The translations under genes and the position numbers were made by a program. Positions 1 through 64,000 of a stretch of 64,000 nt of DNA are shown here, piece after piece. The stretch is from a virus. Location of the stretch: positions 21,717-85,716 of IMG/VR virus record IMGVR_UViG_3300025073_000041. One strand, written 5' to 3'. Under the pieces are notes generated by a model that was not told the DNA's origin, searched no databases, and worked only from the letters and a program-made list of their open reading frames with translations. Position 1 is the stretch's first letter. Each line of letters begins with the position of its first letter.

Positions 1-671
1 GCACTTGGATGCTGGTCGAGTTGTCCGAAGCCCTGAAGATCGGCGACGACAAGGTTCTGCCTCACATGATGGTGTCCACGACCCACGACGGGACCGGCGC
101 GGTGTGGGCGCTTCTCACCGGGACGCGAGTTGTGTGCATGAATACGCTCCGGATGGCGGTCCACGGGGCCAAGCGGGAGCACAAGGTCCGGATTCCGCAT
201 GTCGGCAACATGGAGGCCAAGATCCGCGAGGCTATGGTTACCCTGGGTGTGGCCAAGGACTACTTCGCGGCGCTCCAGGCCCAGGCCGAGAGCATGATGC
301 GCAGCCCGATCACTGAGATTCAGATGCAAGCCCTTGTCGAGGGGATTTTCCCCACGACCAAGGACGAGAGCGAGAAGGTCCCGACCCGCACCCTGAACAT
401 GCGGCAGACTGTCACGGATCTGTTCCAGACTGGCGGCATGGGTCTCGACGCCTATCGCGGCACCGCCTGGGGAGCCTACCAGGCCGTGGTCGAGTACGTG
501 GATCACCACAGCACGCTCAAGGGCCAGGACGGACCCGAGGCCAATGATCGCCGCCTGGATCATATCTTCTTCTCTGGTCGGGGCCAGGATATGAAAGACA
601 AGGCGCAGAGCATCCTGGAGAGCATCATGGATGCCAGCGTCAACGTCCACCCCGTCACCGTCCCCGCCTGA
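1..671 (+). CDS. DUF932-family phage/plasmid protein, 5'-truncated by window edge
   Basis: The reading frame is open to the left edge, so only the C-terminal part is visible. The stretch around TRVVCMNTL and the C-terminal TAWGAYQAVVEYVDHHS are typical of DUF932 proteins (phage/plasmid-like TIGR03299 type), a widespread family on mobile DNA with no settled biochemical role. Base composition is strikingly GC-rich compared with the AT-rich late genes further right, which suggests recent acquisition or a different module history. It ends about 18 bases before the first TnpB-derived element. Confidence 0.8.
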   Translation, partial: TWMLVELSEALKIGDDKVLPHMMVSTTHDGTGAVWALLTGTRVVCMNTLRMAVHGAKREHKVRIPHVGNMEAKIREAMVTLGVAKDYFAALQAQAESMMRSPITEIQMQALVEGIFPTTKDESEKVPTRTLNMRQTVTDLFQTGGMGLDAYRGTAWGAYQAVVEYVDHHSTLKGQDGPEANDRRLDHIFFSGRGQDMKDKAQSILESIMDASVNVHPVTVPA

Positions 672-792
672 TCTTCCTAAGCTACTTAAGACTTGAACTG
701 TAAATTCGTTGGTCAACACGACTGCTGACAGATGAAACAACGAATTTGTAAAAAAAGTCAACATATTTCGCTTCGTGTGCTATATTTATAGC

Positions 793-933
793 ATGTCGAA
801 GTTTCGTACTACGACGTATGAAAGAACCGCCGCCTTGGCGGGGATAGCCTGCTGTCAAGAAAGCTCTGGCTCTAGTCGTAAGACCAGAACGAAACTTTCT
901 CTTGGGCAGGAATCGAGCAGCCGTGTTAGCTAA
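793..933 (+). CDS. Micro-ORF, in-frame fusion of TnpB N- and C-termini (46 aa)
   Basis: An ATG at the position equivalent to the tnpB start opens a 46-codon frame that runs in frame across the internal deletion into the native TnpB C-terminus and stop (MSKFRTTTYERTAALAG... to SSSRVS). The same fusion, with the same junction and length, exists in the second mini-element at 3491-3631. It contains none of the RuvC or zinc-finger residues, so it cannot be a nuclease. It may simply be a passenger of the retained omega-RNA region. Translation is unproven. Confidence 0.35.
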   Translation: MSKFRTTTYERTAALAGIACCQESSGSSRKTRTKLSLGQESSSRVS

Positions 934-956
934 AGAGTTCATGGTTTAAGTCTCGA
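828..956 (+). ncRNA. Candidate omega-RNA scaffold (mini-element 1)
   Basis: This segment corresponds to the 3' end of tnpB plus the right end, where TnpB systems encode their guide RNA. An outer stem GAAAG/CTTTC (859-863 with 895-899) encloses a hairpin TCTAGTC-gtaa-GACCAGA (871-888). Compared with the full-length copy (TCTGGCC/GGCCAGA), one C-G pair has become T-A on both sides, a compensatory change, and one pair is lost. The putative guide would be the sequence just right of about 956. Confidence 0.5.
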
Positions 957-989
957 ATGGGAAGATAAATAAAAAAACAACCTGCAAGA

Positions 990-1009
990 CCGGGCGCCCA
1001 ATGGCCCGG
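990..1009 (+). terminator. Probable hairpin terminator
   Basis: CCGGGC (990-995) and GCCCGG (1004-1009) form a perfect 6-bp GC stem with an 8-base loop, followed by an AT-rich tract. The T-run is weak, so it may be a bidirectional or imperfect terminator that separates the DUF932 and mini-element unit from the next plus-strand gene. Confidence 0.4.
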
Positions 1010-1024
1010 CATTTAAATATATAT

Positions 1025-1078
1025 AAAAATACATATACATAAATATACATTAAAAATACATATACATAAATATACATA
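1025..1078. repeat. Two tandem 27-bp AT-rich repeats
   Basis: Two head-to-tail copies (1025-1051 and 1052-1078), each beginning AAAAATACATATACATAA, differ only in the last base. They lie between the terminator hairpin and the first sigma70-like promoter. They are too few and too short to be a CRISPR array. They could be a regulatory or replication-related AT-rich element, or simple slippage. Confidence 0.75.
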
Positions 1079-1136
1079 TATGGTCACGTATTGCATAGCA
1101 TCGAATAAATCGGCAAGGCAAACAAAAAAAAAGAGA

Positions 1137-1165
1137 TTGACACTTCAATTTAGATTTGATAGACT
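1137..1165 (+). promoter_or_regulatory. Sigma70-like promoter P1
   Basis: TTGACA at 1137-1142 is followed by a 17-base spacer and TAGACT at 1160-1165. It sits 48 bases upstream of the gene at 1213. The spacer (TCAATTTAGATTTG) is nearly the same as that of the second promoter at 1683-1711, so the two probably share an origin or a regulator. Confidence 0.6.
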
Positions 1166-1212
1166 GCCCAAAGAATCGAACAGACAAGGCAAGAAAAAGA
1201 AAAGAGGACGCC

Positions 1213-1539
1213 ATGACAAAGACAGAAAAGCAAGAACAGCTCCAGGCATCTCGCAAGAGACTCGAAAGCCTTGTGTCACCTGGACAGCGCATTTTCGCAA
1301 GGTACGAGTCGCGGTCCCGTTCTGGAATGTATCGAACCGTGCGCCTGTATGTGATTCAAGGTGAGGATTTGATCAACATCACAGGAGCAGTGGCAACGGT
1401 TCTGGCATGGCGCTACGACAGACGCCATGAGGCAATCGGTTATAAAGGTTGCGGGTTTTCTGCAACAGACGAAGCGGTCATGGACCTGAGTCTTGCGCTT
1501 TTTAATAACGCATATGCTCTTCAATGCTGCACGTTCTGA
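1213..1539 (+). CDS. SRSGM-family hypothetical phage protein
   Basis: A 108-residue protein starting MTKTEKQEQ; this ATG is preferred over one 57 bases upstream because AAGAGG lies just before it. The central SRSGMYRTVRLYVI segment followed by INITGAVA and a later GCGFSATDEAV resembles a small protein family common in phages and plasmids, with no known function. It is transcribed from P1 and followed by about 225 bases without a gene. Confidence 0.7.
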   Translation: MTKTEKQEQLQASRKRLESLVSPGQRIFARYESRSRSGMYRTVRLYVIQGEDLINITGAVATVLAWRYDRRHEAIGYKGCGFSATDEAVMDLSLALFNNAYALQCCTF

Positions 1540-1682
1540 GCAAGGCAAAGAAAAAAACAAGGACTAGGACAAACCATAGGACAGAAGAGATGGCGTTGTA
1601 GTGCAACATATGGTCATGGAGGCTAAACAAATAGACACATATATATAGAGACAATAAAAACATGTTGGTTGTCGGATTTTTA

Positions 1683-1711
1683 TTGACTGTCAATTTAAAT
1701 TCGTGTAGAGT
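1683..1711 (+). promoter_or_regulatory. Sigma70-like promoter P2
   Basis: TTGACT at 1683-1688, a 17-base spacer, then TAGAGT at 1706-1711. It stands 54 bases before the start of the next gene. Its spacer core (TCAATTTAAATTCG) matches that of P1, so two separate plus-strand genes use the same promoter type. The rest of the 1540-1765 interval holds only AT-rich sequence with no ORF I can support. Confidence 0.6.
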
Positions 1712-1765
1712 GGTTTCATTGCACGAAGAAAACAAACAGTCAAACAACAGTAGGAGACACAGGCA

Positions 1766-2317
1766 ATGACAACCAACAATGCGCTTCAGGATAAGGTTTC
1801 TTCTCTTCAAGCACAGGCAGCAGAACTTCAGGCGAAGGCAAATGAAATTCAGGCATCATTGATGGTTTATACCTCGTCTGCCGCTTTTGTGGCAGCCGTC
1901 AAGAAGGACAAGGAAATTAACGACATCTGCTGGAACGAAAAGATCGGCGTTCTTCATACCTACGGTGGCAACGATTTTTTGAACGCCACCCCAAAGGAGC
2001 TGTTTGGCAACAGGATTCCTGCGGTCCCTGCGGTTCCTTCCTGTCCTGCTGGAGCATGTTCCGATTGTCGGGAAGGGTACGAAGAGATTATTCTGAGCTT
2101 GGTGAAAGATAAGGCCAATTGGATGATGGAAGAAGGATGGTGGACCGGCCATGTCCACTGTGTGAAGCTTCGCAGGCTTGTTGTTGAGAAAGTTGGAGGG
2201 GAGAGAAATTTCTCGCAAGGTAGATATAGTGCGACTCTCCGTCGCTTGGTTAACCGGCAGTGTTTGGAACAGGATGGTCGCTCACTCAACACATCTTATA
2301 AGATCAAAAACGGCTAG
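1766..2317 (+). CDS. Hypothetical protein with N-terminal coiled coil
   Basis: A 183-residue protein preceded by TAGGAGACAC, a good ribosome binding site. Residues 8-32 form a Q/A-rich coiled coil (LQDKVSSLQAQAAELQAKA). A short Cys cluster (CPAGACSDC) near residues 93-101 could bind metal. The C-terminal 60 residues are basic and could be winged-helix-like (YSATLRRLVNRQCLEQDG), which would suit a regulator, but I do not recognise the family. Confidence 0.7.
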   Translation: MTTNNALQDKVSSLQAQAAELQAKANEIQASLMVYTSSAAFVAAVKKDKEINDICWNEKIGVLHTYGGNDFLNATPKELFGNRIPAVPAVPSCPAGACSDCREGYEEIILSLVKDKANWMMEEGWWTGHVHCVKLRRLVVEKVGGERNFSQGRYSATLRRLVNRQCLEQDGRSLNTSYKIKNG

Positions 2318-2484
2318 ATCTGTGTCTGTACCTCATCCTTCCTTCTGCCCTTCCCCGTTAGTCCCGTCTAGATCATGTGAGATAGCCTGATCTGATCTCG
2401 CCAAGAAAGAAAAAGAATTGAGAGATCTCGCGGAGTTAGGGCAAGAGAAGAAAAAAGATCTAGACCCTGGGCCACGAACCGATC
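2302..2484. promoter_or_regulatory. Dense cluster of GATC sites
   Basis: Eight GATC tetramers start at 2302, 2317, 2371, 2389, 2394, 2424, 2457 and 2481, within 183 bases; three are AGATCT palindromes. Most of the stretch is the non-coding gap between two plus-strand genes. Such density recalls Dam-type control regions and origins, but no DnaA boxes or iterons are obvious, so no function is assigned. Confidence 0.45.
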
Positions 2485-2536
2485 TAAGTTTCCTGGACAG
2501 TCAAACAACGGTTCTAACCAAGGGGAGAAAAAACAA

Positions 2537-2668
2537 ATGAACCGCAACGCTCTTCTCGCCTCGCTCCGTTCCCAGATCACTCCTCGTGCATTGGTCCTGG
2601 CTGGCGTCTTTGACACGCTGTGTCTGGTGGCAATCGTGGTGGCGATCCTGGTCTCGTGCCTGTCTTGA
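2537..2668 (+). CDS. Small single-pass membrane peptide (43 aa)
   Basis: A 43-codon ORF (MNRNALLASLRSQITPR...) preceded by AAGGGGAG, a strong ribosome binding site. Residues 18-42 are a continuous hydrophobic helix (LVLAGVFDTLCLVAIVVAI). Codon use is GC-rich like the next gene. It could be a phage membrane effector or a holin-like toxin; there is no homologue I can name. Confidence 0.55.
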   Translation: MNRNALLASLRSQITPRALVLAGVFDTLCLVAIVVAILVSCLS

Positions 2669-2698
2669 CAAGACACAAAAAAAGAAAGAGGTATATAT

Positions 2699-3022
2699 AT
2701 GAACACCCAGATCAACGCTCAGCGACTTCTGCCCGCGCCTCGCCAGCCTAAGGCTCTGCTCTACCCTGCCCGGCAGCCCGTGTCCGTCCGCCTGGCCATG
2801 CGTCGACGCGAAGATAACAGCCGCGTCACATGGGCTGGCTTGCCTCTGGCTGAGCTGGCTTCCAGGGTCGGCCGCTACGCCATGGCACTGGACAGCGACG
2901 GCAGCTCAACCGATCTGTGGCGCTTTTGCGATGGGAGCGCGATGACTCGCGACGTGTTGGGAGTGCTGGCGTTCTGGCGCAGCGCGTCGGACGTCGACGT
3001 CGAGATCCTGGCCAGCGAATAG
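2699..3022 (+). CDS. Hypothetical GC-rich protein
   Basis: A 107-residue protein starting MNTQINAQRL, with GAAAGAGG ten bases upstream. It is Arg/Ala/Leu-rich and shows no domain I can recognise. Its GC-rich codon use matches the DUF932 fragment and the small membrane peptide, and contrasts with everything right of 3.4 kb. Confidence 0.6.
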   Translation: MNTQINAQRLLPAPRQPKALLYPARQPVSVRLAMRRREDNSRVTWAGLPLAELASRVGRYAMALDSDGSSTDLWRFCDGSAMTRDVLGVLAFWRSASDVDVEILASE

Positions 3023-3436
3023 TCGCAAGGCAAGAAAAAGAAAATGGCGAGACAGGGGGGGGACCCCTCCCCCCTCCCCTCCCTCCCCCGCCCGGGATCT
3101 ATGTCTCCGGGGATCGGCCAAGCATCAGGAGGGAGCTATACCCGTTTCCCATACGGGGATAATTTTTACACAGATCCGTCCCCTTCTGCCGTCCTCTTCT
3201 GCCTTCTGGCTTCAGCAAAGTTCACAGCTAGCTCACAATAAGATTAAATAAAGTATCACATATCCCGCGCCCTCGCACCCACAATATCCCACATTGTCTT
3301 AAAAAAAAGATCATGTTCCGCCTTTTTTGAAGAATTCCGGAGGTTTCTTGGCGAATTTGAAAAAAAGATATGGATGTCATGGGACGGAAAAATCCGGGGG
3401 AATATTTTGGTATAGATTGCCCAAGGAGGGATGGCA
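3023..3436. other. Gene-free stretch with a G-run/C-rich tract and a terminator
   Basis: No supported gene. At 3055-3062 there is a run of eight G, followed at once by a C/T tract to about 3090, able to fold back on the G-run. A terminator-like hairpin lies at 3141-3157. The remainder is AT-rich with no conserved feature; the two short open frames there have no good start or composition. Confidence 0.6.
3141..3157 (+). terminator. Rho-independent terminator-like hairpin
   Basis: CCCGT (3141-3145) pairs with ACGGG (3153-3157) and is followed by GATAATTTTT. It is suitably placed to end the plus-strand small-gene transcripts. The stem is short, so confidence is moderate. Confidence 0.45.
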
Positions 3437-3490
3437 AGGAAGAAAATATAAAAAAGAAGTATATTCCCCTTCGTATGTTATATTTATAGT

Positions 3491-3631
3491 ATGTCGAAGT
3501 TTCGTACTACGACCCATGAAAGAACCGCCGCCCTGGCGGGGATAGCCTGCTGTCAAGAAAGCTCTGGTTCTGGCCTTGCGGCGAGAACGAAACTTTCTCA
3601 TGGGCAGGAATCGAGCAATCATGTTAACTAA
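3491..3631 (+). CDS. Micro-ORF, TnpB N/C fusion (46 aa), second copy
   Basis: Same length and junction as the frame at 793-933 (MSKFRTTTHERTAALAG... to SSNHVN). Differences between the copies include Y to H, K to A and L to H changes with no frameshift. The open frame may persist because the overlapping RNA structure is conserved. Translation is unproven. Confidence 0.3.
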   Translation: MSKFRTTTHERTAALAGIACCQESSGSGLAARTKLSHGQESSNHVN

Positions 3632-3662
3632 GGAGTTCATGGTTTAAGTCTCGAAGGGGAAA
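3528..3662 (+). ncRNA. Candidate omega-RNA scaffold (mini-element 2)
   Basis: The hairpin TCTGGCC-ttgc-GGCGAGA (3569-3586) keeps six of seven pairs, and the outer GAAAG/CTTTC pairing is retained. The flanking sequence that would serve as guide (from about 3661) differs from those of the other copies. Confidence 0.45.
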
Positions 3663-3711
3663 AGAGCTATTTATTAGGGCAATGCCAAGAGAGGCAAAAG
3701 GAATAAAATAA

Positions 3712-4278
3712 ATGAAGAATAAGGCTCTTTATAGATTAATAAAAGAAGAGTGCGAGGACGTATTCACAAATAAAAATAAAAAGGCTTCTCTTGCCCCTGT
3801 TTCGGAAGAGTTTGAGCCCGAGAGAAAGAAATCTTTTGATGAGAATCGTTGCAATGATGTTGCTTCGAAGGTTTTAAAGATTGCTCGAGATAAGCTTCCC
3901 AAGATTCAGGTTGGCCTGAAGAGGGAAAGCACCAGCAAGCCTTTGATGTCCAATGGCAGTCTTTCTTATTATTATCCTGTGAAAGATGGAACCGAAAACG
4001 ATAACGATTTCTTTTTGGATCTTTATTTGGGAGATTTTGAAGGAAGGCCAAATCCAAGAGTTTTATGGGTTTGTTTAACGCATGGGGACAAGAGCGTTGC
4101 TGCTGTGGATAAGACAACTGCTCCAACGAGACTTGGAACGAAAGCTCCTGGTTCTAGTTATTCTCATGATGAAAAGACGGAAAAGGGTTGTTTAAAGTTT
4201 ATCTCTTCGGAATCAAATTTTGAGATTGCAGCAAAGGTTGCCGAAGAAGTTATGAAAATTATTCCATTTGGGAAATAA
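3712..4278 (+). CDS. Hypothetical protein, convergent with the late block
   Basis: A 188-residue soluble, mixed-charge protein starting MKNKALYRLIKEECED, with AAAGGAA eleven bases before the ATG. It has AT-rich codon use like the late genes. No domain is recognised. It ends two bases from the end of the convergent minus-strand gene with no terminator hairpin between them, so the two transcripts probably overlap. Confidence 0.7.
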   Translation: MKNKALYRLIKEECEDVFTNKNKKASLAPVSEEFEPERKKSFDENRCNDVASKVLKIARDKLPKIQVGLKRESTSKPLMSNGSLSYYYPVKDGTENDNDFFLDLYLGDFEGRPNPRVLWVCLTHGDKSVAAVDKTTAPTRLGTKAPGSSYSHDEKTEKGCLKFISSESNFEIAAKVAEEVMKIIPFGK

Positions 4279-4280
4279 AC

Positions 4281-4592
4281 CTAACCCAGCTTTGGCGGTT
4301 TGCTTCTTGGTTCGTCTTGATATGCTTTTGTTAAATCTTCTGCGCATTCTTTGCAAATATATCTCAGATAGAAATATTTATTCTTTTTTGTTTCTGGGAT
4401 GTAGTTAACTTCAAAAGAAAAGAATCTGATTATGAGTTTATTGCAAATTTCGCATCTTGGAAAAGCCTTTGTTGTAAGCACTCTGGGAATCGGACCAGGA
4501 TTAAATTCATCGCAGACGTATTCTGGACGCTCTTCTGTGCAGCGGTAGAAGCACCCGTCTTTCCCATCTTTGAATGGAGGCAAGGACTTCAT
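4281..4592 (-). CDS. Hypothetical Cys-rich (Zn-binding?) protein
   Basis: A 103-residue protein. RCEICNKL near residue 46 and YICKECAEDL near residue 79 give two CxxC knuckles typical of a small zinc ribbon. It is the last gene of the minus block and overlaps the upstream gene by 4 bases, so it is translationally coupled. Role unknown. Confidence 0.65.
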   Translation of the reverse strand: MKSLPPFKDGKDGCFYRCTEERPEYVCDEFNPGPIPRVLTTKAFPRCEICNKLIIRFFSFEVNYIPETKKNKYFYLRYICKECAEDLTKAYQDEPRSKPPKLG

Positions 4593-4912
4593 TTTATCTT
4601 CCTATTTCGTCTCAAGAGCCAATCAAAACAATTGTCATAATCGTAGTATGACTTTTCGCCCTTTCCTTTACAGCTTGGATAGAAGTAACCGAAGCCGTTA
4701 TAGCTATCTATCAAATCCCACAAAACTTTAAAATTAAAATATTTCATTCCTTCGGGAGGTAGCTCAATATCGTTTGGGGCTTCTTCCATTGGCTTTAATG
4801 CTATACGGCAAACAAGTCTTTTACGACTAATCTTTGCGTATGTTGTATAAGCGGTTTTTCCCTTTGCATCGGGTTCGTTTCCAAGAGGATAAATTTTTGT
4901 TGTCTTTGGCAT
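4589..4912 (-). CDS. Hypothetical protein
   Basis: A 107-residue protein starting MPKTTKIYPLGNEPD, placed directly after the upstream stop (TAAAATG) and preceded by GAGGA, so I prefer this start over a longer frame. It is rich in Tyr and Lys, with GFGYFYPSCKGKGEKSYYDY near the C-terminus. No family recognised. Confidence 0.6.
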   Translation of the reverse strand: MPKTTKIYPLGNEPDAKGKTAYTTYAKISRKRLVCRIALKPMEEAPNDIELPPEGMKYFNFKVLWDLIDSYNGFGYFYPSCKGKGEKSYYDYDNCFDWLLRRNRKIK

Positions 4913-4913
4913 T

Positions 4914-5162
4914 TTATTCCTCTGAGAGCGGAGACCAAGAAAGTATAATAGAGTTGTTTGCAAAATCTTCTTTTAACACATATCCCAAAGTCTGAAGGTT
5001 TAGCAAACAAGCTTTGAATTCATCATCTGATAGTCTACAATATTCGAAATGTTCAAGAACAATAAAATTCTTCCCACCTTTTGCAGCTTGCAGTATTCTT
5101 TCTTCCATCATTTTTTCAATTGCAATATATGTTCTCTCGGCCGCTTGTTTTGCTGTAAACAT
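4914..5162 (-). CDS. Hypothetical small protein
   Basis: An 82-residue protein (MFTAKQAAERTYIAIEKMMEERILQAAKGG) with a helical N-terminal half and a mixed C-terminal half. It resembles the small phage proteins with a 'xAxERxxxAIEKxIxxAAxxG' helix but has no assigned function. It is spaced one base from the neighbouring gene. Confidence 0.6.
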   Translation of the reverse strand: MFTAKQAAERTYIAIEKMMEERILQAAKGGKNFIVLEHFEYCRLSDDEFKACLLNLQTLGYVLKEDFANNSIILSWSPLSEE

Positions 5163-5163
5163 T

Positions 5164-5805
5164 TTACAACCTCATTCCTTCGAATTCTTCTTCGCAGACA
5201 AGTTGTTCCAACATATAAAAAAATTCGGGGGAAGAACGAATCAGCTTAAAAAGTGGATTATCATCTAATTGTGAATAAAACTCCATGAAAGGATATTTTA
5301 GAGAGGGATAAAGATAAAAAACGTCTTCTATATTTCTATTGTCTTCAAACTGAGACCAGTTAAAAGTTGGGCTTATTTCGTCAAAAAAATCTTTCCAAAC
5401 TTTAACTTTATTTTTTGTTTCTACAGAAGGGTCAAATAAGTCTTCCGCAGAGATTGCTTTAAGTTTTTCGCTTTTGTTTTGGTAATAGGCTTCATATAGA
5501 AGGAAATCAATAAAAGAAGCGAGAGGAACGTTGCCTTTTCGTTGATTATTGTCGTCAAATATGGCTTCATAAACGGCAGAGTATAAAGAATCCAAATTTT
5601 CGTGTTTCTTTAGAAAAAACTGTTCTTTGAAGAGACAGAGAATTTCAAAGTTACTTACTTCTGTCTCACTGCAGTATCCTTCTTTCTTCAGAAGTTCAAA
5701 CCACTTTTCGTTAACTTCTTTAGTATCGAATTCGAGCCACCGAAGATAATCATCAACAACACAGAACATTTTTCGAAGGTCTTCTAGAGCATAACTGTTT
5801 TTCAT
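5164..5805 (-). CDS. Hypothetical protein
   Basis: A 213-residue acidic helical protein. The start MKNSYALEDL overlaps the stop of the upstream ankyrin gene (ATGA), which fixes the start over a longer upstream frame. I see no motif or membrane segment. The pairing with the ankyrin gene suggests a functional couple. Confidence 0.65.
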   Translation of the reverse strand: MKNSYALEDLRKMFCVVDDYLRWLEFDTKEVNEKWFELLKKEGYCSETEVSNFEILCLFKEQFFLKKHENLDSLYSAVYEAIFDDNNQRKGNVPLASFIDFLLYEAYYQNKSEKLKAISAEDLFDPSVETKNKVKVWKDFFDEISPTFNWSQFEDNRNIEDVFYLYPSLKYPFMEFYSQLDDNPLFKLIRSSPEFFYMLEQLVCEEEFEGMRL

Positions 5806-6155
5806 TTTGTTTCCTTTTTCTTGTCCAAATTCCATTTCTTGACGACTTCTGGCATTTCTTTGTTATAGTGGTCGGGGTTATGTTGATAAAGAATCTTCAC
5901 GACCTCAACATGGCCTTTTTCCGAAGCCCGTCGGATGGCAAGGTTGTTATCGGCCGTTGGATCAACCCTCTTGTCGGAAAGAAGAATCTTCACGACCTCA
6001 ACATGGCCGTTTTCCGAAGCCCATCGGATGGCACGGTTGTTATCGGCCGTTGGATCGAACACATCCATCGACAGAATTAAAGCCGCTTCCTTGTCTTTGC
6101 CTTTATTGCAAAGCTCCCAAAAAAGCCGCTCTCCTCTGTTTTGTTCTCTTTCCAT
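5802..6155 (-). CDS. Ankyrin-repeat protein
   Basis: A 117-residue protein starting MEREQNRGERLF. Two 31-residue ankyrin units (DPTADNNRAIRWASENGHV... and DPTADNNLAIRRASEKGHV...) lie at about residues 33-95, preceded and followed by partial units. Ankyrin repeats bind other proteins; in viruses they often target host factors. The two units are also near-identical at DNA level, so the duplication is recent. The start is uncertain because no clear ribosome binding site is present. Confidence 0.8.
   Translation of the reverse strand: MEREQNRGERLFWELCNKGKDKEAALILSMDVFDPTADNNRAIRWASENGHVEVVKILLSDKRVDPTADNNLAIRRASEKGHVEVVKILYQHNPDHYNKEMPEVVKKWNLDKKKETK
5889..6065 (-). repeat. 93-bp direct repeat encoding the ankyrin units
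   Basis: The copy starting at 5889 and the copy starting at 5982 (offset 93 bases) are nearly identical over about 75-80 bases. An in-frame duplication explains the two ankyrin modules and offers a route to copy-number change. Confidence 0.8.
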
Positions 6156-6188
6156 TTCGGCCGAGGATAACAAAAATAAAAGAAGATG

Positions 6189-6476
6189 TCAAGCGGGAAC
6201 TTCAAAAGAATCAATAAGCTGCTTTAAACAGTCGGAACAAAGATGAAATTCTATTTCCTGTCCGTCTTGCGGAAATGTTGAATAATATCCGCCAGACACA
6301 AAAAAATAAAAGAAGCTTTCCTTAATCTTTGCTCTCTTAGATATGTTTTGTCTAATTGTCTCTTTTTCTCCTTGAAGCAAAGAAGCTTCATATCCGCACT
6401 TGTTGCAAACAAAAGAATGTTCAATAACTTTTTTAACTTCTTTCACCACAATCTTTTCTTTATATTTCTGCGTCAT
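6189..6476 (-). CDS. Hypothetical zinc-ribbon protein
   Basis: A 95-residue protein preceded by AGGAGC. CNKCGYEA near residue 24 and HLCSDCLKQL near residue 78 give two CxxC pairs flanking an aromatic beta region, consistent with a zinc ribbon fold. Function unknown; it lies next to nuclease genes. Confidence 0.65.
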   Translation of the reverse strand: MTQKYKEKIVVKEVKKVIEHSFVCNKCGYEASLLQGEKETIRQNISKRAKIKESFFYFFVSGGYYSTFPQDGQEIEFHLCSDCLKQLIDSFEVPA

Positions 6477-6485
6477 TTTGTGCTC

Positions 6486-7007
6486 CTAGATTAAGAGAGA
6501 ATATTCAAGGTCAACGGCAGAAGAAAGAACATATCTTTCGTCCCCTAATTCTTCTATCTTTTTTTCCAAAGACGTGCAAATCTCATAGATAAGCCAAGAA
6601 GGGTATGAAGTTATTTCTTCTATAAACCTTTCCGTCCCCATTTGACAAAAATTGGCAGGCAAAAGAGCTTCCTTGGAAATAAATCCATGAGGAAACTTCT
6701 GCTCAAGAACATGTTGCCGAGAGAAGAAAAAATTAATTGTTCTTGTCTCAAGCTGAACGAAATACGGAATTCTTACGACTTTATATCCATGTTCTTTATA
6801 AACCTCATCTTTCTTTTCATCTTTTATAATCACAGAAACGTCGTTGTAATGACGAAACCCATCAAATTCAACAATAAGCTTTAAATCGTCATTTCTATAG
6901 TCTGGTCTGAATTTATGTTCTTTAGAAAAAGCTTTGTTGTGAATGAAGGGCTGTCCGAATATATTCTCAAGAATATTTCCCAAAGTAGATTCTGTTAAAT
7001 ATGTCAT
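6486..7007 (-). CDS. Vsr/DUF559-like PD-(D/E)XK endonuclease
   Basis: A 173-residue protein. FRPDYRNDDLKLIVEFDGFRHY (residues 33-54) supplies the core D...ExD of a restriction-like nuclease, followed by KDEVYKEHGYKVVRIPYFVQL, the 'K..GY.V.RIPY' strand typical of DUF559/Vsr-type enzymes and related phage homing nucleases. Its position beside an HNH gene next to the capsid gene suggests a selfish homing nuclease rather than DNA repair. Confidence 0.7.
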   Translation of the reverse strand: MTYLTESTLGNILENIFGQPFIHNKAFSKEHKFRPDYRNDDLKLIVEFDGFRHYNDVSVIIKDEKKDEVYKEHGYKVVRIPYFVQLETRTINFFFSRQHVLEQKFPHGFISKEALLPANFCQMGTERFIEEITSYPSWLIYEICTSLEKKIEELGDERYVLSSAVDLEYSLLI

Positions 7008-7037
7008 AAGGGCACAATATCATAAAAAACAAAGAAG

Positions 7038-7880
7038 TCAAGAGGAAAATACTCTATCTCCCTTTTTAAGATTTTCCTCTGCCCATAACGGTTGCAAGTT
7101 CTTCCAATTCCAAGCTTTTTCTAATTGTCCTGGCTTCGTAAAATCAAAAGAAGACAACGGCATTATATGGTCCACATGCCATAGCCCATGATTATCCCAC
7201 GTCATCCCTGGCTTGAACTGAGACTCAATCCATAAAATAAGCTCTTCAACCGAGCAGCCAAAATAATATTTCGTATTCTCTGTTTTGATTTTTGACCCAC
7301 ATTTGTAACGAGCAATGATTTTCCTAAACCGACCTCTAATTAAATGAGTAATTTTAAATGCTGGTTCTGTGCGATATCTTTCCATTATTCTTTTATTAAT
7401 TCTTTCTCTGTTCTTTTTTGCATAGTTGTTTTGGCACTCTTTACACCTATAATTTAACCCATCTCCTGTAGAGTTACAAATTGTATATTCTGTTTGTGAT
7501 TTTAGCGTACCACATTTTGAACATCTTTTTAATTCTTCGGGATTTTTTATAGTTGGGGAAGAAAGCTTTAAAAGTGCTCTTTTTCTTCTTTGTTCTTCCT
7601 TACAAACCTTACACAAAGAACTAACTCCGTCTCTCGTAGAAGATTCCTTGTAAAAATTCTCTAAAGTCTTCTCTTCTCCACAAGAAGAACATTTTTTTAT
7701 TGCTGTTAAATCTATTTCTCTATTTTGATTCTTTTCTTTGTACGCTTGGTGTTGTTTGGCGCTTTCTATAGAGCTGCAGTCTTTACAAATCGTATAAAGT
7801 CCTCTCGCTTTAGTCTTGCATTTGTGAAACTCTGTGATTGGTTTGTCTTGTAGACATCTGGGGCATTTTTTTGTTTCCAT
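7038..7880 (-). CDS. HNH endonuclease with three zinc ribbons (probable free-standing homing nuclease)
   Basis: A 280-residue protein starting METKKCPRCLQDK, preceded by GAGGAG. Three tandem CxxC...CxxC zinc-ribbon modules (starting near residues 6, 65 and 120) are followed by a basic linker and a C-terminal HNH domain, WHVDHIMPLSSFD ... NLQPLWAEEN. Such multi-ribbon HNH proteins are typical of phage free-standing homing nucleases. It sits just downstream of the major capsid gene and beyond its terminator. Confidence 0.85.
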   Translation of the reverse strand: METKKCPRCLQDKPITEFHKCKTKARGLYTICKDCSSIESAKQHQAYKEKNQNREIDLTAIKKCSSCGEEKTLENFYKESSTRDGVSSLCKVCKEEQRRKRALLKLSSPTIKNPEELKRCSKCGTLKSQTEYTICNSTGDGLNYRCKECQNNYAKKNRERINKRIMERYRTEPAFKITHLIRGRFRKIIARYKCGSKIKTENTKYYFGCSVEELILWIESQFKPGMTWDNHGLWHVDHIMPLSSFDFTKPGQLEKAWNWKNLQPLWAEENLKKGDRVFSS

Positions 7881-7982
7881 GTTTTCTCCTCGGCGCAAAG
7901 CCTTTCTCTAAATAGCATATATGGGAAATATTTGTGCAAGAAATCGACGAGGACAAGAAAAAGAGGATTTATGAAATAAAAA

Positions 7983-8002
7983 GCCCCGGTTTTCACCGGG
8001 GC
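7983..8002 (-). terminator. Strong Rho-independent terminator after the major capsid gene
   Basis: Read on the minus strand, GCCCCGG and CCGGGGC form a perfect 7-bp stem with a 6-base loop, followed by a T-rich run (complement of 7975-7982). It lies 33 bases past the capsid stop codon and should end the very abundant capsid mRNA before the accessory genes. Confidence 0.9.
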
Positions 8003-8034
8003 CAAAACTTAAAGTTTTAGATAAGGCCGAAGGA

Positions 8035-9735
8035 CTAGCCTTCCAAATCCGTAACAATTACAAGACCATACATATCTGACCTTACCATCTTCTTAGCGTA
8101 TCGGGTCAGACAGCCGCGACGAGGAGTGAAGTCATCCGGGTCGAGGATCACAGGGGTCATCTCAAGGGGGACGTACGGCGCGTAACAAAACCCCGACTCC
8201 AAGAAGCCTTTACCCTTACGACCCATCAGAATCACATTGCGGGGGAAGTACGGATCAACATAGATGTCCCACTTTTTGTTGATTGAGCCGTTCTTATAAG
8301 TCCCCACGGAACCCTTCTCAGCATCACCAGTCACGTCTGCACGGAAGCCAGCAGTGAACTCAAGGATGTTGGCGATTTCAGGTGAAGTCACAACGAAGGT
8401 CGCACCGCCTCGCAGCGTCTTGCGATGGATATCAGCGCTCAGGTCGTTCATGGTCTCGACAAGAGTCTCATACCATTGGCTTACGTTGCCAGTGAAGTCG
8501 GGCAGATTCGCACCATTGGAAGTAATATCAGCACCAGTCAGACGGTTTACGAACTTACCAGGTCTACGACTCCAGTAAAGTTTGCCAGCGGTTCCACCTT
8601 TGATCAGCTCGCCCAGGATTTCCTGGTCGATGTCTAGAGCAACGGTTTCGGACATAATGCCAGTCAGCTCAACTTCGGGATCAACATTGTGGAACGCGCC
8701 TAGATCCTGCTCTAGCTCGGGGGTCCACTTTGCTTTCAGCTTACGAGAGCCGGCAACGATGGGCAGAGAATTTACTTTGATATTCAGCTCAGGAATATCA
8801 GTCTCGTTCTCTAGAGGCCAGTAGTTGCTACCAACGATAGAGCCCAGGCTTGTACCAGCAGCCAGTGTATCGGTCACAGGGAAGGTAATAGTAATATTGG
8901 CACTTGCACCCACAACACCAGTTCCGTTATCAGACACAACAAATAAAGAAAGAACACCGCTTGTATAATCAGTTAGTCTGCGGATCAGTCTGTTGTTCCA
9001 AGAGCTAGTGAAACCAGTCGCATTGACGGCCATAAGACTGTTCACGTCAAATTGAGTGTCCCAAGAACTTGAAGGATTAACAGTGATTTTGTGCAGATAA
9101 AGATTTGTACCAGCAGTATTTGCATCGTCGCCTTCAGACAGTAGGTCAGCGTCAAAACGGAAGATTAATTTGTTTGCATCGGTCATATTCGTAGAGCCGG
9201 TGGACAGAGTAATCGGAGCGCTATAGGTAAACGAAGACGACGCAACGATTGTGCTACCAGTGGCCTTTGAATAACCTTGAGACAGATTGAAATAACCAGT
9301 TTCAGCCGAAGAGCTAGTAAGAGAAATACCAGACGCGATACCAGAACCAGTCACACCACCACCATAGATTGACTCGCTAGCAGCGAAAGGACCACGAGCT
9401 GCATTACGAACGAAATCCATGAAGAAGATCAGACCAGCAGGCAGCGACATCGGTTGCACAGACACCAGGTCTTGGGCAATCAGCTCACCAAACACTCTGC
9501 GGACCAGGGGGAACGCAACAGCGGCAAAACCTTCAACTGCACCGGCTTCCATTGTGGTTGCTTCGCGCAGAAGTTCTTTTGCTTCGTTCTCTAACAGAAC
9601 AACTAGGTTATCTCTTTTAATACCAGAGAGACCTTCCAGAAGACCGATCTTTTCCCATTTTTGAACTAGAGCTGAGGTTTCTTTGCGAAAATCTCTTTTC
9701 ACAATACCTTCAGTTAGTTTTTGTAGAATACCCAT
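8035..9735 (-). CDS. Major capsid protein (T4 gp23-like)
   Basis: A 566-residue precursor. Features of the gp23 family are the N-terminal region ending TMEAGAVEGFAAVAFPLVRRVF, where the prohead protease would cleave the propeptide, the following LPAGLIFFMDF strand, and the C-terminal domain with ILMGRKGKGFLESGFCYAPYVPLEM and RYAKKMVRSDMYG. A Ser/Thr/Gly-rich insertion spans about residues 125-290. Length is close to T4 gp23 (521). The scaffold gene lies immediately upstream, as in T4 (22-23), and a strong terminator follows. Confidence 0.93.
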   Translation of the reverse strand: MGILQKLTEGIVKRDFRKETSALVQKWEKIGLLEGLSGIKRDNLVVLLENEAKELLREATTMEAGAVEGFAAVAFPLVRRVFGELIAQDLVSVQPMSLPAGLIFFMDFVRNAARGPFAASESIYGGGVTGSGIASGISLTSSSAETGYFNLSQGYSKATGSTIVASSSFTYSAPITLSTGSTNMTDANKLIFRFDADLLSEGDDANTAGTNLYLHKITVNPSSSWDTQFDVNSLMAVNATGFTSSWNNRLIRRLTDYTSGVLSLFVVSDNGTGVVGASANITITFPVTDTLAAGTSLGSIVGSNYWPLENETDIPELNIKVNSLPIVAGSRKLKAKWTPELEQDLGAFHNVDPEVELTGIMSETVALDIDQEILGELIKGGTAGKLYWSRRPGKFVNRLTGADITSNGANLPDFTGNVSQWYETLVETMNDLSADIHRKTLRGGATFVVTSPEIANILEFTAGFRADVTGDAEKGSVGTYKNGSINKKWDIYVDPYFPRNVILMGRKGKGFLESGFCYAPYVPLEMTPVILDPDDFTPRRGCLTRYAKKMVRSDMYGLVIVTDLEG

Positions 9736-9779
9736 GATTATTTAAAATCTCCTTTTTTATTTATCTTCTCTTGCCCTTT

Positions 9780-10943
9780 TTATTCATCCTTGGAAGATAT
9801 GCCAGCAAGACGTTGCATTCTTCTCTTTACTGTTTCAGAAATGACATCAGACTCTTGTCTAGCTTGAATTACACGAGCTGTATTTGAATTTACTGCTTCG
9901 TTCAGTGATTTAATTTCTTTTGTCTTCTCGGACATAGAATTCACTGCACTTGTAAGCGTCTCAAACACAGTCTTTACTTCTTGCACAGACTTTGTTCTTT
10001 GCAGACTTTCAGCAATTTGCACTCTTTGCTTCTCATTTAGAGATTTGTCTGTTAGAACCTTATTCTCATATGTTAACTTTGCGTTTCTCAAATTAATTTC
10101 TTCTGCCTTGTCCGCAATCTTCTTTGTTAAAGACTCAAGGGCAAGGAATTTATCTTTAAGCTTCTTATTTTCTTTTTCTGTCTTGGCCAGTTTTTCGGTC
10201 AGAACAGAGTTCTTGCTTAGAGACTCTTTTAACTGTTTGTTTTCTTTAATTTCTTCTTCCTCTTCTTTATCCTGTTGTGTATCGTCCGACTTTCCTGCCG
10301 CATGACGAGCAAGTTCGCCTTTTTTATCAGACACGTTTGCGCCGCCCATATGACCAAGAGGTTGATAAGTTTTTTCAACATCAACTTCCAATTTCTTTTC
10401 TTTTGACAGCTCGTCTCTTGTCTCTTCGTTTTCTTCAACTTCGGAATCTAATTCCGTTTCAATCATTCCAACGATATCTTCGTTTTGAAGCAGTTCTTTT
10501 ATTAGTTCTTCTTCCTCACCATCTTCCGGAGGAGGAAGCTCATTATCTAAAGGCGAAGCCTCGTCACCGCCCATGGGCATATCTAAGCCCAAGTCGGATT
10601 CCATTTCTTGTAGATCACCTCCCACCTGTTTTGCTAATTCGGGAAGATTAATTTCGATTTCTTCTTCCTCGTCTGGGCAACGGCAGAGGCGTTCGCCATC
10701 AGCAACGGCCGAAGGAACATCAGAAAAGGTATCCTTCTCGGAAGTCGGGCCGTCATCCAAAGAATTAAAAGAAACAGGACTCGGAGTCTCTTCTGTTGCC
10801 TTTATCTCTTCGTTTAGAAGTTTTTCTACTTCTCGTTTCACGTCTGGAGAAAATCTCTCCAGAATCATGTTTTCAGCAGATTTCAAAGCCGCATCTTTAA
10901 TCGCTTTCGCATCTATTAGGGCTTCTTTTAGAAGTTTGCTCAT
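9780..10943 (-). CDS. Prohead core scaffolding protein (gp22-like)
   Basis: A 387-residue, highly acidic protein. Residues 70-190 are Asp/Glu-rich and disordered; residues 225-340 form a long coiled coil (KENKQLKESLSKNSVLTEKL...). Composition, coiled coil and the position directly upstream of the major capsid gene match T4-type scaffold proteins, which fill the prohead and are cut up by the gp21-type protease. Identity rests on position and composition, not on sequence match. Confidence 0.7.
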   Translation of the reverse strand: MSKLLKEALIDAKAIKDAALKSAENMILERFSPDVKREVEKLLNEEIKATEETPSPVSFNSLDDGPTSEKDTFSDVPSAVADGERLCRCPDEEEEIEINLPELAKQVGGDLQEMESDLGLDMPMGGDEASPLDNELPPPEDGEEEELIKELLQNEDIVGMIETELDSEVEENEETRDELSKEKKLEVDVEKTYQPLGHMGGANVSDKKGELARHAAGKSDDTQQDKEEEEEIKENKQLKESLSKNSVLTEKLAKTEKENKKLKDKFLALESLTKKIADKAEEINLRNAKLTYENKVLTDKSLNEKQRVQIAESLQRTKSVQEVKTVFETLTSAVNSMSEKTKEIKSLNEAVNSNTARVIQARQESDVISETVKRRMQRLAGISSKDE

Positions 10944-11027
10944 ACTTTATCTCCTCAGTATCCTTAAAGAGGAATAACCACAATAACTAGTATTAATTAT
11001 TATGATTTATTAGAAAAAACACTTGAA

Positions 11028-11618
11028 CTAATCATTTTCTGCATTATGTCTTGCGAAAAGAGCTTTTTTCTGAATATTTTGCTCGTTAAGAATGGCCTCT
11101 GCCCTGATTTTAAGGGCGTCGTCTGCTTGCTCAGGGGTTAATCCCAAGACAGAATAAATATCTTTTAGCCCCTTCGTACCAGCATGTGTCTTGAAGGCTT
11201 CTAGAGTTATTCTCATTGCCTCTTCTTGCTCTTCTTTTGTTAAATTCACGCCTCCAGGAGAGTCGGGCTGTCTTGCATCAATTAATTTTTGTGTGTAGGT
11301 CGCAGAAGTATATGAAACAGCATTCATTAAAAGATCATCTACTTTCTCAAAGGCTCCTTTGACTTTTTCATTTTTCGTCTTAGTCGAAAGATACTGCATA
11401 AGACGAGTTAAAAGAACTGTCAAAATACCCAAGATTAACGGAGATGCTACAACAATGCTGTCTGCAGCAAAATTCATTAAACTTTCTCTTAATTTCTCGT
11501 TTCCCCATAAGCTCTCGGAAGCTAATGCGGGAGAAGCAATTAAGAAAGTTGTTATAACCCAGAATAACTTCTTTGTTTGTTCTTTCAATGTTCTAATCAT
11601 GTTTTTATAAATCTCCAT
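11028..11618 (-). CDS. Exported/membrane protein, possible holin-like
   Basis: A 196-residue protein. Residues 1-34 look like a signal peptide ending SPALAS. A hydrophobic segment follows near 54-72 (IVVASPLILGILTVLLTRLM), then an amphipathic helical tail with EKVDDLLMNAVSYTSATYTQ. The order short helix, TM, then A/V-rich helix resembles the LLH-type phage holin superfamily. Together with the lipoprotein upstream it could form part of a lysis unit. Holin assignment is tentative. Confidence 0.5.
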   Translation of the reverse strand: MEIYKNMIRTLKEQTKKLFWVITTFLIASPALASESLWGNEKLRESLMNFAADSIVVASPLILGILTVLLTRLMQYLSTKTKNEKVKGAFEKVDDLLMNAVSYTSATYTQKLIDARQPDSPGGVNLTKEEQEEAMRITLEAFKTHAGTKGLKDIYSVLGLTPEQADDALKIRAEAILNEQNIQKKALFARHNAEND

Positions 11619-11666
11619 AAAAGAGGATGTTCTCTCTCATAATTAGGCTAATAATATCGGTTTTTC

Positions 11667-11888
11667 TTAGAAAGCAGAAGGAACGACTTGTTTTTGTTTT
11701 TCTTGTCTCTGCGTTTCTTTTGTCTGCTCTTCTGTTTGCTCTGTTGCAGGCAACGTTAAACTACCTCCGGGAGGAAGACAGCCGACGTATGTCCAACGTC
11801 CAGGGGCTGCAGGACAATATAAGAAACAGACAGGCAGACATCCCTCGAACAGCATTGTTGCCAAGATAACAAATAATAACTTCTTCAT
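11667..11888 (-). CDS. Small outer-membrane-type lipoprotein (o-spanin candidate)
   Basis: A 73-residue protein. MKKLLFVILATMLFEGC is a short lipoprotein signal with Cys17 as lipidation site, followed by further Cys and Pro-rich sequence and a hydrophilic Q/E/K tail. Size and form fit a phage outer-membrane spanin, but no inner spanin gene overlaps it. It could also be a superinfection-exclusion lipoprotein. AGAGGG lies upstream. Confidence 0.55.
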   Translation of the reverse strand: MKKLLFVILATMLFEGCLPVCFLYCPAAPGRWTYVGCLPPGGSLTLPATEQTEEQTKETQRQEKQKQVVPSAF

Positions 11889-11990
11889 CTTTCTTGCCCT
11901 CTTTATAACTAGGAAGGCAGAAGCTCTTGTTTTTATTATAGATTTGGGAAGATGTTTGTCTACAGAAACCTACAATCTGCTACTTCATAT

Positions 11991-12128
11991 CCCCTTCGAG
12001 ACTTAAACCATGAACTCCTTAGTTAACATGAATGCTCGATTCCTGCCCAAGAGAAAGTTTCGTTCTGGCCGTAAGGCCAGAGCCAGAGCTTTCTTGACAG
12101 CAGGCTATCCCCGCCAGGGCGACGGTTC
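11991..12128 (-). ncRNA. Candidate omega-RNA scaffold (full element)
   Basis: It overlaps the 3' end of tnpB and the right end, as in known TnpB loci. The hairpin TCTGGCC/GGCCAGA (12064-12070 with 12075-12081) is perfect, enclosed by GAAAG/CTTTC pairing. The guide would be read from the sequence left of 11991 (on the minus strand, ATATGAAGTAGCAG...). Confidence 0.55.
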
Positions 12129-13254
12129 TAAGGTTAATGGCTGCGTTGAGGTCTCGGTCGTGGACAACCCCGCAAGCCTCGCAAACCCATTTTCGGACGG
12201 ACAAAGGCAACGGCCCTTCTCGTCTCGTTCCGCAGTCGGAACACAACTTGGAAGAAGGGAACCAACGGTCGGCAACAATGATTTCACTGCCGGCAAGCGG
12301 AGCTTTATACGTAAGCTGACGCTTAATTTCCGACAAGGCAGCATCTGCAACCGACTTTGCAAGATGGTGATTTGCCATCATTCCTTTGACGTTCAAGTCC
12401 TCGATTCCAATCCGACGAAAGTCTTGGACCAGCCGAGTGGTAAGCTTATGTGTTACGTCTTTGCGGATGTTGGAAATCCGTTCATGCAGCCGACCAAGCT
12501 TCATTTTAGTCTTCTGCCAATTTCTTCCTCCTATGACGCGACGAGACATTTCCTTGTTGAATCGTCGCAGTCTAGTTTCGTGAGCACGCAGAATGCGCGG
12601 AGCCTCGACCCGTTCTCCCGTGGAAAGCACGGCAAGGTCTCGGAGCCCGAGGTCCACTCCAACCGCTTCTTGGGTTTCGCAGCGATTGGGATAGGACCAG
12701 GAGTCGGAGACTTGAACTTGGATCGAGACGTACCAATGACCGGCATGTTTCATAAAGTGAGCAGACAAGATTTTGCCGGGGAATCTTATCTCTTGTCGGG
12801 TGCGGACCCAACCAAGCTTGGGAATCTTAACTCTTCGGCCGTCAAATCGAAGGGCTCGACCTTCAATAGCAAAGGACATTTTGTTCCGTTTCTTCGACTT
12901 GAAACGGGGATAGCCGGGCTTTTGGCCAGATTTAACACGGCGAAAGAAGTTGGAAAAAGCATTGCCGAGGTTGGACAACGCCGTTGCGGCAACAGCCCAC
13001 GGCAGCTTGATCATCCAGGGAAATTCGGTAGTTTTACAGGCATTCAGTTCAGAGCTAAGACTAACCCACGACGGTTTTCCACCAGCCTCGTACTGAGCTT
13101 TCCAGCGGTCCAATCCCCAATTATAAACGAAACGAGAAGTTCCAGCGCAACGTTCGAAAAAGGTTGTCTGGACGTTATTAAGATCCAGCCGAATGCGTTG
13201 GCCGAGGATAGTTATGAGGCTTTTGTCGGAAGCTGTAGAATGACGTTTCGGCAC
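12019..13254 (-). CDS. tnpB: TnpB RNA-guided endonuclease, intact
   Basis: A 411-residue protein starting at the GTG that aligns with the ATG of both mini-elements; a GTG 18 bases upstream is possible. All RuvC residues are present: D201 in AVGVDLGL, E285 in IGIEDLNVKGM, D368 in HDRDLNAAINL. The zinc finger has C338, C341, C358 and C361. TnpB cuts DNA matching the omega-RNA guide next to a TAM and preserves the transposon at donor sites. No Shine-Dalgarno precedes the start, but TATATTTATA sits just upstream, so the mRNA may be leaderless. Length is normal for the family. Confidence 0.95.
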   Translation of the reverse strand: MPKRHSTASDKSLITILGQRIRLDLNNVQTTFFERCAGTSRFVYNWGLDRWKAQYEAGGKPSWVSLSSELNACKTTEFPWMIKLPWAVAATALSNLGNAFSNFFRRVKSGQKPGYPRFKSKKRNKMSFAIEGRALRFDGRRVKIPKLGWVRTRQEIRFPGKILSAHFMKHAGHWYVSIQVQVSDSWSYPNRCETQEAVGVDLGLRDLAVLSTGERVEAPRILRAHETRLRRFNKEMSRRVIGGRNWQKTKMKLGRLHERISNIRKDVTHKLTTRLVQDFRRIGIEDLNVKGMMANHHLAKSVADAALSEIKRQLTYKAPLAGSEIIVADRWFPSSKLCSDCGTRREGPLPLSVRKWVCEACGVVHDRDLNAAINLRTVALAGIACCQESSGSGLTARTKLSLGQESSIHVN

Positions 13255-13356
13255 ACTATAAATATAGCACACGAAGTGAAATATGTTGATTTTTTTGTAA
13301 ATTCGTTGTTTCGTCTATCAGCAGTCGTGTTAACTAAGGAGTTCGTGGTTTAAGTC

Positions 13357-13734
13357 TTAAATGGAATGACATTCTAGGCAAAGTTCGCTTCTATATAAAG
13401 CTATTCGCATTTCTGTCCAATGTTGCGATTCCAACCCTACACCGTGGCAAGTTTTACATTGAATTGTATTATTTTCGTATAAAGGAAGTCTTATAAAGAC
13501 ATTATATTCGTTTGTTTTTCTCAGAGGAGGGTACGTCATTCCTACCGGATGCGAATTTTCTAAAGCTATGTCCTTGGCAATCACTCCATCATGACAAGAT
13601 AAACAATCCAAAGTATCTTTGTTTAATCCTTGTGAATAGGAAACTTTTGAAAGAAATACAATAAAAACAATGATTATAATAGTTAATAAGAATAGAAAGA
13701 AATTCTTTATCTCTCTTTCCCCCAATTCAAACAT
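13357..13734 (-). CDS. Membrane-anchored triheme c-type cytochrome
   Basis: A 125-residue protein starting MFELGEREIKN, overlapping the upstream mini-gene by 8 bases. Residues 11-29 are one transmembrane or signal-anchor helix. Three CXXCH haem sites follow: CLSCH (44-48), CKTCH (93-97) and CLECH (119-123), with SHPVGMTYPP between the first two as in paired-CXXCH cytochromes of deltaproteobacteria. Other His residues (62, 105) could be distal ligands. The protein would face the periplasm and carry electrons. The stop codon lies within the TTAA next to the TnpB element, so the gene abuts the transposon without being cut by it. Confidence 0.88.
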   Translation of the reverse strand: MFELGEREIKNFFLFLLTIIIIVFIVFLSKVSYSQGLNKDTLDCLSCHDGVIAKDIALENSHPVGMTYPPLRKTNEYNVFIRLPLYENNTIQCKTCHGVGLESQHWTEMRIALYRSELCLECHSI

Positions 13735-13870
13735 CTTTTTTCTTTTCTTCCCTATATGTTTCAAATAGCCCCACCATCGCTGTTGCAACGGCTGTTACAA
13801 CAAGTGCAGGAACCTTTAATTTTGAAACTATTTCCATTGCTCTATTGTTGTGATCTTGTGTATTTGTCAT
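13727..13870 (-). CDS. Small membrane peptide (47 aa) coupled to the cytochrome
   Basis: MTNTQDHNNRAMEIVSKLK followed by a hydrophobic helix VPALVVTAVATAMVGLF (residues 20-36) and a charged tail YREEKKKDV. Its stop overlaps the start of the cytochrome gene, so the two are probably translated together. Function unknown; it may be an accessory membrane subunit or an unrelated phage membrane peptide. Confidence 0.55.
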   Translation of the reverse strand: MTNTQDHNNRAMEIVSKLKVPALVVTAVATAMVGLFETYREEKKKDV

Positions 13871-13964
13871 TTATTTTTTGTTGTCTTGTTGGAAACTTTC
13901 TTTTCCAAGAGTAAATTATATTTGTTTGTCTCGCGAATATGCTGTTATGTCCATTATTGCCGTT

Positions 13965-16127
13965 CTATGGGGCGATCTGGCGGTTCCAGATCCTAACTCC
14001 GTTTTGGATGCAAAAGGCGGGCTGATATTGCATGGCTCCTAAAGAAATACCTAGTTTTGTCGTGCTTGGAATAGAAATTGACGTTCCCGAAGATGCTTCT
14101 AAGACATCATCAATATAAACCGCATTATTTGACGTTCCCCACAACCCCGTGAGCGAATGAACAGAATTGTCCATAATATCTGTAGTTCCTATTAAATTGG
14201 AAACACTAGAATTCCCAACTAATATTTGCTGTCTTCCAACGCTGGTATTTGTATTTATAAACCAGCCAACCCTATTTTCATTTGTTCCATCTGACAAAGA
14301 AAATAAAGCCTGGATCGTATGCGGCGCGTCAATACTCTTGCACATAAAACTAAATTCCATTGTCCCTGTGTTTGGTCCCGTAAAAGTATATTCTAAAGAG
14401 TCTGTATTTCTTGTCACTTGCGCCGTTGTCGTTGCAATAAAAGATGTTGCTGCGCCATATGCTTCTACCTGAGCACCAAGTAAATAACCTGATACCGTTG
14501 CATCATCCCCTGCAAATTCGTTGTCGGTGTCAGCTTCCGCAAATGCAATTTTATGTGTGTGTGATGCTGCTGTTCCAAGATACGCAATAGAAACTCTGCA
14601 ATAGTCACCAACATCTTGCACAAGAGCCTCGCTTGCTCCTGCCCCTTTTGTGCCAAGAGCACAAGACGAAATATTAAAATAGCTATATGCGTTGGCTACT
14701 GTGTCATCTGACAAATATAGCCAGTCTCTGTTTCCTGGTTTGGCATATACGGAAAAAGTATGTGTTGCAGCAGTTAATGTCACAGCTTGGGTAACGCCAT
14801 GCACAGAGGTTCCTGTTCCGGCTGTAAACCCATCTGCCAAAGCCGTTCCAAATATGTCGGTTGTGCCGTCCGCTATGTCGTCAAGGGCATCAATATTTGT
14901 CCATGTTGTGCCAAATGCTGAGCTTTGAAGTATTTTATTTGTTATTGCAGGTTCTGCCAAGACACCATTTAAACATTCGTCGCTGTCGCAGTCTCGAACA
15001 ACTCTAGGCCAACCGGAGCCAACATTAAAAAAGTTGGTTGCGTTGTTTGTGTGTGTGTCCTGAATTTCAAGCGTTGCTGTGGTCGCTCTTGTATATGTTG
15101 CAAGTTTTGTTGGTGCGGTTTGCGGGTATATGCCGGCCAATTGGTAAAAGCGCTGCTTCGCGATCACGGCCCATTCTGCGGGACCGTCGGCGCCGGCTTT
15201 GTGCCAGGAGGGGTATTTCCACATGGCGACGTGAACTAGGTTACTACCAAAGGGCAACGCACCCGTTGCAGACGCCAAAACTTTTAGGGTTGTCGCTTCT
15301 GACATGTTGCCGACAGAACTAGCGTCTACACCGGTCCCTGCTGTTGCATTACCGTAACAAACCATCCCATTTGTGCTAGCCTCGTCTCTATTCACAAAGC
15401 AGATCGTATGCGTCCACGACAAAGCACTGGCAACAGAGTCCGCATATTTATTGTCTGGACCATCATCAATTGAAAGCCGGTTAGAAGTGGTATAGCTTGT
15501 TATTGACCAGAAAGCCGTGCCACCTTTTTGTGCTAAAAAGCTAGTTGCTGCTGGCGCTTTCGTCATAAATTCTAGGGCAAAGTCCTCTGTACCTATATCC
15601 CCAACCGTGTTTGCGCTTGCCTGAAAATAATCGGCACCACCACTAAGCGCAGTTGTGCCGTCTGTGAATGGAGCCGCTACACCGGGTGTAACGTCCGCCC
15701 CACCGTTGACAACGGCCAGCGTCCCGCCATAGTCGCAAGCCCACGTCGACGCGCCTGCGTCCTGCCCCTCACACCACACGCTAGGCGCAACTTCAATGCC
15801 GTTTATGGTGAGGTTTTTGGAAAGCTGGGAAAGGCCAGAAACCAAATTCCCCCCAATCTCATCATATCCCAACTTAAAAATAACTTCGTCTGCACAATTA
15901 GAATCGCATCCGTCCTCACTTACCAAATTTCCATCATCGCACGTCTCTGTACCGTTTGTTACTCCATCACCACATGTTGCCTGGACCATCAAATCCCCAG
16001 AAACACCAGACTTTATAACAAAATCTCCCGAAATGCCAGACTTTATAACAAGCTGAGAGCAGGAGCTTTCATCACAAGACAAAAGAAAGAATATCACTCC
16101 TGCTATAATAGATTTCATCATCTTCAT
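13965..16127 (-). CDS. LamG-containing lipoprotein with Myxococcales-type Cys-rich repeat
   Basis: A 720-residue protein. MKMMKSIIAGVIFFLLSC is a lipoprotein signal (LLSC lipobox). A duplicated VIKSGxSGD motif follows at 27-45. CGDGVTNGTETCDDGN... DGCDSNC (52-79) is the cysteine-rich repeat seen repeatedly in Myxococcota and related surface proteins. The rest contains two concanavalin A/LamG-like regions (about 110-330 and 560-715, the latter ending GVRIWNRQIAP). It probably binds carbohydrate or is a surface adhesin. Its place among virion genes leaves open whether it is in the particle or on the infected cell. Confidence 0.75.
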   Translation of the reverse strand: MKMMKSIIAGVIFFLLSCDESSCSQLVIKSGISGDFVIKSGVSGDLMVQATCGDGVTNGTETCDDGNLVSEDGCDSNCADEVIFKLGYDEIGGNLVSGLSQLSKNLTINGIEVAPSVWCEGQDAGASTWACDYGGTLAVVNGGADVTPGVAAPFTDGTTALSGGADYFQASANTVGDIGTEDFALEFMTKAPAATSFLAQKGGTAFWSITSYTTSNRLSIDDGPDNKYADSVASALSWTHTICFVNRDEASTNGMVCYGNATAGTGVDASSVGNMSEATTLKVLASATGALPFGSNLVHVAMWKYPSWHKAGADGPAEWAVIAKQRFYQLAGIYPQTAPTKLATYTRATTATLEIQDTHTNNATNFFNVGSGWPRVVRDCDSDECLNGVLAEPAITNKILQSSAFGTTWTNIDALDDIADGTTDIFGTALADGFTAGTGTSVHGVTQAVTLTAATHTFSVYAKPGNRDWLYLSDDTVANAYSYFNISSCALGTKGAGASEALVQDVGDYCRVSIAYLGTAASHTHKIAFAEADTDNEFAGDDATVSGYLLGAQVEAYGAATSFIATTTAQVTRNTDSLEYTFTGPNTGTMEFSFMCKSIDAPHTIQALFSLSDGTNENRVGWFINTNTSVGRQQILVGNSSVSNLIGTTDIMDNSVHSLTGLWGTSNNAVYIDDVLEASSGTSISIPSTTKLGISLGAMQYQPAFCIQNGVRIWNRQIAP

Positions 16128-16161
16128 TTATTTTTTCTCTCTTATTGGAAACTTCTCTCTG

Positions 16162-16815
16162 CTATTCCCCTTCGTTTTCAACAGTTTTTTGTTTTGCTAT
16201 CTTGCCAGGATTTTCCCCTGACATCACATTCATCGGCCAGACAACACAATTTAAAGAAGGATCATTAACAACACAAGAAGTCTCTTGTCCTCCTGTCACA
16301 TACCCATTTGTGCATTGCAAAGCTCTGTCTGTCGAAGAGAATATTTCTTTTTCTTGTGTCTCGCCAGTATCAGCATCAACGACAGTTTCTATTGTTCCAC
16401 AAAAACAATCGTCAACTACTACCAAAGGAGGTACACAACAACATGAAGATAATTGTTCTGCTGGCCATTCCGGACACTTTTCTAATTTCTCAGATACAGT
16501 GCCGCAATACTTTAATATAATCATGTTATTTAACAAACCTGTCTTTACTTCTTCTAATTTTGCGTTTGTGCAAGAATAGAAAGTCTCTTCTGTTAGAGGA
16601 TTTTTTATATGTCCGCAATATTGCTTTTCAACTTGTTTATCTTTGATTTTATTTACGTCTCGGCCTTTTGTTGCTTCAACTGCAACATGTGTATCCCATA
16701 AATTTAAATATGCTGTCGTTCCACCGGCAGCTACAATGGCTGCCAGTCCAAGGCCAACTAGTAGTTCCTTTGCTCTAGATTCTTTTTCTTGCTTTGTTTT
16801 CTCTGTTGTGGACAT
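16162..16815 (-). CDS. Cys-rich membrane-anchored protein
   Basis: A 217-residue protein. A short charged N-terminus precedes one transmembrane helix (about 17-40); the remainder carries 12 cysteines, including SCCCVPP and DDCFCGT, and would lie in the periplasm where disulfides form. No family recognised. It sits between the LamG lipoprotein and a virion fibre-like gene. Confidence 0.65.
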   Translation of the reverse strand: MSTTEKTKQEKESRAKELLVGLGLAAIVAAGGTTAYLNLWDTHVAVEATKGRDVNKIKDKQVEKQYCGHIKNPLTEETFYSCTNAKLEEVKTGLLNNMIILKYCGTVSEKLEKCPEWPAEQLSSCCCVPPLVVVDDCFCGTIETVVDADTGETQEKEIFSSTDRALQCTNGYVTGGQETSCVVNDPSLNCVVWPMNVMSGENPGKIAKQKTVENEGE

Positions 16816-16841
16816 TACAAAACCTCTAATTAATATCTTAT

Positions 16842-17396
16842 TTATTTCGTATATTGATTATAGCTTCCTCTATCGTCTTTTTGATAATGGAAGTCGAAAG
16901 AAATAGCTGCCGCATCTTCTGCATATGTATCTCCACCATCTGCCGCAGCTCGATATAATCTTCCGAAGATAATACAAGAAATAGTTTTTCCAGACATACT
17001 CATCGAAGGTAAAATTGCCATTTGATGATAATTTATTGTTCCTGTTGCTGCGAAAGAAGCAGACATAAGAACAGTTTGTCCAAAGGTTCCACTCACGGAA
17101 GCTAAAGTATATTCCAAACCCCAAACCACGTTTCCTGAACCTGTTGAGGTAGGACACCAATGGATATGAGGATAAATGGAAGAGCCCTGATACCAATCGT
17201 GAGGCATCTGAGTCTCAAAATAAACTTCTTCTTCTGTCGCAGGATCGAAGAAATATGTATAAACCCCATCTGTCGCTCCGCTTCCTGTTAGTTTTGCGAA
17301 GTTTGGATCGTGAACTCCAGCAACTTTAACAGAAGACATTGCGATTCTCAAATCGTCCCATCTATAATCATTTGAAGACTTAGCTCTCAAATCCAT
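16842..17396 (-). CDS. Virion/tail-fibre-associated protein
   Basis: A 184-residue protein. The pattern YRWDDLRI... QMPHDWYQGSSIYPHIHWCPT... VVWGLEYT is a known phage structural family, usually found beside tail fibre or neck genes; the exact role is unknown. GAGGAGAAAAAATAA precedes the ATG, the same leader type as its neighbours. Confidence 0.65.
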   Translation of the reverse strand: MDLRAKSSNDYRWDDLRIAMSSVKVAGVHDPNFAKLTGSGATDGVYTYFFDPATEEEVYFETQMPHDWYQGSSIYPHIHWCPTSTGSGNVVWGLEYTLASVSGTFGQTVLMSASFAATGTINYHQMAILPSMSMSGKTISCIIFGRLYRAAADGGDTYAEDAAAISFDFHYQKDDRGSYNQYTK

Positions 17397-17425
17397 TTAT
17401 TTTTTCTCCTCTTGCGAGTCCTTTA

Positions 17426-18136
17426 TTACCACATGAACCAATTGGTGCCGTTGGAATATAACCTAACAACACCGTAATTTTCCGCTATTAATATGCTTGC
17501 TTGACCGTCAATTAATTCTGTGCTTTCGGTATCAACAGTAATATTTCTTGTTCCAGCCCCGCCACCTTCATCTTTAATTATTATTACTCTTCCCGCATCC
17601 ACAGCATCCGTATCCAAAGTCACCGTAACTGCTGCTGTTGTGGTATATGTAACGCCAATTAAAACATATGTTCCTGTTGCAGAATATGTTGCAGCAGCAA
17701 CCGCAATTCTAGATGCAATAAGACCAGAATTTAAATCCAAATCGTGAGTTAGTTCCGTCTTGCAATTTTGTGCAGCACCAGAACCATCTGTCTCACAATA
17801 AAATTTAGTATGTCCTGTGCCGTCTATTCTTACTTCAATACTTTCTTCTGTTCCTGCGACAGGAGTTGCAGAAATAGATAAATCTCCAATAACGCATTCG
17901 GCACCATAATCTTCCAAACAAGTTACTGCACCTATTTCCGTATCTACACCAAACTCTCCCCTGTCGCTCGTATTAACTTTTAAAACATCAACAGTAGCAG
18001 AGCCTGCCGCATTAAAAGCAGAAAAGAATTCGTTGTTTGGCAACGTAATACCATCCCGAAAGATAGTATTTGCCGCAACAAGAAACCCAATAAATAAAGT
18101 TATAAACCCTATTCCAAAAAACGCTTCTTTTTTCAC
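17426..18136 (-). CDS. Fibre-like protein with N-terminal membrane segment
   Basis: A 236-residue protein. Residues 5-24 are hydrophobic (AFFGIGFITLFIGFLVAAN), like a signal anchor. The C-terminal part, VIIIKDEGGGAGTRNITVDT... IDGQASILIAENYGVVRLYSNGTNWF, is the beta-rich module seen at ends of phage tail fibre proteins. An export signal on such a module is unusual for a protein assembled in the cytoplasm. Confidence 0.6.
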   Translation of the reverse strand: MKKEAFFGIGFITLFIGFLVAANTIFRDGITLPNNEFFSAFNAAGSATVDVLKVNTSDRGEFGVDTEIGAVTCLEDYGAECVIGDLSISATPVAGTEESIEVRIDGTGHTKFYCETDGSGAAQNCKTELTHDLDLNSGLIASRIAVAAATYSATGTYVLIGVTYTTTAAVTVTLDTDAVDAGRVIIIKDEGGGAGTRNITVDTESTELIDGQASILIAENYGVVRLYSNGTNWFMW

Positions 18137-18149
18137 AACTTATTCCTCG

Positions 18150-18521
18150 CTAAAACGTTATTCTATTTACAGTTGCAGACATTGCCGCAACAGAAGACGA
18201 AACAATAAAGTTAAGATATGAACTTGATGCTTCAACATACACAGAGGCTGTTGGAAAACTTCCAATATCAGCAGGGCCAGAATCTTGATAGGAAGCAGAA
18301 GCTCCACCGGCCGAACTAGACATATATAAAGCATGAACAAGCCCAGCCCTAGCTGTTGAACCAGAGGTGAGATAATATTCATACAAAGCCAGATAGGAAC
18401 CAGACATATCTGTCGCTTCTATTGTATTTAATCCAAGAGCACAAGAAGACGTTACCTCTGTATACCCCGTGCCCGTTCCTGTACTTGTGCTTGAATTATA
18501 TGAAAAAAACCTAGAAGACAT
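18150..18521 (-). CDS. Hypothetical small virion protein
   Basis: A 123-residue Ser/Thr/Ala-rich beta-type protein (MSSRFFSYNSSTSTGTGTGY) with no charge clusters. Composition and location between head and fibre genes suggest a capsid decoration or neck component. No family recognised. Confidence 0.55.
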   Translation of the reverse strand: MSSRFFSYNSSTSTGTGTGYTEVTSSCALGLNTIEATDMSGSYLALYEYYLTSGSTARAGLVHALYMSSSAGGASASYQDSGPADIGSFPTASVYVEASSSYLNFIVSSSVAAMSATVNRITF

Positions 18522-18546
18522 TAATTTTTCTCTCCTCTACAAAACT

Positions 18547-18972
18547 TTAGCTACTAACGCCCTCTGTGCTGTGAACAAAGTTAACATCGGTCACGCCAGT
18601 TACTTCTGCATATAGATCAAAAAAAGCATCTGCAGCAGAAGCATCATCAACACTCACATAAACAAAGCCTGCCTTTAGATCAAAAGAAAATGATTCTCCG
18701 GGCTTAATCTGAAAATTATGTCCCGTTAGATCAGCAGCAACAACATCCAAATCCCCGGTCCTTGCGCTGCTGTGAATTCTCATGATAGCGGCAGCATTAT
18801 TGGAGGTTTCATTAAAAATTGTAATACTTCTTGTCAAAGAAGGAAAATCTATTTTTATCTCTTGCACGCCTGCCCCAGTAGCAAATTTATGTCTTAGCCA
18901 ATAAGCTTCTCCAGGGACCATCCATCGACCGGCCATCCCGATTCCTGCTTTTGGTTGATATCTAGAACTCAT
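18547..18972 (-). CDS. Hypothetical virion protein
   Basis: A 141-residue protein (MSSRYQPKAGIGMAGRWMVPGEAYWLRHKF). The beta-sandwich-like pattern with SITIFNETSNNAAAIMRIHSS suggests a small structural or decoration protein. Function is inferred only from location. Confidence 0.55.
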   Translation of the reverse strand: MSSRYQPKAGIGMAGRWMVPGEAYWLRHKFATGAGVQEIKIDFPSLTRSITIFNETSNNAAAIMRIHSSARTGDLDVVAADLTGHNFQIKPGESFSFDLKAGFVYVSVDDASAADAFFDLYAEVTGVTDVNFVHSTEGVSS

Positions 18973-18996
18973 TTTTATTCTCTCTCCTTGATATAA

Positions 18997-19236
18997 CTAT
19001 CTCTCGCACTTCTTATCGTTTTCTTTTTCTTCTTCCATACGCTTTTTATGTCGCCATATTTGAAAGTTTTTCTCTCTTCTATCTCGAACGCTTTTCTTTT
19101 CGTATCTCTTGCACCAACAACACTTCTCCATGAAGATTTGATGAAGATTTTCTTTCTTACATTTCTTCAAAAACCTCTTCACGAGTCTTTCGTTTCCCTC
19201 ATCTGCATACGAATCAACCTGAACGTGAATTGCCAT
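18997..19236 (-). CDS. rpsU: Ribosomal protein bS21 homologue
   Basis: A 79-residue very basic protein. VDSYADEGNERLVKRFLKKCKKENL... KRYEKKSVRDRREKNFQIWRHKKRM follows the bS21 pattern (NE.L..RFKK...K.G......YEKPS..RRRK). bS21 sits near the 3' end of 16S rRNA and affects start-site choice. Phage versions are known, chiefly in uncultured and marine phages, and may bias host ribosomes to viral mRNA. Four cysteines, including CCWC at 39-42, are unusual. Assignment is by pattern only. Confidence 0.6.
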   Translation of the reverse strand: MAIHVQVDSYADEGNERLVKRFLKKCKKENLHQIFMEKCCWCKRYEKKSVRDRREKNFQIWRHKKRMEEEKENDKKCER

Positions 19237-19248
19237 TTTAATACCTAT

Positions 19249-19761
19249 CTATTGCTTTCCGGCTTTCGCCTTTAAAAAACTAAACAAACCCTCAACATCA
19301 ACACCCGCTCCCTGAATTGCACCATTTGCTTGAGCCATGGCCAAAGGATTATATCCTCCGCCAGCTTCTGGAGTTGGATTCTTCATCTCAACGCTCATCT
19401 GTCGTCCAAGGCTTTCGACAATACTTTCTTTTTGTCTTGGCTGTTCTTTTGGTCTTCGGACACTCTTTGCCTCTTGTAGGAAACCATCTGCCATCTGTCC
19501 ATAGCCAAGAGGCTCTGTTGTTTCTGCCAGCTTTCTTTTTCTTTCTTCTCCGCCGAAATGTACCGGAGAAGGAACATTTTTATTTGCTGCAGAAGAACGG
19601 ACGGTTTCTAACAACATCTCTTGAGCGTCAACTATTGGCCGAATTGCCTCCGCAATAATCTTGGACAGAATGCCGTCTTCTTCAAAAATAACCTCTTTGA
19701 TACACTCTTGAATCAAAGGTTTAATAATTCTTTTTAAATCTTCTTTGTTGTATGCAGCCAT
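19249..19761 (-). CDS. Hypothetical head-associated protein
   Basis: A 170-residue protein. An amphipathic N-terminal helix (LKRIIKPLIQECIKEVIFEEDG) is followed by a disordered, Gln/Pro/Gly-rich remainder. It has the N-terminal helix type shared by several other genes here and sits between the protease and the bS21 gene. Possibly a prohead core or packaged internal protein. Confidence 0.6.
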   Translation of the reverse strand: MAAYNKEDLKRIIKPLIQECIKEVIFEEDGILSKIIAEAIRPIVDAQEMLLETVRSSAANKNVPSPVHFGGEERKRKLAETTEPLGYGQMADGFLQEAKSVRRPKEQPRQKESIVESLGRQMSVEMKNPTPEAGGGYNPLAMAQANGAIQGAGVDVEGLFSFLKAKAGKQ

Positions 19762-19763
19762 GC

Positions 19764-20387
19764 TTATGCACCCCTTACAAAGTCATTGATCAATCTATTA
19801 ATTCTATCAGCTTTTGTTTCAACGTTTGTATAATATTTTCTTTGTAATCCTTCGGCAATATGCATAAAAGCTCCAGTAGTAGAAGGCTCAGAAACAAAAT
19901 CCCAACAAATAAGTTGGAGGTCGTCCCCCACAATCTTTGTTCCATCTCCACCTTCGCTCAAAGACCCAAGAGCACGAGAAGAAATACCCAACTGCACCCC
20001 ATCGTTAACCAAAGAGCGCAATATTTGTCCAGCAGGGGTGGACAGAACCTTCGCCTTACACCACAAATCGTTCCCCTTCCACCACAAATTCGTTATCAGA
20101 TGGGAAGCGTTTTTTAAATTAACAACTTCGTTCTCCGAATGGTCACATTCTCCTAACGCCCTGTTTTCTTTCACTAATTTCAAATAGTTGTTAACTTCGC
20201 GCTCCAACACATCGGAGGGATACCGACGAGAGTTTTGATTACGTGTGTCCTTTTTTTGACAAACCCCTTGCAGATACATCGCCCCGTTTTTTACTTCATG
20301 CCGTTCTTCTTCGGTGAGAAGATCCAACCCACACCGACCATCCGGACATAAATTAAAGAACTCTTTTAGTAATATCTTAGCCATCAT
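19764..20387 (-). CDS. Prohead protease (T4 gp21-like)
   Basis: A 207-residue protein starting MMAKILLKEFF, preceded by GAGGT. Motifs of the gp21/S77 protease family are NSRRYP near the N-terminus, GECDHSE (catalytic His), and GISSRALGS (catalytic Ser). It matures the prohead by cutting scaffold and capsid propeptides inside the shell. T4 gp21 has a similar size (212). The gene lies between portal and capsid genes, as in T4-like phages. Confidence 0.85.
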   Translation of the reverse strand: MMAKILLKEFFNLCPDGRCGLDLLTEEERHEVKNGAMYLQGVCQKKDTRNQNSRRYPSDVLEREVNNYLKLVKENRALGECDHSENEVVNLKNASHLITNLWWKGNDLWCKAKVLSTPAGQILRSLVNDGVQLGISSRALGSLSEGGDGTKIVGDDLQLICWDFVSEPSTTGAFMHIAEGLQRKYYTNVETKADRINRLINDFVRGA

Positions 20388-20431
20388 TTTTACCTCGTCA
20401 GCACCCTTTCGCGCACCTCGCAACCGCTCTT

Positions 20432-20788
20432 CTATTCATCCACTTTTTTATTGGAGGATTTTGGTAATTTAACATTTCTTGTTTCTCCCTTAAGAGTTAA
20501 TTTTTTATGCGATCTAATTCCATCGTCGTCTACAACCATTGTCATAAAATAACTAACAGCAGACGCAATAAAAGGGCCTGTTGCCAATCCAACCCACAGA
20601 TTCGCCACAAAAGATGCTCCAAAAAACCACATGAAAAGAAACACAGCTACCCCGACATAAAACCCAACACACTGCGGGCAATGAAAGAACTTATTTTTTG
20701 GTCTTATTGCGTTGAAAATGCGGCCGTACACAAGAATGCTCGTCATTCCCCACGTCGCCAAGACAAAAATAAATAAATTCGTTAGCAT
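20432..20788 (-). CDS. DUF1360-like membrane protein
   Basis: A 118-residue protein starting MLTNLFIFVL at a TAATG overlap with the upstream gene. Three hydrophobic helices surround FHCPQCVGFYVGV, the CxxC motif of DUF1360 proteins, which are common in phages and of unknown role. The basic tail would lie in the cytoplasm. Confidence 0.65.
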   Translation of the reverse strand: MLTNLFIFVLATWGMTSILVYGRIFNAIRPKNKFFHCPQCVGFYVGVAVFLFMWFFGASFVANLWVGLATGPFIASAVSYFMTMVVDDDGIRSHKKLTLKGETRNVKLPKSSNKKVDE

Positions 20789-21084
20789 TATTTCTTCTTG
20801 CCGTGTTTCTTCGCCCACTTTTGAATAGCTTCAGAAATCATCTTTTTCAGAGACTCGTTCTTATAGGGCTGATTGTATTGTGCCGCACCCCGAACAACCG
20901 AAGAATCTGCTGCATCTTGCGTATCAATATTGGGTCTTGCTTTCGGACCAGCAGCTAGTTTCTCTGCAAGGTCTTTCGTAAGACTTAAAATTGCCATAGC
21001 ATGCTTGCCAGCTCTCTCGTTCGAAGTCTCAGATGCAATCTCTTTTGCTAGATTGTAAATCTGTTTGAGAATTTCTTTTTCCAC
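20788..21084 (-). CDS. Hypothetical helical protein
   Basis: A 98-residue helical protein (MEKEILKQIYNLAKEIASE) with a strongly basic C-terminus (KKMISEAIQKWAKKHGKKK). It is coupled to the downstream membrane protein gene by a one-base overlap. It may be a small head or core component. Confidence 0.6.
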   Translation of the reverse strand: MEKEILKQIYNLAKEIASETSNERAGKHAMAILSLTKDLAEKLAAGPKARPNIDTQDAADSSVVRGAAQYNQPYKNESLKKMISEAIQKWAKKHGKKK

Positions 21085-21672
21085 TTATTTATCTCCCTGA
21101 GTTTTATCTAAACTCTCCCAAAAATAGCCATTTCCAGAACCATTCATCCCCATCATAGGATTGGGCATGTTCCCCTTGTTTGGATCGTGGGGAACCTCCC
21201 CCTCTTCTGTTGAAGGATCCGGGTCTGTAAGTCTTAATTCTTCTTCTCTTTGGAGCTTCTCTCTCATCTCCTCATACGGTTCCTCTGACATAAGAAACTT
21301 CTTTATTGCAAAAAGAGTTATTTGTTCTGCATCATCATCGGAGGACATTATTTTCCCCTCGATTGACCCAAAGATGTTTGCTGCCTGTACTGTGCTAGCG
21401 TCAATAACACCCTTTTTTGAAAGGAATTTAAAAAATCTATCTTGGCAATCATATACCTCATCCGTAAGTTGATCTTTGGGAAGAGTAAGAATCTTTTTCT
21501 TTGCTCTCATCAGAATAATGTCGATATCTTCACTATCCATAATCAGCAAATCGCCATTTAACATCTTACGAATACGAAGGCGAATGGGAAACTTAGGAGG
21601 CGGACCCTTCGGTTTTTCTTGTTGTCCCGGCTGTGTTCCGCCGTCCTTGGAAACGGTTACTTTGATAGCCAT
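21085..21672 (-). CDS. Hypothetical structural-module protein
   Basis: A 195-residue protein. The region IRLRIRKMLNGDLLIMDSEDIDIILM followed by LTDEVYDCQDRFFKFLSKKGVID resembles a protein found beside the portal gene in marine T4-like phages; function unknown. The C-terminus is Pro/Asn/Gly-rich. It abuts the upstream gene directly. Confidence 0.6.
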   Translation of the reverse strand: MAIKVTVSKDGGTQPGQQEKPKGPPPKFPIRLRIRKMLNGDLLIMDSEDIDIILMRAKKKILTLPKDQLTDEVYDCQDRFFKFLSKKGVIDASTVQAANIFGSIEGKIMSSDDDAEQITLFAIKKFLMSEEPYEEMREKLQREEELRLTDPDPSTEEGEVPHDPNKGNMPNPMMGMNGSGNGYFWESLDKTQGDK

Positions 21673-22733
21673 TAATTTTGTTCCTTCTTGCCTTCAACTT
21701 TCTTAAGAAGAGTATAATAATCTGGTTTTTCTTTCAAATGAGCTAAAGCGATTTTCCCAGTTTCTTCTAGATTGTCGCTTGTGATGTTGGTTTGAGGATC
21801 TTTTTTGCCATGTTCCAGCTCGGTATTCATACCTTTATAAAACTCGTCTAAATTATATTCAGACCAACTCATTCCAAGACCTTCACCAACATCTTTTGCA
21901 ACAGAACGACTTACTTTTTCTGAATTGCTTGTCTCAGCCTCTCTCACAATCTCCTGCACCTCAAATAGTTTCTCCAAGTCTTCTTCGGAATAATCCTTCT
22001 TTGTTTTGAAAGAACCCAAAAACTCCAATATCTTGGTTGAAGATTCCTTCATCGCTGCATCTTCATTAATTTCTTTATTACTCGAAATTACTTCACGAAG
22101 ACGAGAAATTTCTTCGTTCAGAAAAGCCCGCAACTCTATTCCACCATCTATTCCAGAGTAAATATAATAACTCAAAGCCTGACGTTGTTCTTTTAAGATA
22201 GAGGTATCATAAGTTTTGTTGAATTTTTCAACAAGAATCTTGAAGGTTAGAGCATCAACATCAACTCCAGCCTCTTCTTTTTTCTTGTCTTCGCATAAAG
22301 CAGAAATTAAACGATTTTCCAAAAGAATCTGTTCTGTAATAGGAACTTTTCTATTGAAGATTTGATATGCTGTCGCAAGTTCTTTATATTTTGGAACATA
22401 TACAGAAAAAACATCAGAGCCAAGCTTTGTATTGACCGCTCGAATCAAGCGACTTTGCTCTACAAACAGATCTTTGGTTGAAATTTTATCATATTCTCTC
22501 TTGGCCTCTTCCAACATTCGCGAGACGACAGACTCTTTTAAAACCTTCGCTTCAAACACCATTCGATAACAAGACAATTCTTTCCAAAGAAGTGTACTTT
22601 TGGAAAAATGCTCTCGAAGAAGAGAAACAATTACTTTCTTCTTGCTATCGTCACCCTTGAGAGAGGCAGCAGTTAGACAACGCACCAGCACTTCATATAG
22701 AAACGCCGAATTCCTCTTTTTATTATGCTTCAT
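21672..22733 (-). CDS. Hypothetical portal-adjacent protein
   Basis: A 353-residue helical protein starting MKHNKKRNSAFLYEVLV one base past the portal stop codon; a longer upstream frame exists but would overlap the portal. SAFLYEVLVRCLTAA ... VSLLREHFSKSTLLWKELSCY is a pattern seen next to portal genes of marine T4-like phages. It is probably a head assembly or core protein. No catalytic motif. Confidence 0.65.
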   Translation of the reverse strand: MKHNKKRNSAFLYEVLVRCLTAASLKGDDSKKKVIVSLLREHFSKSTLLWKELSCYRMVFEAKVLKESVVSRMLEEAKREYDKISTKDLFVEQSRLIRAVNTKLGSDVFSVYVPKYKELATAYQIFNRKVPITEQILLENRLISALCEDKKKEEAGVDVDALTFKILVEKFNKTYDTSILKEQRQALSYYIYSGIDGGIELRAFLNEEISRLREVISSNKEINEDAAMKESSTKILEFLGSFKTKKDYSEEDLEKLFEVQEIVREAETSNSEKVSRSVAKDVGEGLGMSWSEYNLDEFYKGMNTELEHGKKDPQTNITSDNLEETGKIALAHLKEKPDYYTLLKKVEGKKEQN

Positions 22734-22734
22734 A

Positions 22735-24732
22735 CTAGTTTTCGTCGTCATCATTGCTGTCATTTTTGTTCACTTCCTCTTTCAAGAATTTCTTATCTTC
22801 TTTAATTTTTTCAAGAGTTCTTAGAACATCCTGAATCTCTCCGCTATTGCGAAGAAACTCTTCTTCCACTTCTTCTTTGTTCTCTAAAATCCCTCTTGAT
22901 AACGAAGTCAGTCCTGAAAGTCCTTTAAATACGTTTCTTGGCGTATTAGATGCCGTTTCTCTACTTGTGAGAGCCATAATATTTCTTTGTCTTGCGCCCA
23001 TTTCTCTCGCGTCGTGTCTCTTTGTATAAGCCTTTCCTTTCGCCCCAGGAGTCGTATATTTTGTTCCAGGTAAGAGTTTTTCTGTTCTCTTGGCAGCGGG
23101 ATCGCCTATGCCGCCAACATCTTTCCCCGGAGAGGCAAGAAGAATATCTTCTTCTTTGCCGGGAACCGCAGTGTCGCTGTCTTTTTCATCTGCCGTGTCG
23201 TCAAAAATATCATCTATGCCGCCAGCGTCTTCCCCGCCGCCAAGCCCCATGCCTCCGCCCTCTTCCTGCGGCTCGTGCTCGGCAAGAAGAGCATCCAGCT
23301 TCATATCAAAAAATCTCTCTCTGTTGTTGCGGACAATCTCTTCATCGGAAAGATTAAAGACCGTCTTCGCAATCCACCTGCGAGAGAAGAAGTTTTCGGT
23401 GGCTGCACTTGCAACATCAAACTTTGTGCGCCACTCTTCGAGGCTTTGCATTTCGGCGATCTTCGATGGATTGTTCAACTTGATATCAAAATTCAATAAA
23501 TCCCTACCTGTAAATCCTAGTAGAAACAAGTGAACAGTTGCCATTTTGCGAAGTTCAGACACTACAGAATTTTGTAATCTTTGTACAGTCCTCGCGAAAT
23601 GCAAATCTTTTTGTGCAAGAGTTGTTTTATCCTCTGCCGAACCGTCTTTCCCCTTCGAGAGATAAGATTGAGGGATCTTCAAAGCAGAAAACAATTTATC
23701 TCTTAGATACTCAATATCTTCAATATCACCTGTAAATTGGCCGCCAGGAACAGACTCAATCTTTGTCCCCGATTTGTCTCCTCGAACAGCAATAAAGTAA
23801 TCCTCTTCTATACTATGAGGGTTAAATCTTAAGTTAGCCTCTCCTGTGTTCTCATCCACAAGAAATCTTCTCTTCATCTCTGTTTGAACCTTCTTCATAT
23901 AAGGCTCAATTTCATCAGGATGAATGTTTCCTACATCAATATAAAATACTCTTCTTTCTGGTGTTCGAACAATGCGATAGGAAATAACAAAGTCTTCTAA
24001 TAGTTGAAGCTGTTTCCAAATACGACGCGATGCGTCAAGGAAAGAACTTCCATATGGAAGATATCTATCGTTCCCAAGAATTCTAAAGTGGCACATTTGC
24101 CAGCTTTCAAAGGTAGCTCCTTGAGTGTTCCACTGAAACTGAACGTAACTCGGATTATCTTCGTCTAGACCTTCTAGTCTTTCCATTTCTCTTGCAGGAA
24201 GCCCCAAGACGTTCTTAATGCCCAACCCTTCGACCGCATCAAGATACAAAAAGAAATCACCCTTGGACAAAAGTGATCTGCACCAACCGTGAAGATTCTG
24301 TTCTACCGCAAGAATATTGTAAAACAAGTCCTTTAAAATAAACTTTATCTCTTGGTTGGGACTATCTAATCTTAGAATCGGCTCCATGTGATTAAACGTA
24401 GTCATGGTATCTGCAGTAAGGTCCAAAGCAGAACTTATTTCAGGCATGTACTCCATTTGTTCATAATCGGCATAGCGCATCAATCTGTCTTGATTGACCA
24501 TATATTCCGTTTGCAAAGCAGAAAACGGATTGTGCATGCTTTTTGCGAAATCACCACCAGCAGAATTAGTAAACTTATATTTTTTTAGTTGTCTTCGCTT
24601 TAGTTCTCTTGGAACTTGAGAACGATAATCTGCTATAGGACCGGAAAAGAACCTTGTCAGCCTTTTGAAAAGGTCCGACTCCGGATTCTTGGGATTGCCC
24701 TTAAAAGACATAGACTTTTTATATTTCGCCAT
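22735..24732 (-). CDS. Portal vertex protein (T4 gp20-like)
   Basis: A 665-residue protein. The core region with YMPEISSALDLTADTMTTF, ISYRIVRTPERRVFYIDVGN, the LFSALKIPQSYLSKG motif and LRKMATVHLFLLGF is typical of gp20 portals, which form the dodecameric DNA gate at one capsid vertex. An acidic, Gly-rich tail follows from about residue 490, longer than in T4 (524 residues in total). Located directly after terminase. Confidence 0.93.
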   Translation of the reverse strand: MAKYKKSMSFKGNPKNPESDLFKRLTRFFSGPIADYRSQVPRELKRRQLKKYKFTNSAGGDFAKSMHNPFSALQTEYMVNQDRLMRYADYEQMEYMPEISSALDLTADTMTTFNHMEPILRLDSPNQEIKFILKDLFYNILAVEQNLHGWCRSLLSKGDFFLYLDAVEGLGIKNVLGLPAREMERLEGLDEDNPSYVQFQWNTQGATFESWQMCHFRILGNDRYLPYGSSFLDASRRIWKQLQLLEDFVISYRIVRTPERRVFYIDVGNIHPDEIEPYMKKVQTEMKRRFLVDENTGEANLRFNPHSIEEDYFIAVRGDKSGTKIESVPGGQFTGDIEDIEYLRDKLFSALKIPQSYLSKGKDGSAEDKTTLAQKDLHFARTVQRLQNSVVSELRKMATVHLFLLGFTGRDLLNFDIKLNNPSKIAEMQSLEEWRTKFDVASAATENFFSRRWIAKTVFNLSDEEIVRNNRERFFDMKLDALLAEHEPQEEGGGMGLGGGEDAGGIDDIFDDTADEKDSDTAVPGKEEDILLASPGKDVGGIGDPAAKRTEKLLPGTKYTTPGAKGKAYTKRHDAREMGARQRNIMALTSRETASNTPRNVFKGLSGLTSLSRGILENKEEVEEEFLRNSGEIQDVLRTLEKIKEDKKFLKEEVNKNDSNDDDEN

Positions 24733-24803
24733 GGAAAAACCTCGCCCTTAAGCGTCTATCATAATTAGAGGAAAACTTTGCCTTTTTTTATAGTTTATGG
24801 AAC

Positions 24804-26396
24804 CTAACCCATAAAAATCCTCAAAGGTAGACCGCCAATTGTTTCACTTTTTTGAGAGGTTTTAAACGGGTCTTTATTCCTGTCGTAACCTCGCATTCCT
24901 GGAATTCTAGTGTCTAGCGCATCCGTAGATAACAAAATGCCTCCCAAAAGGGCCTTTTTGTCACTTATTCCCTTCTGATCGGCTACCAAAGCCACATCGC
25001 GAACATAGCAGGCAATTGCTGCTGCTAAAATTAAATCATCATTACTTTTAGATGTCGCTTCTGGCTTACCATTTTTCCAAATAAAAGTCTCCAACTCGCC
25101 ACAAAAACGCTTAGAGTTAATTGAAGCAAATCCGTTTCTAAGATACTGCTCCAACTTGGCAAGAATTAAGGGTCTTGAACGAACAGTAGTAACAAATCCC
25201 GGTATTGTGTCTTCTCGCCCCATCGCAGCGTAGTGTTCCACATACTCCATTGTGGTTTTTCTGGTAAAGTAAAGATTGGGGTACTCTCTCTCAATCATTC
25301 TCGTCAGAACATCGCTTCCATAAACGTTATTTTCCACCACAACCATGCAAAATCCATATTCCATCCCAACATTAAACAAAAGCTCTGCAAACATTTCTGT
25401 CGGCAGCTTCCCCTGATATTCTGCAGCTTGATACATCGTTTCTGTATCAAATACGTGGAAAACTGAGTAATCAGAGCCGTCTCCTCTTGCAACATCTGCG
25501 GAAATAAAATACTTTCTATTGGGCATCGGTCTTTGCCAAACGTAATAATTTCTATCAAAACCAGCCTTATCTATTGGCTCTCTGGTCCCATCAAACATTT
25601 CTTTTATTCTCTCGGGCGTTATAAACGTATTGATGGAAGAATTAAAGCTCAAAGAATACTCTTGCGCAATCTGTTGTGGAGAAAGTTCTCTTGTTTCCTT
25701 CTCGAACCATTTCTGGTCCCTATCGGGATGGACTTGCCACGGCAAATCGGTATAATGCCAGTCGTTTTTCCCAACTCGTGAGTTGGAATAAACATCATAA
25801 AACCAGTTTCCAACCCCATTAGGAGAACTCAAAGCAATACAACGCCCTCCACCAACCGTTGTCGCAGGCTCAATAGCTGTCCAAACATCTTCCATTTGCT
25901 CAATGTGCGCAGCTTCGTCTACTACAAGCAAAGAAAGAGCATCAGAACGACCAGACTTCTTGGTCGTGGTGGAGGCAACCACACGAGAACCATTTACCAG
26001 TTCAATCGAGGTTTGATTGTCAGCCTTTGTAACCGCCAAAGCCTGCATCCACTTCGGCAAGCGTTCCATAAGAATCTTAATCTTACGTAAAATCGTTGTT
26101 GCCTTTTTTTGATCTGTACAAAGAATTAAAACATCCTTCCCACGGTGAAACAAAAGCAGCCAACCAACATAAGCCGCAACTAATGTTGAAATGCCCAACT
26201 GTCGAGCTTTTAAAATAATGTTCTTATCGAACTTTAAGAAGTCTGATAATAGCTCTTCTTGGAAGTCGTATAAAATAAAGGGAATATATCCCTTTCCAGG
26301 ATGCGAGATTGTTACGTAATTTCGAATGAAGTGAGCAGGATCTTGCTTACAATGCTCTAGTTCTTGCTTTGCTTCTTGCTTAGACTTAGGGATCAA
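24804..26396 (-). CDS. Terminase large subunit (T4 gp17-like)
   Basis: A 530-residue motor. The ATPase Walker A is KARQLGIST (63-71) and Walker B LLVVDEAAH (about 157-165), followed by the coupling region CIALSSPNGVGNWFY. The C-terminal RNase H-like nuclease starts at ISADVARGDGSDYSVFHVF (about 296), with VVVENNVYGSDV further on. It cuts concatemers and pumps DNA through the portal. It overlaps the upstream gene by 4 bases. No small subunit is evident. Confidence 0.95.
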   Translation of the reverse strand: MIPKSKQEAKQELEHCKQDPAHFIRNYVTISHPGKGYIPFILYDFQEELLSDFLKFDKNIILKARQLGISTLVAAYVGWLLLFHRGKDVLILCTDQKKATTILRKIKILMERLPKWMQALAVTKADNQTSIELVNGSRVVASTTTKKSGRSDALSLLVVDEAAHIEQMEDVWTAIEPATTVGGGRCIALSSPNGVGNWFYDVYSNSRVGKNDWHYTDLPWQVHPDRDQKWFEKETRELSPQQIAQEYSLSFNSSINTFITPERIKEMFDGTREPIDKAGFDRNYYVWQRPMPNRKYFISADVARGDGSDYSVFHVFDTETMYQAAEYQGKLPTEMFAELLFNVGMEYGFCMVVVENNVYGSDVLTRMIEREYPNLYFTRKTTMEYVEHYAAMGREDTIPGFVTTVRSRPLILAKLEQYLRNGFASINSKRFCGELETFIWKNGKPEATSKSNDDLILAAAIACYVRDVALVADQKGISDKKALLGGILLSTDALDTRIPGMRGYDRNKDPFKTSQKSETIGGLPLRIFMG

Positions 26397-26878
26397 TCAG
26401 AAAAGGGTTTCCTTTTGTTCTCGTGAATAAATTTCGCAAGAGACTCATCAATCTTTCTACCATATTCTGGAACTTCTTCTGTCTCTGTACCAGAAATCTC
26501 ATAAACTCTCTGGGCTTGCACCCAAGAGCGTAGACGAGAAAGACTTTGAACTAAGGGGTTTTCTTTTGTCACAAGCTTTAGAGCAATGCTCTTGCCTGTA
26601 ATGTCTTTATATTCTTTTTTGAGAAATTTTAGAATGTCATCAAATTTATCTGAGACTTCTTTAAGAAATTTCTCTCTCTCGGAAACTTCATCAAGAGTCA
26701 CTTCCGATTGAAGCTTTACCAGCATCTTGTTACCGGAAAAAGAAACCCGGAACCCATCATTTTTTCCACCGATGGGAAGGTCTTCTCTCACTTCACCTTT
26801 TTTATTCAAGGCTCCCGGAACAGCATGCGATGCTGCTTGATTTAGTCCCTTCACAATCTCATAAATATCTTTAGCCAT
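26393..26878 (-). CDS. Hypothetical terminase-adjacent protein
   Basis: A 161-residue protein (MAKDIYEIVKGLNQAASHAVPGAL) with VKLQSEVTLDEV and a helical middle. Proteins with this N-terminus occur just before TerL in marine T4-like phages. It occupies the position where a small terminase subunit might be expected, but no DNA-binding motif is visible. Confidence 0.6.
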   Translation of the reverse strand: MAKDIYEIVKGLNQAASHAVPGALNKKGEVREDLPIGGKNDGFRVSFSGNKMLVKLQSEVTLDEVSEREKFLKEVSDKFDDILKFLKKEYKDITGKSIALKLVTKENPLVQSLSRLRSWVQAQRVYEISGTETEEVPEYGRKIDESLAKFIHENKRKPFSD

Positions 26879-27252
26879 TAGATTTTTCCCTCTCGCAAGA
26901 TTTTCGAAGCCTTCTTATCAAAACACTCTGCACAAACCTTATACCGAAACAACGTAGGGTCATCTTCGGTAGAAAACGAATGCCTGCCGCACAAACGACA
27001 AGTTCTCGCTTCTTTATTAAATAGTTTTCCTTTGACTAAATATCCGTTATTTTCGAGCACTTCGCCCGCTTCTTGTCTTTCTTTCCACTTGTCATACATC
27101 TCTTTAATCTGTTGATGATATTCTTCGTCTTTTCCCTCATCCCACTCTCGGAGGCTTTTAATCGCATCTTGGCCGTATTTCTTGGCAATTTCCTGCTCAA
27201 GTTTAAAAAGATAATGAGGGTCTTTTTTAAGCTTTTCGTGGATAATCGACAT
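26878..27252 (-). CDS. Zinc-finger protein upstream of terminase
   Basis: A 124-residue protein starting MSIIHEKLKKDP at a TAATG overlap; a longer frame through the upstream gene is rejected. A helical N-terminal two-thirds is followed by TCRLCGRHSF ... YKVCAECFDKKA, a treble-clef-like zinc site. Possibly nucleic-acid binding; its role in packaging or transcription is unknown. Confidence 0.65.
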   Translation of the reverse strand: MSIIHEKLKKDPHYLFKLEQEIAKKYGQDAIKSLREWDEGKDEEYHQQIKEMYDKWKERQEAGEVLENNGYLVKGKLFNKEARTCRLCGRHSFSTEDDPTLFRYKVCAECFDKKASKILREGKI

Positions 27253-27689
27253 TAATTTTGCGCAGTTTGTACAGCCGCCCAGAATATTGCCACAGACGTG
27301 ATCACCCCGACCATGGTCCCACCCGCAAACCAAGCGTAGGAATAATCTGTTGGCGCTTTCGATATAATATCATTTAACTTTACAATTTCTTTTTCTTTAA
27401 CATCCGAAACGAGATCTCTTTCTTTTTTAAGAGATTCAACCTCTATTTTCAAAGTATCTATCTCGAACTGCTTCTGCTTAAGTTCTTTATCCATTTCAAG
27501 CTTTATTTCTAGTTCCCTTTTCGAGATTTCATAGTTTTTATCAACAGACATCTTAATTACTGCCTCTTTAGACATCAAATAGCCTTCAAACGGAGCTGCT
27601 TCCCCTTTTTTCAAAATAGTAAAAACAGGGTCGGTCTGACCCATAGCCAAAGACGAAACAAATAAGCTCAAAAAAACAATCTTACTCAT
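27252..27689 (-). CDS. Exported coiled-coil protein with C-terminal membrane segment
   Basis: A 145-residue protein. A signal peptide (MSKIVFLSLFVSSLAMG) precedes ILKKGEAAPFEGYLMSKEAV, a motif repeatedly seen in small phage envelope proteins. A coiled coil spans about 50-110 and a transmembrane helix about 117-138. It overlaps the upstream membrane gene by 4 bases; together they may form a periplasm-spanning lysis or exclusion pair. Confidence 0.65.
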   Translation of the reverse strand: MSKIVFLSLFVSSLAMGQTDPVFTILKKGEAAPFEGYLMSKEAVIKMSVDKNYEISKRELEIKLEMDKELKQKQFEIDTLKIEVESLKKERDLVSDVKEKEIVKLNDIISKAPTDYSYAWFAGGTMVGVITSVAIFWAAVQTAQN

Positions 27690-28078
27690 TTGTCCACCCT
27701 TTTCACGTAAACCAAGCCGAATTCCTTTTGAAGGTACTTTGCCAGCTCTTCTTCCGACTTCTCAGACATCTCCTTAATTTCTTTTTGTTTGCCTTCGTCC
27801 AACTTCTTTACATCAACTTTAGCCTTTTCCTCTAGCGTCTTAACAACAGCAGAATATTGCTGTTCTACTTTTTCTTTCTTCTCTCGTTTTTGTTTATCAA
27901 GATCGTTAAGCTGCGCTCGCTCCCTCTTGTAGGAATCGTGAGCTTCCTTCACAGCAACCCACAAATCTTTTGCTGTTTCCCTCGAAACAACGCCGACAAC
28001 AACAATAAGAACAGCAATCAGTGGAACATACCAATAGCTTTTCAAAAAAACCCAAACTTTTTGTAAAACTGCTTCCAC
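27686..28078 (-). CDS. Inner-membrane coiled-coil protein (i-spanin-like topology)
   Basis: A 130-residue protein, probably starting at GTG. One N-terminal transmembrane helix (about 15-31, YWYVPLIAVLIVVVGVV) is followed by a long charged coiled coil, the layout of an inner-membrane spanin. It starts two bases after the Mre11-Rad50 gene. Spanin function is inference from topology and pairing. Confidence 0.55.
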   Translation of the reverse strand: MEAVLQKVWVFLKSYWYVPLIAVLIVVVGVVSRETAKDLWVAVKEAHDSYKRERAQLNDLDKQKREKKEKVEQQYSAVVKTLEEKAKVDVKKLDEGKQKEIKEMSEKSEEELAKYLQKEFGLVYVKRVDK

Positions 28079-28079
28079 T

Positions 28080-31000
28080 TTATACCTCTATGTGAGCATA
28101 ACCATCAATTTTATCAATTGAGATTTGATGATCAACAACATCCTTAAGCTCTTGAATGTGTGTAATCAAAAGAACAATGTCAAACTGTTCCTTCAACAAC
28201 TCAAATACCTTTGAAAACTCATTCAAGTTTTCTGAGTCCAAAGACACCAACGGTTCATCCATAATAAAGAAGTTTGGCTGCGGCAAAGAAGAAGACTTTA
28301 TCAAAGCCAATCTAATTGCCAAGCTTGCCAACGTCTTTTCCATTCCAGAAGCCATTTCTATCAACCTGGCCGAATATTTCGGATACTGTATGTAAACCTC
28401 TAGCCTATCGTCCTCTGTCGCCAGAATAACATTGAATTTAACAATATTAGACAAGATTTTGTTTATTTCTTCATTTATTGTTGGCAAAGTTTCTCGGATG
28501 ATGTCATAGCTAATCCCGTTAACGTGCATACTCTCAAGATAATACTCACAAATCGCGTACTTATCTCTTGCCGCTCTCAATTCTACCCAACCTTGCTCCA
28601 AACTCTTTAATTTTTGTTCCTCTGAGCCTCTTTCTCGGTATAGGGCCGTAAGCTTCTTGTTCTCTTCTTCCAGCTTCTCAGCATTCTTCTTCTTTTTTAG
28701 CTCGATTTCGGTCTTTTTCTTCGTTTTTTCTTTAATTTTCAGAAATAATTCTTTGTTCTCTTGGAATTTCTTTGATTCTGCTTCATTCTTCTCTATTTTA
28801 GAATCAATTTCGTGGATTTTTAAATCATATTTGGCGACTCTCGCCACAAATTCCGATATATCCTTGTCCAAAGAGTGTTTCTTGATCGTATTCTTGTTAA
28901 TTTCTTCCAGAAAACCCTGGCATTTGCGAAGATTATCATCTATTCCTTGGGCCATAAGCTCTGCGATCTGCTTATCCAAAACAGATAGACCACTCTTGAG
29001 TCTCAGAAGCTCTTCTCTTGCGCTATAAGCATCTGTCTTAAATTTGCATTCTTTAAAAGACTCTCCGCAAGGTACTTCTGTCAAAAGCCGTTCTCTTTTT
29101 TCGCATTTTGAAATGTCTTTTATAACGTGTTCTTTGTCTTTCTCGCAGGCTTGAAGCTGGGTCTTTTGTGAACGTAATAGAACAATCTCATTCTCATACA
29201 ACCCCTTGTCTTTCATCGACAAAAAGGCTTCCAATACGCTCTTTTCTTTTTGTTTCTTCTCTATTAGTCTTGTTGTTTCCTCTCTAGATTTCACCAGCGC
29301 CGTTCTTTCTTCCACAAGAGACAGAACCTCCTGCTCCAACCCCTCTCCGTTTATAACCTCTGACGATACAGAAGAAACAAAAGCATCTATTTCAGCTATC
29401 TGCCTTGAACATACCTCCAGCATTCTGTTATGCTCTGTCGTCAAAGAAATAATGTTTTCCGATTCGTCAAGATTAGAAGACAACTTTCTTTTTGTCTCCT
29501 CTATCTCCTCGCCAAAATTACGACCTTCGTTCTTTTTAATGTGGGACTTTAGTTCCTGGCTATCATCCTTACAAGCCTCATACTTCTTCTTCAAAAAGTC
29601 AAGGTCCAAGAACTTATTTAATATGTCTTTTCTCTTTGTTGATCCTTCTTTTATAAAGGTAAGAAATTCGAACTGAGATGAATAAGAAGTCAACATGAAG
29701 TCTTCAAGTGTTCCAAAATATCTTCTTATGTGTTTATCGGTTTCAACACGAGACTTTTCTATCAGAGTGTTAAACTCTTCATCCTTGGCCTCGCAAATAA
29801 ACTCAACCGTCGTCTTCGCCTCTTTGTCTTCTTCGGACTTCTTAACGATATTCCTATTAATCAAAAAGGTCTTATCGTCAACATCTATGGCACAAGAGGC
29901 ACGACCTGTTGTTTTGTTTTGGTTGACAATGTTATAGGACTTTCTACTGTTTTTAGATATGTTGTTAAACACAGCATATAATAAAGCCTCTGTTGCAGAT
30001 GTCTTTCCTGATCTGTTTCCTGCAATAAGTCCAACGACCCCCTTTAACTTGTCAAAATCAATATAATTACCCTCAGAGTAGTTAAACAAATTGTCCCATT
30101 CGAGTCTTCTTAGTTTCCATCGTATTCCTCGTACAACTTCATCTTCGTCGCTAAACGAATTGTAACCTCTGTTCAAATCTAGAACTTTTTTTATGTTCTC
30201 TTCCGGAACTTTCTTTTTCTCCAAGAAGCGATTAATAAACTTCTCTTGCACCGCCAAATCCCTAATGTTTTCAGAAAAAGCGGAGCCTTTCTTAATAGAG
30301 AATTTGATCGCTTCCGATTTACCATTGGAGGTAATAATAGAAAACGGCTTATACTCTTGTTTAATAAAGTCTATAATCTCTTTAAACTCATTGCTGGGGA
30401 TTCTCTCATCAGAGGAGACTTTAAGTCTCGAGTTTTCTTTCAAAGAAAGCTTCGGCATCTTGCCGCGAGTTACCATAACAGAAACAAACGGCTTGGGATT
30501 AGGTACAATAATGTGCTTTACAGAAAACTTTCTTTTGTCTTCGATATCCCAAAGAAGATATCCCTTATTGTCCTGCTCTCCAAAGTTCTGCTGCACAGTT
30601 GAACCAACGTATCTAAATCTACCATCTGCTTCAAGACAATAATTAGAAGCGTGGATGTCCCCAAAGAAGCCATAATCGAAGTTTTTAAGGTCGTCTATCT
30701 CTATGTCACCATCTTTTAAATAATGGCCCAACTCAGTACAAGAACCCTTTACTACACCGTGGAATAAAGCAACGTTAATCAAGTCAGGATTTGAAGGTTC
30801 CGGCCTCCAATTCTCCGGATCGCAAATAGAGAACACGTTTAGCGCAACCTTATTTTGCAAAAAAATCTCTTGCGAATATTTTAGAACTCTTAGATTCTTT
30901 TTACCCAAAGCACTAACAATAGGAGAAATGGAATCCTGTCGAGAAGGATTCTTAATGTTGTAATCGTGGTTGCCAACTATCACAAATGTTTCTGCAATGT

Positions 31001-31205
31001 CGGACAGAGAAGAAAGAAAGTTAGCTGCAATTTCAATTGCTTCAGGACTGATTTGATTCTTTGTATGAAGAAGATCCCCAAGATGAACAATGTAATCTGG
31101 TTTTTCTTCTCTCAAAGAAGCATAGATTTTTTCAAAAACTTCTTGGTATTCTTCAAAAAACTTAAAGTTATGAATGTGCGTATCAGCCAATGTCGCTACT
31201 TTCAT
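28080..31205 (-). CDS. Mre11-Rad50 (SbcD-SbcC, gp47-gp46) fusion
   Basis: A 1,041-residue single chain. The N-terminal Mre11-type phosphoesterase has D8 and H10 in LADTHIH, IVHLGDLLH, IVGNHDYN and FGDIHASN. A linker follows, then a Rad50 ATPase with Walker A AGNRSGKT (about 395), two coiled-coil arms, a zinc-hook-like CX6C (CGESFKEC, about 713-720), signature MASGMEKTLASLA (about 953) and Walker B/D-loop FFIMDEPLVSLD (about 980). In T4 these are separate genes 47 and 46. It acts in end resection, recombination-dependent replication and host DNA breakdown. No stop or frameshift lies between the halves. Confidence 0.93.
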   Translation of the reverse strand: MKVATLADTHIHNFKFFEEYQEVFEKIYASLREEKPDYIVHLGDLLHTKNQISPEAIEIAANFLSSLSDIAETFVIVGNHDYNIKNPSRQDSISPIVSALGKKNLRVLKYSQEIFLQNKVALNVFSICDPENWRPEPSNPDLINVALFHGVVKGSCTELGHYLKDGDIEIDDLKNFDYGFFGDIHASNYCLEADGRFRYVGSTVQQNFGEQDNKGYLLWDIEDKRKFSVKHIIVPNPKPFVSVMVTRGKMPKLSLKENSRLKVSSDERIPSNEFKEIIDFIKQEYKPFSIITSNGKSEAIKFSIKKGSAFSENIRDLAVQEKFINRFLEKKKVPEENIKKVLDLNRGYNSFSDEDEVVRGIRWKLRRLEWDNLFNYSEGNYIDFDKLKGVVGLIAGNRSGKTSATEALLYAVFNNISKNSRKSYNIVNQNKTTGRASCAIDVDDKTFLINRNIVKKSEEDKEAKTTVEFICEAKDEEFNTLIEKSRVETDKHIRRYFGTLEDFMLTSYSSQFEFLTFIKEGSTKRKDILNKFLDLDFLKKKYEACKDDSQELKSHIKKNEGRNFGEEIEETKRKLSSNLDESENIISLTTEHNRMLEVCSRQIAEIDAFVSSVSSEVINGEGLEQEVLSLVEERTALVKSREETTRLIEKKQKEKSVLEAFLSMKDKGLYENEIVLLRSQKTQLQACEKDKEHVIKDISKCEKRERLLTEVPCGESFKECKFKTDAYSAREELLRLKSGLSVLDKQIAELMAQGIDDNLRKCQGFLEEINKNTIKKHSLDKDISEFVARVAKYDLKIHEIDSKIEKNEAESKKFQENKELFLKIKEKTKKKTEIELKKKKNAEKLEEENKKLTALYRERGSEEQKLKSLEQGWVELRAARDKYAICEYYLESMHVNGISYDIIRETLPTINEEINKILSNIVKFNVILATEDDRLEVYIQYPKYSARLIEMASGMEKTLASLAIRLALIKSSSLPQPNFFIMDEPLVSLDSENLNEFSKVFELLKEQFDIVLLITHIQELKDVVDHQISIDKIDGYAHIEV

Positions 31206-32147
31206 TTAAACGCCTTTTATTGCCCTTTCTAAATAATAAACGTCGTCAATAATAAAAGATTTTTCTTTCTTTTCAATGAAAGACATCTTTGTCATATCTC
31301 CTGGGTCTTTATACCCCGAAATATCAATCTTTTTGACTTCGATTCCGTGCCTCTTTAAAAGAAGATTATTGTTTTTTTCTTTTTCCTCCGCATCTGGATC
31401 TAAAGCCGAATAAACAAACGGAACCTTTTCTTTTAATAGCTTTTTAAAAATCGCATAATCTTCTCTCAAGTAAGAGCCAAGAAGAGGAACAGAATTGTTC
31501 CCGGCTTTTATCGCATCGAATACCCCCTCTACTAAAACAATTGGCTTTGTATAATCAAGATAAAGTTCATTAAAAATGATCTTCTTTTTCTTTATCTCTG
31601 GCATCGTATAAACAGGCCACGGCTTCCTATTGTATGCTCTGGCAACAAACGTATTAAGTTTGCCGTCTTTATCAAATGAAGGAAATATGATTCTGTTGGC
31701 GTATTCCCCCTCTTTACAGTACCCAATCTTATAAAAGCAGATGTCTTTTTCTGTTATTCCGCGAGAGGACAAATATTTTCTTGGCTCTTGGGAATTCAAA
31801 TTCCCAATAAGGGAAATATATTCTTCGGGAAGAAACACTTCTTTTTCTTTTTCTTCTTCTTTCCCAAAAAACTCTTCCCACAAATCAAAATCTAATGACC
31901 CTCCAGATAGACCTTCCCATTTTTGTCGATTTGCTGCATCGCCAAATCTCCAAACAAGCTTTTCTACAGAATGCCCAGATTTTTCACACTTCCAACAATG
32001 AAACTTGCCGCTTTCAATGTTGATTGCAAATTTCTTTCTATAGTGTTCGCAATATGGACAATAAAAATATAGCTCTGTGCCTCTTTTTTTTAAGTCGTAT
32101 TCGCCTAAAACGTTTTTAAGAATTTCTATTTGTTGAGAGGAGAGCAT
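31206..32147 (-). CDS. DNA primase, DnaG-type (gp61-like)
   Basis: A 313-residue protein. The N-terminal zinc ribbon has CPYC (30-33) and CWKC (51-54). The TOPRIM core has VLVEGVFDAIKAG and SALDPDAEEK. It makes RNA primers at the fork. It lacks a helicase domain and the usual long C-terminus, as in T4 gp61 (342 residues). It overlaps the RuvC-like gene by 22 bases. Confidence 0.88.
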   Translation of the reverse strand: MLSSQQIEILKNVLGEYDLKKRGTELYFYCPYCEHYRKKFAINIESGKFHCWKCEKSGHSVEKLVWRFGDAANRQKWEGLSGGSLDFDLWEEFFGKEEEKEKEVFLPEEYISLIGNLNSQEPRKYLSSRGITEKDICFYKIGYCKEGEYANRIIFPSFDKDGKLNTFVARAYNRKPWPVYTMPEIKKKKIIFNELYLDYTKPIVLVEGVFDAIKAGNNSVPLLGSYLREDYAIFKKLLKEKVPFVYSALDPDAEEKEKNNNLLLKRHGIEVKKIDISGYKDPGDMTKMSFIEKKEKSFIIDDVYYLERAIKGV

Positions 32148-32650
32148 TCTTTTAAACCCGCTCTTGCCATAATCAAAGCGTCACACCTATCGTAGGTGCC
32201 TGGTTCCGGATTGCCCTTCGCTGTTTCTTTATAAGAAAACCAAGATTCTTTTTTGATTAAATCAAATACCTTCTCTTTTCCGTTTTCTCCTCTTTTAACC
32301 TTTACTCCGCACAGGCTTCTTGCTCTTGAGGGAGTAAGCTTTTCTACTCTTTTAAAATACATGTGAGAAATATAAGTAATCATCCCGTTAAATTGAGATA
32401 AAATACGCAGAGTCTGTGCAGAAGACTTACCAAAAGAAAACTTCTTTGCACAATCTTCGATATAAACTATACAATCGCCTTTGTATTTCTCGGAAAGTTT
32501 ATCTATTTGGTCGTGAATAAAGTCTGCTTTTTTTTCAAGACCCTCTAGCTTCTCGGTTCTCCAAGCCGCTGATTCTAATACGTCACCATTCTCATCTAGT
32601 ACAGCACATCCAGTAATAGATGTACTTACATCAAGACCTATAATTTTCAT
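32126..32650 (-). CDS. RuvC-like Holliday junction resolvase
   Basis: A 174-residue RNase H-fold protein. Catalytic acidic residues are D7 in IIGLDVSTSITG, E65 in IVYIEDC and the C-terminal pair in YDRCDALIMARAG. It would cut branched DNA before packaging, replacing the T4 endonuclease VII role. It is grouped with primase and Mre11-Rad50 in a recombination island inside the structural block. Confidence 0.85.
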   Translation of the reverse strand: MKIIGLDVSTSITGCAVLDENGDVLESAAWRTEKLEGLEKKADFIHDQIDKLSEKYKGDCIVYIEDCAKKFSFGKSSAQTLRILSQFNGMITYISHMYFKRVEKLTPSRARSLCGVKVKRGENGKEKVFDLIKKESWFSYKETAKGNPEPGTYDRCDALIMARAGLKECSPLNK

Positions 32651-32662
32651 TTTTTCTCTTTC

Positions 32663-33094
32663 TTATTTCAAAACCTCTTGGAGGTCTTGGTTGGCCATGG
32701 CTGTAGCAACACGAAGAGTCAGATTTTGAATTTGTCCAGCAAGACCTTGTAGTTTCTTTTTCCCTGCTGATTTTAAACTCTGCCGCATTCTACTTTCAAA
32801 GGTGCTTAGTTTGTTTAAATCAGAGCCGTCTTCTGGAAACTCTGGGTATTTATCTAGACCCATCTGTTCCCCGTTTTCATAGACATACATCATTACGTTG
32901 TCATAGAATTCATTCTGATCATCAAGAATACCTTCGTAATATTCCTGAATTTTCTCATTCATCACCGCCTGATTCCGATCAATTTCTCTTCCCGGAGGAG
33001 CATCTTGTTCCAACAACTTGTTAAGACCAAGGTTTTCGGAAATAATCTCTCGATACATTTCCTTAATTTGCTCACGGATATCATCACCTGACAT
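32663..33094 (-). CDS. Hypothetical protein with IRE-type N-terminal helix
   Basis: A 143-residue helical protein starting MSGDDIREQIKEMYREII; a GTG 9 bases upstream is equally possible because AGGAG lies very close to it. The remainder is helical and Gln-rich. It has the N-terminal amphipathic motif shared with neighbours and may be a head-internal protein. Confidence 0.6.
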   Translation of the reverse strand: MSGDDIREQIKEMYREIISENLGLNKLLEQDAPPGREIDRNQAVMNEKIQEYYEGILDDQNEFYDNVMMYVYENGEQMGLDKYPEFPEDGSDLNKLSTFESRMRQSLKSAGKKKLQGLAGQIQNLTLRVATAMANQDLQEVLK

Positions 33095-33111
33095 TTTATT
33101 CACTTTCTCCT

Positions 33112-34446
33112 TTATTTCGTCTTTCCTAGACGAAACTTGTTAAATGCTTCAATATCTGCTGTATATTTTTTAATCACTCTCCAAAGAGGAACTGTAAACT
33201 CTCTCTGCTCTTTATAGTATTCTTCTTCGTTTTTTTTCTTATAAACAGACTCTAAATACTTGACCCAATCTTCTCCAGTCCACGCACTAATCTTCGGCCA
33301 CCCCTCCTCAACGACCTTCCTAAGCACCAAAGAGTTTAATTTTACTCCCTCTTGCCCGAAATTGTGCATATCAAAAGAGGTATATTGAATAAGGTCTTGA
33401 ACATATTGAACAACTGCCCACTCAATCTCTTCGGGAGTTGCCTTTTTAAAGCGCCCCTCTGTTCCTTCCTCGTCGGGAGGAATCTCTTTTATCTTTCCAT
33501 TTTGGACCTGAGCAATAAACTTTTTAATTGGCGTCTCGGGAGTTTCTCCGCTCTCAAATGGACGAACAGGATAAATAACACCAGTTATCATCCTTGGTTG
33601 TATTTCTTTTCTTACAACAGATTGGAAATGAGTGTTCTTATCCCAAGCATCAGAGTCGTCCAAATCTCGTTCAAGCTCTTTAAGAGGAAGTTCCAAGACA
33701 AAAATAATCGCTTCTCCACCAGCCTTTTCAACTGGCTTTAAAGTATATTCAGCAGCCCTTCTTATGTTAAAAGAAAAATATGTTCCCGGAGATGTACCTT
33801 CCCAGTTTTTTCTCTCTGGGCTAAAAACAAACCCATTCTTTATAATACTCCAAAAATGTTTGGTTGAAGTTCCATGATAAACAACGGCTGTCTTTTTCCC
33901 TTTTCTTAAAGCAGAAATAAGCTCTTCGGCAAAGGGATCGTCAACACTCTCCAGGTTTGACAAAGCCATTTCATCAACTTTGTGCTTTAATACTTCTTGC
34001 AAAATAATTTCTTCCAAAGACAAATGACTAGCTTTTGTGGGAACTTTTTCCCCCTCTCCGCTCTCGGCCGCTTTATACGCTGTTTTCTTCTTCTCTTTCC
34101 CCTTTGACCTCTCGCTCCGCTGCACCGTTTCGTAATAGTTGATTGCGTCGAAGACTCTTTCTGCAGATTCGTATTGGTTGATGTCTTTCTTTTCCAGCCG
34201 AGGACCAATCTGATCAAACTTGAGGAACGCATCCACAACCAGCTCTTTGCTTTCATTGCCTTGAAGAGTTCTTTTCAAAGCCCATTCGAGGTATTTCTGT
34301 TTGCCTGTTGGATCCTTCGAGGCAAAGAAGTCGATCAGTTCTGTTTGCTCGGGAATCTTCTCCTTTAAAGAAGAAACCTTGTCTTCCAATAATGTTCCGG
34401 AGCCCTCTAAAATTTCTTGTACAATTTGTTCTACAAGCGACCTCAT
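33112..34446 (-). CDS. Putative ADP-ribosyltransferase, possibly head-packaged
   Basis: A 444-residue protein. An N-terminal amphipathic helix (MRSLVEQIVQEILEG) leads into DFFASKDPTGKQKYLEWALKR, a 'DPT..KYL.W' segment found in marine phage virion proteins. Residues 185-300 fit the ADP-ribosyltransferase fold: VVYHGTSTKHFWSIIKNGF (NAD-binding His), GTYFSFNIRRAAEYT (Tyr), and IQPRMITGVIYP. T4 injects Alt, an unrelated-length ART, from its head; this may be an analogue. The third catalytic residue is not certain. It directly abuts the CCA enzyme gene. Confidence 0.65.
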   Translation of the reverse strand: MRSLVEQIVQEILEGSGTLLEDKVSSLKEKIPEQTELIDFFASKDPTGKQKYLEWALKRTLQGNESKELVVDAFLKFDQIGPRLEKKDINQYESAERVFDAINYYETVQRSERSKGKEKKKTAYKAAESGEGEKVPTKASHLSLEEIILQEVLKHKVDEMALSNLESVDDPFAEELISALRKGKKTAVVYHGTSTKHFWSIIKNGFVFSPERKNWEGTSPGTYFSFNIRRAAEYTLKPVEKAGGEAIIFVLELPLKELERDLDDSDAWDKNTHFQSVVRKEIQPRMITGVIYPVRPFESGETPETPIKKFIAQVQNGKIKEIPPDEEGTEGRFKKATPEEIEWAVVQYVQDLIQYTSFDMHNFGQEGVKLNSLVLRKVVEEGWPKISAWTGEDWVKYLESVYKKKNEEEYYKEQREFTVPLWRVIKKYTADIEAFNKFRLGKTK

Positions 34447-35733
34447 TTATTTGTTCTCTCCACGAAGATAATTCTTATACGCCGCAATTCTATTTTGTCG
34501 AAGTTTTTCTCCAATCTGCTTCCCAACAAATCCTTGGTCAACAAGTTCTTTTGCGCTCACCTTTCGGCAAACTTCAAAAGCATTGCGGATAAAATCTCCC
34601 TCTTCAAACTCCCGACCCTTATGCGAACGTGCATCGGCCTCGCTAACTCTCAAAAACTTTTCAAACCTTTCCGGCTTACGAAAAGCGTCGGTTCTATAAA
34701 GCAAATCAACAACCTTCTCCGGTCTCATCTTCTTTACAATATGAACCCGCATATGATTTTCTGTCGACATCTCAGCCAGATCAGAAAAAGAAGAAGGAAC
34801 CTTTAATCTTTCGTTTGCCGCCTTAACCAAAGGAATTCCCGCCATCTCATGTCCATAATGATGCGGCAAAACATCCTTGGAAGTAGCTCCCTTCCCAAGA
34901 TCGTGGTTAACAACAGCCCAAATAATCTCAGGATCGCTGGTGATGCTTCTGGCTGCCCTTACAGCAGCCATCGTGTGCATCCAAGCGTCGTTTTCCCCGT
35001 GATATTGCTGCGGCTGCGGAACTCCTCTGAGCTTTGAAAGCTCTGGCATAAACCTGTCCAAAGCCCCGCACTTTGCCAAGACCTCAAAATATTTATCTGG
35101 TCTGTCAGAAGATAGCGCCTTCTCCGTCTCCTTCCAAATCCTCTCCGGAGTTAAAGAGTCCAGCATTCCCCGACCAACCATGTTGCTCATTAATTCTTCT
35201 GTCTCGGGAGCAGCGGAAAAATCAAGTTGCGCTGCAAATCTCGCAACTCGCAGGACACGAAGAGGATCTTCTTCAAAAGCTTCCGAAACGTGTCTCAATA
35301 GTTTATTTTCTATGTCTTTCTTGCCGCCATATGGATCAACGATATCACCATATTCCCCAGAAGAAAGCATCATTCTAGCAAGGGCATTAATTGTTAAATC
35401 TCTTCTCTCGAGATCTTTTTCAATTGGGATATCTTCCGTATTCGTAGTAAATCCCTTGTGCCCCTCTCCTGATTTTCTCTCCGAACGAGCAAGGGCGTAT
35501 TCGTCTCCCGTCTTCGGATGAATAAAAACAGGAAACTCTGCTCCTACTTGCGAAAACCCAACATCCAACATGTCTTGTGGCGTAGCACCAACAACAACGT
35601 AATCCGCATCGTGTGATGCTCTGTTGAGCAACGAATCTCGGACAGAACCGCCGACAAGAAAAACCTTAAACTTCTTATAAAAGTCTTCCATTTGCTTCGA
35701 TTCTTTCAGAAAATGCTGCCACTTCTCAAACAT
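34447..35733 (-). CDS. cca: CCA-adding tRNA nucleotidyltransferase
   Basis: A 428-residue class II enzyme. GGSVRD (28-33), metal-binding D42 and D44 in HDADYVV, RRDLTINALA (110-119), DPYGGKKDIENKLLRHV and EDPLRVLRVARFAAQL are all present. An HD-type domain follows (VNHDLGKG about 277, HHYGHEMAG), as in the bacterial multifunctional form. It restores the 3' CCA of tRNAs. The N-terminal extension FEKWQHFLKES resembles the T4 capsid-targeting sequence type, so it may be packaged. It ends exactly where the ART gene starts. Confidence 0.93.
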   Translation of the reverse strand: MFEKWQHFLKESKQMEDFYKKFKVFLVGGSVRDSLLNRASHDADYVVVGATPQDMLDVGFSQVGAEFPVFIHPKTGDEYALARSERKSGEGHKGFTTNTEDIPIEKDLERRDLTINALARMMLSSGEYGDIVDPYGGKKDIENKLLRHVSEAFEEDPLRVLRVARFAAQLDFSAAPETEELMSNMVGRGMLDSLTPERIWKETEKALSSDRPDKYFEVLAKCGALDRFMPELSKLRGVPQPQQYHGENDAWMHTMAAVRAARSITSDPEIIWAVVNHDLGKGATSKDVLPHHYGHEMAGIPLVKAANERLKVPSSFSDLAEMSTENHMRVHIVKKMRPEKVVDLLYRTDAFRKPERFEKFLRVSEADARSHKGREFEEGDFIRNAFEVCRKVSAKELVDQGFVGKQIGEKLRQNRIAAYKNYLRGENK

Positions 35734-35737
35734 TATT

Positions 35738-37189
35738 TCAATAATCGTTTAAATAAGAAATAAGCTTGTTCCAATCATATGTTTCAACATATGTCTCATA
35801 GATTTTATACAAAACTTCTCCCAAAGAAGACATTTTAAAGTTTTTGTCTTGGAACTTTGCTTGAAACTCTTTATATAGTTCTTGTTCTTTGCTGCTGTCG
35901 TAATTCTCGGGGTCAAAGTTAATTTCGACCATTCTACGAAGCTTTTCGCTCACGTTGTCGTTCCACCAAACAAAGTCCATAAACTTTTGAAAGTCCGAAA
36001 AATTATCCATCAAAAGCTGTCCGTGCAACAAGGCATCACTCTTCAGACGCTCAAGGTATTCCTCTTCTTTTTGATATTTATTTTGTTCCTGCTCATATCT
36101 ATCAATCCCAATATCTCCCGGACCTTTGGTGATATTTTTCATGGCTTCCTCAACATTATTTTTATAAGGAGCCAACATCTTATCAAAATTTTCCATTCTT
36201 GTCAAGACGTTATTTAAAAGTTGGTCTGGGGATTGCTCTGCTTCTTCGGTAAGATTCGTCTCACCTCTAAATTGACCTTTTCGTCTGCTTATTTTCTTTG
36301 AAGCCTCCAATAAGTCCTCAACCGTCCTAAATATCTCTGGGGTTAATTGTTCTCTTGCTGCCCTCAAAAACTCTTCTTGGTCTAAAGATTTATAGTCGTG
36401 GTCTCTGGTTCTTTCTAAAATAACGTCTCCATAATTCAAAACCCTTATCAATAAAGCATCTTCTGCTGTAAAGTATTTCTCGAATACGTCTATAAGATCT
36501 TTTTCTTTAATCCCTCTCAGCAGCTTAAGTTCGTTTAATTTCTTTTGTATCTTTACAAACTCCAAAATCATTTCTCGTTCTTCGTTGTACCCCGGACGAC
36601 TGGGTTCTATCCTGCGTGCAATGCTGTCTTTCGTTCTTTCTACATCTTCGAATTTCTTCTGTCGATCTCTAAAGAAGCTTGTTATCCCACCTACCGCTCT
36701 AGAAAAAACTCCCGGTTTCTCGGGCTCTAATTCTGCAGCAGAAACAGGAGGACTTTTTTCTTTCTTTGTCTTGGCAGGTTCTGGGGCTTCTGGAGCTTTG
36801 ACAGGCTCGGGTGCAGCAGCCGCAACAGGCTCCTCTGGCTTTTCTTCTTTTGGTTTCTTGGGTTTGGGAGAGCTTTTCTTCTTTGTTTTCTTGGGCCTAA
36901 CGGACTCATCACCGTAAAAAGCTTTAGTTACTTTGTTTTCAAGACTATCCCAAAACCCCTCATCAATCTGTTGTTCTTCTTCTATATTCTCCTCTTCCAC
37001 AAGACCAACAACCTTTTTAATCTTGTCTGCAAAAGAAGGGTTTTTCATTCTATCAAGTTTGTCTTTTCTCGAAGGAACAGAAGATTTTGGAGAAGCTGTT
37101 ATTATCGGCTCTTGTCCAAGTCTTTTTAATTCCGGACGTTTTTCTTTCATTTCGTTCAATATTTCTTTAACTATTTCTCTTATCTTCAT
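35738..37189 (-). CDS. K/P-rich internal-type protein
   Basis: A 483-residue protein. It opens with the amphipathic motif MKIREIVKEILNEMKEK. Residues 100-150 are a Lys/Pro/Ala/Glu-rich disordered tract (KPKKPKEEKPEEPV...), reminiscent of histone-H1-like tails. The remainder is helical and charged. It may be a head-internal or DNA-associated protein. Function unknown. Confidence 0.65.
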   Translation of the reverse strand: MKIREIVKEILNEMKEKRPELKRLGQEPIITASPKSSVPSRKDKLDRMKNPSFADKIKKVVGLVEEENIEEEQQIDEGFWDSLENKVTKAFYGDESVRPKKTKKKSSPKPKKPKEEKPEEPVAAAAPEPVKAPEAPEPAKTKKEKSPPVSAAELEPEKPGVFSRAVGGITSFFRDRQKKFEDVERTKDSIARRIEPSRPGYNEEREMILEFVKIQKKLNELKLLRGIKEKDLIDVFEKYFTAEDALLIRVLNYGDVILERTRDHDYKSLDQEEFLRAAREQLTPEIFRTVEDLLEASKKISRRKGQFRGETNLTEEAEQSPDQLLNNVLTRMENFDKMLAPYKNNVEEAMKNITKGPGDIGIDRYEQEQNKYQKEEEYLERLKSDALLHGQLLMDNFSDFQKFMDFVWWNDNVSEKLRRMVEINFDPENYDSSKEQELYKEFQAKFQDKNFKMSSLGEVLYKIYETYVETYDWNKLISYLNDY

Positions 37190-37200
37190 TGAATTTTCCT

Positions 37201-38289
37201 CTATATATCCAACTTCAACTTAAAAGAAAGACCTCTACTTTCTTCTTTCTTAATTGGAGTAGCCAACTTGGCGATACCAAGTATTTCCCCATATTGATCT
37301 AAAACCGCAATCTTAGAAATATATACTGTCTTTTCAAAATCCGCTTCCGCTCCGTCAAAAGGACTCTTTACAATATTCTTAATAGATAGCTTCTGGTTTT
37401 CGGAAAAAGTCTTACTGCCAGAAGTATAAAATTCCGTTTGCCCATGCTCAATATATGTAGCGTTGTTAGAGTGATTTAATTCTCCAGGAGGAGCATGACA
37501 ATACATCGTAATCACATCGACGTAATTAATTCCTTCAAACTCAACTCCATAGCTTGAAGATGGAACAGATGCTCCAAAATACTTCCAAGACGGATTATAA
37601 TTTGTTGAATTGTAATATGGTTCACTGTGATTTGTTGCCAAAGCCCAAGAACCAGTCAGCAACATAATCCCTTCCGTATATAAAATTACTCCAGCAACAG
37701 AACCAGATTGAGAACCTGACGCCTGAACTAATTCTCCTCTTTCGTTATCATACAGCTCATTAAGAACAGCGCCAGAAGTATAAAACTTTAAAGCAACTGT
37801 ACCTTTCTTAATGGAACTACCATAAAAAATAGAGGAAAGCTGGATCTCAGATACTTGTACTGTAGAATAATCCCCAAGAGTAGAAGAATAGGAACAATGA
37901 GGACTAAGATAGCCATAATAATTTATTGTATTCTTGAGAGCATTAATATAAGGACGTGAACTGTTTGGAGCATGATTGGTAATCTTTATGGAAGATGTCA
38001 AAGGATACGACCCAGTTATCGTTGTCCCATAAGCATACTCATTATATTTTGAAGTAGATACTGTAGAAAAAGAAGTAAGATTGCCGGTCTTTATGATAAA
38101 TGGATATATTTTCTGCGCAGCCGTTCTATCTATGTTTTCTTCGTAAAGAGAGATAGAGCCTTGAGGTATATTTGAACCTTGCGCAAGATAGTTGTTTAAA
38201 TACGTTGTTCCAGAATGAACAAAAAATTCATATTTCGGATGAGTCTTTATTCTATTTCTGAAAATGTCATTCTCTTTAAATTTTCTCAT
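37201..38289 (-). CDS. Virion structural protein, paralogue of 39727-40773
   Basis: A 362-residue beta-rich protein. Shared landmarks with its paralogue are an IKKGTVALKFYTSG strand, the GSVAGVILYTEGIMLL strand, the NHSNNATYIEHG motif and the C-terminal LGIAKLATPIKKEES. The NxSxNPTY/...PIKK family is common in marine myoviruses near tail genes; exact location in the particle unknown. Confidence 0.7.
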   Translation of the reverse strand: MRKFKENDIFRNRIKTHPKYEFFVHSGTTYLNNYLAQGSNIPQGSISLYEENIDRTAAQKIYPFIIKTGNLTSFSTVSTSKYNEYAYGTTITGSYPLTSSIKITNHAPNSSRPYINALKNTINYYGYLSPHCSYSSTLGDYSTVQVSEIQLSSIFYGSSIKKGTVALKFYTSGAVLNELYDNERGELVQASGSQSGSVAGVILYTEGIMLLTGSWALATNHSEPYYNSTNYNPSWKYFGASVPSSSYGVEFEGINYVDVITMYCHAPPGELNHSNNATYIEHGQTEFYTSGSKTFSENQKLSIKNIVKSPFDGAEADFEKTVYISKIAVLDQYGEILGIAKLATPIKKEESRGLSFKLKLDI

Positions 38290-38316
38290 TTATTTCATGA
38301 AAACCCTTATCAAGAC

Positions 38317-38613
38317 CTACTTTTCCTTTATCGTATTGCAAACAGACCAAGGATTTTTCTGTGTGCTTTCTGCAATCTTGGCTTTTTGCTCAATATTCTT
38401 AACAATTTGTTCAATCTGTTGAACCCAAGAAGAAATTTCATCTCTTGCCTCAAGACCGCCGTACTTCAAAAGAGTCTTTAAGTGTCGTCTTGCAGCAAGA
38501 ACGGAATTATACGCATTCTCAATGTTTTTTTCTGTTTGAGGATCTTGTTGCAGATTTTCTAACAGAACTTCTTTTACCACCTCTCGAATCTCTTGAGGAG
38601 AAAACTTTGCCAT
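38317..38613 (-). CDS. Small helical protein with IREVVKEVL motif
   Basis: A 98-residue all-helical protein (MAKFSPQEIREVVKEVLLEN). The motif matches the N-termini of several neighbours. No other domain. It lies between a virion protein gene and the kinase gene. Confidence 0.65.
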   Translation of the reverse strand: MAKFSPQEIREVVKEVLLENLQQDPQTEKNIENAYNSVLAARRHLKTLLKYGGLEARDEISSWVQQIEQIVKNIEQKAKIAESTQKNPWSVCNTIKEK

Positions 38614-38618
38614 TTTTA

Positions 38619-39065
38619 TTACTCTCCCTTGCCGATCAAATCGGCCTTAAATTTATCCATCGGCTGATAACGTTGCAACATTCGAACAATCGCCGCCTTT
38701 GGAACACCGTGCTTGTTGCGCTTAGCAAGCTCGTCCGCATTCTTGGCCCACGAAGTATCGGGCTCAACAAACTCAATCTTATAGCCATGAGCAAGAGCCA
38801 TCTTCACATAAGGCTCGGCCTCCCAAGACTGCGTGTTGGTGTTATCAACAACCACAGGAGAAACCCCGCTCTTCAGGGCACCGTACACTCTCTCACGATT
38901 CCAAGCATGAGCCTTGGAAAGCTTGCCAGAGTCAAAAAAATACTTACCTCCGACCATGAAATACTCATCGGTCGAAAAGATATTCTCCTTCGGAGCCAAC
39001 TCCAAAGCCTTTGTGGACTTTCCAGAACCAGAAACGCCACGCAGAACGTACATCTTCCTAGACAT
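38619..39065 (-). CDS. P-loop polynucleotide kinase-like protein (N4BP2 type)
   Basis: A 148-residue protein starting MSRKMYVLRG, overlapping the upstream stop. Walker A GVSGSGKST (10-18), STDEYF, AHAWNRERV, VVVDNTNTQSW and the LID-like RNKHGVP form the NEDD4-binding-protein-2/AAA_33 pattern, related to the 5'-kinase half of T4 Pnkp. It probably phosphorylates RNA or DNA 5' ends. No phosphatase or ligase gene adjoins it. Confidence 0.8.
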   Translation of the reverse strand: MSRKMYVLRGVSGSGKSTKALELAPKENIFSTDEYFMVGGKYFFDSGKLSKAHAWNRERVYGALKSGVSPVVVDNTNTQSWEAEPYVKMALAHGYKIEFVEPDTSWAKNADELAKRNKHGVPKAAIVRMLQRYQPMDKFKADLIGKGE

Positions 39066-39234
39066 CTTTGCCTTCTTTCTTTTTGTCTTCTTCCGATAAA
39101 ACATCGCCTTCAAGCGAAGGACCCTTTTCAAGAGGATTTGTCATACCCCCGAAAGGATTACCCTTTTTCTTCTTTGAACGACCCTTCCAAAGGTTAATAA
39201 CTTCTTGTTTTACTATCTCTCTTATTAAAGACAT
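39058..39234 (-). CDS. Small basic protein with IREIVKQEV motif
   Basis: A 58-residue protein starting MSLIREIVKQEVINLWKG with GGGAG upstream. The remainder is Lys/Gly-rich and disordered. Its size and basic tail suggest an internal head protein. Its stop overlaps the kinase start. Confidence 0.55.
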   Translation of the reverse strand: MSLIREIVKQEVINLWKGRSKKKKGNPFGGMTNPLEKGPSLEGDVLSEEDKKKEGKDV

Positions 39235-39304
39235 CCTATCCTGTTCTCCCGGAGAAGTCAAGAAAAACTTTTCTCAATAATTAGGCTGAATTAAGTGATT
39301 TTGG

Positions 39305-39694
39305 CTATGAGATTTCTTTATTTCCGATAGGAAAAGAGGACAACAAATTACTTTCTTTTAAAATCCACTTACTCTTGTGAAAAACTATTATATCATTTTT
39401 TACTAACTCTGTGAGACATTTTTTATAAAAGCTGTAAAGCTCTTGCAAAAGCTCAAAGGAAACAAAAGGGTAAAGACCTTGAGATTTCTCTGTTATTAGA
39501 GCTTGAAGATTCTGGTAATCGGGAGCGGAGAGTATCCTGACAACTTGAACGATCTTTTTTCTTTCCTCTTCTTCGCAATAATAGTCCGTTATCTTGAAAA
39601 TAAGTTGATAATTAAAGTTTATTTCTGTCGCGGTTTTATCCCCTTCCGCAAAAAAGAGAGCAACGTTAAATTTGGGGATTTTGGGAGATTTCAC
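39305..39694 (-). CDS. Hypothetical protein
   Basis: A 129-residue protein (MKSPKIPKFNVALFFAEGDK), helical, with aromatic residues and an IVQVVRILSAPDYQNLQALI segment. No domain recognised; the C-terminal half could be a winged-helix. It has weaker spacing to neighbours than the rest of the block. Confidence 0.55.
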   Translation of the reverse strand: MKSPKIPKFNVALFFAEGDKTATEINFNYQLIFKITDYYCEEEERKKIVQVVRILSAPDYQNLQALITEKSQGLYPFVSFELLQELYSFYKKCLTELVKNDIIVFHKSKWILKESNLLSSFPIGNKEIS

Positions 39695-39726
39695 TTTCGT
39701 AAGTGCTTGAAAACATTAAGAAAAAC

Positions 39727-40773
39727 TTAAAAATCGATCCGGAGTCGAATTATTTGTTCTGTGTCAGAAGTTTTCTTTAAAGGCGTAGAAATCTTGCTCA
39801 CAGCCAGAAGTTCGTTATCCGGCGAATAAAGACCAATGCCTGTGTAATATGCTACCGGAGCATCTGCCGCAACATTCTTTGTGCGAATCTTTGACCCGGA
39901 AAGATATGTTGGGTTTGAAGAATAGTTAAATGAACCATGATCCATTCTACAAAACACAACAGTAGAATTTAAGTCTGTAGTGTTGTTGAAAGTAATGTTG
40001 TTAATTCTATATCTTAGCGCAGAAGCAGCAGCGTCTATGGTGCCTGTAGAAAGATAATAATTTACTCCTCTCGTTGAAGAATCCATTTGAACACCAACAC
40101 TGCCGTTCACAGAAGAAGTCATAAAAATCTTTTCAGCATTAAGCACCGCAACACCAGCCTGGTAAAATAAAAGACCAACCGCAGTAGAACCACTGTTTAG
40201 AACACCATATTCTCCAGCAGGAGAATTAACGAAATAACTTGTTTCGGCGCCAGAGTCTGTAATCAAAACGTTTCCATAATCACCACCTCTCGGTGTTGCA
40301 TATGTACCGCTCAAAGCGAGGTACATGTTAAAGGAACCTTTTTTAATTTCGTCTTTGACCAAAAGTCTTGAGAAACAAAGAGCATAAGAACCAGTAATCT
40401 TTGTTCCGCCCGCCAGAAGATTTCCGTCTTCATCAAAATCTAAAATACTTCCAGTTGCATCGTGTCCCATCAAAACCTGAGCAAGAGTATCATACATATT
40501 CATCTTTGCTGTTGCCAAAGAATCCGTACCAATTAAGTTGTGGTACGTGGAACCAGAAGAAAGACACAAAGTAATATCAAAAAGATGATTAGCAGAAGCC
40601 GAAGCATAGTTATAATCCCATACTCTTTGATATCTTCCATGCGAAGGACTTTCGATGTTTGTACCGCTATAACTGCCGCTAACAAGCGTACCAGTGATAG
40701 GTACAGATTCGTGAAGTAATGTATGTGTCGTCACAATGTCATTACTTGTAAGCTGTTTATAAATTTGTGCCAT
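39727..40773 (-). CDS. Virion structural protein, paralogue of 37201-38289
   Basis: A 348-residue beta-rich protein. FNYSSNPTYLSGSKIRT, GIGLYSPDNELLAVSKISTPLKK and the EIKKGSFNMYLALSG strand define the family. It is better conserved than its paralogue at the C-terminus (IIRLRIDF). Likely a tail or baseplate component on the basis of the neighbouring genes. Confidence 0.75.
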   Translation of the reverse strand: MAQIYKQLTSNDIVTTHTLLHESVPITGTLVSGSYSGTNIESPSHGRYQRVWDYNYASASANHLFDITLCLSSGSTYHNLIGTDSLATAKMNMYDTLAQVLMGHDATGSILDFDEDGNLLAGGTKITGSYALCFSRLLVKDEIKKGSFNMYLALSGTYATPRGGDYGNVLITDSGAETSYFVNSPAGEYGVLNSGSTAVGLLFYQAGVAVLNAEKIFMTSSVNGSVGVQMDSSTRGVNYYLSTGTIDAAASALRYRINNITFNNTTDLNSTVVFCRMDHGSFNYSSNPTYLSGSKIRTKNVAADAPVAYYTGIGLYSPDNELLAVSKISTPLKKTSDTEQIIRLRIDF

Positions 40774-40796
40774 TTATTCTTCTCCGTATTAAGAGC

Positions 40797-41687
40797 TTAT
40801 ACTTTCTTCAAAAACCGTACTGGAATATCTACACTATAGCCGGTGGTCGCACCAGTAATTCTAACGTTTGCGTCAATGTAATAATAACCTGCCCAGCTAC
40901 CAGTACCAGTTGTACCTATTGTAGTAAAAAGATAAGTGCTGGAGTTCAATTCGATTGACGCCTGAAGCTTGAACTCTAAAATTGTTCCTCTTGGACCTGA
41001 AATAACTTGTGAGTCTTTGCTATCAGTCGTTTCGTTCTTTCTTACAAACTTAACATCGTTGCCAAGAGTCAAAAGATATGAAGCGATGTTGTCGTCGTCG
41101 ATATAAGAAACAGCAGCCTGCTTAGCATCGTTCTTATCTACAACATATCCTAGACGATTGTCTATTTCAATAATATATTGAGTCTCAACTAAAGACGGTT
41201 CAAGACTAAAAGTAGGAGGTATCTCGGTAGTATCTAGACCCTGATCTACTCTTACGATGCCACCACCAGAACCCGGTGTATAACCATACAAAAATCCTTG
41301 CACACCAGCAAAATCCGTCTCTGTATCTTCGTCCACAGCGACCACATAACTACCAGAAGCGTGTTTTTTAGAAGCCGCATCTTGATCGTTCTGTTTAACT
41401 ATAGGGAGATACAAAAGATTTGTTCTGTTGTAGCTAACCAAGAAAGACTTTGCTACCGACGTATTGTTTGTAAAGGCTTCAAATACCGGAGTAGTCAAAA
41501 GCTCTACATCAACATAAGATGAACCAGACGCATGCGATTTATCATAATCGTTGTAATCTATTTCATCATCAAAAACAGCAAACTTTGCAATCTTGAAGGT
41601 TCCGTCCGCTCTAGCAAGCCTCTTACGGCCAGCATCGGTCAAAACAGCGTCAAGAATAATGTTACCAGTGCTAGATAAAAACGCCAT
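40797..41687 (-). CDS. Baseplate/tail structural protein, TDAGRKRLA family
   Basis: A 296-residue protein. The N-terminus ILDAVLTDAGRKRLARADG followed by FKIAKFAVFDDEIDY is a recurrent module of marine T4-like phage virion proteins. A similar module opens the protein at 47521-48498. The C-terminal half is beta-rich. Exact role unknown. Confidence 0.7.
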   Translation of the reverse strand: MAFLSSTGNIILDAVLTDAGRKRLARADGTFKIAKFAVFDDEIDYNDYDKSHASGSSYVDVELLTTPVFEAFTNNTSVAKSFLVSYNRTNLLYLPIVKQNDQDAASKKHASGSYVVAVDEDTETDFAGVQGFLYGYTPGSGGGIVRVDQGLDTTEIPPTFSLEPSLVETQYIIEIDNRLGYVVDKNDAKQAAVSYIDDDNIASYLLTLGNDVKFVRKNETTDSKDSQVISGPRGTILEFKLQASIELNSSTYLFTTIGTTGTGSWAGYYYIDANVRITGATTGYSVDIPVRFLKKV

Positions 41688-41758
41688 TAATTCTCTCCTC
41701 TTGAGATTTTCTTAAAAAGGGTCTCACTCCCTCTAAATAGTGAAGAAATCAAAGAATT

Positions 41759-43981
41759 TTATTTATTCTCCTCTATTTTTGTCGTATTCCGATCAAATCT
41801 CGGAACAAAAGATACATTAAAATCTATCTTTCGATTAGATTGCTTGCTAACAATACGAATTTTAAAGGTTTTCCCCCAAACAGAATCTTCTGTTACCCCC
41901 AAAACGATATCTTTTGCTGCAAACCCAGTTTCAACTCCAGAAAGGCCGTTTTTTTCAAGATCCACAAGCACCTGTTTCAACGAGGGAACCATATGAAGCT
42001 TTTTCCTGAAGGAAATACTCTTCTGTCTTTCAGCGGTTTTCTTCAATTCAACACATTCTGTTAAAAGCCAAACAGTACCACCATCATCTACCATCTCAAC
42101 TTGAAAAATTGGACTCGGATTGGACACATGGCTATGCACATCCACAGTCCTAACCACATAATAATATTTCTTATTTGGCTCAATTTCATCTTTGAAAGTA
42201 GCAGAGGTCGCTTTGTCGTTGGTTATAGACGAAATTGAAGTAGAAACCCTAGAAACTCTATTGTTTCTGAAGTCTTCATATTTTTCTGGATGCTTTTCAA
42301 TTCTATAAATGTCAAAGAGCACAACATTATCATCCGACGAATACGTGATTTTCTCTTCTTTCTCAGGAATTTCCTGAACTTCTCGCATTTTTCTTTCTTG
42401 CTCTTCGTCGGAAATCTCCAAAATCACAGGTTTTTCTTCTCTTGTGCCCAAACCGCCGTTCATAACAATAGAAACTCTGTTATTTATGTCCTTATAGGGC
42501 CAAAAAACAACCTCTGGAGAAACGGGCGGAGCGTCATAAACCATTAGTTCCTGTTCAAAGTAGGGAACCTCTAAAATTCTCACAACAGTCTCATCTTGCA
42601 CGCAAATTCTTCCACTTGTACCGTTATTTTGAGCATCAAAAAACTTGTATTTTGTACCCAAAACGAATTGATAAGCATATACTTTGTATTTGTATCTCTT
42701 TGCATACTTTACTTGAGTGTCTACAAACTTTAAAATGTCAATTTTGTTGCTGTTTGGCAAATAATAGTTCTGTATTACCCCTTCGCTATCTGTTTTTTCA
42801 ATACGATAGAGGATGGTCTCAGAGGGAGCTTTCTGTTTATTAAAGACGTCCAAAAAGCTTCTTGCTCTGTCTTTTAAAATGTATTCTATTTTCTTCGCAA
42901 ACAAAAACAAAGACACAGAAAAATTTAGTTTATATTTAGGATCTGCAAAAATCCCCTCTCTAAACGCTCTCTCGCTTATGTAAGACGTTGTGTCTGTTTC
43001 TTTCCCAGAAAACGTTCTAAATATCTCATCTTCCACGTCGCCATCCAATAAGCTTTTTAGAACGTCAAACCAAACCATTATGTTAAAAGACCTTAAATTA
43101 ACGTCTTGGCCACTAATCTTCATTCTCTGATTCGTAAAAAAATTACCAGTTTCGACACAAGAAGAGATATTAGACATTAAAATGTTCATAAGACCCGTTT
43201 TTGCCAATAGCTCTGCCACTTCAGTCGACACATCTGTTGAAAAATCAACAGAATTAAACATAGGGAAAGACCATTTATCTGTTTCCCTAGACATAAATCC
43301 TTCTATATCTGCAAGAGGAAAAATTGTGTTCTTGTACATGTCGCCAACAATGTTTGCCGCTTCTGTTAAAGCATAAGATGCAATCTTCTTCTTGTATAAA
43401 TCAAAATATTCTCCAGTAGGGTTCTTAACTTTGTACTCAATATTTTTTGAAAGAGTAATCAAAGCTTCAAATCTTTTATTTACCTTGGAAGAATAGCTGT
43501 GAATATCAAACACATAAGAATTTGGCAGCAGTCTTTCCGGAACAGACTCTATTGCTGTTTCATATCCATCTACAAAGAAGTTATATTGTGACTTCGCAGA
43601 ATAATAGTACGGAGAAACAACATTTGATGTGTCCTTCTCTGTAACCCTTTGCGGTCGAGGCAAAACAAAGTCAAAATTATAGTATTCTTGATTAAAAACT
43701 ATTGAATTCAAAAATGAAGCCCAATCAGCATATAAAAAGTCTTCTCCACTTCTAAATTCACTCTTTGGTAAGACATCATACCACTTACAAACCTCAAAAG
43801 CTGTTTGCGGGCCGGGCTCTACCATGGTAACAGTTTGGATATTAGGAGTTGTTGTAATCCCTATCCCGGAAGGAGCAACCGGCTCCCCCGAATCGTTCAA
43901 CGCAATTGGTTCATCTTCAGAACGATATTCGTCTAATATGATAGAAGGAATTCCAGGTTGGAGATTGTTCTTTTTATCCAT
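41759..43981 (-). CDS. Baseplate-region structural protein with fibronectin-like segment
   Basis: A 740-residue protein. The N-terminal 100 residues are Pro-rich; the middle is helical; residues about 545-635 (VVLFDIYRIEKHPEKYEDF ... PNKKYYYVVRTVDVHSHVS) resemble a fibronectin type III or similar beta-sandwich. It belongs to the conserved tail block and is spaced two bases from the next gene. Exact identity unknown. Confidence 0.6.
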   Translation of the reverse strand: MDKKNNLQPGIPSIILDEYRSEDEPIALNDSGEPVAPSGIGITTTPNIQTVTMVEPGPQTAFEVCKWYDVLPKSEFRSGEDFLYADWASFLNSIVFNQEYYNFDFVLPRPQRVTEKDTSNVVSPYYYSAKSQYNFFVDGYETAIESVPERLLPNSYVFDIHSYSSKVNKRFEALITLSKNIEYKVKNPTGEYFDLYKKKIASYALTEAANIVGDMYKNTIFPLADIEGFMSRETDKWSFPMFNSVDFSTDVSTEVAELLAKTGLMNILMSNISSCVETGNFFTNQRMKISGQDVNLRSFNIMVWFDVLKSLLDGDVEDEIFRTFSGKETDTTSYISERAFREGIFADPKYKLNFSVSLFLFAKKIEYILKDRARSFLDVFNKQKAPSETILYRIEKTDSEGVIQNYYLPNSNKIDILKFVDTQVKYAKRYKYKVYAYQFVLGTKYKFFDAQNNGTSGRICVQDETVVRILEVPYFEQELMVYDAPPVSPEVVFWPYKDINNRVSIVMNGGLGTREEKPVILEISDEEQERKMREVQEIPEKEEKITYSSDDNVVLFDIYRIEKHPEKYEDFRNNRVSRVSTSISSITNDKATSATFKDEIEPNKKYYYVVRTVDVHSHVSNPSPIFQVEMVDDGGTVWLLTECVELKKTAERQKSISFRKKLHMVPSLKQVLVDLEKNGLSGVETGFAAKDIVLGVTEDSVWGKTFKIRIVSKQSNRKIDFNVSFVPRFDRNTTKIEENK

Positions 43982-43983
43982 TT

Positions 43984-46900
43984 TTATTTCCTTCTCTTGC
44001 TAGAATTCATTTGCTGTTCAAGCTCTGCCGCTCTTTGTTCTAAAGCGCTTTCTTCTTCCACTGTTAATCCAACTAACGTTGAAACTATTTCAGCATCTTC
44101 TGCAGTCTGCGCATAGGGGGGAACAAATTCTTCTTCTTGAACCTGTACGTCCCCAATAGTAGATTGTATTGTACCCTCTTCTATACCCTCTTCGAAAGCA
44201 GTAGTAACCTCTTCTTCTCCCGCAACCTCCACGTCACCTATGGTAGATTGTATTGTACCGTTCTCCAGACCTTCCTCAAACGGAGTAGTAACCTCTTCCT
44301 CTTCGTTTTGATTCCCAAAGAATTCTCCAGGAGAAGGACCATAATTTTCAGCATCCGCCTGTTGCGGAGTCGTCTCTTCTACAATCGTAGGCAGCGCAGG
44401 AGTTAATTCTGGTCTTTCCGTAGGAGGGAAGGAGGGCGGAGGCTGCACAACTGTTTTTCTTTCCGGCTTTATTAAGAAATATTCGTTAAAAACGCCAAGC
44501 TCAAGTCTTTGTTCTCTGGTAAGGCCCAGAATCTCATTCTGATATGGCTTTATTCTGCAAAGAAGTTCTTTCCCAACTGAATTATTAAAAGACTCTATGG
44601 CCAACATCGACCACTTCTCGTGTTTAATAGAAGAGTTGGAATTTTCTGTCTTCTCAAAGCCCTCAAAAACCTCTATCACGCCGAGCATATTATAGTTCAT
44701 TCTAAAAAGACTCGAGTCTGGAGAAGAGTAATTCCTCATCGGATTTGCCATGTTAGAGCTTTTTCCCGCCCAAACCGTCTTAACTCTTTCGGGATTTGTC
44801 GAGCCTAAAAACAAGCTCTTTATCTGATTGGGCAAAGTTCTTAAAATCTCAGAAGTAGAAATATTCTTACTCTCTTCCCAACTTTTCTTGGTCAATGCGG
44901 CAGCAGCATAAGGATTCCTTTTTGCCACATTGACAATGTTATCTTGTAGAGTTAAATCAAAATTCTCAATAGTATTCGCTTTTATTTCCGCCTTGCCTTT
45001 CCCAGAAATAATCTTTTTATGATCCGGTCTATCCATAGCTATTGTAGAAGGAGCCGCCGCCCCATATGCCATGGCCGTCATATCCATTTGATTAATCATC
45101 GTATACATTGTCTGATTGGGATTAGATACCAATATTCTATCTTTAACTCCCCTGGGAAGAGCGCATTTAGTTTCGTCGGCAACAGAAGGATCTATTTTCT
45201 CACTTTCTGTGTCTTCGCTCCTATATGTTTGCGTGCTGTCTTTGCTCTCTGGAGTTGTTTTATTTGTTCTTTCTTCCTGCGAAGGGAAAGAATTCCCAAA
45301 AGAAAAAACATCGTTCACCGTAACTCCAGCAACATATAAAATGTCTGCCATTTGAGCATTATTGTTTGCTGCAGCCTCAGAATCCGAAGCAGCTCCATCG
45401 TCAGAAACAACCGTATTTTCTGTCTCGGAAGAGTTTTTATGAACCGTTGTTATTTCCATGTCAACAATCTGCTGTGCCAAATCGCTTCCCGGATAAAAAC
45501 TCACAGTAGTTAGGATTTTAGTTGTTCCGGGATTATTTGTCCGGACAACCGAAGGAGACAAAACCCCATATTTTTTGCTCTCTATAGAATCCCCAGAAGA
45601 TATAACTTGCCCGTCAACAGTAATGTTTATATCTTCGTTTTCTGTGGCAAAGTATTTATGAATCTCTGCCTTAGCTCTCTTTTCATAATCTCCGCTTTTT
45701 ATTATTCGCAACCCAAGACTTCTGTCTTTTGCCTCTTGTTCTAAGTCCCCCGTGATTGAAAGGTAGTCAAATCCTGAAACTTTATCAGTATCTGCGTTAA
45801 AAACTCCGTCTTTGAACCATGTTTTTAGTTCAATTTGCTTAAACATAACACCCTGCGGGTTTGTTCTTGTTCCATCACCTAAAACCACGTCCCCTATGGT
45901 GTCAATTTTTGAATATATTTCTCTTGCCAAAGTGGAAATTAAATCCATTACAAATCTAATGCTGTCTGGGTTGGCTTTTCTAGGGTGAACGAGGTCAAAT
46001 AACCCTCTTGAAAGTTCTTTTGCTCTCTCGTCGGTTATAGAAGAAAATCTCTTTAAAACCACAAGATATTGTGCTATCGACTCAACCCAGGGGGCAGTTT
46101 CTTGATGAGTAGAATATCTCCGTATGTTAGAATCCGCAAAATCTTCTGTAAACTTATTCGAATAAACATCGTAATTACCACGAATGTTTTCTAATGATTC
46201 TGCTCTTTCGTCTTCTCTTACAATATGTGGCTCATCAATAGCAAAAAGAAGTCTGCTTTTGCCCGTAATCTCTGCAACAAGAAGATATTTCTTTAAAGCA
46301 TTATAAGCACTCTCAAGCTTGTTGTAGTAGTCCTTAAAAATCTCTCTCGATTTATCTTCAACTACCATCTCTATTCCATATTGATAAATGCCGTTTGTTT
46401 CGTCTTTTATTACCTTATCTGTCCCTGTAAAAAATCTCGCATCGTCAGTTAAGTCTTCCGACTGGAAAAACAGATTTACTTCTCTCAAAGAGCCGTCTTT
46501 GTCATCAACTGCAATAAACTTTTTGAACTCTTGTTCTCCCGACAAAGCTACCGTTATCTCTTTCGGATCATCTGAAAAAACGATAAATCCTTCTTCCGGA
46601 GAATTAATTCTATTGTGAGAAGTAACGGCTTCTACTCGCCTTCTTAAGACTTTCAAAGAAAGAATTTTAAAGTAGTTCCCAAAGGTCGAAGGGCCGTCAA
46701 AAATCTCCTTTTCAAAGAATTTGCCATAAAGAGAGTTGTCCGAAACAAAGTTCCTATAATCAACTCCAAATAAAAATCTGCAGTTACCAACATAATCTCT
46801 AGACGTCTTTAAAGATGTCACATAAGAACATGCAGAAGATACATTAAAGGTCGAAGCCCCACGATCAAACTTAAGAACCTCTTGATTCAAGATGTTTGTA

Positions 46901-47517
46901 ACATCCGAAGTGTCCGTTTCAGATTTGTATATCTTTTCGGAGATTCTAAAGTCTTGCGTTTTTTTAGAAACGATAATAGAGTCTTTTATTATTTTCTCTT
47001 CTAAAAAATTTTTCCTCAATTCTGGATCAAGTCCTAGTCTAAACCCAAAGTCTTCCGAAAAAGCCTGGTCATTAAACATAGGAACAACCAAGATACTAAG
47101 ATCTTTTATATCCCTCTCGGTATTCTCAAATTCTACATCATAGATCAACTTTATTACTTCATTCCCATCAGAATCTACACTGTAGGCTGAAAAGTCTTTG
47201 GTGCCTTGAGCCAAAGAGAGAGTTTTGTTTTTATCTCTTGCCCCAAGTCTTTGCTGAACAACAACACTAAGATATTTTTTAAAGTCCTGCCCATCAAAAA
47301 TCTGCGACATTACTTCGTCTAGAACTTCCGTAAGAGACAGAACCACCCTAACCCTCAAAACACCCTCAGAATTACTTATCAGTCCTTCTCCGCCAACTAC
47401 AATGTGCGGTTCTTCAATGAAATTACTTGCACTTCTTCTATCGGAAAGTTCTATAGTCTCTATTACTATCTTGGGAATAAGGTTGTTAATTAGAGCATTA
47501 CTTTCAAAAAAAGACAT
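43984..47517 (-). CDS. Large baseplate-region structural protein
   Basis: A 1,177-residue protein. The N-terminal 350 residues are beta-rich and contain PHIVVGGEG; a helical middle follows. The C-terminal 170 residues are acidic and disordered with two 28-residue repeats (EEVTTPFEEGLENGTIQ and EEVTTAFEEGIEEGTIQ). No enzymatic motif. It sits among tail genes, three bases from its upstream neighbour. Confidence 0.6.
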   Translation of the reverse strand: MSFFESNALINNLIPKIVIETIELSDRRSASNFIEEPHIVVGGEGLISNSEGVLRVRVVLSLTEVLDEVMSQIFDGQDFKKYLSVVVQQRLGARDKNKTLSLAQGTKDFSAYSVDSDGNEVIKLIYDVEFENTERDIKDLSILVVPMFNDQAFSEDFGFRLGLDPELRKNFLEEKIIKDSIIVSKKTQDFRISEKIYKSETDTSDVTNILNQEVLKFDRGASTFNVSSACSYVTSLKTSRDYVGNCRFLFGVDYRNFVSDNSLYGKFFEKEIFDGPSTFGNYFKILSLKVLRRRVEAVTSHNRINSPEEGFIVFSDDPKEITVALSGEQEFKKFIAVDDKDGSLREVNLFFQSEDLTDDARFFTGTDKVIKDETNGIYQYGIEMVVEDKSREIFKDYYNKLESAYNALKKYLLVAEITGKSRLLFAIDEPHIVREDERAESLENIRGNYDVYSNKFTEDFADSNIRRYSTHQETAPWVESIAQYLVVLKRFSSITDERAKELSRGLFDLVHPRKANPDSIRFVMDLISTLAREIYSKIDTIGDVVLGDGTRTNPQGVMFKQIELKTWFKDGVFNADTDKVSGFDYLSITGDLEQEAKDRSLGLRIIKSGDYEKRAKAEIHKYFATENEDINITVDGQVISSGDSIESKKYGVLSPSVVRTNNPGTTKILTTVSFYPGSDLAQQIVDMEITTVHKNSSETENTVVSDDGAASDSEAAANNNAQMADILYVAGVTVNDVFSFGNSFPSQEERTNKTTPESKDSTQTYRSEDTESEKIDPSVADETKCALPRGVKDRILVSNPNQTMYTMINQMDMTAMAYGAAAPSTIAMDRPDHKKIISGKGKAEIKANTIENFDLTLQDNIVNVAKRNPYAAAALTKKSWEESKNISTSEILRTLPNQIKSLFLGSTNPERVKTVWAGKSSNMANPMRNYSSPDSSLFRMNYNMLGVIEVFEGFEKTENSNSSIKHEKWSMLAIESFNNSVGKELLCRIKPYQNEILGLTREQRLELGVFNEYFLIKPERKTVVQPPPSFPPTERPELTPALPTIVEETTPQQADAENYGPSPGEFFGNQNEEEEVTTPFEEGLENGTIQSTIGDVEVAGEEEVTTAFEEGIEEGTIQSTIGDVQVQEEEFVPPYAQTAEDAEIVSTLVGLTVEEESALEQRAAELEQQMNSSKRRK
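44137..44302 (-). repeat. Two ~84-bp tandem coding repeats
   Basis: Copies at about 44137-44218 and 44221-44302 encode the 28-residue acidic repeats near the C-terminus of the 1,177-residue protein (GTIQSTIGDVEV and GTIQSTIGDVQV cores). DNA identity is high but not perfect, so the duplication is older than the ankyrin one. Confidence 0.75.
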
Positions 47518-47520
47518 TCT

Positions 47521-48498
47521 TTAGTCCTCTGGGCATATTTTCCCAATCTTTCCTTTGTAATTACGCAACTTCTCGGTTTTTTGCGGACTTGTCTTAACTT
47601 CTTCTATCTCTTTATCCACAAAAACATCAAAATAATACTCCACAAAAGATGAGTCTATTTTTATATCTTCACATGAAACTTCTTGCTCGTCCAACAAGAT
47701 CCCATCGACAAATCTTTCTTGTTTTTTAGCGAAACTAAGAGGAACCAACACGTCCTTACCACTAGTACCTGACTCAACTATATAAACTTCCAAATCAAAA
47801 TTCTCTTTTTCATCTCTTACGTTTTCTTCCATAATGTCAGTTAGAAAACAATCCCCAATTATTTCTATAAAAGAACCATCATCAAACTGATTGTCAAACA
47901 TTTTTATTTTTGACATATCGTCAGAATATACAACCTCTCCTTGACTCGGTCTAGAAACACCCTCTTCCATTGAAGGAGGATTTCCCTTTCTGATAACAAT
48001 ATCATAATTATAATCTTTAGTTGTAAGCTGAGGTATTTTTACCAAAGAAGAATAAGAAGAAGAAAAATACGATACTGAACCAGTAAATTCCCCTCCTGTC
48101 ATAACAATGTTCCACGCAGGCGAATACTCTCTGGTTCTATCTGAAGACCCTATGGGAAGAGCCATGAAATAATTCTTGTCTTCCGACAAAACAATCGGCC
48201 TATCAGAAAAAGTCTGTCCTTGGCTTTCAGACCGTATCTGTTCTGCCTTTCTAGAGATTTGTGTCTCTCTCCCAGAAAAAATCGTTTGCACCTCTAGCCG
48301 TTCGATGCCCTCTAAAATCCTGTCCTGTATTGCATTCTGTGTTTCGTCTGCCGAAGAAGCGTAATCTTCATCATATATGATATCGTCATCATAAAAATCA
48401 TATCCAATGGGACGAAATTCACCTCTCGCAAGAGCTGATTTACCGTAAGGAGTAAGTTTAAAATCAATTACTCTTTCTTTTTTTTCTAAGAATTTCAT
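47521..48498 (-). CDS. Tail-associated structural protein
   Basis: A 325-residue acidic protein. FKLTPYGKSALARGEFRPIGYDFYDDDIIYDEDY (residues 14-47) is the module noted for the TDAGRKRLA family. The rest has no recognised domain. It overlaps the giant protein gene by 4 bases, so translation is coupled. Confidence 0.65.
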   Translation of the reverse strand: MKFLEKKERVIDFKLTPYGKSALARGEFRPIGYDFYDDDIIYDEDYASSADETQNAIQDRILEGIERLEVQTIFSGRETQISRKAEQIRSESQGQTFSDRPIVLSEDKNYFMALPIGSSDRTREYSPAWNIVMTGGEFTGSVSYFSSSYSSLVKIPQLTTKDYNYDIVIRKGNPPSMEEGVSRPSQGEVVYSDDMSKIKMFDNQFDDGSFIEIIGDCFLTDIMEENVRDEKENFDLEVYIVESGTSGKDVLVPLSFAKKQERFVDGILLDEQEVSCEDIKIDSSFVEYYFDVFVDKEIEEVKTSPQKTEKLRNYKGKIGKICPED

Positions 48499-51400
48499 CT
48501 CCTTCTCTTATCTCCTAAGTTTTCGAACATACCAACCGTCGGCGGACCTTCTTGTTCTTCCGAAGAGGCAACAACGATATTCTGCGGAGGATTGTCCATT
48601 TCCTTTTTCTTCCCACCATCAGAATCCGTCTCTGCTCCAGCCATGCTATCTGCTCTAGGAACATTTATTCCTTCAGCCTGAATTTGCTCGATAGAAGGAC
48701 GAATAATTAAGTCTGCTTCTATTTCTCCCAACTCTACCAAGGAACAGAAGTCATACGGCCAGTTATAAGAATATTCCGGTTCCTTACGACCAACTTGGAA
48801 ATCAAAAATAAATCTGTCGTCATCTTTATTGTTTTCTGTTACTTTAAAGTAGTTCTTCTCTGCCTTTTGTTTTACTTTAAACACCATCCACCGTGTATTT
48901 TCAGGAATTCCCTCTTCATTAAAGAACTCATATTCGTCAAACGGATGAGAAATAGAGGTTTCTACTTTTTCTGCTCTTCTAGAAGATTCCGGCATCAAAC
49001 CCTGCCAGATCAAAGCCAAGTCATCTTTTGTAAACGTATGCTCAATTTCAAAAATATACATTGCAAACGGTTCCATATCAGAGTATGTACCAAAGTCAAA
49101 TTCAGGTGGAATAATATAGTTCTTCATCTTTTCCACCATTCTGGTAATGCTAGTTGTCTTTCTTTGCTTCATTGACTCTTCAACAACCATTCTACCTTCA
49201 GAAACCCTTCTCCTCTGCTCCTCAAGCTTCTGACGAGAAATCTTAAAGAAGTTCCTTCCAGCAATCTCGGTCGTTACCGGCTCTTGTGTCCTTTGCTCGT
49301 CAAGGAACGGTATTGCAACAACAGCTTCTTTAAACTTCTTAAACGAAGCAACTTCGCCAACCCTCTTCTTAGACGGAGTAAAACCACAAACGTCTAGCAA
49401 AGAACCTACAGTAATATCAGAGGTGCTGTTAGCAAAAGATATTTGATACTCTGGTACAACCTTTGTCGTCTGCCCTATCCCTCGAATACTATCTTCTATC
49501 TTTAAGTAAAGACCAGCAGAGCCTGTCGGTATTTGTCCATAACTAGACCACACAGAAGAACCCTGGCTGCTGTTTGACGACGTTACATGCAGAACGGGAC
49601 ACTCGTATCTTGTAGAAATAACCCATCTATCAAAAGAGGTAGAATCAGAATCTTCTGTTGTCCTAGCCCCAGTTTCTTGTCCCACAGAATAAGTTGTTAC
49701 CTTTTCTCTTGTCTTCCCAAAAATGTCCACAGAAGACACAAACGGCATTGAACCAGAATATGCTGCGGAATCTTTATACAAAGAGTAAATCTGATACCAA
49801 AGAGAATCAACTATAGCTGTGCTATACGTATAGAAATTATCTCTTAGAAGATTTTCTACTGTTAACCCATCAAAATTGTCATAATCACTACCAGAAATAA
49901 TCATTTCTGGTTTTAAGTTCTCCAGATAGGCAGCACTGCCGGCCAAGTTGGTTCCGGAAATCCTGTACCCAAACTTTTGATTATTGGAATAATCTCTAAC
50001 ATATAACTCACCAGAAGATGTATTTACATATGTAGTTGTAACATCTACCGGCAATAAATTAATTGCCCTAAAGAAAGCTTGTGCTGACATCGACCTTCTG
50101 CTAGCGCTTCCGGAATCTATAATAATTTCTCCATCTACCGATGTCGAACCCGTAAATCTTTGAACAGCAATCTCGTTCCCGCTTACATCATAAGCGGCAA
50201 AAAAACCATCCGCATTAATAAACGGAGTGTAATCTCCTATACTAGTAAAAACCGTACCGCTAGTAAACAGCTTTGTATTAACAAAATTAAGAATAACATC
50301 TTTATATGTTCTTAAATCTCTATGAATTCCTCTAAAAAGCTCTTCTTTTTCTCTATCGTAACTTTCGACTTGTAATCCTGCTAAAATCTCATCTAAAGTA
50401 TATTTCTTTGTATCGTCTGCCAAGAAAGAGACTCTGCAAATAGAGTCTCCGTAATAATACGGAGGAGTAAATTGAATAAAGGATGGATCTTTTTTCATCA
50501 AATCATTCGTTAAACTTGCGCTGGCAAAATCAGAAGAAGATACTTCTGTCAAATTATAAATCAGTGAAGGAGGACCAAAGTATCTTCCTTGGTAATTATC
50601 ATCAGAGCTTCTTACCATATCTATTCCATCTTTTGCCAGAATCAAATCCATATAATACGTAGTTCCAGACTGCATCGTCTTAAATTCAGACTCTTTTTTA
50701 GAAACAAAAGATGTAAATTTCTCGTCTTTCAGGAAGAACCTCGAAGACTCAGCAAAAAAGTTATTAGAAGCTAAACTATAATCTGTTTTATTTTCTCCAT
50801 CCCAAGAAATAAATGGATATGCAGAACCAACATATTCCCCAGAATAAATAAAAATTTTGTCCGCTCCATGTGCACCAGCAAAAAGCTGGCTACCTGAAAC
50901 AGCAACCTTTGAGCCCACAACGTCATTAGCAGCAAACCCATCAGAAATTTTTTCCCGAAAATAATAATAACCATTTTCCTTTTCATAAAGATAAACACCC
51001 CCCGCATTGCTTGCCGCATCGTCAAGCCCAGTAGCCCCTACAATCATTAACCCGTCACAAAAATCTACTGAAGCCCCGAAGAGATCACCTGTTCCAGATT
51101 CCCCAGAAACGATTTTTTGTTTTTCAATCCACCCTCTTAAATAATCTAATTCATAAAGATAAACAGAACCCGCTTGCTGACCATCTTCATAAGTATAATA
51201 ACTTCCAACCGCCAATTGGCTACCATACCCATCAACCGAAGTTTTTGTTCCAGAAATTGCCACAGAAACGCCAAAATAATCATCTGCTCCCCCATCGCTG
51301 GCGGATATCGCTTGCAGCAAAGACCAAGGGTCTACCCCGTTGGTTTTATAAATATAAATTTTCCCAATTGTTGGTGTACCCGCACCGCCATATTCCGAAA

Positions 51401-54400
51401 CAAAAGCCCAGGTTCCACTTACTAAAACTTTCCCGCCATAGGCCCCGTCGTCGGGCTCCACAGAAGAAGAAAACTCTGCTACCTCTACATAACCACTTGA
51501 CCCACTTTGTAAAATATAAGCCCTCCCCTCTAAAGTATCCCCACCACCATATATGTTTGCTCCTACCGCCAAAGTAGTACCATCAAAACTTAGCGCTCTC
51601 CCAAAAACACCAGAACCAGTAAAATCAGAAGCTGTTATTTCTTGAACACACTGCCAGATGTTGGTCTGCTTCTTAAAATACAAAACACGTCCTGCCCCTG
51701 TCTCCCCGGATATATCCGAAGCATAAGAACCCACAAAAGCCTCGTCTCCGTAAATTGCAACAGCAGAACCATACTTATCTCCCGACACAATGGTCCCCGT
51801 AGGAATAAGATCGGAATGTTTTGTCCAAGTACCAGAAGTGTAATTGAACACCTGTACGCTTCCAGTAGGATCTGTAGTATCTCTAAATGTACCAACAACA
51901 AACTGCGAATTGTCTCTATCTAGTTTCATATCATAAGAAAACAAAGAACTCGCTGTACCTGTAATCTCTTGCTCTAACTTTGCAACTAAAGTTTCTTCAT
52001 AATCCGGACTCAGCAAATACATTCTTCCTTCTCTGCTGCTGTTATTGCTGCTCGAAAGAGGAAGAGCATAAGAAGGATCAATAATCGACTCAAACGGCAT
52101 CCGATAACCAGAATAATTTTTAATCGTTCCTGAATAGTAGTTCACACTAAAATCGTCTTCATCTCCAGTCGTACCTGTCATAATCGGCCAATCGACAGCA
52201 ATGCCAGATTTGACTGTATTGTAGAAGATTCCGGGAGCATAAAACGGCTGAATTAGGCTCTGAATTGCTGACTCTTTATTTGACTTGTTTGTGTCCCAAG
52301 AAATATATGGTGCATACGATTGAGAAAGTAAATTACCAAGCTGTACAGACCTCTGAACAGGATAAAAACCGTTATAAGGAAGTAGTTTTTTTATCCCTCG
52401 GAAAGTCATCGAGAACTCGCGAACTTTATCTTTTTGCTTCTTGTGATCGTCGTAAACCTCATTGAATGCTTTCATCATATCTGAGTGCGAATAAATCTTA
52501 TAGAACTCTTCATTTGCTGTCGTTCTAGAAGAATTATACATACTAGAAGAAACATTAGTACCAACTGCCGTTAAAATACCTCTGTTTTTCTTTCTGAAAT
52601 CCCCACCAGCTTCATTAATATACCACCCCATGTGCTCTGAGATTCTAAATTCTGGTAAAATAGTATATCTTGCGCCCATTGGCCTAATTTCATCAGAATA
52701 TTTGTCATAAGAATTATAAAACGGATTAATCCCAGACTCTGAGTTCGCAGTATAGTTTGTTCCACTTTCTTTTAGAGTAGAACCAGATAAATACACATCG
52801 TAACAGAACTGAAGAGACGGAATCCCCGTTCTACCATAAGCAATTAAATCTTTTGTTCTTGTCTCGCCCATAGAAGCAAGCTCGCCATAAGGAGAACTTC
52901 CAGAACCATCTTCCAGAGCCCAAACAGAACCAATCCCCATGTTGAACCCAAGAGAATTTACAAAATTGCTCTGCGTTCTGTCGTCCTCTGTGTCTTTCCA
53001 GAAAGTAATTCTATCGCTTCCTTTAATTCCAGAAGAAGTAGAGTCATCGTAATAGTTTCTCGCATGAATCATATCAAATCCGACATTTTCATGCTTCGGA
53101 TAAATGATCTCTGGCGAATAAATGGAAACAAATTTATGTTCACCCAACTTATAAAGATTCAAACAAGTTTCATAGATTGGTATAGAACATTCCCCAACGT
53201 TCAATCTATTAGCAAGTTTCTGATTCGCAAAATGTTCCTTTAGGTTTCTATATGGATATGTAAAAGACACAATATTTTTATTTATATCTTCGACAATATG
53301 AGTTATTGGCTTATTCCAAGTTACAACCGGCTCATAATAATTCGTAAAAGAATCTGCCCTATTGTCAAAAAAATGTTTTTCTCTACCCTGGGAGTCAACA
53401 AAAATTCTTTCTTTAGAAGGATCTTCAACAGAATAGATGTTTTCTTTTCTTAAAGCCCTTGCAACAGGACCCTCTCCTGCTCGTATCTGTTCCCAAGATG
53501 CCCACTGATAAGGACTCCAAGAACCCGTCTGCCACGATGCATTATGAGTTAAAGTATTTGTAGTTGTACTAATTTCGTTTTCTTTTGTCCTAACGTTTAA
53601 AGAAGCCGTTCCAACCCAATTTACAAGATTAGTCGTTCCACTAACTTCTTGGAACTCCAGCACCATACTACCTGTTGTGGGTTGCGTTGTCGAACCAGAA
53701 ATCCACGAATATCCATAAATACTTCTGGGAATTTGGTGAGAAACAAATCCGTTATCGTATCGCTCTTGCAGAATTTCTGTCGGATTCACAACTACCGTTC
53801 TAAGCGGATTACAGTTCGTCTTGTGAACATTCGCAACTCCAGTAGTAGAAAGACCCCCAGAAACCATGTGAAGCTGAAGGCTTGTATCATATTCTTGTCT
53901 TACTTCAAGATTTCTAAAGGGTTGCGCATTGTGAGTAGAAAGCTCTTCTGCAACTGGATCTAACCAAATCTTGGTTAAGGTTTTCTTTTCCCCAGGAGAA
54001 GAAAATAGAGTTCTAAAACAATACTTATCGACTCCTTTAAAGGGAGCAAAGTTGTTAGGGCTTTCGCCAGAAAGGTAAGAAGACGTCCAAGAAGAATACA
54101 CTGGTATCGAAGAACTTCCTGAAACATCAACAGAAACATTATGAAGTATGAATTGGTCAAGCCTTAATGCTGTGCCCGTAACAGAATAGTCTTCACTTGC
54201 TTGAGCGTAATAAATTTTAACATAATTAGAATCCGCTAACCCAACATTTCTCGTCGCTGTAAAAGCATATCTACAATCATAAAAAGCATTTCCAAGCTCC
54301 GTAATCGAACTTGTGACCACAGCAACAGAAGAACTTCCAATCGCACCAGAGCCAGAAGTTAAATCGAAATAGCAATAAGGAATATCCCATGCAATTTCCC

Positions 54401-57400
54401 CATAATCATAAAAACTATAAATCCATGGATAAGAAGAAGAGTCGGCTGTTCTAGCAATTATTCTTACCCACAAAACACTCCCGCTATTAAACCAAAAATC
54501 TCCTGGATATGCCATTCCATGTGTTGTAAGCGCTACACCATCCGCTGAAAACCCCGTACTCGAACTAACTTCACCGTTTGGACCTTCATATTCATCCGGA
54601 TAATAACTAAGGTTTTGATATGCGCAAGAAGAAAAATCACTGCTGCTAACAGCAACCACACTGCTTGTAACTATGTCATAATGGTCAACAACCGTCCCTG
54701 ATGTATATATCTCTGCCGGAACCATTCCCAAATCAGAAACAAAATAACCCCCATTGTGTGCACCAGAAGCTACCATATCTGGTCTTTGGTTATATCTTCC
54801 AGAGACATTAACTATTTCATAGTCGTGAGAATAATTCCCAATAATATTCTTTCTATCTGGCTCATGTCCAGTAGCAATGCTGCTACTATACCCCGAAGGG
54901 ACGGTATAAAACTGATGAGTAGAGGAACTTACCTTTATATTTTCTATAGAGGTAAAAGGAGAGCTGTTTAAAGAGCCAGTTAAAGTTTTAATATAGGTGC
55001 TCGACGGTTCAGTTACAACAGAAAAGTGCCTCTTCGCAAAAGTAGAACCAGAAACATTAGAAAACATAGTATATTTCAACTGTGTTTTATTCGAATTTAC
55101 GCTGGGGTCCCCAGAAGCTATCTCAGAAAAGCCTCCTTCCGCTCTCTGCTTTTTCCAACGCCACATATCAGCAGTACCATCTAAATCAGTAACTACAGAA
55201 TGTGTTGAATTACCCCAGGTCAGTCCTTGATCAGCGGAAGAGCTTATCTGTACACTTTCGGCACCAGCAGACCCAGACGCATTACAGATATAAAATATAT
55301 CATTTTCATCCACGAATGCCCACGGATTAGTAATCCATTCTGAGTTTACGCTACAGTTATATGTGTCATAACGAATAAGAGTCAAATCGGTACTCTCTCT
55401 ACTCATTAAATATACCATGTTAGTATATCCGTAAGTAGTGCCCTGGTTTACCCCATAAACAAGCATCTTACTTCTATCTTTATTTGCCGCAAGAGTCCAG
55501 AATAACCTTACCCCAATTCCGTACGGGATATATCCAGTTTCATTAACATAGCCGAAAGAATTGCCGTCTAGTGAAGATGTATAAAAATAAAAATTAGCTC
55601 CCCAATCCTGGGCGCCCTTGTCCATAACAAAAGCCATTTTATTATCACTAAAGTAATCAACAGCACGAAGACCAGCATTCTGGTCTAAACTACTTGGCCC
55701 AGTGCATGTCGTCGCTGGGACAAGCGTAACAGGATTAGTATATCTTACATCAACTGTAGTTTCGGTGGCTATTGCAAATAAATAAAGTCTGTTTAGTCCA
55801 GCATGATGAAAAAGGAGATAAGCTGCATTGTTAGGAGAAAGCCCAGATTCTCTAGAGTCCACAACCTCTCCCCAAGTATATCCATTCGAAGATGTATAAA
55901 AAGAAGATGTCGCTGCATTATAAGTTTTTGTCACAAACGCATCTATCGTAGATAAGTAAATTGGGGGGCTCTTCTTTTGAGAACCAAAAGTCTCGGGACT
56001 TTTCACCCAGCCAGAACCAGAGTTTACATAATATGTTGCCCCAGCCGTATATATATCGTCTCCCGTTGAAGATGCCGTAGAAACCGCCAAAAAAATGTTC
56101 TGCGTTGCGTGTGAAACAAATCCTCTCATTAAAAATGTTTCTTCTGTTGCCCCCGTTACCCAATTGTTACCATTTAAATAAATTCTTTTTATCTTGTCGA
56201 GGTCTGAGGTCGTGTTATGATATAAATAGCCGTGGATTCCACTGCCACTAATTTCCGGTACGTATCCTTTTGTTAAATAAACCGCCTCATAAGGCATTTT
56301 CTCTGTAGCTGGATAAAGTGTTGAGACTGTATTAAAAAGCGGCGGACGATTTGCATGGGTTTCTCCCCAATTATACAAAAGTTCGTTCACACCATAGGCG
56401 TGTGCTTCGGGTTCTTCTGTCTTAAACTCCATTGTCGGATACGGAGTTTGATACTTGTTTCTCTCCAGAACGTGGCTTTCAACAACCGTTCTCATTTCCT
56501 CTGAAAAATCAGCAGTTGCCGGGATTAACTGTTGCACCATCTGGCCAATAGAAGAATCAATCCATTTGTAATAGTTAAGATATTTTTCTACGCTTGGAGT
56601 ATTCCCAATACGCTCAAAGAAAATCTTTCTTAACTTTGCTAAAGACTTATATTCTTCTCTGTATCTGTTAACAGGCTCTCCAATGAGGTTGTTAAAGTCT
56701 ACAACTCCAGCAAAAAATTTTAATATCTCTTCGGAAACGTTTTGATAAATACTCTTTTCCAAAGCCCAAAAATACTTTACAGGTCTTGAATCTCTTGTAA
56801 AATATTCATCATCATTTGAAAGAATACTAACCATATCCCCGCTTGAAAGAGATTCCGGTAGCTGTTGCCTACCCGCTAAAATGTGTTCTCTAACTTGCGG
56901 AGTTGTTCCAGAAGTAAAAAAGATTGCAATACCAGGATAATGTCTTTCGACAACGTTATCAACACTCCCATTATGAAGATAGACATAGCTTCCAGAAGAA
57001 TAATCTGTTACGTTAATGCCGTAGTATGAAATCCCGCCATAGGTAAGCGCCGAAAGACTACCCGTTCCAAACTCCCAATTTAATGCCAAAGCCTGGGATT
57101 CTTGGAGATTGCTTTCTTTTTCCATCTCTCTCGAAGGATTCAAAACTCCATAATTAAACGGATCCCTAGCGTGAGCGTCAATCTCTTCTGTCTGTAGCTT
57201 TTTTTGAAAATATCTTATGTTGGCAAATTTTACATCAGAGTATTGTTCTATACTTCCAGTAAAGTTTGTTCTTGCTGCGCCGGCATAAATTCGTCTGCTT
57301 GTTTGTAAAGAAGACGTTGCTAACACTTGACTAATACTTGCCGACACGTTAAAACTATTCTGTTTTATGTCTCCGCAATAATTTACACCATAAAAATCTA

Positions 57401-59666
57401 GCCAATATGTAGTCGAAGTTATATTCGAGGCATCTTGAGAATTTGGATAAAGTCCGACTCCAAAACTCCAATATTCATTATCGTAAACATTACTGTAGAC
57501 AGAACTGGTAAGTTGTGTAGAAAAGACGCTACTTGTTAAAAGCCAATATCCGTTCTTACTGTCGATTGCTTCCTTTACAAATAAAACTTTAAATATGCTG
57601 TTGTTCGTACTATAATTTTTAATACCAAACAAAGAAGAAGATACAAAAGGGGCGCTATAAAAAAGCTCGCTGTCTACGTCTGCTCTCTTCGGAAACACAA
57701 CGCCAGCTTCAAGAGTAAATGGAATATAATTAAACCCTGTAGAGCCCGTGATGTATTCTAAATCGTCGTCTGTCAAGCTGCTGGTTGCCTGTATTAAGGA
57801 TACTCCAAAATTATCAGCATCGTCAAGAGAAAGAAGATTTACTTTTCTTGCTGTTTCCGTTGTGTTGTTTTTTAAAGAATATTCTGTATTGTCTGAATAT
57901 AGATTTAACTTAACAACTTCCTCATCTGTACCGAAACATCTAATCAGATTTCTTACCGACTTCTCTGTTCCTTTACTTTTGAGAACATTTGTAATATTGT
58001 TATAGATGTTTTCATAAATTCTGTTCTTAACGTTATAAATCTTCTCTTCGAAATCTTCTTCGTTGCTGCGACCAATCAAAGATTCTAATAAAGTAGAATC
58101 TATGAAAATATCCGGCACCTTAACTCCAAGACTTTCCAGTCTCTTGTCATTAAATGGATATGGTTTTTCATCATCGTTGGAATAATGAACATCATTCAAA
58201 GATGAAACCGCATTAACTTGCAGATATAGATGATCAAAATAACTACCTATTATCTGAGTAAGATTTCTAAGAGAGTAGTCTTCTTGTTCTTGATCTTCTT
58301 CTAAAATCCACCCAGGAATATCGTTATAAACCCAAGAGTTGTTAGAAACATCATGTATAGAACCAGAGTTCGCCATCTCCGCTGCTTTTGCAGCAACATA
58401 AGGGTTGGTAGAATATAAAATAGGCTCTTTATATTCTGTCTCTTTGCCGAAATAGCTGTCAATAGCAGAACCCGTGCTTCTACTCGTGGACAAGGAACCA
58501 GACCAAGCCCCATGAGAAAGGCGACCAGAATAATCCAAAACAATTCGATCTGTCGCATGTATACTAGAAGAAGAAAAAACTCCTTCGTTAAATTTGTAAT
58601 AAACTCCAATATCCGTACTAGCGTCATCGGTATTCGCCCCGCCGTCTACCGTAGAAAACCAATTCTGTCCAATTTCTTCGTTTGTTCTAGCAGATTTCCA
58701 AAAACGGAACTCATCCAAAGAACCAGAAAGCTTTCCGGAACCAGTAGCAAACGAACCAGACCCAATCAAACCACCAATGGTAGCGTGTACGTAATTTACA
58801 CAATCAATAAACTTACCAGATCCCGTAGTAGAAGAAACAGAATCATCTCCAACAAAAAATTCTATGGTAAATGTATTTGCAGTCGCATGATTAGAAAGCT
58901 TAAACCCATAGTGTCGCCAGTTATTATCAAATGCTTGCGCAGCCGTATATCCTGTCAGGTCAATTACGTTTTGACTTGCCGAGCCAGAACAAACAGAAGC
59001 AATACTAAAAGCACTGCTGCCGCTGTTGTTCAATAAAATTGTAAAATATTGAGAATAATAGTCATTTAAACTAAAGACCACTTCAGAATTGCTACCAGTA
59101 ATTCCCCTTTTTAACCAAAATTCTATATAATTCCCAGAACTCCCACCAAACCTGAGATTCGAAGCTCTTTCGTCATCCTCGGAAAAAAGATTCGCCCCTA
59201 GATAGGAATTTGCATCCCCAAGATTAGGACCCCCTTTTAAATAAATATATTCAGGATTTGAAACGATGTTGATTGTTTTCGAAGAAATAGCACCAGTAGA
59301 CGTAATTGTAATTACATTATCAGAAGAAAAATTAGCATATCCTGTAGTTCTAGGATAGATTTTATCAAAAATCCAAGAATCTACAAAAGAACCACTGTTT
59401 AAAAACTCTTGTTTTTCAGTTTTGCTGCCATCAAAGGGGTAAAACTCCTGAATTTTTAGAAAACTATCAGCAAAATACCTCTCTGCACTGCCATATTTAC
59501 ACCAACTTGCCAAATCGTCAAAATCGACATGTGGAACAAACAAACTTTTATCATAATTGTACGCAGAAGGATAATTTGTAGATTCAAGCTTATCCTCTAT
59601 CTCGCTTTTACTTGTCAACTTAAGGTTTTTTAGTTGACTTCGAGAAAAAAGGTCTTTAATTGCCAT
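48495..59666 (-). CDS. Giant baseplate/tail protein (3,723 aa) with LamG and beta-propellers
   Basis: An uninterrupted 11.2-kb gene preceded by AAGGGAG. A LamG/concanavalin-like domain lies at about 175-365 (YIEFWLKRG ... LSGSLDEFRFWKSARTNEEI). A sialidase/BNR-like region lies at about 1150-1500 (SSNGYTWGE, SADQGLTWGN). Seven FG-GAP-type blades fill about 2580-2945 (GDKYGSAVAIYGDEAFVGS, DLFGASVDFCDGLMIVGA and similar). The C-terminal 400 residues are charged and conserved in type with phage tail proteins. Position after the gp6-like gene suggests a baseplate wedge or fibre role, perhaps replacing gp7/gp10, with lectin-like domains for receptor binding. Confidence 0.8.
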   Translation of the reverse strand: MAIKDLFSRSQLKNLKLTSKSEIEDKLESTNYPSAYNYDKSLFVPHVDFDDLASWCKYGSAERYFADSFLKIQEFYPFDGSKTEKQEFLNSGSFVDSWIFDKIYPRTTGYANFSSDNVITITSTGAISSKTINIVSNPEYIYLKGGPNLGDANSYLGANLFSEDDERASNLRFGGSSGNYIEFWLKRGITGSNSEVVFSLNDYYSQYFTILLNNSGSSAFSIASVCSGSASQNVIDLTGYTAAQAFDNNWRHYGFKLSNHATANTFTIEFFVGDDSVSSTTGSGKFIDCVNYVHATIGGLIGSGSFATGSGKLSGSLDEFRFWKSARTNEEIGQNWFSTVDGGANTDDASTDIGVYYKFNEGVFSSSSIHATDRIVLDYSGRLSHGAWSGSLSTSRSTGSAIDSYFGKETEYKEPILYSTNPYVAAKAAEMANSGSIHDVSNNSWVYNDIPGWILEEDQEQEDYSLRNLTQIIGSYFDHLYLQVNAVSSLNDVHYSNDDEKPYPFNDKRLESLGVKVPDIFIDSTLLESLIGRSNEEDFEEKIYNVKNRIYENIYNNITNVLKSKGTEKSVRNLIRCFGTDEEVVKLNLYSDNTEYSLKNNTTETARKVNLLSLDDADNFGVSLIQATSSLTDDDLEYITGSTGFNYIPFTLEAGVVFPKRADVDSELFYSAPFVSSSLFGIKNYSTNNSIFKVLFVKEAIDSKNGYWLLTSSVFSTQLTSSVYSNVYDNEYWSFGVGLYPNSQDASNITSTTYWLDFYGVNYCGDIKQNSFNVSASISQVLATSSLQTSRRIYAGAARTNFTGSIEQYSDVKFANIRYFQKKLQTEEIDAHARDPFNYGVLNPSREMEKESNLQESQALALNWEFGTGSLSALTYGGISYYGINVTDYSSGSYVYLHNGSVDNVVERHYPGIAIFFTSGTTPQVREHILAGRQQLPESLSSGDMVSILSNDDEYFTRDSRPVKYFWALEKSIYQNVSEEILKFFAGVVDFNNLIGEPVNRYREEYKSLAKLRKIFFERIGNTPSVEKYLNYYKWIDSSIGQMVQQLIPATADFSEEMRTVVESHVLERNKYQTPYPTMEFKTEEPEAHAYGVNELLYNWGETHANRPPLFNTVSTLYPATEKMPYEAVYLTKGYVPEISGSGIHGYLYHNTTSDLDKIKRIYLNGNNWVTGATEETFLMRGFVSHATQNIFLAVSTASSTGDDIYTAGATYYVNSGSGWVKSPETFGSQKKSPPIYLSTIDAFVTKTYNAATSSFYTSSNGYTWGEVVDSRESGLSPNNAAYLLFHHAGLNRLYLFAIATETTVDVRYTNPVTLVPATTCTGPSSLDQNAGLRAVDYFSDNKMAFVMDKGAQDWGANFYFYTSSLDGNSFGYVNETGYIPYGIGVRLFWTLAANKDRSKMLVYGVNQGTTYGYTNMVYLMSRESTDLTLIRYDTYNCSVNSEWITNPWAFVDENDIFYICNASGSAGAESVQISSSADQGLTWGNSTHSVVTDLDGTADMWRWKKQRAEGGFSEIASGDPSVNSNKTQLKYTMFSNVSGSTFAKRHFSVVTEPSSTYIKTLTGSLNSSPFTSIENIKVSSSTHQFYTVPSGYSSSIATGHEPDRKNIIGNYSHDYEIVNVSGRYNQRPDMVASGAHNGGYFVSDLGMVPAEIYTSGTVVDHYDIVTSSVVAVSSSDFSSCAYQNLSYYPDEYEGPNGEVSSSTGFSADGVALTTHGMAYPGDFWFNSGSVLWVRIIARTADSSSYPWIYSFYDYGEIAWDIPYCYFDLTSGSGAIGSSSVAVVTSSITELGNAFYDCRYAFTATRNVGLADSNYVKIYYAQASEDYSVTGTALRLDQFILHNVSVDVSGSSSIPVYSSWTSSYLSGESPNNFAPFKGVDKYCFRTLFSSPGEKKTLTKIWLDPVAEELSTHNAQPFRNLEVRQEYDTSLQLHMVSGGLSTTGVANVHKTNCNPLRTVVVNPTEILQERYDNGFVSHQIPRSIYGYSWISGSTTQPTTGSMVLEFQEVSGTTNLVNWVGTASLNVRTKENEISTTTNTLTHNASWQTGSWSPYQWASWEQIRAGEGPVARALRKENIYSVEDPSKERIFVDSQGREKHFFDNRADSFTNYYEPVVTWNKPITHIVEDINKNIVSFTYPYRNLKEHFANQKLANRLNVGECSIPIYETCLNLYKLGEHKFVSIYSPEIIYPKHENVGFDMIHARNYYDDSTSSGIKGSDRITFWKDTEDDRTQSNFVNSLGFNMGIGSVWALEDGSGSSPYGELASMGETRTKDLIAYGRTGIPSLQFCYDVYLSGSTLKESGTNYTANSESGINPFYNSYDKYSDEIRPMGARYTILPEFRISEHMGWYINEAGGDFRKKNRGILTAVGTNVSSSMYNSSRTTANEEFYKIYSHSDMMKAFNEVYDDHKKQKDKVREFSMTFRGIKKLLPYNGFYPVQRSVQLGNLLSQSYAPYISWDTNKSNKESAIQSLIQPFYAPGIFYNTVKSGIAVDWPIMTGTTGDEDDFSVNYYSGTIKNYSGYRMPFESIIDPSYALPLSSSNNSSREGRMYLLSPDYEETLVAKLEQEITGTASSLFSYDMKLDRDNSQFVVGTFRDTTDPTGSVQVFNYTSGTWTKHSDLIPTGTIVSGDKYGSAVAIYGDEAFVGSYASDISGETGAGRVLYFKKQTNIWQCVQEITASDFTGSGVFGRALSFDGTTLAVGANIYGGGDTLEGRAYILQSGSSGYVEVAEFSSSVEPDDGAYGGKVLVSGTWAFVSEYGGAGTPTIGKIYIYKTNGVDPWSLLQAISASDGGADDYFGVSVAISGTKTSVDGYGSQLAVGSYYTYEDGQQAGSVYLYELDYLRGWIEKQKIVSGESGTGDLFGASVDFCDGLMIVGATGLDDAASNAGGVYLYEKENGYYYFREKISDGFAANDVVGSKVAVSGSQLFAGAHGADKIFIYSGEYVGSAYPFISWDGENKTDYSLASNNFFAESSRFFLKDEKFTSFVSKKESEFKTMQSGTTYYMDLILAKDGIDMVRSSDDNYQGRYFGPPSLIYNLTEVSSSDFASASLTNDLMKKDPSFIQFTPPYYYGDSICRVSFLADDTKKYTLDEILAGLQVESYDREKEELFRGIHRDLRTYKDVILNFVNTKLFTSGTVFTSIGDYTPFINADGFFAAYDVSGNEIAVQRFTGSTSVDGEIIIDSGSASRRSMSAQAFFRAINLLPVDVTTTYVNTSSGELYVRDYSNNQKFGYRISGTNLAGSAAYLENLKPEMIISGSDYDNFDGLTVENLLRDNFYTYSTAIVDSLWYQIYSLYKDSAAYSGSMPFVSSVDIFGKTREKVTTYSVGQETGARTTEDSDSTSFDRWVISTRYECPVLHVTSSNSSQGSSVWSSYGQIPTGSAGLYLKIEDSIRGIGQTTKVVPEYQISFANSTSDITVGSLLDVCGFTPSKKRVGEVASFKKFKEAVVAIPFLDEQRTQEPVTTEIAGRNFFKISRQKLEEQRRRVSEGRMVVEESMKQRKTTSITRMVEKMKNYIIPPEFDFGTYSDMEPFAMYIFEIEHTFTKDDLALIWQGLMPESSRRAEKVETSISHPFDEYEFFNEEGIPENTRWMVFKVKQKAEKNYFKVTENNKDDDRFIFDFQVGRKEPEYSYNWPYDFCSLVELGEIEADLIIRPSIEQIQAEGINVPRADSMAGAETDSDGGKKKEMDNPPQNIVVASSEEQEGPPTVGMFENLGDKRRR

Positions 59667-59727
59667 AAAGGTAAAACTCCCTTAAAAGGATTATGCCATA
59701 GTAATTATATGTTCTTGCAGGTTTTTT

Positions 59728-61143
59728 CTATTTTCCAATACGGAATTTGAAAGTTTGTGGCAAAACTCTAAATTCAGAGCCTATTTCGTACCCAACCGCG
59801 ATTTCATATTGATAATCTTTCTCAAACATCGACATGTCTAGATAAAAATAATTACCTTCTTTATCGTAGGACATCAAAGTGCCGCTGCTCTGAGAAGATT
59901 TGTTATAATCAAGCACAATTAAATCATCAATGGTTCTGCGTACTTGGTAATAGACCTTTTCGACAATCGTATTTTCAACCGCAGACTGCGCAGCCGTATA
60001 GATTGTTGGAGTCCAGTCTTTTAGCCTCAAAAACAAGTTAAACCTTACGTTTGTTTCTGTTCTTTTATACTCAGATTTTAAATTTGTTATCTTGCCAACA
60101 TATTCAGTCTGTTCCAAGCTATCGAAAGCCGACAATGTGTGAACGTCTATTGTGCCCGTCCATAGACAATTGCCTAAAGAGTCATACCAACGGTCGTAAA
60201 TAATCTCTTCTGTCGTAGTAATTGTAGCCGTTATGTAATATTTCCCGGTACTCTCTAAAGTAGCAGTAATGGGAGTCCCTTCAACTGGTGTTATTGAGCC
60301 CGTACCTGCCGAAGAGTCAAAAAACCTAACCACCATTGGTGTATTGGGAACATTTGACCAAACATATCTAGGACGATTGTAAAAATAAAGCTTATTTGAA
60401 TTGTCAGAAACTAAATTGCTCTTCGCATAAAAATTACCACGGTCATCCGTCTTGGAATCGTTAAACCTAGCTTCAATTATCGGTTGGCTGTAATAATATT
60501 CTGATGTTCTTGCAGAAAATCTCTTTGTATAGTATGAAGAAGAGGCTAAACAATCCTCCATACTACCAGAAAGTTTTATTACAAGACCATAGTTTCTCTG
60601 TCCTGTTCCGGAAGCCTCATAGGTAATCCAACTACTAACAAAAGAGCTAATATCCAGTTCTAGATTGTCCGCAGAAGAAGTAAAACTAGCCGTTAGTGCG
60701 GTCCCTACAAAATCTCCTCCTGCAGTTGTCCATGCAGTCTGTGCGTTACTAGCAGAAGACCACGAAGCGCCATCTCCATCATATAAAAACCCCTCCATAT
60801 CCATTCCGTGGCCTTCATCCCAACTTCTAGAAACTTGCTGCACGTCTAGTGTAAATGTCTCTGGAGTCGTTTCCTGATGTGCTACATCAAAAAGACGTAA
60901 ATAATAGCTTACTCCAGAGTCTGGTACTGTACCAGCAACGATATCAGAATATAAAGTCGATATGGGGAAGTTTATTAAAATTCTCATCTTCTCAACAGAA
61001 GATGTATTTACCCTTCCAAAAGCGCTAAATACCTCTAAAACATCAGAACCACCCATATTGCAGGTGGTAGCCCTAGTAGAAAGGTCTTCTTCATAAGCAT
61101 TTGTTATAGAAGTGTCTTTGTCCGCAACATATCTTTTAATCAT
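59728..61143 (-). CDS. Baseplate-associated structural protein with DNRLRE-like N-terminus
   Basis: A 471-residue beta-rich protein. VADKDTSITNAYEEDLSTRA ... MRILINFPIS resembles the DNRLRE-type beta-sandwich found in surface proteins and in phage proteins beside gp6. GGGAG precedes the ATG by 11 bases and the gene overlaps gp6 by one base, so the two are co-translated. Probably sits on the baseplate. Confidence 0.65.
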   Translation of the reverse strand: MIKRYVADKDTSITNAYEEDLSTRATTCNMGGSDVLEVFSAFGRVNTSSVEKMRILINFPISTLYSDIVAGTVPDSGVSYYLRLFDVAHQETTPETFTLDVQQVSRSWDEGHGMDMEGFLYDGDGASWSSASNAQTAWTTAGGDFVGTALTASFTSSADNLELDISSFVSSWITYEASGTGQRNYGLVIKLSGSMEDCLASSSYYTKRFSARTSEYYYSQPIIEARFNDSKTDDRGNFYAKSNLVSDNSNKLYFYNRPRYVWSNVPNTPMVVRFFDSSAGTGSITPVEGTPITATLESTGKYYITATITTTEEIIYDRWYDSLGNCLWTGTIDVHTLSAFDSLEQTEYVGKITNLKSEYKRTETNVRFNLFLRLKDWTPTIYTAAQSAVENTIVEKVYYQVRRTIDDLIVLDYNKSSQSSGTLMSYDKEGNYFYLDMSMFEKDYQYEIAVGYEIGSEFRVLPQTFKFRIGK

Positions 61144-62930
61144 TATCTAACAACTCCCTTTACGTCCGCTTCGAAGTCTCTAAGTTCGAACACACAATTC
61201 TTAGGACACTCTATAAAAAGATCATCTGCACTAGCAAATTTATCAAAATCAAACCCAAAGTCTGAATAAACTCCGCCTCGTTTCTCTACGATTTCTACTT
61301 TTGTAGTATCCACAACTCCGTCAACTGCATTTAGTGTCTTAAAAATCTCTGATTTTGACAAAGATTGACCAATATCAAACTTTATTTTCATCGCATCTTT
61401 TAAAGCAGAAATGCAAGACTCTAAAACTTCATATTTTTCTTTACTTGGATACGATATTACCTCAAAATTGATACCAAAATTAACAATTCTTGCATCCAAT
61501 ATGTCAACAGTGTCGTTAATCATCTTATACTGAGTAATCCAAGTTTTTAGGTTGTTTTTTATTGTGGTATTTGTCTCAGTTAAATATCCATCTTGGTCTT
61601 CAGACACCACATAAAGATTTAGATTTCTCTTAAAAGAATTGTTGTCTTTTACAACATTAACTCTTTTTACTGAACCAAACTTAGCCGGCATTCCATAACA
61701 AACGAACCTATAGTCTTCTGAAGAAACCGCTCTTTTCTGAGAAGAAAAGGCTCCCATAATCCTCTTTTTTAATTCCTCTGTACTCGGAAGAGTTATGTCG
61801 CCTGTAATCGGCTCATCGTTGGTAACTTCTAAAGAAGATTTAATTGTAGACAGAATGGAGGTTGACAACTGGTTGACATTATCAAACTCATAAACCGCCT
61901 CTCCCACTCTCACCAAAGTTCCAACCCCAATGTTGACGTTATCTGTTGTGTTTTTCCTTACTTTTATGCGTAAAGTAGTATTTGAAGGAGCAATTCCTAG
62001 AGAATCAGACTTTACTAATCGGCTGGGGTCAAAAGAATCAGTAGAAATATAGTCTTTCCCATATATGTTTAAGAAAACATTTGCAGGTTCAACTAAATCC
62101 ATTGTAGCGTCATCAGAATCGTTTCCCTGCCCAAACTGAAGATATGTTTTTCTCCTTTCTCTCTCGACCACAAATCTTCTAGGAACAGCATACGGCTTCA
62201 TAAGATAAGCCGCATACTCTCTCGAAGATGTATAGTTTGGAATAGCTTTATAAATTATGTTTTGTGATAAAGAATCTACTTCGTAGTATTCCTTGCCGCT
62301 AGAGTCCACAACAGATACAACTTCCGCTATATCGTCACTTGTAAGCTCTAATTTTGGGAATTTTTCATAGTCGCCTACAACAATTTCCTCATAAACAAAC
62401 TCTCCGGAAACAACTTGTCCTTTTGCTCTAACCGCATAATACGTTGGATAACCATTGTCACCTATTTGAGCTACTAAGATATCGTTTCCTGTAGCAGAAA
62501 ACACCACATCTTCACTAAGAACAAAAGATTTACCGTCTGCAGAAGAAAACTGACTGCCAACTTTAAGAACGGGATAATATCTTGAGTCTGGCCCCTGCGA
62601 ATTTGAGGCTGCAGGAACAAGAATATAAAAAGTCGCAATACCATAAGAAGAAGGATTCCCCGTAAAGCTCCAACCTCTAGACCGGCCGTGACGAATTATG
62701 TTATTATATTCTAAAGAAGTTTCAAAAAAAGATTCGTTTACCGCATAGTCAATAAACCACGATAAGCTATCGCCTATTATAGATACCTCATCCATCACCA
62801 AAGAACCAAACGAAGCCTCGCTAAAGTCTTTGTAAGTGTTTGGATAATATCTCTTGGTATAGTCCAACAAAGAGTCTCGAATGCTTTCAAAATCTCTTGC
62901 TGTATATTTAATTGGAACCTTCTTTGTCAT
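61143..62930 (-). CDS. Baseplate wedge protein (T4 gp6-like)
   Basis: A 595-residue protein. The N-terminus YTARDFESIRDSLLDYTKR ... SFGSLVMDEVSIIGDSLSWFIDYAVNESFFETS and the later baseplate-J-like LPSTEELKKRIMGAFSSQKRAVSSEDYRF are hallmarks of gp6, the wedge subunit that forms the inner baseplate ring. T4 gp6 is 660 residues. A TnpB element lies just upstream, and no Shine-Dalgarno is seen before the ATG. Confidence 0.92.
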   Translation of the reverse strand: MTKKVPIKYTARDFESIRDSLLDYTKRYYPNTYKDFSEASFGSLVMDEVSIIGDSLSWFIDYAVNESFFETSLEYNNIIRHGRSRGWSFTGNPSSYGIATFYILVPAASNSQGPDSRYYPVLKVGSQFSSADGKSFVLSEDVVFSATGNDILVAQIGDNGYPTYYAVRAKGQVVSGEFVYEEIVVGDYEKFPKLELTSDDIAEVVSVVDSSGKEYYEVDSLSQNIIYKAIPNYTSSREYAAYLMKPYAVPRRFVVERERRKTYLQFGQGNDSDDATMDLVEPANVFLNIYGKDYISTDSFDPSRLVKSDSLGIAPSNTTLRIKVRKNTTDNVNIGVGTLVRVGEAVYEFDNVNQLSTSILSTIKSSLEVTNDEPITGDITLPSTEELKKRIMGAFSSQKRAVSSEDYRFVCYGMPAKFGSVKRVNVVKDNNSFKRNLNLYVVSEDQDGYLTETNTTIKNNLKTWITQYKMINDTVDILDARIVNFGINFEVISYPSKEKYEVLESCISALKDAMKIKFDIGQSLSKSEIFKTLNAVDGVVDTTKVEIVEKRGGVYSDFGFDFDKFASADDLFIECPKNCVFELRDFEADVKGVVR

Positions 62931-62939
62931 TAAACTTGA

Positions 62940-62978
62940 GACTTAACCCACGAACTTCTAGTTAACGTGGGTTAAGTC
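62940..62978. repeat. Perfect 13-bp stem hairpin at the transposon left end
   Basis: GACTTAACCCACG (62940-62952) pairs perfectly with CGTGGGTTAAGTC (62966-62978) around a 13-base loop. Other copies have only a partial hairpin here, built on CATG...CATG and AACT...AGTT. IS605-type transposases recognise subterminal hairpins, so this is probably the transposition end. Confidence 0.8.
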
Positions 62979-63050
62979 TTCTCCTCCTATTAAAAAGAAT
63001 GAATTTACAAAAAAATCAACACATTCCACTTTTTGTACTATATTTATAAT

Positions 63051-64000
63051 GTGTCGAAACGTCACTCTACAACTCCTGATAATAACCTCCCCATAACTAT
63101 CCTCGGCCAACACATTCGGCTGGATCTTAATAACGTCCAGGCAACATTTTTCGAACGTTGCGCTGGAATTTCTCGTTTCGTCTACAACTGGGGATTGGAC
63201 CGTTGGAAAACTCAATACGAAGCCGGAGGAAAGCCGTCTTGGATTAGTCTTAACACCGAGTTGAATGCCTGCAAAACCACGGAATTCCCTTGGATGGCAA
63301 ATCTTCCGTGGGCTGTCGCCAATACGGCGCTGTCCAACCTCGGTTCTGCTTTCTCCAACTTCTTTCGTCGTGTTAAATCTGGCCAAAAGCCCGGCTATCC
63401 CCGTTTCAAGTCGAAGAAATGGAACAAAGCAACCTTTGCTATTGAAGGTCGAGCCCTCCGATTTGACGGCCGAAGAGTCAAAATCCCCAAGCTTGGTTGG
63501 GTCCGCACCCGACAAGAGATAAGATTCCCTGGTAAAATCCTGTCCGCTCACTTTACGAAACAAGCCGGTCATTGGTACGTCTCGATCCAAGTTCAAGTCT
63601 CCGACTCCTGGTCCTATCCTCACCGCTGCGAAACCCAAGAAGCGGTTGGAGTGGACCTCGGACTTCGAGACCTTGCCGTGCTCTCCACGGGAGAGCGGGT
63701 CGAGGCTCCGCGCATTCTGCGTGCTCATGAAACCAGACTGCGACGACTCAACAAGGAAATGTCTCGTCGCGTCAAAGGAGGGAAGAATTGGCAGAAGACC
63801 AAAACGAAGCTTGGTCGGTTGCATGAACGGATTTCCAACATCCGCAAAGACGTAACACATAAGCTTACCGCTGGGCTGGTCCGAGACTTTCGTCGGATTG
63901 GAATCGAGGACTTGAACGTCAAAGGAATGATGGCAAATCACCATCTTGCAAAGTCGGTTGCAGATGCTGCCTTGTCGGAAATCAGGCGTCAGCTCACGTA
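63051..64000 (+). CDS. tnpB: TnpB RNA-guided endonuclease, 3' end outside window
   Basis: GTG start aligned with the copy at 12019-13254. The 316 visible codons (SKRHSTTPDNN...) are open and closely similar to that copy. D201 (AVGVDLGL) and E285 (IGIEDLNVKGM) are intact; the zinc finger and the last RuvC Asp fall beyond the edge. There is no Shine-Dalgarno; TATATTTATAATG immediately precedes the start, again suggesting a leaderless message. Confidence 0.92.
   Translation, partial: MSKRHSTTPDNNLPITILGQHIRLDLNNVQATFFERCAGISRFVYNWGLDRWKTQYEAGGKPSWISLNTELNACKTTEFPWMANLPWAVANTALSNLGSAFSNFFRRVKSGQKPGYPRFKSKKWNKATFAIEGRALRFDGRRVKIPKLGWVRTRQEIRFPGKILSAHFTKQAGHWYVSIQVQVSDSWSYPHRCETQEAVGVDLGLRDLAVLSTGERVEAPRILRAHETRLRRLNKEMSRRVKGGKNWQKTKTKLGRLHERISNIRKDVTHKLTAGLVRDFRRIGIEDLNVKGMMANHHLAKSVADAALSEIRRQLT

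Follow-up and report, generated by a model that had tools for sequence, protein, structure and literature searches.

A predicted seven-bladed FG-GAP propeller inserted in a giant baseplate-type protein of an uncultured tailed phage

The stretch of DNA analysed here (64,000 nucleotides; referred to as the window) spans positions 21717-85716 of an 85,716-base viral record. On its minus strand, a gp6-type gene is followed by a gene for a 471-aa protein and then by a giant gene, which an earlier note, made from the letters alone, had read as a single open frame of 11.2 kb. Indeed, this frame runs without interruption and encodes a protein of 3,723 aa, which recurs identically in two further viral records. 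The coordinates of the genes and of the segments discussed below are collected in Table 1.

Table 1. Genes and protein segments at the giant-gene locus (positions in the window; aa, residues of the giant protein).
Feature	Position	Strand	Basis
gp6-type baseplate wedge gene, 595 aa	61143..62930	-	phrog_6, 3.5e-18; upstream of giant gene
Gene between gp6 and giant gene, 471 aa	59728..61143	-	gene order
Putative giant baseplate protein (P0001), 3,723 aa	48495..59666	-	uninterrupted single frame
LamG-type domain 1, aa 144-345	58632..59237	-	PF13385; in all 34 relatives
Conserved core segment 1, aa 430-600	57867..58379	-	matches immuto_161 and LR756508 ORF; kept in relatives
Second ConA-like jelly-roll domain (predicted), aa ~600-860	57087..57869	-	AlphaFold2 and Foldseek; kept in relatives
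Conserved core segment 2, aa 900-1105	56352..56969	-	matches LR756508 ORF; kept in relatives
Private Asp-box-containing module, aa ~1112-1565	54972..56333	-	three Asp-box-like motifs; putative fold
Private insert, aa ~1655-1850	54117..54704	-	near-zero occupancy in relatives
Conserved middle scaffold, aa 1875-2530	52077..54044	-	alignment with relatives
Seven-bladed FG-GAP propeller (predicted), inserted, aa ~2556-2944	50835..52001	-	Pfam, profile, AlphaFold2, Foldseek; absent from relatives
Conserved scaffold, aa 2951-3105	50352..50816	-	alignment with relatives
Private insert, aa ~3110-3300	49767..50339	-	near-zero occupancy in relatives
Conserved C-terminal scaffold, aa 3301-3660	48687..49766	-	alignment with relatives

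The gp6-type gene product is 28% identical to the baseplate wedge protein of Flavobacterium phage immuto over its length, and the 471-aa product weakly matches the gene at the same position in the large phage LR756508. Both phages have matches to the gp6-type gene, to the core of the giant protein and to several neighbours, with the order kept, and the gene order next to gp6 in the contractile-tail module is found in viral relatives as well; terminase, portal and major head protein are also encoded by the virus. By sequence, the core of the giant protein matched neither a baseplate protein of known structure in the PDB nor an annotated PHROG. Among the PHROGs it gave two weak, single-member matches, and in the PDB only the LamG part had a match, a weak one, to a domain of an S-layer protein; the middle and C-terminal scaffold had no match in the PDB. 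For a comparison of the core helices with a T4 gp7-type wedge, the AlphaFold2 model was of low confidence. The best explanation is that the giant frame encodes a large, wedge-type component of the baseplate, whose gene comes after gp6 in one clade of tailed, uncultured phages. The baseplate setting assumed in the earlier note is borne out by the gp6-type gene upstream and by the core homology to immuto_161, which lies in the same place.

Further elements were observed in the window. Two OrfB_IS605/TnpB genes are present, one immediately upstream of gp6 and truncated by the end of the window (63033-63998, plus strand; PF01385, 3e-30), the other at 12019-13272 (minus strand; PF01385, 2e-29), and TnpB copies of ~91% identity occur elsewhere in a record of this virus that measures 153,920 bases. 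Judged by these matches, one phage carries several IS200/IS605-like elements. A ~140-base stretch (window 3521-3663) is repeated near TnpB copies at 92-96% identity and is possibly an element end or a guide-RNA-type segment standing alone. A 720-aa ORF (13965-16127, minus strand) that weakly matches LamG and also matches a tail-protein PHROG (3.4e-13) and DUF4215 is a candidate adhesion or fibre protein.

Comparison of the giant protein with its relatives was based on 80 viral loci gathered with a gp6 neighbour, from which the giant ORFs of 34 relatives were extended. As recovered, these measure 1,259-5,456 aa; contig ends truncate some of them, and the shortest (L102, 1,259 aa) represents the N-terminal part only. 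Comparison with all 34 showed one colinear scaffold common to them and this phage; in an alignment with 13 of the relatives it comprises aa 1-1105, ~1600-1630, 1875-2530, 2951-3105 and 3301-3660. The two longest relatives (L101, 5,456 aa, and L095, 5,191 aa) have large extra stretches at other positions of the scaffold.

Two ConA-like domains are part of this scaffold. The N-terminal one matches LamG_3 (Laminin_G_3) at aa 181-332 with 30.8 bits against a curated Pfam cut-off of 27.6, so that the LamG domain proposed in the earlier note stands. Its status as a swapped-in module does not: with a LamG model derived from family members, the domain was detected in 34 of 34 relatives, which argues that it is ancestral to the family, and LamG_3 itself was found in 47 of the 49 records searched. 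Seven of these 34 have one more LamG, located near aa 1600-2000 and revealed by the same family-built model; as far as sequence comparison can tell, the family habitually gains binding-type domains elsewhere in the giant protein. The second ConA-like domain was modelled by AlphaFold2 with pLDDT values mostly of 70-95, and Foldseek placed it closest in fold to the CBM2 of the J-1 evolved Dit, with resemblance also to the N-terminal domain of thrombospondin-1.

Between the middle scaffold and the segment beginning at aa 2951, FG-GAP_2 (PF14312) matched with an E-value of 1.1e-27 on the whole protein and of 4.6e-35, in five stretches, on the segment alone, whose internal-repeat score was 175 as compared to a maximum of 51 in shuffled sequences. 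A profile derived from a 33-sequence viral alignment retrieved the integrin alpha-M, -E, -6, -L and -X chains from the PDB (best 4.8e-10). AlphaFold2 predicted 28 strands over the segment, with a pTM of 0.83 and pLDDT mostly 70-95 across the repeats, and the 37 best PDB matches of this model in Foldseek were all integrin alpha subunits (E 1.6e-12 to 7.5e-9; TM-scores by query length 0.35-0.68, mostly 0.63-0.68). Reading of the repeats gave a blade count of seven. Structure prediction thus recovered a propeller fold where the earlier note had expected one (aa 2580-2945), albeit starting slightly before, at ~2556, with aa 2556-2570 read as the strand expected to complete blade 7. Taken together, the Pfam match, the model and its fold matches show a predicted complete seven-bladed, integrin-alpha-like FG-GAP propeller at aa ~2556-2944. 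No match to the integrin-type calcium loop D-x-[DN]-x-[DN] was found in aa 2531-2960, so that it is the integrin alpha propeller fold that is predicted here, not an integrin. A search for donors retrieved FG-GAP proteins of bacteria and archaea from many phyla at 27-35% identity to the propeller, too distant for one donor to be named.

In the alignment with the 13 relatives, the propeller stretch had almost zero occupancy. The site between aa 2530 and 2958 measures 429 aa in this phage versus 27-68 aa in these relatives, and about 25-170 aa in other relatives (pairwise matches, where both flanks align). Of 49 records searched, FG-GAP_2 was detected in this virus and its identical copy only; all 45 further related viral records lacked a match. 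As judged by alignment, the propeller therefore appears as a clean insertion where relatives have a short linker, and the proposal that modules had been swapped in holds for the propeller, which relatives lack at exactly that site. Since the three propeller-bearing records are identical, they document the insertion in a single lineage. Base composition was uninformative as to recent transfer (GC 0.427 in the propeller versus 0.34-0.41 in the scaffold, with unremarkable GC3).

We propose, with a probability of about 0.6, that the giant protein is a wedge-type scaffold with fixed insertion sites, into one of which a propeller has been placed that would be exposed and bind a ligand on the host surface. 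The conserved scaffold, made up of core segments, two ConA-like domains, middle and C-terminal regions, tolerates insertions at a number of fixed places, taken in this phage by the propeller, the Asp-box module and a pair of smaller private inserts. Since it is inserted in a loop, the propeller is assumed to be exposed at the baseplate; it might bind a glycan or a surface protein via the loops of one face, and this binding could add to the cell contact made by the tail fibres before sheath contraction. By analogy with other phages, in which propellers or carbohydrate-binding modules serve in adhesion parts of the baseplate, receptor recognition by this putative adhesion insert is plausible.

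Alternatively, the propeller could be a structural module, an attachment hub or spacer that contacts neighbouring baseplate or fibre proteins rather than the host. Propellers commonly serve as platforms for protein-protein contacts, and those of integrin alpha chains pair with another chain. However, all relatives with the same scaffold do without the propeller, which argues that the baseplate does not need it; we consider this alternative unlikely. Given its presence in one lineage and absence elsewhere, an accessory adhesion module fits better than a required structural part.

A further reading, that the inserted modules are enzymes, takes as its example the stretch at aa ~1112-1565, in which the earlier note had recognised a BNR-like region and which occupies the place of a different segment conserved in relatives. 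Here, one perfect Asp-box (SADQGLTW at aa 1477), of which an example occurs in 1% of whole-protein shuffles, is accompanied by two further Asp-box-like motifs looser than the consensus. The BNR-like region as such was not confirmed: there was no Pfam match, internal repeats did not exceed chance (z 1.3), homologues in the collections searched were limited to identical copies, and the structure model, with pLDDT about 30, is unusable because the region is without relatives. It is short motifs that carry the BNR assignment. A sialidase-like or polysaccharide-degrading Asp-box propeller that clears surface polysaccharide would accord with these motifs, the perfect one included, but family match, homologue and usable model are all missing for this stretch and the FG-GAP_2 repeats give no enzyme signature, making the enzyme reading improbable. 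Finally, the insertion, carried as it is by one lineage, might be an assembly chimera of two unrelated sequences, yet its sequence is identical in three records, the frame is open across both junctions and the propeller's GC3 of 0.304 lies inside the scaffold's 0.28-0.36, leaving this explanation a negligible chance.

In the comparison that the earlier note had suggested, both the propeller and the BNR-like region were missing from the relatives. The preferred reading, a wedge-type scaffold carrying an exposed, ligand-binding propeller, could be extended to a socketed scaffold whose fixed sites exchange recognition domains (LamG in relatives; in this phage the FG-GAP propeller and an Asp-box propeller as a second one), so that the wedge protein would have taken over part of host recognition from the fibres; we regard this wider picture as conceivable, though doubtful. 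Here nature offers a comparison of one and the same baseplate protein in two states, carrying a complete propeller at a narrowly delimited site or lacking it, so that it can be tested directly how phage baseplates gain adhesion-type domains as modules. The relatives add many further giant proteins, with other inserts, to this comparison.

FG-GAP propellers are rare but already known in phages: matches at E up to 0.01 occurred in 16 of 50,697 phage records. The description of such a propeller as unusual in a phage is accurate as to rarity and not as to novelty, given Vibrio phage nt-1, the cyanophages S-TIM5/S-TIM66 and S-MbCM6, and Sinorhizobium phage Phosso. FG-GAP proteins are found in many bacteria, and similar predicted propeller structures in many giant-virus proteins. 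A pattern search of viral contigs returned 73 loci, and four of 36 such records had a gp6-type match, all weak. A literature search that covered few subscription journals yielded no paper joining FG-GAP, phage and baseplate.

The 'FG-GAP repeat protein' of nt-1 and the virion structural protein of S-TIM5/S-TIM66 have the same repeat type, but are stand-alone proteins of about 400 aa rather than insertions in a baseplate protein. Beta-propellers at phage baseplates are represented by phi11 Gp45 and phiKZ gp131C, the latter seven-bladed (PMC4901313); these are separate proteins of other propeller types, unlike the FG-GAP propeller inserted here in a scaffold of wedge type. Carbohydrate-binding modules inserted in a conserved baseplate protein are known from the evolved Dit proteins of lactococcal and Lactobacillus phages, which differ in being siphophage distal tail proteins acting on Gram-positive hosts. 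Immuto_161 (1,265 aa, QQO92079) shares with the giant protein its place after gp6, a homologous core segment and neighbours, yet has about a third of its length, and the immuto genome is without FG-GAP. Cyanophage S-MbCM6 encodes a 7,022-aa 'gp8 baseplate wedge protein' (AFD02696) that, like the protein described here, is a giant ORF with FG-GAP inside (propeller region aa 4405-4754), in this case directly after gp25 and gp6. A metagenomic frame of 6,971 aa (L208/L209; G082, 16002-36914, minus strand) is 58% identical to this cyanophage protein, has its own FG-GAP region and adjoins a 689-aa frame with a gp6-type match. The S-MbCM6 protein is, however, twice as long as ours, with no sequence similarity detected outside the propeller, and the two propellers were probably gained separately.
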